From: a virus
IMG/VR virus record: IMGVR_UViG_3300037847_005824
Span: 7,591-31,393 of that record
DNA: 23,803 nucleotides
Direction: 5' to 3' (one strand)
Of this stretch, positions 1 to 23,803 are shown piece by piece. Position 1 is the first letter of the stretch. Each line of letters starts with the position of its first letter. The position numbers were made by a program, and so were the translations under genes. The notes beneath the pieces are model-generated. The model did not search any database, was not told the origin of the DNA, and worked only from the letters and a program-made list of their open reading frames with translations.

Positions 1-835
1 CGCCAGAATTAATTGTTATTGGACCAGTGGACATTGCGTTTTTATTAGTTGTGATTGTATAATTAGTTGTCACAGTTTGAGAGTTTTCTATGAAAACTTC
101 GTCGCTACCACCACCTGTTGCTCCACCACCTAACGCACCCCAAGCACTACCATTATATCCTTCAAACTTAGTCAACGTGGTGTTAAATCTTAACATACCT
201 GTTTGTGGGCTTGCGTCTCTTTGTGCAGTTGTACCTACTGTGGATTTTATTGAGCCTGTTCCAGTAAAGTCTACATAACCTGTTCCGTCTGGATCTAAAG
301 TTATGTTACCATTTGTATCAGTAGAAGAAAGTGTATTGCCGTCAAGTTTTAAATTATCAACTTCAAACGAGCCTGTTCTTTTTTCATTAGGTTGTAAAAC
401 AGTAACCACAGCACCACTACCAGCACCGTCAAACTTTAAAACGACATCTTTACCATTAGGTATTTCAAAATCGTTTGACGCATTGTATGTGCCTTGAAAA
501 ACTATAACACTCCTACTAGCAGAAAGACTGTTACGCATAAATACTATTTTTTCTGCATTGTTAGGTGTTAACTGTACATAAGCAGTTCCACCTAAATCAC
601 CACCATCATTAAACTCTATAAATTTATTTCTACCATTAGAACTTGAACCATCTGTAATAGGTAAAGCTGTTGGAGAGCCTGAACTACCTGCAGACGATAA
701 AGTTACAGTTATAACACCGTTTATTGCTTCATCTAAAATATCAAAATTAGTATTAGTTGTTGTGCCCCATGTACCACTTTGGTCACCAGTGGCCATTTTT
801 TCAATACCTAAATTGGTAGTATATGTACTAGTCAT
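1..835 (-). CDS. Tail fibre / receptor-binding-type protein, 3' end cut by the window edge
   Basis: This open frame begins at an ATG at 835 and stays open to position 1, so only about 278 N-terminal residues are seen. The N-terminus (MTSTYTTNLGIEKMATGDQS, then GTWGTTTNTNFDILDEAING) matches a start often found in tail-fibre proteins of marine phages, in which a YTTNLGLEKP..GDQ..GTWG..NTNF motif is followed by beta-rich Gly/Thr/Ser repeats. Later segments such as GNITLDPDGTGYVDFTG and the NKNAMSTGPITI motif near the edge are also typical of trimeric beta-structured fibres. The fibre would mediate host recognition at the virion tail. The gene lies 2 bases downstream of the neighbouring structural gene, so it is probably in the same operon; its own ribosome site is weak. 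Family assignment is from memory of related proteins. The C-terminal receptor-binding part is missing. Confidence 0.75.
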   Translation of the reverse strand, partial: MTSTYTTNLGIEKMATGDQSGTWGTTTNTNFDILDEAINGVITVTLSSAGSSGSPTALPITDGSSSNGRNKFIEFNDGGDLGGTAYVQLTPNNAEKIVFMRNSLSASRSVIVFQGTYNASNDFEIPNGKDVVLKFDGAGSGAVVTVLQPNEKRTGSFEVDNLKLDGNTLSSTDTNGNITLDPDGTGYVDFTGTGSIKSTVGTTAQRDASPQTGMLRFNTTLTKFEGYNGSAWGALGGGATGGGSDEVFIENSQTVTTNYTITTNKNAMSTGPITINSG

Positions 836-837
836 AA

Positions 838-1254
838 TTAGTCAATCCTAATAATTGCAGTGCTACCAGCAGCAGGGAAAACAATTCTAAAAGTTCCTGC
901 AGAAACTGTAAAATCTCCACCAAATGCTAAAACTGCTATCGCTTTATTAGATGCTGAAGTGTTATATATTAAAGCACCATTAGCAGTAAAAGATGCACTT
1001 GTCCATTCTGGATCATTAAAATCTACATACGCAGTAGTGCCACTAGTGGCTATGGTTGCACCTGTTAAAGTGTTACCACCTGCCGAGTATCCTGTGCCTG
1101 ATATTTCGTTTGTGGTTGCATATGCAGTTGTACTTGCACCTAAAGTAGCTGAACTTGTATAAAGTGCTATTTTTAAAGTGTCTGTGTCTAAGTCGTGCTC
1201 TTTGTTTAAAAGTTCCTGTTTAAAACTTGTGCACATTGCTTGTGTTATTGCCAT
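838..1254 (-). CDS. Conserved phage structural protein (138 aa)
   Basis: The protein is small, Thr/Ser/Gly/Ala-rich and predicted beta-rich. It has an MAITQAMCTSFKQELLN start, a LDTDTLKIALYTSSATL segment, a GTGYSAGGNTLTGATI segment and a C-terminal stretch ending AAIIRI-like (TAIIRID). I recognise this pattern (helix at the N-terminus, DTFKIALYTS..ATL, GTGYTAGG, GALIYN..) as a family common near tail genes of many tailed phages and annotated there as structural or hypothetical. The exact role is not known to me. It follows a good ribosome site (GGAGG, 10 bases before ATG) and sits between the adaptor-like protein and the tail fibre, which supports a virion or tail role. It contains one Cys near the start. 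Confidence 0.75.
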   Translation of the reverse strand: MAITQAMCTSFKQELLNKEHDLDTDTLKIALYTSSATLGASTTAYATTNEISGTGYSAGGNTLTGATIATSGTTAYVDFNDPEWTSASFTANGALIYNTSASNKAIAVLAFGGDFTVSAGTFRIVFPAAGSTAIIRID

Positions 1255-1257
1255 TGG

Positions 1258-1884
1258 TTAAATACCTCCGTTGTATTCTGCTGTATAATTTCTAACCATC
1301 TCTTCTTGAAACCCTTTTATTGCTTCATCAAATTGTGCCTTATATAAGTTTAACGTGTCTTGGGCTTTAAGAAAAGCAGAAGTTTCATAAAGTGATGCTG
1401 AAAGTAAAACATTCTCTGCATTGTCGCCAATCCAACTATTTGCATTAGAACTAGAAAGTCCAGTTTCTGGTGCTATAAAGTCAACTTGATAACTAAGTGT
1501 TGCACTAGGAGTTGGTGCTAAAGTTAAAGTAATTCCTGATGTAGTAGCATTTTTAGTGCTGTACATTTCAGGTGTCCCTGTTGTACTAGCATTTGGCCAG
1601 TAATCTCTTAAGTAAGAATCTACCCTATGGTCTAAGTAAACTAGGTTACTTGACGAGTTAGTTATAGAAACTTGACGTACCATTCTAGCATCAGCCACCG
1701 TATAGTCAGCTGTGCCTATTGATAGTGTGCCTGTTGTAGTTTTTCTAAAACAAGGCAAACTAGGTAAACGTTGAAAAATCATTTCTTCAGCTTGTGCAAT
1801 AATAGTATTTATAGAATTGTCTAGTTCTGTAGAGTCGTCTTCAACAAAATTTTTAATATTTGTAACTAATGTAGAATAATTCAT
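1258..1884 (-). CDS. Head-tail adaptor / connector-like structural protein (208 aa)
   Basis: The N-terminus (MNYSTLVTNIKNFVEDDSTE, then LDNSINTIIAQAEEMIFQRL) is a helical segment with the spacing I know from a widespread phage protein family: a short helical bundle, then QAEERI.R.L, then a beta domain. Members are usually found next to connector and tail genes. The middle (residues 50-140) is beta-rich and Thr/Ser-rich, with TADYTVADARMVRQVSI. The C-terminal third is helical again (NAENVLLSASLYETSAFLKA), resembling an attachment helix pair. A GGGGA ribosome site precedes the ATG. Its place just after the GVNGTGA-repeat protein and the P22 gp4-like connector suggests it helps build the head-tail junction or upper tail. 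The assignment is by resemblance and not by identified catalytic residues. Confidence 0.65.
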   Translation of the reverse strand: MNYSTLVTNIKNFVEDDSTELDNSINTIIAQAEEMIFQRLPSLPCFRKTTTGTLSIGTADYTVADARMVRQVSITNSSSNLVYLDHRVDSYLRDYWPNASTTGTPEMYSTKNATTSGITLTLAPTPSATLSYQVDFIAPETGLSSSNANSWIGDNAENVLLSASLYETSAFLKAQDTLNLYKAQFDEAIKGFQEEMVRNYTAEYNGGI

Positions 1885-1887
1885 AAT

Positions 1888-2718
1888 TTAATTTCCCCAA
1901 GTTCCCGTACTCCAAGCATCTTCACCCCAACCTCTATTAACTTGTATAGAAACTGTACCTAAAGCACCTGTACCATTTAAACCTGTTTCTGTTATTTCTG
2001 CCTCTGCAGTTTCTGTACCAGTAGCACCTGTAGCACCAATACCTGTAACTCCTGTAACAATTACAAGTAAATTACCATCCCCAGCTAAACCAAAACCCTC
2101 TATTGCACCTGTACCATTTACACCACTTGGTAAAGCTGATAGTGTTAAACTTTCTGTACCAATAGCACCTGTACCGTTTACTCCTGCTTCAGTTATTTCA
2201 CTTTCTGTAACCTGAGTTCCTAAAGCACCTGTACCATTTACTCCTGAAATATTTTTAGAAGTTATAAAGGTTTCTGTACCAATAGCACCTGTACCGTTTA
2301 CTCCTGAAACTGAAACGTCTAAAGTAATAAATAAAGATATTGTACCTAAAGCACCTGTACCGTTTACTCCTGTTACTTCACCAGATGTAAAAAATTCAAC
2401 TTCTGTAAACTCTACAACTCCAACTCCACGCATACCTATGGTTCTAGGTCTGTCTTTAGGATCTAAAAATATATCTCCATAATTATAACCAACATGAAAT
2501 TCAACATTTTCTGGATCGTTGTCTGGTCTTGGCTGAAAAAGAGCAACAGCATCTATTACATTTTTAGGAGGAGTAAGTTGTGGATGCTTTGGGTCGTAGT
2601 CTTCTGGCTCTACCCTTTGACCTTTCCAGTTTGTTTTTAAAGATTTATAAGGAACTTTAAAACCTGAAATATCACTTATTGCATAAGACTTTTTCCCTTT
2701 TGCCCTTTTTATAGCCAT
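1888..2718 (-). CDS. Structural protein with GVNGTGA(I/L)GT tandem repeats (276 aa)
   Basis: The first 100 residues are a non-repetitive, basic then mixed domain (MAIKRAKGKKSYAISDISGF, later PKDRPRTIGMRGVGVVEFTE). Residues about 112-265 contain seven units built on GVNGTGAIGT or GVNGTGALGT, spaced about 20-25 residues apart, with variable beta-prone linkers between them. The last residues are Trp/Gly-rich (RGWGEDAWSTGTWGN). Similar V.GV.GTGA.GTV repeats occur in virion proteins of marine phages, where they probably form stacked beta structures. The role here is unknown, probably tail or fibre-associated. The start codon directly follows the upstream stop (TAA, one base, ATG) and has no clear ribosome site, so translation is probably coupled. 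Nothing suggests an enzyme. Confidence 0.7.
   Translation of the reverse strand: MAIKRAKGKKSYAISDISGFKVPYKSLKTNWKGQRVEPEDYDPKHPQLTPPKNVIDAVALFQPRPDNDPENVEFHVGYNYGDIFLDPKDRPRTIGMRGVGVVEFTEVEFFTSGEVTGVNGTGALGTISLFITLDVSVSGVNGTGAIGTETFITSKNISGVNGTGALGTQVTESEITEAGVNGTGAIGTESLTLSALPSGVNGTGAIEGFGLAGDGNLLVIVTGVTGIGATGATGTETAEAEITETGLNGTGALGTVSIQVNRGWGEDAWSTGTWGN
1957..2375 (-). repeat. Coding tandem repeats (GVNGTGA units)
   Basis: A core of about 28 bases (on the plus strand GCACCTGTACCRTTTACTCC, R = A or G) recurs at roughly 60-base steps near 2163, 2223, 2283 and 2346, with more diverged copies near 1965 and 2105. Copies alternate between two subtypes (preceded by CCAATA or by CCTAAA), so an identical block reappears about 120 bases away. 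This points to duplication of a two-unit block. Confidence 0.8.
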
Positions 2719-2719
2719 C

Positions 2720-3400
2720 TTAAGATAAATTAAGTCCTGTTGGTCTAACTCTTAAAGAAACTCCGTCATTGTCAGCAGATGCAGCAAAATCAAAAGCCCT
2801 TTCGTACATTGAATTTAAAACTTCAAACTTTTCAGGATTAAACTTTAATGCTAACTTGCTAGCCAAACCTGCACATATACAATCTGACCATCTGTAAGGA
2901 ACATCTGCCTCTTGGTTAGATTCAGTTATGTCTTCTAGTTGATTTATTGACCAATAAACAAAACTATAAGAGTTATTGTCTGGAACTTGCCAAACATAAA
3001 CTATTGGAGTGTATTGTTTATCTAACATGTACTGTGTTGGTTTACCTGAAGAACTTTTATTAGGCAACTGATTATAGTCAGCCATACTAATTCTTTCTAC
3101 AGGAGTGTCAGTTGTTGTACTGCCAACAGTTTCCCTTACTACAACATCTATTAAATCAATAGTTCCTGCTGGTAAAGTGTAAGTTGTTGTGCCACTAGCA
3201 AGAGTTAAAGTGTTGTTTTGTACTGTCCAATAATTTATACCTCTGTTAGACCACTCTGAAAAAAGCATATTTAAACTACGTCTTGCAGAAACTGCATGGT
3301 ATCCTGTTCTTGTTTGAGAATCTATACCACAACGTTCATATGCTTCAGCAATTATTTCTTCAACATTTGGTCTAAATGCAACTGTACCTGATGTTGCCAT
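2720..3400 (-). CDS. P22 gp4-like tail accessory / DNA-stabilising connector protein (226 aa)
   Basis: The N-terminal half carries the pattern I associate with P22 gp4-like proteins in marine podoviruses: RPNVEEIIAEAYERCGI, then a helical stretch with SARRSLNMLFSEWSNRGINYWTV, then a beta hairpin region starting LTLASGTTTYTLPAGTIDLI. The C-terminal part is helical (YRWSDCICAGLASKLALKFN). In P22, gp4 binds under the portal after DNA packaging, seals the head and forms the site for further tail proteins. The length is somewhat above P22 gp4 (about 166 aa), consistent with marine homologues that carry extra beta segments. A GGAG ribosome site precedes the ATG. The family call is from recognised sequence pattern; no database search was possible. 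Confidence 0.78.
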   Translation of the reverse strand: MATSGTVAFRPNVEEIIAEAYERCGIDSQTRTGYHAVSARRSLNMLFSEWSNRGINYWTVQNNTLTLASGTTTYTLPAGTIDLIDVVVRETVGSTTTDTPVERISMADYNQLPNKSSSGKPTQYMLDKQYTPIVYVWQVPDNNSYSFVYWSINQLEDITESNQEADVPYRWSDCICAGLASKLALKFNPEKFEVLNSMYERAFDFAASADNDGVSLRVRPTGLNLS

Positions 3401-3444
3401 ATATATATTTACTCCTAGGTTAAAGAGTTATTCTGAAAATTTAA

Positions 3445-3723
3445 CTAAGCATAAAAAAGAGTTACACTATCACAAGCAGTTAAATCTAAATATACATCTG
3501 TTTCAAACAATATCCCATTTTCAGGAATATTCAAAGAATGTACATCACCTGTTGTGTAAGTTAAAGAAAGTTTTGTTGTGCCACTAGACCCACCGTCTTT
3601 CAAAACTACTGCAGGAGAACCAGAACTAGAAGTATGTACTACTAACTGTTTTACTCTGGCTCTTCCACTAACAAATGCTCCATCAGCAGTTCTAGTAACA
3701 GCAATTACATCAGACATTGCCAT
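3445..3723 (-). CDS. Small conserved virion-associated protein (92 aa)
   Basis: The protein starts MAMSDVIAVTRTADGAFVSG and continues with alternating hydrophobic residues (ARVKQLVVHTSSSGSPAVVL), a Gly/Ser turn, and ends CDSVTLFYA. The pattern fits a compact all-beta domain. I know very similar short proteins from marine phage structural operons, where they carry no specific function. A good AGGGGA ribosome site lies before the first ATG; a second Met codon two codons later is a possible alternative start. Its position between the capsid-side protein at 3736-4215 and the gp4-like connector supports a head or connector location. It may be a decoration or tail-completion protein, but this is inference. 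Confidence 0.65.
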   Translation of the reverse strand: MAMSDVIAVTRTADGAFVSGRARVKQLVVHTSSSGSPAVVLKDGGSSGTTKLSLTYTTGDVHSLNIPENGILFETDVYLDLTACDSVTLFYA

Positions 3724-3735
3724 AATTATCCCCTA

Positions 3736-4215
3736 TTACGATGCGTCAGAAGTGCTTGACAATCCAAAAAACTTCAGAACAACTACTGTGTCCCCACCAG
3801 GATCTCCAGAAAGAACAACTTCAACTTCGTCTGCTGTTTCTGTAGCAGCAGTAGTTGCACCACCTGACATACCTAAAACACCATTACATGGGAAAAAACC
3901 TTTAAATCCTGTACTATTAACTGCAGCTGTAATACCATCAACAAACCCATCAGTATCAGCATCAGTGCCAATATCGACTAAGTTAACTGCATTAGCAGCA
4001 GCAGTTGTAACTGCAACAGTTACACCCATAGGAATAAAGTTAGACGGAATACCTATTGAAGATTCTTTACCTGTAGTCGCACCATTAGCAACTGTAATAG
4101 TTGCCACATAAGTTTCCATTGACATTGTGCTTGTTACTGTGCCAACAGAATTTGTTTTAATCGAATCAAACCCATCTTTAGATCTGACTGGACCTGAAAA
4201 AGTAGAATTAGACAT
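3736..4215 (-). CDS. Conserved structural protein, MSNSTFSGPVRS family (159 aa)
   Basis: The MSNSTFSGPVRSKDGFDSI start is one I recognise from virion proteins of marine phages. The body is Ala/Val/Thr/Gly-rich and probably beta-structured, with a segment ATITVANGATTGKESSIGIP followed by NFIPMGVTVAV and a C-terminal VVVLKFFGLSS. No enzyme motif is visible. A strong ribosome site (AAGGAG) precedes the ATG. The gene starts right after the terminator that follows the capsid gene, so it may be served by its own promoter or by read-through. A TTGACA hexamer on the minus strand lies about 50 bases upstream in the gap, without a convincing -10 partner. Role: virion protein of unknown function. Confidence 0.68.
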   Translation of the reverse strand: MSNSTFSGPVRSKDGFDSIKTNSVGTVTSTMSMETYVATITVANGATTGKESSIGIPSNFIPMGVTVAVTTAAANAVNLVDIGTDADTDGFVDGITAAVNSTGFKGFFPCNGVLGMSGGATTAATETADEVEVVLSGDPGGDTVVVLKFFGLSSTSDAS

Positions 4216-4267
4216 TTATTTCTCCTTGTCTTTGTCTATTGTCAGCTTTCGCTGTCAAGGTGAAAGA

Positions 4268-4290
4268 AGAGAGGGAGTATTACCCTCTCT
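4268..4290 (-). terminator. Intrinsic terminator downstream of the major capsid gene
   Basis: Arms AGAGAGGG (4268-4275) and CCCTCTCT (4283-4290) form a perfect 8-bp stem with a 7-base loop. On the minus strand the stem is followed by TCTTTC, a short pyrimidine tract. It lies 18 bases after the capsid stop codon, before the next structural gene. Partial terminators after the capsid gene are common in phages and raise capsid transcript levels relative to tail genes. Confidence 0.7.
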
Positions 4291-4308
4291 CCGTGTTTAT
4301 ATTTATGC

Positions 4309-5217
4309 TTATGCAGCACCCTCTGAACCAAAAACACCTCTCCAGTCAGTAAATCCGAAAGAAAATCTTTCTCTTACTTTGTATCGAACGTTTCCAGTTT
4401 CAAAGTCTCCCTCCATACCTTTTTTCAAAGGTGAACGTTGGAAGTGCTTTAAGCCATCAGGCACATCAGTTTTAACAAAAAATGCATCTGAGTCTGTTAG
4501 TCTACGCATAACGTGATAACCTTGTGGTAAATAACCACCAGACCTAATAGCATTAATGTCGTTGTCTGCTGTTCCTGTTCTAAGTTGTGACTCTAAAAGT
4601 CTTTCTGCAACAAAAGTGTAAGCAGTTGGTATAATTAACATTGTACCTTGTGCTGCAACTCTTAAACCTCTATCATCTTTCATGTCGGCTATTTGAATTA
4701 AAATAGATTCTAAAGATGTTTCAGAAAGGTCAGCAGCAGTTGCAAGTGTGTTACTTTGATTGCCACTTCTAGTTGGGTGGGCTGTGCTAAGTAAAACTAC
4801 ACCGTCACCACCTTCATAACCAGCAGAAGTTGCATTGTTTAAAACATTTGCTGCTTTAATTTCTTTTGTTGATGCCATGGATCTTGCTAATGCTTTTGTA
4901 TACCTAGAAGCAATTGAACCATACTGTCCATCTTCTTCTGCCTCTTCAGTAATACTAAAAGCTAAAGCAATAGTTTCGTGCTGATAACGAGCAGTCCACT
5001 GTTGGCTACCAGAGTCATAAGAAATAGCAGCACCCTCATTTTTCACTGGTGCAGTGCCAAATCCCTCTAGTAAAACATCCTCTTCAAATGCTCTGTTTGA
5101 AGTGTTTGCTTCAAAAACAGCTGCATATTCTGGAGGATACGAATCGTACTCAAGACCAAACAAAGTGTTTAGTCCTGGCTCTAACATTTTTGCAAATTGT
5201 GCTCTATTCATTGCCAT
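4309..5217 (-). CDS. Major capsid protein (302 aa)
   Basis: The protein resembles the Mu gpT-like group of HK97-fold major capsid proteins. The N-terminus MAMNRAQFAKMLEPGLNTLF is followed by Y.SYPPEYAAVFE, then a conserved helical part (ITEEAEEDGQYGSIASRYTK, then ALARSMASTKEIKAANVLNN) corresponding to the long spine helix. Next comes the segment DGVVLLSTAHPTRSGN, typical of this family, and a C-terminal beta region (NVRYKVRERFSFGFTDWRGV). It would form the icosahedral shell. The gene has a strong ribosome site (AAGGAG, 8 bases before ATG), lies downstream of the scaffold, and is followed by a terminator hairpin, as expected for the most abundant protein. Length fits this group (about 300 aa). 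Confidence 0.85.
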   Translation of the reverse strand: MAMNRAQFAKMLEPGLNTLFGLEYDSYPPEYAAVFEANTSNRAFEEDVLLEGFGTAPVKNEGAAISYDSGSQQWTARYQHETIALAFSITEEAEEDGQYGSIASRYTKALARSMASTKEIKAANVLNNATSAGYEGGDGVVLLSTAHPTRSGNQSNTLATAADLSETSLESILIQIADMKDDRGLRVAAQGTMLIIPTAYTFVAERLLESQLRTGTADNDINAIRSGGYLPQGYHVMRRLTDSDAFFVKTDVPDGLKHFQRSPLKKGMEGDFETGNVRYKVRERFSFGFTDWRGVFGSEGAA

Positions 5218-5236
5218 AATCTAAACTCCTTATTTA

Positions 5237-5788
5237 TTAAATACCTGCACTGTCTTTTAAAAGATGCTCATTAACAAGCACTTCCATGACAGCATTAGCA
5301 CCAAAATCATTATCAGGTGCATCATGCAAAGCTAAAATTTTACATGTTGCTGTTCCAGCAGCCATTGTGCCAGAAATTTCAAAACCTGATTGCCCTGTTG
5401 TTGTTGAACCTGATCCTGCTACAACATCTGCACAGTTACCAATATTGGTTTGTGCTGGAGAACCAGCAGACTGTACTTTGTATACTGTGTAAGGATCGTC
5501 ATAAATGTAAGCAACAATATCTGTTGCTGTTGTACCTGATGGCCAATATTGACTGTAAACATAAGAACCATCTGAAGCAGTGTAAGAAACACCAGCAAAA
5601 ACACCTATGTTGTTAACTTCAGTTGCTGTGTGTGGTGTTACTTGACCATTTGCATCTATAATACATAAATCTCCAGTGAAAATATTTTCTGCTAAACCTG
5701 AAGCAATAGTATATTTGTTTGCTCTAGCTGCATTGCCACCCATGGTTCTAATAGGTACAAACCCAAAAGCTGCATCTACGTTTGCCAT
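5237..5788 (-). CDS. Probable capsid decoration protein (183 aa)
   Basis: The start MANVDAAFGFVPIRTMGGNA, followed by ANKYTIASGLAENIFTGDLC, is a signature I know from a protein family placed just upstream of the capsid gene in marine phages. The body is beta-rich (Thr, Gly, Ser, Val) with Y-rich turns (DGSYVYSQYWPSGTTATDIV). These proteins are usually annotated as hypothetical or virion structural; a decoration or head-stabilising role is inferred from position and from the small all-beta character. AGGAG lies 9 bases before ATG. It is spaced 19 bases from the capsid gene, so the two are co-transcribed and could be made in similar amounts. Confidence 0.65.
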   Translation of the reverse strand: MANVDAAFGFVPIRTMGGNAARANKYTIASGLAENIFTGDLCIIDANGQVTPHTATEVNNIGVFAGVSYTASDGSYVYSQYWPSGTTATDIVAYIYDDPYTVYKVQSAGSPAQTNIGNCADVVAGSGSTTTGQSGFEISGTMAAGTATCKILALHDAPDNDFGANAVMEVLVNEHLLKDSAGI

Positions 5789-5813
5789 TGTAAAATACTC
5801 CTATTAAAAAAAA

Positions 5814-6296
5814 TTAATCATCCATAATCGGTAAACCTGTCCGACCACGACTCATTGTTGATTGTCTGTCCTGTGATATAGGTAATCCCGAACGATTGCC
5901 TAAAGCGTCCAAGTCACTTGCTATTGACTGATTTTGCTCTGCGTTTCTGCCTTTATAGTAGTTTTTCATAGCATTATGCTTTTCTACAGGCATCTCACAT
6001 AACAACATCCCTTCAACACCAATACAACCTGCCCACTGTCCGTGATTGATAGTTGGGTATCTCTTATCTTTCACACTATCTGCAGAACGTGGATTCCAGC
6101 CTGCACGCATACGTTTATATACGTTGTCTGGAGTTTCTTTCCCCTGAATCGAGGTAGCAATCCACCTTTGGATCATACCATCACGTGGTGCTGGTGCGTC
6201 CAATAAAGAGGGTGGTTTCCATGCAGTTTCCTGCCGAGCCTCTTCTACTCGTAAATTCTGTCTAGATTCGTTTGCTCTAACATTCCTTTTAGCCAT
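5814..6296 (-). CDS. Conserved phage protein between scaffold and capsid genes (160 aa)
   Basis: The N-terminus is basic and helical (MAKRNVRANESRQNLRVEEA). The middle holds the block RWIATSIQGKETPDNVYKRM followed by RAGWNPRSADSVKD. The rest is polar with Asp/Arg/Ser-rich turns and two Cys residues near CIGVEGMLLCEMP. I recognise the order R..ESR....EA....W.PP..LD.P.P..G...RW....I.G....NV..R...GW.P as a family found repeatedly in marine phages at exactly this location, without known function. A clear GGGAG ribosome site precedes the ATG, and only 2 bases separate it from the scaffold stop codon. It may help in prohead assembly or be a minor head protein. Confidence 0.65.
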   Translation of the reverse strand: MAKRNVRANESRQNLRVEEARQETAWKPPSLLDAPAPRDGMIQRWIATSIQGKETPDNVYKRMRAGWNPRSADSVKDKRYPTINHGQWAGCIGVEGMLLCEMPVEKHNAMKNYYKGRNAEQNQSIASDLDALGNRSGLPISQDRQSTMSRGRTGLPIMDD

Positions 6297-6298
6297 GA

Positions 6299-7225
6299 TT
6301 ATTTTCTCCCATTATTTTGTTGGTTGCGTATTTCAGATTCATATTTTTTAAGACTTTTCTCATCTGTTATACCTAATTCTCGTGCCATTCTTAATTGGTC
6401 TGTTGTTAAACGAACTCTGTTACCATTATAAGCACTTGTAGAACTTGTACTTGCAGTTGGTGCCACTGGCGACCTGTTTTTAGTTCTTTCTGGTGCTTTA
6501 TTAGGTAATATTAACTCGGGAAAGAGTTTTCGTAAACGACTATTTAAGTTGTCGTAATATTCTTCCGAATTTTTATCATACCCTTCCACGTCCAATTGCA
6601 CGTCAATAGCCCTTGCAGCAGCAGTTTCTTTTTCAAAACCTTGCGCATTAAACCATCTGTTTTTCTGCCACCAGTCCATTGCTTTTTGTGGAGGAGGTAC
6701 AGATGCTGCTTCAGCATGCCCAACTGTTGGTGAGTTTTGTGCTTGGATTTTTTGTTGCCTACGTTGCATTTCATTAACTCTCATAGTGGCACGCATGTCT
6801 GCTAGCTGTTCTGAAAAATCAACTTGTGCTTGAGTATCACCCTCTTCAACAGCTTTTGCTAGTGCTTGTTTAGTTTCTGTGTAACGTTTATTAAATTCGT
6901 TTTCTACTCTTGTTTGAGAGCCTTTTTCTAAACGTTCTAAACGTGTTTGGAGTTGGTTGTACTGTTGCTGAAGTTTTTCAGTTTCCTGTTCAGCGTCTCG
7001 TCTTTGAGATATTAGCTTGTTGATTCTTTTTTGAACCTTAGCACTATACTCTTCTTCAGACTCTTTTTTTTCAGGCTGTTCAGCTTTAGGTTTAGTTTCC
7101 TGTTCCTGAGTTTTTTCATCAGTAACCTCTATTTCAAAATCACTTTCAGCAGACTTTTTAATTGTATCTTGAATTTGCTGTTCTACTTTTTTGATTTCGT
7201 CTTGAGCTTTATTTTCATTTTCCAT
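6299..7225 (-). CDS. Capsid scaffolding protein (308 aa)
   Basis: The first 70 residues are highly charged, Glu/Lys-rich and disordered-looking. Residues about 60-125 form a long coiled coil (ISQRRDAEQETEKLQQQYNQ). A conserved patch near residues 185-240 contains WWQKNRWFNAQGFEKETAAA, then RLRKLFPELILP, which I know from scaffold proteins of marine podoviruses and T7-like phages. The C-terminus is a short basic helix-turn-helix-like tail (LTTDQLRMARELGI..NNGRK), as in scaffolds that bind the coat through a basic C-terminal domain. It would guide prohead assembly and then leave the head. No protease motif is visible. A good ribosome site (AAGGGA) is present. Position between co-chaperonin and capsid genes supports the call. 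Confidence 0.82.
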   Translation of the reverse strand: MENENKAQDEIKKVEQQIQDTIKKSAESDFEIEVTDEKTQEQETKPKAEQPEKKESEEEYSAKVQKRINKLISQRRDAEQETEKLQQQYNQLQTRLERLEKGSQTRVENEFNKRYTETKQALAKAVEEGDTQAQVDFSEQLADMRATMRVNEMQRRQQKIQAQNSPTVGHAEAASVPPPQKAMDWWQKNRWFNAQGFEKETAAARAIDVQLDVEGYDKNSEEYYDNLNSRLRKLFPELILPNKAPERTKNRSPVAPTASTSSTSAYNGNRVRLTTDQLRMARELGITDEKSLKKYESEIRNQQNNGRK

Positions 7226-7245
7226 AATAATTCCCTTTTTTAGTT

Positions 7246-7608
7246 TTAATCTAAATAAGAAGTAATTTTAACACCGTCAGGTAAAATTGCTGTAACTTCG
7301 TCATCGTTCAACAGCAAATATTTTTTACCGTTTACAATGAGTTTTTGACCAGCATATTTACCATATGTAATAAAATCACCTACCTTTGGCCAGTTGCGAG
7401 ACTTCCACTTATCACCTGTTTCTCTGTCTCTATATGCCAACTCACCCATAGCTAAAACTTCCCCATGAGCAGTTAAGTATTCTTCTGCATCTTGGGCTTT
7501 GCTTGGTATTACTATGCCACCTTGAGTTTTTTGTTTTGGTTCATTGGGTTTAATTAAAACTTTCCAGCCCAATGGCACTGGTAAAGTGTTTTCATGTTGA
7601 TGAGACAT
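7246..7608 (-). CDS. groES: GroES-like co-chaperonin (120 aa)
   Basis: The sequence matches the GroES (Cpn10) pattern: PVPLGWKVLIKPNEPKQKTQ then GGIVIP at residues 30-35, followed by GEVLAMGELAYR, then VGDFITYGKYAGQKL and a C-terminal LLLNDDEVTAIL. The hydrophobic IVI in the mobile loop is where GroES binds the GroEL apical domain. The enzyme partner would be host GroEL, capping its folding chamber, probably to fold the capsid protein, as T4 gp31 does. I start it at the ATG at 7608, since AGAGG lies 9 bases before it. The frame also has ATGs at 7626 and 7617, but these fall within or too near that ribosome site and overlap the upstream gene. The upstream stop is one base before this ATG, suggesting coupling. 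Confidence 0.88.
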   Translation of the reverse strand: MSHQHENTLPVPLGWKVLIKPNEPKQKTQGGIVIPSKAQDAEEYLTAHGEVLAMGELAYRDRETGDKWKSRNWPKVGDFITYGKYAGQKLIVNGKKYLLLNDDEVTAILPDGVKITSYLD

Positions 7609-7609
7609 G

Positions 7610-7807
7610 TTATTCATCCTCTTCATTTAATTGTTTAATAAATTCGTCAATACTATCACAAGACCTTTGTAGACCTTCTGCTATACCAACGTTCCTAGTG
7701 TAGCCATTATAGTCAGTCATACGACCTTCTACCATGTCACTTGCTAGTGCTGTTTTTTGCTCCTGAAGTTTCTTTTTGAGTAACCTCATTATTTCTGTTA
7801 GTGTCAT
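7610..7807 (-). CDS. Small helical conserved phage protein (65 aa)
   Basis: The protein is short and mostly helical: MTLTEIMRLLKKKLQEQKTA at the start, then a polar middle with TDYNGYTRNVGIAEG, then an acidic end (FIKQLNEEDE). Proteins beginning M.L.EI...LKKKL are common next to scaffold and head genes of phages, where they have no assigned function. An AAGG tract lies 12 bases before the ATG, a rather long spacing. Its stop codon is one base from the co-chaperonin ATG, so the two are likely translationally coupled. It could be a small assembly factor; this is not supported beyond position. Confidence 0.65.
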   Translation of the reverse strand: MTLTEIMRLLKKKLQEQKTALASDMVEGRMTDYNGYTRNVGIAEGLQRSCDSIDEFIKQLNEEDE

Positions 7808-7895
7808 TGTTTAACTTAACCTTTCCTGAAATTGAAACTCCTTGAACTTGTACTTCTACAACATTTTGACTATTGTTATCAGTATTTTTTTCCAT
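7737..7895 (-). CDS. Candidate small ORF overlapping its neighbours (52 aa)
   Basis: An ATG at 7895 opens a frame of 52 codons. Its start overlaps the tail of the basic mini-protein gene at 7879-7956, and its last 71 bases overlap the gene at 7610-7807 in another frame. The product is Asn/Gln/Val/Thr-rich with an alternating pattern (VVEVQVQGVSISGKVKL). It fills a stretch otherwise without a gene between 7808 and 7878. No clear ribosome site is seen except AAGAAAAAG just upstream. It may be real and coupled by overlap, or it may be chance. Confidence 0.3.
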   Translation of the reverse strand: MEKNTDNNSQNVVEVQVQGVSISGKVKLNNDTNRNNEVTQKETSGAKNSTSK

Positions 7896-7956
7896 ACTTT
7901 TTCTTAGTCATTTTCTTTTTTTTAGCAGGCATCTTTTTTTTATTACCATGTTTCAT
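7879..7956 (-). CDS. Lys-rich mini-protein, MPAKKKK type (25 aa)
   Basis: This 25-codon ORF starts at 7956 with an excellent ribosome site (AGGAG, 7 bases before ATG) and ends in TGA. About half its residues are Lys; it begins MKHGNKKKMPAKKKK and ends KKYGKKY. Very short Lys-rich proteins with MP.KKK motifs are common in structural operons of marine phages. Binding to nucleic acid is plausible from charge alone. It is easily missed by gene callers. It overlaps a second candidate ORF by 17 bases. Confidence 0.6.
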   Translation of the reverse strand: MKHGNKKKMPAKKKKMTKKKYGKKY

Positions 7957-8008
7957 TTTGCTTCTCCTTTTTTTACTTTGTTTACTAATTAACGACGAAA
8001 AATTAGTC

Positions 8009-9103
8009 CTATTCATCATCGTCGTCCTCCTTCATCAAGCTATCACTTCTACTTTTAGCAAAACTAATAGCATCTGATTCACTGTCAAAAATCTCTAAAT
8101 TTTCTCCTGTAATTGGATCCACATAACCGTTTTGTTCATAAAATTCAGATAACTTTTTTTCACTTTCTTCAATTCTACCACCCTCAAAAACAGACGGCAC
8201 ATTAACCCATTTAGTGTTTTTTGCAGGTTTACCGTCTTTGGTTCTTGTTAGTGGTATTGTCCTAGTTATTTCACTATAATAACCGATTGGAGCTAAAAAA
8301 TAAACAGGTCTGCCAGACTCAGTATACTGTCCTGTAAAGTTTGAGGCAGTAGCTTGTTCAGGACTACCAACACTTAAACCAGTAACAGTAGCAACAGGAG
8401 CACCGTAAAGTTTAACTAAAGAACTTAAACTGCCTATGTTTTCAGGAGTTCCTGTACCAATATCCTTAAAAGTTGCACCCTCTTCAAAGTCAAAGTCCTG
8501 TTTTAATTTAAATCCTGGTTGGCTATAAACAGGAGTATCAGGTGGTAAAGTTTTTAAATCAGGTTGATTAGTTTGCATAGAGTATAAAGCACCTTGTTGA
8601 TCTATTGGGTCTACATATTTTGGGTTAGGGTTAAATTTTAAAACTCCGTAAGGATAATTTTTACTACCTAAAACTAAGTTTCTATGACGACCTTGATGAC
8701 CTGTTATCATAACTTTTGGACCATCTGGAGTTTCTACAACTTCATAATTTAAAAAAGGTGTATAAGATATTGGAGTTTCTTGGTCAATTAAATTTTGTAT
8801 TGTCTCTATTTTAGACTTGTCAGGAAAAGGCAAAGGCGATGCTGCTTTACCAAAGTCTCTTGGAGCCATAACACCTACTTGACTAGGTTGTAGTTTTTTT
8901 GTTTCAGGATTTAAATAAGGTACAAATGCGTCGTAAATTTGTTGACGGTCGTAAATGTTTAAAAGTTCTGGATTCTCTTCAATAAACTTATTTAATCTTG
9001 TTTCTACTGTTTTTTGCTCTTCTTTGGGCAATTCAGCTTTATTTTTTATACTTTGTAAAAAGTTGCCTAATTTTGGTACAATAACTTTAGAAAAAGCACC
9101 CAT
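8009..9103 (-). CDS. Multi-domain phage protein with HQGRHRN and C-terminal RSD module (364 aa)
   Basis: The N-terminus (MGAFSKVIVPKLGNFLQSIK) is amphipathic and helical. Residues about 134-141 (GHQGRHRN) match a GH.GRHR motif found in several large phage and mobile-element proteins. The last 70 residues (WVNVPSVFEGG near 296, then an ending with SDAISFAKSRSDSLMKE) match a recurring phage module with the pattern W.NIPS...G...E..A......F.....A...A..RS. I know both from large multi-domain phage proteins, but no enzymatic activity is established that I can name. The end is an acidic tail (DDDDE). It follows the 1358-aa protein with a 4-base gap and a GGAGG site 14 bases before the ATG. Being between portal and scaffold genes, it may be packaged in the virion and ejected. 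Confidence 0.65.
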   Translation of the reverse strand: MGAFSKVIVPKLGNFLQSIKNKAELPKEEQKTVETRLNKFIEENPELLNIYDRQQIYDAFVPYLNPETKKLQPSQVGVMAPRDFGKAASPLPFPDKSKIETIQNLIDQETPISYTPFLNYEVVETPDGPKVMITGHQGRHRNLVLGSKNYPYGVLKFNPNPKYVDPIDQQGALYSMQTNQPDLKTLPPDTPVYSQPGFKLKQDFDFEEGATFKDIGTGTPENIGSLSSLVKLYGAPVATVTGLSVGSPEQATASNFTGQYTESGRPVYFLAPIGYYSEITRTIPLTRTKDGKPAKNTKWVNVPSVFEGGRIEESEKKLSEFYEQNGYVDPITGENLEIFDSESDAISFAKSRSDSLMKEDDDDE

Positions 9104-9107
9104 AATT

Positions 9108-12100
9108 TTACTTTATACCTCCTAGTGCTCCGATTGTTGGTTGTTGACCAAATTTTTTCTTCATCTCTGGAGTAATTTTTATATAATTTACAAAAGGTAT
9201 AATACCGTTAGGATTATTTTTTTTATCATATTTTATAAAAGCAAAATCTGTTACATCACCATCACCACTTACACTATGTGTTTCCCGATCACTGACATTA
9301 AAAAACATTTGATCCATGTCTGGTAAGTCTGCCATTTGTTCAACTGTTAAATTTTTAAAGTTTTCATTATCAAAAACCATCTTTGTTGGGGCAACGTCAT
9401 TTAAATGATTTTCAGTTTGTTCTTTAAGACTGAACGGTCTTTCATAACTTTCTCTATTAAAATACCCATCTGCTTCATTCCAAGCATGCAAATTAAAAGG
9501 TTTCATTCCTGTCAGACCATCATTGTAAAAAACATCACCATCTTCATCTTGCTCCGTATAGGTTTTTCTATATAAACCAGATATTCCAAATTGCCCTGTT
9601 TCACCATCATACTTTTTAGAAACTTTTTCTAAAAACTTAGGTATTTTTTGATTGTATAAATTTTTATAAAAAATTTGATAATCGTCACCCCATTTATCCA
9701 TTAACATACTAGCCCTAGGAATAGCAACATAATCATAACCCTCATTTATAGCTTTCATTATTGCGTTTTTTAAAAGTATTTCATGATAGTCTTTTTCATA
9801 CGGAAAAGCATTTTTTAAATCGTTAACATATTTTTTAATATAATTTGCTCCAGGATCATTAGGATCTTCAAATACTTTTTTTATAAAATCTTCTGCTTGT
9901 TTTTCTATTTCGCTAATAATTACAGGAACGTCTGATTGGAGTTCGTCTACATATAAAACTTTATCATAATCTTCATTTTTAATATTAAAAAAACTATTAG
10001 CATACTCGTCTGGGTTTGAATAATCTTTGTCGTAAAAATTACCTAACTCTCTAGCATCTACAACTCCACGATCAGACAAAAGTAAATTACCAAACGGCAT
10101 ACCTTTTTTAAAATAAGTGTCTGCTGTTCTGTAGTGATTTCTACGTTGTATTATACTGTCAGCTTTTTTAAAAAAATTTGCTACTGCAGGTTTAGCCATG
10201 AACAACTGTTGTTCGTTGTCAACAGACGATTCTAAAATGTGTTTGTTTGCTGAGTTCCATGTAAGTGGGGTTGCAACTTCGTAAAGTTTTTTACTATCTA
10301 AAACAAACTCCCTTTTATTACCACCACCAACACTTTGGTAAGTTATGTATTTTGCTGGTACATTACCAACTTTTAATTTTTTAGCTCTTTCATCGCCAAT
10401 TAAACCTAAACTTTTTAAACCGTTTACAATTTGTAATGAAGATTCGTTGTCTGAAGATTTTTTAAAAGCACTACGAACACCATCTGCCATAATCCAGTTT
10501 GGTGGCACTCTGTCCTCACCAAGATAACCTTTAAGTTCTTCAATATTAGTTATATCTACATAACCCTCTTTACCACCTTTACCTTTGTCCCATAAAATTT
10601 TAGGACTAGCATTATTTTCATCCCATTTACCTCTAGTAATAAAATTGTGAGTGTTACCCTGATTGTCTTTAATAGATCTTTGTATTGCTCCGTCTGTTAA
10701 AAGTTGGTAGTCGTTAGGAGTTAAATCTTTAGGGTTAACTCTATCACTCATGTTTTTAACGTCTTTTTGATAATTTTGTAATGCGTTAGCCCTTAATTTT
10801 AAAAGTTCTTGGTACTGGTCTATTGTTTTATTAAAAACTTCCTCATCTCCACCATTTAGTAAAATTAAATTATTCAAATCATCACTGGCTCTATTTTTAG
10901 ACAAATTAATATCTGTTAAATTTTCATACATAAAAGATTCATCGTTTATGTATCTTGGGAAAACTTTTTTAAATTTATCTGCGCCAAATTTTTCAAAATA
11001 ATTAATTTTATAAATTTCATTAAATAACTCAGCATCTCCTGTATTGTTAGCATAGTTAAATCTACGACGACTATCAAAAACATTTTTAGGATAATTATCG
11101 TCTTTTTCACGACCAAGTTTAGCAGCAAGATAATTTATAGACAAAGGATCTGTTTCAATAGTAGACTTGTTATTGTTGTAAAGTTTTGCCCAATTATCAG
11201 AAGTATCATACTCACTTAAATACTGTACTTTACTTAAAATATCACTTTTAAGACCAATACTGTCAGCTTTAACTATGTAGTTTTTTAATGCAGAGTAGGT
11301 TGAGTCGCTTAAAAGCAAAGGACTCATACGAACAGCATTACGAGTGCCTCGTATTGTTGGTAAATTAACAGCATTACCTGATTGTGTTGGGAAAAAGTTA
11401 TAAATATCACCTATTAAAAGAGTTTTAATTGAGTTTAAATCTTGAGGAGATGGGTCTCCTGCTCCATCGTAATCTCCAAACTCATTTAAATTTAGTTTAC
11501 TATCCTCTTTTAAACCTCTATATTTGTCCCAGTTTACAATATGATAACTTCTTATTTTATCATAGTCTTTTTTAGTAAAAGTACCATCTTTAGCTAAGTC
11601 TTTAAATTCGTCTGGAAAAAACCTTTTTAACTTTTCTACTTTTAAAACTAACCCTGTAATGTTTTCAGGAATAATATCGTCTGAAGATCTAGGTATAAAA
11701 GTGTCGTTATTACCTAACCATCTAAAAAATTTACCCGACGTGTTAACAACAGCACCGTCACTATTAGCATAAGATTCATTAAAACGGTTTAAAGGATAAA
11801 TTATTTCTTCTGCTTGTTTACTTTTAAAATTAGGTAAAGCCACACCGTCAAAAAACTTTTCATACTTATAACTAGTTTCAGATAAAAAATTTTCATTACG
11901 AGCTCTACGACTACGATCATTTAAAGAAGTAGGACTATCGTTAAACTCACTCTCATAATTAACAAAGTCTTTATAAAATTCGTTAAATTCAGGATCTAAA
12001 CCATATACCATTCTTAAGTCTTTATTGATTGTAGGTTGGTTTTTTAATGGCATTTGATCTGCGTAATTATTTATTGATTCAAATTTAAAAGTTGATGGTG

Positions 12101-13184
12101 TAGCTAAATTATTAAAACCGTTCTCGTTATCAAAAAACAGTCTTTGAAGTGCATTGATGTTAAGTGGATTTTGATTAATCATTTCTTGAACATCTTCTAA
12201 AGACTCCTCACTTGAACTTCCAAAAGAATCAAAATCAAGTTTTTCAGTAGGTTGATTTCCACTAGGAATTAAGTCTGTGGCTTGTATTTCAAAATTATTT
12301 TTACCTATAAAGTCTAAAACTTCCTGTTGAGTAAATTCAGGTTTAGAATTTAAAAAGTCTAGTAAACCTGTGGCTTTTATTTCACTGTCTTTTAATGGGA
12401 AACCTTGTTTATTGGATATTTTTTTTAGTTCGTTTAAAAATGCTTGACCTGAACCTTTTTTACGGACTAAAAATTTTGAAGACTCTTGCAAAGGACTAAA
12501 AAAATAATTATCAGGAGTTAAATTACTTAAAGCACCTAACTCAAAACTTTTATTATCACCAGTAGGCACAACACCAAACACTCCCATGTTTAAAAAATTT
12601 TCTACACTTTTAGGCATTTGACGAGGTAAAAGTTTACTTTTATTTTTTTCAACCACACCTGCTACAAAATTTATACCACTTTTAGTTAAAGGAAATGCTT
12701 CCGCAGCAGAAAGACCAACATCTAAAACAGGCATAAAAGAGTCTGTCATGCTGGCAGTTGGATCACCTGCCTCTAGTCTTTTTTGAAGTTCGTCTAGTTC
12801 TCCTACTGCTCTTTCACCTGTAAAATATACACCAGCAGGAGTAAAATCTAAAGCACCTATGCCACCTTGACTTAAAGGTGCTCTGTAGTCACCTACTATA
12901 AAACGTGATGCTGTTGCTGCAGTGCCAAAAGGTACTGAAAACCTTTTATTTAAAACATCTGTTACAAAGTTTCTAACTTTGTCTTGAGAGGTTTCTGTGT
13001 ATGTACTGAAGTAAGGTTGGTTTTCTTTTTTGTATTGCTCTATTTGTTCTTTTGTGATTGGTATAGGTTGGTTGTTTTTTAAGTTAGTTTCCTTAGGATC
13101 AAAAAAATCAGTAACAGGTTCAACTACCTTTTTTTTAAAATCTTGTAAAAAACTAGGGAATATACTACTTTTTTGTTCAGCCAC
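9108..13184 (-). CDS. Giant multi-domain protein with ELQSD-type module, probable virion-internal or ejected protein (1358 aa)
   Basis: This is the longest gene here. The N-terminal 200 residues include GIGALDFTPAGVYFTGERAV, a motif I have seen near the start of large marine phage proteins. The middle (200-880) is Asn/Asp/Lys/Phe-rich with no domain I recognise. From about residue 945 a recognisable module starts: KYITYQSVGGGNKREFVL (resembling a GG.NYRE motif), then VLYVDELQSDV near 1079 (resembling VLFIEEIQSDWHQ), then AIMKAINEGYDYVAIPRA (resembling the A...GYD.IA.T segment), and finally ITPEMKKKFGQQ near the C-terminus (resembling the TPEMR...GQ ending). This module occurs in large polyvalent phage proteins; its biochemical activity is unknown to me. 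The start codon is GTG and shares one base with the preceding TAG. Ejected protein is inference from size and position. Confidence 0.75.
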   Translation of the reverse strand: MAEQKSSIFPSFLQDFKKKVVEPVTDFFDPKETNLKNNQPIPITKEQIEQYKKENQPYFSTYTETSQDKVRNFVTDVLNKRFSVPFGTAATASRFIVGDYRAPLSQGGIGALDFTPAGVYFTGERAVGELDELQKRLEAGDPTASMTDSFMPVLDVGLSAAEAFPLTKSGINFVAGVVEKNKSKLLPRQMPKSVENFLNMGVFGVVPTGDNKSFELGALSNLTPDNYFFSPLQESSKFLVRKKGSGQAFLNELKKISNKQGFPLKDSEIKATGLLDFLNSKPEFTQQEVLDFIGKNNFEIQATDLIPSGNQPTEKLDFDSFGSSSEESLEDVQEMINQNPLNINALQRLFFDNENGFNNLATPSTFKFESINNYADQMPLKNQPTINKDLRMVYGLDPEFNEFYKDFVNYESEFNDSPTSLNDRSRRARNENFLSETSYKYEKFFDGVALPNFKSKQAEEIIYPLNRFNESYANSDGAVVNTSGKFFRWLGNNDTFIPRSSDDIIPENITGLVLKVEKLKRFFPDEFKDLAKDGTFTKKDYDKIRSYHIVNWDKYRGLKEDSKLNLNEFGDYDGAGDPSPQDLNSIKTLLIGDIYNFFPTQSGNAVNLPTIRGTRNAVRMSPLLLSDSTYSALKNYIVKADSIGLKSDILSKVQYLSEYDTSDNWAKLYNNNKSTIETDPLSINYLAAKLGREKDDNYPKNVFDSRRRFNYANNTGDAELFNEIYKINYFEKFGADKFKKVFPRYINDESFMYENLTDINLSKNRASDDLNNLILLNGGDEEVFNKTIDQYQELLKLRANALQNYQKDVKNMSDRVNPKDLTPNDYQLLTDGAIQRSIKDNQGNTHNFITRGKWDENNASPKILWDKGKGGKEGYVDITNIEELKGYLGEDRVPPNWIMADGVRSAFKKSSDNESSLQIVNGLKSLGLIGDERAKKLKVGNVPAKYITYQSVGGGNKREFVLDSKKLYEVATPLTWNSANKHILESSVDNEQQLFMAKPAVANFFKKADSIIQRRNHYRTADTYFKKGMPFGNLLLSDRGVVDARELGNFYDKDYSNPDEYANSFFNIKNEDYDKVLYVDELQSDVPVIISEIEKQAEDFIKKVFEDPNDPGANYIKKYVNDLKNAFPYEKDYHEILLKNAIMKAINEGYDYVAIPRASMLMDKWGDDYQIFYKNLYNQKIPKFLEKVSKKYDGETGQFGISGLYRKTYTEQDEDGDVFYNDGLTGMKPFNLHAWNEADGYFNRESYERPFSLKEQTENHLNDVAPTKMVFDNENFKNLTVEQMADLPDMDQMFFNVSDRETHSVSGDGDVTDFAFIKYDKKNNPNGIIPFVNYIKITPEMKKKFGQQPTIGALGGIK

Positions 13185-13375
13185 TAAACTTGCCCACCTG
13201 TTAGTACTGATGCTAAAATTGCTAGCACCTCGTTAAAACCTTTGTCGAGTTTTTTTGCAAGTTGTGCAAATTTTTTAGGACTAATTTCTGTAGAGGAAAT
13301 TTTTCTACGTTCTAAAAATTTTTTTGCTGCTCGTATTTCTGCTTGTGCTACTTTTTTGATTTTAGTTTTACTCAT
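13184..13375 (-). CDS. Small basic helical protein (63 aa)
   Basis: The protein is Lys/Ala-rich and helical, starting MSKTKIKKVAQAEIRAAKKF, with EISPKKFAQLAKKLDKGFNE in the middle and LTGGQV at the end. It resembles short unnamed proteins in marine phage operons. Its TAG stop shares a base with the GTG start of the giant protein gene, so the two are probably coupled and the small protein may regulate or chaperone the large one. That is inference. No clear ribosome site precedes its ATG, which lies 6 bases after the previous stop. Confidence 0.6.
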   Translation of the reverse strand: MSKTKIKKVAQAEIRAAKKFLERRKISSTEISPKKFAQLAKKLDKGFNEVLAILASVLTGGQV

Positions 13376-13381
13376 ATTTTT

Positions 13382-13639
13382 TCACCATGCTTTACAAGAC
13401 CAATATCTTGCCTTTGTTTTTGGTCCAGGATTATCACAATTATGTCTACTTCTAAAGTTACTTCTGCGACCTTTTTGATTTTTTTTAATTTTCATATTTG
13501 GGTCGCCAAAAGTTACCCTGACAACTCTTTCACCGTCTTTAACAAAAACCACTGACTTTTTTTTACCGTAACTTGTTTCTCCTTTACGAATATATCTAGG
13601 ACTGTTTAAAGTTACTTTTTTACCTTTATAAGTAGCCAT
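13382..13639 (-). CDS. Conserved basic phage protein with RHNC...YWSC motif (85 aa)
   Basis: The N-terminal half is a small beta-type domain (MATYKGKKVTLNSPRYIRKG, then SVVFVKDGERVVRVTFGDPN). The C-terminal half is strongly basic and carries the pattern NFRSRHNC, then KTKARYWSCKAW at the very end. I recognise the full pattern (GDP.M.I...N..RR.NFR.RHNC......KTKA.YWSC..W) as a conserved family in marine phages, with unknown function. Conserved His and Cys residues could bind a metal ion, though this is inference. A ribosome site (AAAGG, 9 bases before ATG) is present. The high charge and location in a run of basic proteins suggest contact with packaged DNA or with the head interior. Confidence 0.72.
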   Translation of the reverse strand: MATYKGKKVTLNSPRYIRKGETSYGKKKSVVFVKDGERVVRVTFGDPNMKIKKNQKGRRSNFRSRHNCDNPGPKTKARYWSCKAW

Positions 13640-13644
13640 TTTGT

Positions 13645-13791
13645 TTAACCTTTGTGAACTTTTTGTATTTCAAAACTTGCCTTTTTAACTGCACCTTTAT
13701 GTGGTTTGTATTCACCTTTCATAAGTTTGTAGTTGTTTTTACCTGATTTCATCCAGTGGAAACCTTTGGGTGCTTGAACAGTTTTTTTCAT
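13645..13791 (-). CDS. Small basic conserved phage protein, PKGFHWM type (48 aa)
   Basis: An ATG at 13791 with AGGAG 9 bases upstream opens 48 codons ending in TAA. It starts MKKTVQAPKGFHWMKSGKNN, and the second half contains GEYKPHKGAVKKASFEIQKV. The combination APKG.HWM....Y.LM...Y.PHKGA...A.F..QK.H is a pattern I know from very short proteins of marine phages. The function is unknown. The start overlaps the stop of the previous gene by 4 bases (ATGA), a strong sign of coupled translation. Confidence 0.68.
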   Translation of the reverse strand: MKKTVQAPKGFHWMKSGKNNYKLMKGEYKPHKGAVKKASFEIQKVHKG

Positions 13792-13940
13792 GCTCGTTTT
13801 CTCCTAACAGTTTTTGCTGCAGATTTAAAATTAGCTTTTGTTGGTGCACCTTTTGCTCCTGGTTTTTTCATACGTTCACCACTACCAGCTTTAATTCTTT
13901 TACGTTTTGCGTGTATGTTTGCGTATAGTCCTTTTTTCAT
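13788..13940 (-). CDS. Small basic conserved phage protein, MKKGLYANIHAKR type (50 aa)
   Basis: The frame starts at ATG 13940 and runs 50 codons. It begins MKKGLYANIHAKRKRIKAGS, then carries GERMKKPGAKGAPTKANFK, and ends in a Lys/Arg cluster (KTVRRKRA). This is one of the most recurrent short proteins in marine phage structural operons, always unassigned. It overlaps the upstream DUF-like gene by 4 bases and the downstream gene by 4 bases (ATGA at both ends), so the genes form a tightly coupled chain. Its strong positive charge would allow nucleic acid binding, which is inference. Confidence 0.72.
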   Translation of the reverse strand: MKKGLYANIHAKRKRIKAGSGERMKKPGAKGAPTKANFKSAAKTVRRKRA

Positions 13941-14224
13941 GCTTTTTTCTTTTTCCCTTTTTTAAGTAAATCTGCGTCTGCCTTACGAGCACCACCTTTA
14001 CCAGTGGCAAAACTTCTAACCCTACCTATTGCCCAACTTGTAGGTGTTTGTCCAGGACGAGAGCCTGACGAATAGTAAGCACCCATGCCTCTTTTGGCAA
14101 CTTTACGGAGTTTGTCTTTAGAAAAACCAGACGACTTACTATACTTGTCTATTGCTGCTTCTAGACCACCACCTTTTTTAGTCTTTTTTTTAGCTGTACT
14201 TTTTTTTGTAGCTTTTTTTGACAT
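13937..14224 (-). CDS. Basic protein with DUF5824-like domain (95 aa)
   Basis: Flanking Lys-rich tails (MSKKATKKSTAKKKTKKGGG at the start, LLKKGKKKKA at the end) surround a compact core: RKVAKRGMGAYYSSGSRPGQ, then TPTSWAIGRVRSFATGKGGA and RKADADLL. This core pattern (R.....G.GAYYSSGSRP.QT...WA..RV.SF..GKGG....D.DL) is what I remember as DUF5824, found in phages and some large viruses; the name is from memory and was not checked. Function is unknown. A strong AAAGGAG ribosome site precedes ATG. The start overlaps the previous gene by 35 bases in a different frame. The Lys-rich tails suggest binding to nucleic acid. Confidence 0.72.
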   Translation of the reverse strand: MSKKATKKSTAKKKTKKGGGLEAAIDKYSKSSGFSKDKLRKVAKRGMGAYYSSGSRPGQTPTSWAIGRVRSFATGKGGARKADADLLKKGKKKKA

Positions 14225-14408
14225 TTTTACTCCTTTTTTTAGCTATACGTTCCATGTCTGCTTTAGTTAGTTTGCCTTCACGGTACTTTTTAGCTGTACT
14301 TTTAATTTCGGACTCTTGTGCTTTTTCATTTTTTGCACCACGCACATACTTTACATTTACACCTTTTTTGGTTTTTGGTTGTTTAGCAAATTTACGCTTT
14401 TTTTGCAC
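14190..14408 (-). CDS. Small Lys-rich protein, GTG start (72 aa)
   Basis: The frame starts at a GTG at 14408 with AAGG 10 bases upstream. It reads as a highly basic protein: KRKFAKQPKTKKGVNVKYVR then GAKNEKAQESEIKSTAKKYR, then EGKLTKADMERIAKKRSKN, ending KKKYS. The pattern K.GV..KY..GAKN..A.E.EIK.TA..Y..GKLT...M.RI...RS is one I know from short phage proteins. The body is helical. It overlaps the upstream 43-aa gene by 17 bases and the downstream gene by 35 bases, each in a different frame. Function unknown. Confidence 0.6.
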   Translation of the reverse strand: MQKKRKFAKQPKTKKGVNVKYVRGAKNEKAQESEIKSTAKKYREGKLTKADMERIAKKRSKNVKKSYKKKYS

Positions 14409-14523
14409 GACGTTTTTTCCTTTTTTTAGCTAAAGTTTTTAAATCAGCACCTGTTATTTTTTTACGAGGTGGTGCTACTGCTGCAAGTTTTTTCTGTTTT
14501 GGGGAATATTTACTAAATGGCAT
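14392..14523 (-). CDS. Small Lys-rich protein, MPFSKYSPKQKKLA type (43 aa)
   Basis: An ATG at 14523 with GAGG 9 bases upstream opens 43 codons. It begins MPFSKYSPKQKKLAAVAPPR, continues KKITGADLKTLAKK and ends in a Lys/Arg run. This matches a short protein family (MPF..YS.KQKKLA..A.PR..IT..D) from marine phages, with no known function. It is the first of the chain of seven basic mini-proteins and begins 4 bases after the stop of the third leader-family paralogue. Confidence 0.65.
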   Translation of the reverse strand: MPFSKYSPKQKKLAAVAPPRKKITGADLKTLAKKRKKRRAKKA

Positions 14524-14527
14524 AATT

Positions 14528-15136
14528 TTAATCCTCTGTTTTATATTTTAATTTTGATTTTGGTATAATGTTTTCAAACTCTGTGGCAGCACCCTCAAAA
14601 AGTTCTCCAAATTTATCAAATATTTCTTGATCAGTTGCATTAGGAAACTTTTGTTGTAACTCGTCAATCATCTTTTCTAAAAAACTTCCTTCAAAACCGT
14701 CTGGAACTAGCGCATCATTATCTATTGCTTCAGCGATAAAATCAGCATCACTCATGAAAGGTAAATAATCCAACATCAAGCTCGTTGGACCTTCATTATC
14801 TATTACTAATTTAATTTCATCCACTAATTTATTTCTAAAAACATCTAAATCACTTAATTTAAAATCTAAAAAAGGAGTTTCTTTAACTGGTTCAACAGAC
14901 TCTAACCCTTTTTTTACTAAGTTTGTTAATGCGCCACGAGGTAACATTGTTTGTAGTGCTGCACCTCCAGCCCTTTTTAAAAAGTCTCTACGTTGCGCAG
15001 GTACAACTTCCTGTTTTTCTACAGGTACAACTTCCTGTTTTTCTACAGGTACAACTTCTTTAGACTCTTTTAAATTACCTAAAGCTCCTAAATTTTTAGG
15101 TAATATTCCTTTTATAATTTTAGTTATTTTAGCCAT
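14528..15136 (-). CDS. Leader-family paralogue 3, Tat-like RRDFLK motif (202 aa)
   Basis: The N-terminal 75 residues are almost the same as in two neighbouring genes: MAKITKIIKGILPKNLGALG, then NLKES, a linker, then RRDFLKRAGG (twin Arg at 49-50) and MLPRGALTNLVKKGL. The linker is expanded by an 8-residue repeat (EVVPVEKQ twice, then EVVPAQ). The C-terminal part is acidic and helical, and shares only short patches with the others (for example KFPNATDQEIFDKFGE, compare EYPDADKQQLADLIGE in paralogue 1). RRDFLK matches the core of twin-arginine export signals, but the following hydrophobic stretch is short and broken by Pro-Arg. I do not recognise the family. Virion cargo or ejection protein is a guess from location. 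The ATG has no clear ribosome site. Confidence 0.65.
   Translation of the reverse strand: MAKITKIIKGILPKNLGALGNLKESKEVVPVEKQEVVPVEKQEVVPAQRRDFLKRAGGAALQTMLPRGALTNLVKKGLESVEPVKETPFLDFKLSDLDVFRNKLVDEIKLVIDNEGPTSLMLDYLPFMSDADFIAEAIDNDALVPDGFEGSFLEKMIDELQQKFPNATDQEIFDKFGELFEGAATEFENIIPKSKLKYKTED
15001..15058 (-). repeat. 24-bp tandem repeat inside paralogue 3
   Basis: Two perfect 24-base copies (15001-15024 and 15025-15048) and a 10-base partial third copy encode the repeated EVVPVEKQ linker. It lies between the GALGNLKES block and the RRDFLK block and does not occur in the other two paralogues, which have shorter linkers. The copies are identical at DNA level, so the expansion looks recent. Confidence 0.85.
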
Positions 15137-15139
15137 ATT

Positions 15140-15808
15140 TTAATCATCTTCTAAAATTATTTCTAAAAATTCTGTTATTTCTGGATCTTTGTAACCTGAT
15201 TTTTTCAACCTATTTACAAATAAACCTAACAAATCCTGTGTTTGCTGTTTTCTTTTAACAAATTTTTCTGGAGTTAAATTGTAACTTTTTAATATACTTT
15301 TAATTTCATCTACATAATCTTGCTCTGTGTCAGGCAAATAATCGTTATTTGGTGTTTGTTGAATTCCATGCGTATAATTAAAAAAGTTATTAACATCTTC
15401 ATCAGAAAGTGAATCAGCATTAATAAACTCTTCAGAATCGCCTGCCTCTCTAAAATAAAAATCTTCTATCAAATCTTTTGTAGAAGGATCTTCATTTACC
15501 ATATCATCTATAGATGCCTTTTTAAATTCCATAGAGTTAATAAGTTTGTTTTTAAATCTATTTATTGGTATATCTGGTTTAGTTTCAACAGACTTTAGTC
15601 CTTTTTCTACTAAATTTGTCAATGCACCACGAGGCATTAAACTTTGAACAACTGTTCCTCCAGCCCTTTTTAAAAAATCCCTACGTTCCGCAGGTACAGT
15701 TTCCTGTTTTTTGTCTAATGATACAATGTCTTTAGGCTCTTTTAAATTGCCTAAAGCACCTAAATTTTTAGGTAATATGCCTTTTACAATTTTAGTTATT
15801 TTAGCCAT
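15140..15808 (-). CDS. Leader-family paralogue 2, Tat-like RRDFLK motif (222 aa)
   Basis: The leader reads MAKITKIVKGILPKNLGALG, NLKEPKDIVSLDKKQETVPA, then ERRDFLKRAGG (twin Arg at 42-43), SLMPRGALTNLVEKGL. From about residue 70 on the protein is mostly acidic and helical, with NRFKNKLINSMEF (similar to the first helix in the other two), SDEDVNNFFNYTHGIQ, and an end that is Leu/Glu-rich (DPEITEFLEIILEDD). There is no catalytic motif I recognise. It lies 3 bases from the next paralogue's start, and 24 bases after the stop of paralogue 1. No clear ribosome site is seen before its ATG. It is certainly homologous to its neighbours through the leader; the function is unknown. Confidence 0.65.
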   Translation of the reverse strand: MAKITKIVKGILPKNLGALGNLKEPKDIVSLDKKQETVPAERRDFLKRAGGTVVQSLMPRGALTNLVEKGLKSVETKPDIPINRFKNKLINSMEFKKASIDDMVNEDPSTKDLIEDFYFREAGDSEEFINADSLSDEDVNNFFNYTHGIQQTPNNDYLPDTEQDYVDEIKSILKSYNLTPEKFVKRKQQTQDLLGLFVNRLKKSGYKDPEITEFLEIILEDD

Positions 15809-15832
15809 ATTTTAATTTTTTACCAAATAACA

Positions 15833-16645
15833 TTATTTTACCTTTTTTCCAAAATTTGTTTTACCTGTTTCAATTAATTTATCCATATTATCTAAAATCC
15901 ATTCTTCCTGTTGTTTGGCATCTTTACCTCCTTTTACAAGAGTGTTATAAACTTGACCAGCCCATGTATAAATATATTTTTTTTGATTATCTGTTAATTC
16001 ATTAAATCTTTCAGGTTCATTCATATTTGGAATAAGATCCCAATCTATAATTCCTTTTATTTGAGTTTCAGCTATTTTTTTTATTTTTGGGTTTTTACTT
16101 TTAAGATCTTGAGTTTGTTTCCAATATGTGTCTCCTGCTTGATTAGATTCTCCAATTAAATCTGCTAATTGCTGTTTATCAGCATCAGGATACTCTTCCA
16201 TCATTGATATAACAAGTTCATTAGGTTTTCTTTTACCACCGTACCTGAAAAATTCATATGCTTTTTTTATTCCTGGTACAATCACATCTTCATCAACTCC
16301 AAACAAAACTGATTCATAATCTCCTTTTTCAGCAAGCTCCTGAACATCTTCTCCGTATCTACCTTTCAAAGCTAACAAAATTATTTCTTCATCCATTAAT
16401 TTTTTAAAAGAAGAAACATCAAAAATATTTTTTGGTAAAACTTTTTTTGGAACTTCTGTTAATCCTTTTTTTACTAAGTCTGTTAATGCGCCACGAGGCA
16501 TTAAACTTTGAGCAACTGTCCCTCCAGCCCTTTTTAAAAAATCTCTACGTTCAGCAGGCACAACTTTTTTAGATTCTTTTAAATTACCTAAAGCACCTAA
16601 GTCTTTTGGCAGGACACCTTTTATAATTTTAGTTATTTTAGCCAA
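15833..16645 (-). CDS. Leader-family paralogue 1, Tat-like RRDFLK motif, TTG start (270 aa)
   Basis: This is the longest of the three. Its leader is MAKITKIIKGVLPKDLGALG, NLKESKKVVPAERRDFLKRA (twin Arg at 33-34), GGTVAQSLMPRGALTDLV. The start codon would be TTG at 16645, chosen because the protein aligns with the other two from this residue. The body is helical and has IISMMEEYPDADKQ-like and DLIPNMNEPERFNELTDNQK segments; the C-terminus is basic (FGKKVK). No enzyme motif was recognised. The gene follows the 93-aa acidic gene by 8 bases and lies in the portal-proximal group, where virion-internal proteins would be expected. Ribosome site is weak. The homology of the three is clear; the role is unknown. 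Confidence 0.65.
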   Translation of the reverse strand: MAKITKIIKGVLPKDLGALGNLKESKKVVPAERRDFLKRAGGTVAQSLMPRGALTDLVKKGLTEVPKKVLPKNIFDVSSFKKLMDEEIILLALKGRYGEDVQELAEKGDYESVLFGVDEDVIVPGIKKAYEFFRYGGKRKPNELVISMMEEYPDADKQQLADLIGESNQAGDTYWKQTQDLKSKNPKIKKIAETQIKGIIDWDLIPNMNEPERFNELTDNQKKYIYTWAGQVYNTLVKGGKDAKQQEEWILDNMDKLIETGKTNFGKKVK

Positions 16646-16653
16646 AAAAAACT

Positions 16654-16935
16654 TTACTCGTCTATTCTAAGTTGACCATGACCTAAAATTTTATCCATCA
16701 TCAATCTAGCATCTTCACCACCAAGTTTTAAAACTTTAACCTCGCCCATTGTATCTTCGTCGTGGTAGTTTTCTGACTCGTCGTCTTCTTCTATGTAGTC
16801 TTGGTTACACAAAAGCATAAAATTAACTAACTGTTCATCAGTTAAATTTAAACCGTCTGCGTTACGAGAAAAACCCATCTTATTTTCAAACTGTTCCTCT
16901 AAAGACTGTACATCGCCTACATTTACTGGTTCCAT
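16654..16935 (-). CDS. Small acidic protein (93 aa)
   Basis: The protein is acidic, rich in Glu, Asp, Asn and Met: MEPVNVGDVQSLEEQFENKM, then LNLTDEQLVNFMLLCNQDYI, then a run of Asp/Glu, and KILGHGQLRIDE at the end. I do not recognise it with certainty. A GAGG site 9 bases before the ATG supports translation, and the previous stop is one base before the ATG. It may be a small chaperone or assembly partner for the portal or for the leader-family proteins; this is not shown by the sequence. Confidence 0.55.
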   Translation of the reverse strand: MEPVNVGDVQSLEEQFENKMGFSRNADGLNLTDEQLVNFMLLCNQDYIEEDDESENYHDEDTMGEVKVLKLGGEDARLMMDKILGHGQLRIDE

Positions 16936-16936
16936 T

Positions 16937-17134
16937 TTACTTTACCTCTTTCATTAAATTGTTTAAAGCACCTATGCCTTGTGGTGCACCCATACGTTGT
17001 TTAATTTCTTGAATTTTTTGCATTAAATAATTAGTCATTTGCTCATTATTTATCGTCATTGGCGTTTGCTGTTGATTAACATTACCACCTGAAAAAGCAT
17101 TTGGGTTTATTGGTGGTAGGTTAAGTTTGTTCAT
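16937..17134 (-). CDS. Small Gln/Asn/Pro-rich protein (65 aa)
   Basis: The start is MNKLNLPPINPNAFSGGNVN, then a Gln-rich stretch, then a helix (MTNYLMQKIQEIKQRMGAPQ) and the end GIGALNNLMKEVK. That last piece resembles the GALGNLKE block in the leader of the three following paralogues. The first 14 bases overlap the 3' end of the portal gene, with GGAG 10 bases before the ATG. It is possibly a co-made small partner of the portal. I do not recognise a family. Confidence 0.55.
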   Translation of the reverse strand: MNKLNLPPINPNAFSGGNVNQQQTPMTINNEQMTNYLMQKIQEIKQRMGAPQGIGALNNLMKEVK

Positions 17135-19574
17135 TTTTTCTTTGCTCCATTATTATTTTAGCTGAATTTTTTTCTCGTTCAAGCTGTAATTCAGTTTCTA
17201 GTTTTTTGATTTTTGCTTGTAAGTCTGCATCAGCTTTAGCTTTGTCTATTTGCATTTTTTGAGATGCTTCAGCTTGTTTAATTTGAATGTCAGACTGTGC
17301 TTTGGCTTGGTCTGCTGCAATTTGAGATTGAGTCCTTTGCTGAAGTGCTTGTGCTTCAAGTTGGGCAAGTTGTTGTGCATATTCTAATGGGTTTTGTTGT
17401 TGATTTTTGGCTAAGTCTGCAATGCCTTTTATTTGTTGCATTTGTGGTGCTTGTGCTACTACTTGTGCAGCACGTTGACTAATTAACATGTCTAACTCAG
17501 GATTAATATTATCAAACGCAAAATCTTTATCCCTTAAATTAGGTAAATTAGGTAATGGCATGGCGACACTTTGTTGCATACGTTCACGGTAAAGTAAAGC
17601 AATATGCTCAGCAATATGAGCAGTTAACACTGGACCAATACTTTGTTGTGTTACAGGATTGCCTGCTAAAGAAGGATCTTGCATAAATTGTAAATGCACG
17701 TCAATATGTGACTGATGATCCTGTTCAGGGAATGCCTTTATTGGTTTACCGTACATGACTGAAAGGTTTTCGTCTATTGGGTCTAAACGTGGTGCAAGTT
17801 TTGGTTCTTTTAATATTTCGTCAATATTAGGTATACGGATTGCTTCGTACATACGTTTGTATGCTTCGTATATGTCGTGAAGTTCTGGAGCACTGTTTGC
17901 CATTTGTAAAACTGCTTGTGCTTGAGCAATACGTTGTGCAGTGCTGAAAATGTTTGGATCACTAACAGGTACAACGTCTATTTTTTTATCAAAATCCGTA
18001 GCATAAACTAAATTACTACCATCTGTACTATTAAATTCAAACGAGTCAGGTAAATGTTCAGTGTTTAAAAGTGCTATGAGTTTAAACTCTTCACCTTGCG
18101 AGTGGTGTAAACGTTTATGTATGGCGCTGAAACTTTTACTACCTTGTTCTATGAGGGCAACAGTTGAACCCACTGGCGCATTAGGATTAACATCTCCTAC
18201 TTGTAAGTCTGCTGTGGCAGCAAAACGTTGACCAGCATTAATAACAAAACCTAAAAGTTGAAAAAGTGTACCACTTGGCTCTTTAAACGGTAACGGCATA
18301 ATAGACTTGCTTATGTCGTCTACTGTTGCGTCTAAGTCTACAAACTCTCCAGGATTAACTTCAATATCTCCACCGTTCACTCTGCCTTTTAGTTTAAAGC
18401 CACCTTGCATATTGGCAAAACTTGCTGAATCTAAAAGTGCTCTTAAAGCACCAGTTGCAGCTTTACCTAGTCCACCAATTAAATGATAAAGTCCAAAACC
18501 ATAAAAACCTAGTCCTGGAAGAAACTTATAACTAACAAACCAATTACGTTTATTTTTTTCTTCATCCTGTTCAAACCAGTTACGTCTAACACTAACTATT
18601 TTTTCTGAATCTGCATCTACGGTAACAATGTAAGGTAAAGCGACCTCGTTTTCATTTTGCTCACTAGGTTCATCAAACGACTGGTAAACGTGCATTTCTA
18701 AAAGTGTAACCATTTGATCAGTAGCATCGTCACCAAACCTATCAACACCCTCAATCTCACCAACAGTATCGTCATTATAAGTTTCGTCTACTTCTTGCTG
18801 ACTTTTAATTGGTAAGTAATAACCGTTTTTAACATATTTATTATACTCATTTTTAGGAATCCTAATAACGTGAGTGTAACGGTTAGATGTTATTAAGTCT
18901 TCACTTTCTGGTGAAACAACAAAGTCTTCTGCCTTTACAAAAATAGACCTTTGACGGTTTAAGTTAGCATCCCACCATACTTTTTTAAACGTTTGACCTA
19001 CTAGTGGTAAGTGAAAAAGCATTTGGTCTAGTTCAGGAAAATACTCTGGCATTTGCTGAGTTATTTGAAAGTTCATAAAATCTTTAACTCTGCGTGCTTG
19101 GTTTTCTAACTCTTCGTTTTGCTCACCTACAATTACAGTTTTAACTGGACCACCACTAGGGTACAACTCTGTAATGGCTCTTGCGTTAAATTGTGTTGCT
19201 GCCTCAGCAATCATAGGATGTACAACTGTACTTAAACCACGTGTTGCTCGTTCTTCTTCGTTTTCTTCTAAGCCACCCTCTACGTCTAAAGTTTTAAGTC
19301 CTTCTTTGTAACGTCTTTCCCAGTCTGATCTTGACGACTTGTCATTTTGGTAACAAGTTAACAACTCACTAGCTATACGGTCTAAAATTCTTTGATCAAT
19401 GGTTTCTGCTAAATTTTCATCAAACTGTGACTCTACTTGTTCAGGTGCAGAGTCTAATTGTGGGTCGCCAACTAAAACTTCGTTGTCGTTTAGTTTTTCT
19501 ACTTGTAAGTCGTCTGGTGGTGCACCCTCGGCAAAAGGTATATTGTTAATTGGTGGTTGTTGTTGTTCAGCCAT
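17121..19574 (-). CDS. Portal protein (817 aa)
   Basis: This is a long, mixed alpha-beta protein with the features of P22-like portal proteins in marine phages. It has an N-terminal disordered acidic part (residues 1-50) and a conserved block ERRYKEGLKTLDV, then RGLSTVVHPMIAEAATQFNA and AITELYPSGGPVKT. A stem-type region around WWDANLNRQRSIFVKAEDFV follows, with a loop block KFLPGLGFYGFGLYHLIGGL and the GDVNPNAPVGSTVALIEQGS motif. The last 85 residues are Ala/Gln/Lys-rich coiled coil (QRTQSQIAADQAKAQSDIQI), which fits the long helical barrel that P22 gp1 extends into the capsid. It forms the dodecameric channel through which DNA enters and leaves. It overlaps the terminase gene by 8 bases. 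P22 portal is about 725 aa. Confidence 0.85.
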   Translation of the reverse strand: MAEQQQPPINNIPFAEGAPPDDLQVEKLNDNEVLVGDPQLDSAPEQVESQFDENLAETIDQRILDRIASELLTCYQNDKSSRSDWERRYKEGLKTLDVEGGLEENEEERATRGLSTVVHPMIAEAATQFNARAITELYPSGGPVKTVIVGEQNEELENQARRVKDFMNFQITQQMPEYFPELDQMLFHLPLVGQTFKKVWWDANLNRQRSIFVKAEDFVVSPESEDLITSNRYTHVIRIPKNEYNKYVKNGYYLPIKSQQEVDETYNDDTVGEIEGVDRFGDDATDQMVTLLEMHVYQSFDEPSEQNENEVALPYIVTVDADSEKIVSVRRNWFEQDEEKNKRNWFVSYKFLPGLGFYGFGLYHLIGGLGKAATGALRALLDSASFANMQGGFKLKGRVNGGDIEVNPGEFVDLDATVDDISKSIMPLPFKEPSGTLFQLLGFVINAGQRFAATADLQVGDVNPNAPVGSTVALIEQGSKSFSAIHKRLHHSQGEEFKLIALLNTEHLPDSFEFNSTDGSNLVYATDFDKKIDVVPVSDPNIFSTAQRIAQAQAVLQMANSAPELHDIYEAYKRMYEAIRIPNIDEILKEPKLAPRLDPIDENLSVMYGKPIKAFPEQDHQSHIDVHLQFMQDPSLAGNPVTQQSIGPVLTAHIAEHIALLYRERMQQSVAMPLPNLPNLRDKDFAFDNINPELDMLISQRAAQVVAQAPQMQQIKGIADLAKNQQQNPLEYAQQLAQLEAQALQQRTQSQIAADQAKAQSDIQIKQAEASQKMQIDKAKADADLQAKIKKLETELQLEREKNSAKIIMEQRKNEQT

Positions 19575-21021
19575 ACATTGTCATCCTTTTTTGAGAAAAA
19601 TCTTTATATTCATAATTGTTATCTTCATAGTCTGTAGAGTGCGTTAAAAAATATCCTTTTCGTAGTCTTAACCATGCTTGGGTACAAGTGTCTACAATAT
19701 CGTCATTGTCTCCTGCAGGAAAAGCAGAACATATTTCTATTAAGTCCTTTGCCCATTTTCTATTATAAGGATAATATATTTTGCCATCTTCTAAAAGCAC
19801 TGAAGAAGAATGCGCACGTGCAACTTTATCACGATCTGGTAAGTATGATAAAACAGGGATTCCTGCCATGCGTAAGTCTTGTAATAAACTTTGACCAGAT
19901 GCCTTTTTTTCTATTAACACTGCGTCTGGTTCGTATTCTTCGTAACTTTGTTGTGCTATTTTACGCAAATCAGGATAACTCACCCTACCATACCACATAT
20001 CTAAAACAATAGCACAAACTGAACCTTTGTGAGTAAATGCTCCCCATGTTGTGCGTGCAGAGTAGGAAGTTTTTTCTTTTTCACTAAACGCAGTATCCCA
20101 GCTTTGTATAACGTAGTCTATTTGAGGCAGGTCGTCTTTTTCCCATGGAACCCACCACTCTTTTTTTAAAATACCACCACCTTTGGGCATTGGTCTTTGT
20201 TGTAACTGACCTGCAGATGCATAACTACCTAAACTTTTTTCTAAAACAGTAAGTGTGTTATTGTCTATTCTTTCTGGCCATAGTAACTGACCTTCTTTAG
20301 TTCTTGGGTCTGTAAAAAATAATTTTGACTTTGTAGGTGTTGGGTGTCCTATTTCGTATCTTGCTGGTAAGCATAAATGATCCCATTCATTTTTTAAATC
20401 GTTAGCTATGATGTGTCCTGTTAAGTCGTTTTCATGCACCCTTTGCATAATTATTACAAAACAGCCTGTTTTTGGATCGTTAAGTCTGGTTTGCATAGCT
20501 TGGTCCCACCACTCTAAAACACCTTGTCTAACTGTAGAAGATTCTGCCTCACGCACATTATGAGGATCATCAATAACAATAATATCTCCACCCTCACCTG
20601 TCAAAGCACCATCTACACTAGTGGCAATACGATAACCAGTTTTATTGTTTTCAAAACGTTGCTTTTGATTTTGGTCAGTAGTTAACTCAAAACTATCACC
20701 AAAGTAACTCTTATACCATGCACTGTCAATTAACCGTCTACACTTTACAGAATCTCTAATAGATAAACTGCCTGCATAACTTGCAAAAAGAAAACGTTTT
20801 TGCGGACAATGAGTCCATGTCCATGCAGGTAACGCAACAGCAACACTAATAGACTTCATGTGTCTTGGGGGAATGTTTATTATTAGTCTTTTTATTTGCC
20901 CATTGACAACTGCTTGTAAATGTTCACTTACTGCATCTATGTGCCAGTTGTCGTAAAAATCACGTCCTGGTTCAATTGTCCCCCAAGAGTTTTTGGTGAA
21001 CTCCTTCAGAGACCTCTTCAT
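19567..21021 (-). CDS. terL: Terminase large subunit (484 aa from the chosen start)
   Basis: This ATPase-nuclease motor packages DNA into proheads. Motifs, numbered from the chosen Met: a deviant Walker A, PPRHMKS, at 51-57; Walker B IIVIDD at 147-152; a coupling-type motif IMQRVHENDL around 191-200; then the RNase H-like nuclease with QSWDTAF (Asp at 309), LIEKKASG (Glu at 371) and GDNDDIVDT (Asp at 440, 441, 444). The layout fits the large-terminase group with PPRH.KS. I chose the ATG at 21021. The longer frame to 21087 would overlap the upstream gene by 116 bases and adds residues unlike the family, whereas the conserved part starts with SLKEFTKNSW right after this Met. Neither candidate has a strong ribosome site. 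The gene ends overlapping the portal by 8 bases. Confidence 0.9.
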   Translation of the reverse strand: MKRSLKEFTKNSWGTIEPGRDFYDNWHIDAVSEHLQAVVNGQIKRLIINIPPRHMKSISVAVALPAWTWTHCPQKRFLFASYAGSLSIRDSVKCRRLIDSAWYKSYFGDSFELTTDQNQKQRFENNKTGYRIATSVDGALTGEGGDIIVIDDPHNVREAESSTVRQGVLEWWDQAMQTRLNDPKTGCFVIIMQRVHENDLTGHIIANDLKNEWDHLCLPARYEIGHPTPTKSKLFFTDPRTKEGQLLWPERIDNNTLTVLEKSLGSYASAGQLQQRPMPKGGGILKKEWWVPWEKDDLPQIDYVIQSWDTAFSEKEKTSYSARTTWGAFTHKGSVCAIVLDMWYGRVSYPDLRKIAQQSYEEYEPDAVLIEKKASGQSLLQDLRMAGIPVLSYLPDRDKVARAHSSSVLLEDGKIYYPYNRKWAKDLIEICSAFPAGDNDDIVDTCTQAWLRLRKGYFLTHSTDYEDNNYEYKDFSQKRMTMYG

Positions 21022-21517
21022 TTTCTCTGCTTTCACCTGATTCAACGACAGACTGCTCAATAATTCTTTCAATTGTTCCGAGGTCATTGTCTGATATTCT
21101 ACTAATGTCTATAATTTTTTTCTCTTCAACTTGTGCCTTTACTTCAACTGCCTTTAAATCTGGCACACATTTACCTAGTAAAGTTTTTGCAGCCAAAACT
21201 CTTAATTCTGGATCTGCGCAAATTTTACCCATGTCTGTAACTATGCCGTCAGAACTTTGACTATAAACGGGAAACATTTCTTTTCCCTGCATAACTTGTG
21301 CTAAAAAACCCACTGGATCAGCTTGTCCCATAATCCAGTTAATTGTTGCATGGTGATTCCACTTATAACGTTCTTTTCTGGTTCTTGATGGCTTTTGATT
21401 TTTCATTGGTTCAACGGATTTAAACCTACCATCCCAAGACTCTGGTTTAACAGGTGGACCATCTTTGACAGGTCTTTTAACTTGTACTTTTTCTGAAACG
21501 TGTTTTTTATTACTCAT
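20972..21517 (-). CDS. Putative terminase small subunit (181 aa from the chosen start)
   Basis: It is the first gene of the minus-strand block, directly upstream of the large terminase and overlapping it. A basic linker comes first (MSNKKHVSEKVQVKRPVKDG), then DPVGFLAQVMQGKEM, then ADPELRVLAAKTLLGKCVPD followed by LKAVEVKAQ, then a Glu/Ile-rich helical end. The block PELR..AAK.LL....P.LKAVE is similar to what I know from packaging proteins of related phages that recognise DNA ends and hand them to TerL. I start at the ATG at 21517. A TTG 27 codons earlier would add a very hydrophobic Phe/Leu stretch read from A/T runs and hairpin sequence, which looks non-coding. No strong ribosome site is seen. 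Confidence 0.6.
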   Translation of the reverse strand: MSNKKHVSEKVQVKRPVKDGPPVKPESWDGRFKSVEPMKNQKPSRTRKERYKWNHHATINWIMGQADPVGFLAQVMQGKEMFPVYSQSSDGIVTDMGKICADPELRVLAAKTLLGKCVPDLKAVEVKAQVEEKKIIDISRISDNDLGTIERIIEQSVVESGESRENEEVSEGVHQKLLGDN

Positions 21518-21592
21518 AAACCAATAAAACTGAAAACTTAATAAAAATAAGTGTAATGTATTTTTTAAAAAAAATAAAGTAAAAAAAGAGAT

Positions 21593-21634
21593 GCCCAAGC
21601 TAACTTCTCGGGAGAAAAGCTATAATACTTGGGC
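21593..21634. other. Nested stem-loop element in the divergent intergenic region
   Basis: Outer arms GCCCAAG (21593-21599) and CTTGGGC (21628-21634) pair perfectly and enclose a second hairpin with TTCT/AGAA arms and CGGG as loop (21605-21616). The interior also holds AGCT at both sides (21598-21601 and 21618-21621), which could pair instead of the outer stem. Read on the minus strand, the outer stem is followed by ATCTCTTTTTTT, which makes it look like an attenuator or terminator upstream of the late genes. Read on the plus strand it precedes the small membrane peptide and could be a leader structure. Direction is undecided. Confidence 0.5.
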
Positions 21635-21667
21635 AAAACTAAGAGGGTATATTATTTATATTATAAT
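21621..21667 (+). promoter_or_regulatory. Possible promoter(s) for the membrane mini-ORF
   Basis: Perfect TATAAT hexamers lie at 21621-21626 (inside the hairpin element) and 21662-21667. Neither has a good TTGACA at the right distance. The stretch between them is almost pure A/T, so chance matches are likely. The downstream hexamer is 33 bases before the ATG of the mini-ORF and is the more sensible candidate. Confidence 0.3.
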
Positions 21668-21699
21668 TTATATAATAAAAAATAAAAGGAGGAATTATC

Positions 21700-21783
21700 A
21701 TGTTCATTGTAGACATTATTTACACACTAATTATAGCTGTTGTAGTTGCTATGGGTATTATTATAATGCTAGATAAATATTAG
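21700..21783 (+). CDS. Single-pass membrane micropeptide (27 aa)
   Basis: An ATG at 21700 is preceded by AAAAGGAGG, 7 bases away, one of the best ribosome sites in the window. The 27-residue product begins MFIVDIIYTLIIAVVVAMGI and ends in LDKY. About 20 consecutive hydrophobic residues, with Asp at position 5 and Asp-Lys near the end, predict a single membrane span. Function is unknown. Small phage membrane peptides include holin-like, antiholin and superinfection-exclusion proteins. It is alone between the two divergent gene blocks and is followed by a hairpin with a T-tract, so it probably forms its own small transcript. It is too short for standard ORF callers. Confidence 0.55.
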   Translation: MFIVDIIYTLIIAVVVAMGIIIMLDKY

Positions 21784-21793
21784 GCTGGATAAC

Positions 21794-21839
21794 AAAAAAG
21801 TTACCAAACACTGGTATACGTTACCACTAACTTTTTTTT
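21794..21839 (+). terminator. Terminator-like hairpin after the micropeptide
   Basis: The arms AAAAAAGTTA (21794-21803) and TAACTTTTTT (21828-21837) pair perfectly over 10 bases. Inside them TGGTA (21812-21816) pairs with TACCA (21822-21826). The T-run continues to 21839. With an A-run on one side and T-run on the other, it could terminate in both directions. It lies 10 bases after the micropeptide stop codon. The stem is weak in G/C, so efficiency is uncertain. It overlaps two copies of the GTTACCA heptamer. Confidence 0.5.
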
Positions 21840-21902
21840 CTGGTAACCATTCAACAGTGCAGTAAAAAATACTGTCTTGAAAAAAAGTTACCACAGTTAC
21901 CA
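21800..21902. repeat. GTTACCA heptamer array
   Basis: The heptamer GTTACCA occurs at 21800-21806, 21820-21826, 21887-21893 and 21896-21902, and inverted (TGGTAAC) at 21841-21847. The last two forward copies are part of a 9-base tandem repeat (GTTACCACA twice). The inverted copy can pair with the copy at 21820 across 14 bases or with the copy at 21887 across 39 bases, the latter loop holding another small hairpin (CAGTA/TACTG, 21860-21874). Such clustered short repeats upstream of early genes often bind a regulator or replication initiator. Which applies here cannot be told from sequence. Confidence 0.65.
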
Positions 21903-22018
21903 CAATTATTGAAATTTTAGGAATGAAAAAAATTTCCCTGATTTCTTTTCTTATAGTATAAAATAGAATATAATTAGTTTATCTACTGAGAAAGTTTTAC
22001 TGAGAAAGGAGTATAAGT
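21903..22018 (+). promoter_or_regulatory. Promoter and leader region of the plus-strand gene block
   Basis: The stretch is AT-rich with an interrupted palindrome (GAAATTTT at 21911-21918 and AAAATTTC at 21929-21936), followed by TATAAAAT (21957-21964) and TATAAT (21969-21974), either of which could be a -10 element. No TTGACA-like -35 is seen at standard spacing. An 11-base direct repeat TACTGAGAAAG occurs at 21984-21994 and 21998-22008. The second copy runs into AAAGGAG, the ribosome site 8 bases before the TTG start of the next gene. The palindrome may be an operator. Confidence 0.45.
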
Positions 22019-22396
22019 TTGTCAAAAGTTTATGTAGTTAACAGACCTGTAGAGAATAAGTTTGGCTGGGTTCCAGATTTAACTGATGCTACTCGTTACG
22101 GTACATTAGAGATAATTTTTGAACCTAATGAAAAGCCACAGTTTCTTCCTGGACCATGCTTACTAAAAGCTCGTAGAGTTTTAAAAAACTTTAGTCCAGA
22201 GGACTATTTACTTTGGGCTGGAGGTGGTGACCCAATCGCTGTTATGATTAGTGCAATTGTAGCCAGTGAAAAGTCGCCACTACTTAGGGTGCTCCGTTGG
22301 GAGCGCAACGTTGAACAAGGTTCAAGAGACCGTAGGCAAGGTTGGTACATGCCTATAACTTTAGAACTTAACAAAGGAAAATTATCGTATGACTGA
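22019..22396 (+). CDS. Conserved phage protein, MSKVYVV family, TTG start (125 aa)
   Basis: The start codon is TTG, supported by AAAGGAG 8 bases upstream and by the conserved beginning MSKVYVVNRPVENKFGWVPD. The middle carries a segment DATRYGTLEIIFEPNEKPQF, then NFSPEDYLLWAGGGDPIAVM, then LLRVLRWERN and a C-terminal WYMPITLEL. I recognise the pattern M.KVYVV..P......D...A..YG.L......L...L..F...DYLL..GDP.A...A..IA.....L..L.W.R as a family in marine phages, located in the early or replication region. Its function is unknown to me. It is the first gene of the plus-strand block and overlaps the next gene by 8 bases. Confidence 0.68.
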   Translation: MSKVYVVNRPVENKFGWVPDLTDATRYGTLEIIFEPNEKPQFLPGPCLLKARRVLKNFSPEDYLLWAGGGDPIAVMISAIVASEKSPLLRVLRWERNVEQGSRDRRQGWYMPITLELNKGKLSYD

Positions 22397-22988
22397 TACA
22401 ATTAATTTGCTAGATGACACGGCACCAGTGTCACAAAATTTAGGTGAGGTATCTACTTTAGCAAAACAATTAAGCGAGGTTGAAAAACGTATTGCTGAAC
22501 TAGAGTTTAAATTAAAAGAGTATAAAACTTTGCGCACTAAAATTAGTGAAGTTGATTTGCCTGAAATTATGCAGGAACTTAACTTAAAAAACTTTACTTT
22601 AGATGATGGTACTAAAGTGACGGTGACTGATTTTATTAGTGCAAGTTTACCATCTGGTACAGCAATTTTAAAAGCACGTGGCGCAGAACGTGAAGCATTA
22701 GTAGAACGTAAAAGTGCAGGGCTAGATTGGTTGCGTGAAAACGGTGGAGCTGATTTAGTTAAAAACAACGTGTCGGTTGCGTTTGGTAAAAATGAAGATG
22801 CAGACTGTGAAAAGTTTGTTGAGCAGTTAAACTCTCAAAACTTATTTTATAAACGCAGTACAGAAGTGCATGCTGGTACTTTAAAAGCATTCATTAAAGA
22901 AAGTCTTTCATTAGGTAAAAACGTACCACAAGACACATTTAAAATTTACAACGGTCGACGTGCCGACATTAAAAAAGGGAGTATATAA
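22389..22988 (+). CDS. Conserved phage coiled-coil protein, early region (199 aa)
   Basis: The N-terminal third is a coiled coil (STLAKQLSEVEKRIAELEFK). It is followed by VDLPEIMQELNLKNFTLDDG then TKVTVTDFISASLPSG, then LDWLRENGGADLVKNNVSVA, then TEVHAGTLKAFIKESLSLGK, and finally a basic end (YNGRRADIKKG). I know the sequence of blocks (DLPE.M.E.....F.L.DG..V.V......A..P......WL..NG..DL.KN.V.V.FG...E.......L......V....LKA....L..G) from several marine and other phage genomes, where it is unassigned and lies beside a probable single-strand DNA binding protein. A DNA-metabolism role is likely but not shown. Ribosome site AAAGGA, 10 bases before ATG. Confidence 0.68.
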   Translation: MTDTINLLDDTAPVSQNLGEVSTLAKQLSEVEKRIAELEFKLKEYKTLRTKISEVDLPEIMQELNLKNFTLDDGTKVTVTDFISASLPSGTAILKARGAEREALVERKSAGLDWLRENGGADLVKNNVSVAFGKNEDADCEKFVEQLNSQNLFYKRSTEVHAGTLKAFIKESLSLGKNVPQDTFKIYNGRRADIKKGSI

Positions 22989-22990
22989 AT

Positions 22991-23770
22991 ATGAGTAATA
23001 GTAAAGCAGTGACTACGGTTGACAATAGTATATTGTTAGAAGATTCAGCTGACAACAAAAACATGAACTCGGAAGACTTAATGATTCCACGTTTAAGTAT
23101 TCTTCAGGCTCTTAGTCCACAAGTGAACAAAAGGGATGGTAGTTATGTAGAGGGTGCTGAGGCAGGTTTTATTTTTGATAATGTAGCTAATAAGTGTTTT
23201 GACGGTGAAAAGGGTATAAATGTTTTGCCTATTAGTTACCGTAGGGCTTACATTGAGTGGAAAGCTGACAGAGGTGGTTTTGTAGCTGACCATGGTAACA
23301 ATGCCTCAGTTTTGGAGGGTTGTAGTAATGTAGATGGTAAAATGGTAAACAGTGAAGGGAATGAAATTGTTACCAATGCTGAGTATTTTGTTTATGTATT
23401 AGAAGAAGACGGTACTCACAATCCTGCCATTATAAGTATGAGTAGTAGTCAGCTGAAAAAAGCACGCAGGTGGAACAGTATGATTAACCGTTTACAAATA
23501 CCTAACCCTACTAAAAAAGGTGAAACGTTAAACCCTGCAATGTTTTGGACAAGTTACAAGTTAACCACTGTGCCTGAGGAAAATGATAAAGGTAGTTGGT
23601 TTGGTTGGAATGTAACTATGAATTACGATGCAGCGAGTGGTGGCATTTTGAAAAATCTACCTAACGGAACTAATCTGTATTTAAGTGCTAGAGATTTTAA
23701 AAAGCAAGTAACTGCAGGTAGTATTAGTGCTAGTGCACCACCACCATCTGAAGATCCTGAAACTTTATAA
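22991..23770 (+). CDS. Conserved phage protein, possible single-strand DNA-binding type (259 aa)
   Basis: After a polar start (MSNSKAVTTVDNSILL) comes the block SEDLMIPRLSILQALSPQVN, then GAEAGFIFDNVANKCFDGEK then INVLPISYRRAYIEWKADRG, and later NPAIISMSSSQLKKARRWNS. Near residues 195-215 is SYKLTTVPEENDKGSWFGW, and the protein ends in a Ser/Pro/Glu-rich tail. I know this order from a family conserved in marine phages (PRL..LQ..SP.V......G...G.I......EY......P..Y...Y.EW......PA..S...TQLKK...WN......Y.L.TV.E.N.KG.W). Some homologues are described as binding single-stranded DNA; that is recollection, not proof. The acidic tail would fit such a protein. Ribosome site AAAGGGAG, 9 bases before ATG. 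Confidence 0.6.
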   Translation: MSNSKAVTTVDNSILLEDSADNKNMNSEDLMIPRLSILQALSPQVNKRDGSYVEGAEAGFIFDNVANKCFDGEKGINVLPISYRRAYIEWKADRGGFVADHGNNASVLEGCSNVDGKMVNSEGNEIVTNAEYFVYVLEEDGTHNPAIISMSSSQLKKARRWNSMINRLQIPNPTKKGETLNPAMFWTSYKLTTVPEENDKGSWFGWNVTMNYDAASGGILKNLPNGTNLYLSARDFKKQVTAGSISASAPPPSEDPETL

Positions 23771-23803
23771 TTTTTAATATCTTTGAAAGGGCAACTGTTA
23801 CGT
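23771..23803 (+). other. Right edge of the window, partial leader of a further gene
   Basis: After the stop at 23770 there are 33 bases. They contain GAAAGGG (23785-23791), which could be the ribosome site of a next plus-strand gene beyond the window. No start codon can be assigned with confidence. Confidence 0.3.

What the first reader, a model, noticed from the sequence alone, without database searches (positions are those of the whole stretch)
14528..16645. Three tandem paralogues with a common leader and variable bodies
Three consecutive minus-strand genes share a leader of about 60-75 residues that is nearly identical at protein level and close to identical at DNA level, while the rest of each protein has diverged so much that only short patches still align (EYPDADKQQLADLIGE against KFPNATDQEIFDKFGE, and the first helix after the leader). 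In other phages a common N-terminal tag on otherwise unrelated proteins marks cargo for packaging in the head (T4 internal proteins with a capsid-targeting sequence). The position just after the portal fits virion-internal or ejected proteins. The hypothesis is a tag-plus-cargo family. No function is shown.
Basis: partly seen in the sequence, partly recalled or inferred. Interest (0 to 1): 0.75.

Follow-up and report, generated by a model that had tools for sequence, protein, structure and literature searches.

The report
Shared tag on phage cargo proteins
Three neighbouring genes of a marine phage put the same start tag on unrelated proteins, and the core of that tag, a short 'GAL' motif, also marks many unrelated proteins, including predicted host-attacking enzymes, encoded between the portal and capsid genes of related phages; it probably sorts cargo into the virus particle.

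Summary
Three tandem minus-strand genes (14528-16645) share a 63-79-residue leader (76-84% aa, 82-85% nt identity, purifying selection), while their bodies have no significant mutual similarity (best E=0.02). The leader occurs in four further IMG/VR records (three distinct phages) at the same locus, on at least one further body type. Leaders group by phage (100/100) and bodies do not; AU tests reject the body-based grouping (p=0.0003 and 0.002). In two sister phages about 90-100% identical in DNA, only the sequence right behind the leader is replaced (leader dS 0.02, body dS 0.69). So the leader is a separable module with exchangeable bodies.

The leader contains a wider signal. The motif hydrophobic-GAL-x-x-hydrophobic marks 19 of 72 protein families of the portal-to-capsid interval, against 0 of 101 control families (p=1e-8). 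In an independent set of 23 unrelated families it marks 5, against 0 of 92. It is absent from distant relatives and lies mostly near protein ends. Carriers include ADP-ribosyltransferase and PBECR nuclease effectors of the kind predicted to be injected.

Best reading: a clade-specific virion-cargo sorting motif, analogous to T4 capsid-targeting sequences and resembling encapsulin GSL targeting peptides. Packaging itself is inferred. The RRxFLK stretch resembles a Tat signal but lacks its hydrophobic part.

The parts
14528..15136 (-). g1: leader plus body type 1 (202 aa); body orthologous to the first leader gene of G001/G002 (L084 4405-5001)
15140..15808 (-). g2: leader plus body type 2 (222 aa); body related to leader genes of G003 and G005
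15833..16645 (-). g3: leader plus body type 3 (270 aa, TTG start); body found only in this phage so far
14900..15136 (-). g1 leader, residues 1-79
15593..15808 (-). g2 leader, residues 1-72
16457..16645 (-). g3 leader, residues 1-63
15071..15091 (-). motif LGALGNL in g1
15743..15763 (-). motif LGALGNL in g2
16580..16600 (-). motif LGALGNL in g3
14963..14992 (-). Tat-like stretch RRDFLKRAGG in g1
15656..15685 (-). Tat-like stretch RRDFLKRAGG in g2
16520..16549 (-). Tat-like stretch RRDFLKRAGG in g3
14918..14938 (-). second GAL element RGALTNL in g1
15611..15631 (-). second GAL element RGALTNL in g2
16475..16495 (-). second GAL element RGALTDL in g3
16937..17134 (-). 65-aa protein behind the portal with a C-terminal motif IGALNNL (16955-16975); motif kept in 60 of 78 members of its family
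9108..13184 (-). 1358-aa large protein of the interval with motif LGALSNL at residue 216 and C-terminal IGALGGIK (9114-9134)
17121..19574 (-). portal protein (phrog_1216, E=7e-36), upstream border of the interval
4309..5217 (-). major capsid protein (Phage_capsid_4, Mu gpT-like), on the far side of the interval; candidate docking surface

Best explanation
The leader is a modular sorting tag built round a short hydrophobic-G-A-L-x-x-hydrophobic motif. In this marine phage clade (relatives of the CRP-901-type roseophages) the motif sits mostly near the N- or C-terminus of many otherwise unrelated proteins encoded between portal and capsid genes. It most likely docks these proteins, during head assembly, onto a common inner partner (capsid protein, scaffold or portal; which one is unknown), so that they are enclosed in the virion and delivered into the host with the DNA. 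The three genes use an elaborated version: two or three G-[AS]-L elements flanking a conserved RRxFLKxAG helix. Conserved leader DNA also lets recombination exchange or homogenise: leaders are kept alike within a genome while bodies are swapped behind them. Shown here: a separable leader, separate histories of leader and body, body replacement between sister phages, motif enrichment with controls and independent validation, and effector domains on motif carriers. Inferred: packaging, docking partner and injection.
For: (1) The leader is on at least one more body type in other phages at the same locus. A shortened leader (LGSLANL..LGALSKI) sits on a 364/357-aa ADP-ribosyltransferase-like protein next to it (PF18760 E=1e-3, below cut-off). 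(2) Leaders cluster by phage with 100/100 support; AU rejects body-based clades, p=0.0003 and 0.002, whereas bodies match across phages, E=6e-29 and 5e-10. (3) G003 vs G005: leader dS 0.02, body dS 0.69; DNA 94-98% in the leader, 63-73% in the body, about 90-100% in most of the flanks. (4) Motif in 19/72 interval families vs 0/101 controls, shuffles mean 0.53 (max 4 of 300), permuted motifs 0-1 (Fisher 1.2e-8). GAL is the top-ranked tripeptide in the unbiased scan, and again in 23 unrelated families from 82 new records (11 vs 1.8 expected; extended motif 5/23 vs 0/92, p=2e-4). (5) Terminal position in 18.6 of 22 families vs 9.9 expected. (6) Carriers include ART-PolyVal (1.3e-7), its GVL variant (6.6e-18) and PBECR5 (3.4e-15), domains described as packaged and injected (PMC5512222). 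(7) AlphaFold gives low confidence (<50) over the leader, as for a flexible tag.
Against: No proteomics, binding or mutational data. Not every interval protein carries the motif. It also occurs inside some proteins. Some carriers, such as the 65-aa protein behind the portal, may be structural parts rather than cargo. The docking partner is unidentified; the AlphaFold model of the capsid protein failed (pLDDT 36). The low AlphaFold confidence over the leader may also just reflect the shallow alignment (7 rows). A motif that binds a host protein after injection, or a maturation-protease site, would give much of the same pattern. The motif was first noticed by eye in the discovery set; only the validation set is free of that bias.
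Confidence: 0.6

Rival explanations
1. The GAL element is a recognition or cleavage site of a head-maturation protease: leader or tail is cut off the protein inside the prohead, and targeting lies elsewhere.
For: T4 internal proteins have short N-terminal targeting sequences removed by gp21 (PMC9026906). The motif is mostly terminal.
Against: No protease gene was recognised in the part of the window examined (not searched exhaustively). The motif also occurs two or three times in one leader and internally in some proteins. The conserved core is hydrophobic-GAL-x-x-hydrophobic, more like a docking motif than the prohead-protease sites known to me.
Confidence: 0.12
2. The motif is an assembly interface among head-tail structural parts, such as plug, neck or internal core proteins, and not a tag for injected cargo.
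For: The most widespread carrier is a small protein directly behind the portal (60 of 78). CRP-901 also has carriers at the far end of the late genes, one annotated as virion structural protein.
Against: Carriers differ strongly between close relatives and include enzyme domains (ART, PBECR) that are gained, lost and swapped; assembly parts are usually conserved.
Confidence: 0.17
3. The leader is a twin-arginine (Tat) export signal: the bodies are exported to the periplasm of the infected cell.
For: RR[DE]FLKxAG in nearly all leaders (G005 reads RREFVKKAA); TIGR01409 Tat model matches the same place in the six members scanned (12.3-16.1 bits, cut-off 16.7).
Against: All are below cut-off and only the RR half matches. 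The longest uncharged run after the motif is 11 residues, followed by an invariant arginine; best 12-residue hydropathy 0.65-1.11. The RR lies 33-49 residues in. Other motif carriers, including the ART with the shortened leader, lack it.
Confidence: 0.06
4. The leader is only a recombination anchor in a fast-evolving gene cluster, with no sorting function; the GAL motif is incidental.
For: Recombination at the leader/body border is plain.
Against: dN/dS of the leader is about 0.15-0.3. GAL codons differ between genes. The motif recurs in families with no sequence relation and is absent from control genes of the same phages and from distant relatives.
Confidence: 0.05

Closest known systems
T4 internal proteins IPI-IPIII with N-terminal capsid-targeting sequence
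   Same: A common N-terminal tag on diverged bodies; bodies vary between relatives; an ADP-ribosyltransferase (Alt) is among the packaged proteins (PMC9026906).
   Different: Tag sequence unrelated to the T4 sequence as I recall it; this leader is 63-79 residues, not about 10; the core motif here is also found at C-termini; cleavage not shown; different phage lineage.
Encapsulin targeting peptides (LTVGSLRR, GSLxIGSLK, TVGSLIQ)
   Same: Short terminal hydrophobic-G-[AS]-L motif on otherwise unrelated cargo; the encapsulin receptor is the inner face of an HK97-fold shell. Some leaders here read LGSLGNL and LGSLANL.
   Different: No encapsulin; binding not shown; GAL followed by x-x-hydrophobic rather than a basic residue; both termini used. 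A resemblance in logic and partly in letters, not homology.
Polyvalent / injected phage effectors (ART-PolyVal, PBECR)
   Same: Same domains, same genomic place among virion genes, predicted injection (PMC5512222).
   Different: g1-g3 match none of these domains; the passages of that paper read here describe no shared sorting motif (no hit for 'short linear').
Tat signal peptides (TIGR01409)
   Same: RR[DE]FLK followed by AG.
   Different: Sub-threshold, interrupted hydrophobic part, internal position.
CRP-901-type roseophages
   Same: Portal 69% identical, similar gene order, motif present.
   Different: No RR-containing leader; different interval genes.

Membership tests
T4-type capsid-targeting sequence | Common N-terminal sequence on diverged proteins | tested here: met
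T4-type capsid-targeting sequence | Homology to the T4 sequence (about 10 residues at the N-terminus) | not tested
   no alignment made; tag reads MAKITKIIKGILPKNLGALGNL, no resemblance noted from memory
T4-type capsid-targeting sequence | Proteins inside the virion and tag cleaved by the prohead protease | not testable with these tools
   needs virion proteomics
Encapsulin targeting peptide | Short terminal hydrophobic-G-[AS]-L motif on unrelated cargo | tested here: met
   consensus from PMC10960027
Encapsulin targeting peptide | Encoded with an encapsulin shell protein | tested here: not met
   the shell gene is a phage capsid protein, PF25209 4.6e-15 and PF10124 1.7e-7
Encapsulin targeting peptide | Binds the inner face of the shell | not testable with these tools
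   no complex prediction available; capsid model failed
Tat signal peptide | RRxFLK motif | tested here: met
Tat signal peptide | Uninterrupted hydrophobic region and score above the model cut-off | tested here: not met
   12.3-16.1 bits vs 16.7; 11-residue run then Arg
Polyvalent / injected effector proteins | Recognisable effector domain in g1-g3 | tested here: not met
   no credible Pfam or PHROG match
Polyvalent / injected effector proteins | Effector domains on other carriers of the motif | tested here: met
   ART-PolyVal and PBECR5 above cut-off

The most novel reading that the evidence does not exclude
The GAL motif is a general cargo-loading peptide of a tailed-phage lineage that docks diverse effectors on the inner face of an HK97-type shell, a viral counterpart of encapsulin GSL targeting peptides, and possibly the kind of system from which encapsulin loading arose.
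Probability: 0.25. Interest if true: 0.92.

Novelty: new variant of a known kind. Interest (0 to 1): 0.74.

Why it matters
How phages choose which proteins to enclose with their DNA is known in detail for only a few models. A short motif that marks dozens of unrelated proteins in widespread marine phages would make the cargo of uncultured phages readable from sequence, point to undescribed injected effectors (most carriers have no known domain), and give a compact tag for loading proteins into phage heads. The likeness to encapsulin targeting peptides makes a link between viral and cellular cargo loading testable.

Tried and rejected
Pfam, PHROG and NCBIfam on g1-g3: nothing above cut-off. PDB sequence search with the g2 alignment: nothing credible. 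AlphaFold of g2: mean pLDDT 52, body helical, not fit for a fold search. AlphaFold of the capsid protein failed, so no docking idea could be tested. Leader in annotated phages and in 84,980 bacterial/archaeal genomes: none. L089 (another phage, internal SRREFLKKAG) shares only the RR stretch and lies among unrelated genes, so it was not counted as a member. Tat export considered and downgraded. No GAL enrichment in distant relatives with portal <60%, used as a negative control. Searches for literature on a phage cargo motif of this kind found none; subscription journals are mostly not held. Failed calls through wrong coordinates or limits: 8, 11, 21, 60, 62, 86.

Full report
Setting. The window is part of a 40,002-base virus record. 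Its structural genes are those of a marine tailed-phage group: portal phrog_1216, capsid PF25209/PF10124. [quoted passage not shown] The three genes lie downstream of the portal and two small genes, in an interval that ends at a co-chaperonin GroES gene, the scaffold-like gene and the capsid gene.

The observation. g1, g2 and g3 share a leader of 63-79 residues with 76-84% aa and 82-85% nt identity, dS 0.41-0.57 and dN 0.08-0.13. So the leader is not just a very recent copy; it is held by selection on the protein. The bodies show no significant mutual similarity (best E=0.022).

The leader elsewhere. It was not found in 50,697 annotated phage records or in the species-level genome collection. 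It occurs in four more IMG/VR records. G001 and G002 are near-identical in the stretch compared (1 difference in 10.2 kb). G003 and G005 are the others. All have it at the same locus. G001 has two tandem genes, one with a g1-type body and one with a new body. G003 and G005 have a g2-type body, preceded by an ADP-ribosyltransferase-like protein that carries a shortened leader (LGSLANL..LGALSKI).

Leader and body have separate histories. A codon tree of the leaders puts the three window leaders in one clade with 100/100 support. AU tests reject trees that group leaders by body type (p=0.0003 for g1 with its G001 counterpart; p=0.002 for the g2 type). The bodies, however, match across phages (g1-G001 E=6e-29; g2-G005 5e-10; g2-G003 1e-5). 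So leaders are homogenised within a genome or re-attached. The clearest case is G003 against G005: most of the compared region is about 90-100% identical in DNA and the leader 94-98%, but the body drops to 63-73% directly behind the leader and recovers after it; leader dS 0.02, body dS 0.69. In the same pair, a whole 250-aa ADP-ribosyltransferase-like gene is present in one and absent from the other. That assignment is by sequence appearance; Pfam gave no match.

A wider motif. In related phages the interval is filled with different genes, but many carry a GAL element near an end. I tested this at family level. In relatives with portal identity of at least 60%, [LIVFYMA]GALxx[LIVMF] is found in the majority of members in 19 of 72 interval families and in 0 of 101 families outside the interval (Fisher 1.2e-8). 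Shuffled proteins give 0.53 on average (max 4 of 300) and permuted motifs (GLA, AGL, ALG, LGA, LAG) 0-1. An unbiased ranking of tripeptides puts GAL first (28 families, 5.6 expected). The consensus is [LYIFM]-G-A-L-[GPS]-[DN]-[LI]; 18.6 of 22 families have it near an end, against 9.9 expected. Because I first noticed the motif by eye, I repeated the test on 82 new records, using only 23 families with no homology to the first set: GAL is again first (11 vs 1.8), the extended motif is in 5 of 23 families vs 0.18 for shuffles (max 3 of 1000) and 0 of 92 controls (p=2e-4). Distant relatives (portal <60%) show no enrichment (0 of 52 families), so the signal is specific to one clade.

In the window's phage the extended motif is found in five genes only, all in the interval: g1-g3, the 65-aa gene and the 1358-aa gene. 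Codons of the motif differ between genes, so it is kept as protein. Each window leader has LGALGNL and RGALT[ND]L; leaders in G001, G003 and G005 have a third element, [AV]GALVPL. In CRP-901 and CRP-902 carriers are also found at the far end of the late genes (gp31, 32, 35, 36 in CRP-901), and in the replication half only a non-extended GAL occurrence is seen.

What the carriers are. Most have no known domain. Those that do are ART-PolyVal (L166, E=1.3e-7, motif at both ends; L175 5225-5749, 6.6e-18, with the variant GVLGGL) and PBECR5 nuclease (CRP-901 gp66, 3.4e-15). A survey of polyvalent proteins describes these domains as likely packaged in virions and injected (PMC5512222), and T4 Alt, an ADP-ribosyltransferase, is packaged and injected (PMC9026906).

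Mechanism. The simplest reading is a sorting motif for virion cargo, multiplied and extended in this leader. Shown: modularity, recombination at the border, motif enrichment and specificity, effector domains on carriers. Inferred: enclosure in the head, the docking partner, delivery. The likeness to encapsulin targeting peptides (LTVGSLRR, GSLxIGSLK; PMC10960027) is a lead only.

The RRxFLKxAG stretch keeps RR, F and K in every leader and looks like a Tat motif, but all Tat scores are below cut-off, and the uncharged run is 11 residues, followed by an invariant arginine. I rate Tat export unlikely; the function of this stretch stays open.

Limits. Gene calls in the surveys were mechanical (longest non-overlapping ORFs). 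Family clustering was by BLAST single linkage. Several related loci are contig fragments. Structure predictions were too weak to use.

Noticed in passing
L175:4470-5222 against L191: A complete 250-aa ADP-ribosyltransferase-like gene (by sequence appearance) with C-terminal VGALNLLGATNGESEN is present in one phage and cleanly absent from its sister phage.
   Followed up: partly
L181 (CRP-901) 15096-21935: Four genes at the far end of the late region (gp31, 32, 35, 36) carry the GAL motif, hinting at a second group of virion-internal proteins.
   Followed up: partly
window 16654-16935: A 93-aa acidic protein is conserved in nearly the same place in many close relatives (42 family members) without the motif; a possible adaptor.
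   Followed up: no
window 1888-2718: 276-aa protein with several copies of a GVNGTGA[IL]GT-like repeat.
   Followed up: no
window 13382-13639 and 13937-14224: Small very basic conserved proteins (phrog_7595; DUF5824 E=5e-11) inside the interval, without the motif.
   Followed up: no
L178:10669-11751: Unrelated phage with a 360-aa protein holding SRREFLKKAG at residue 86, the same Tat-like stretch in an internal position.
   Followed up: partly
window 14963-14992, 15656-15685, 16520-16549: Twin-arginine-like stretch conserved in every leader without a proper hydrophobic region; function unexplained.
   Followed up: partly
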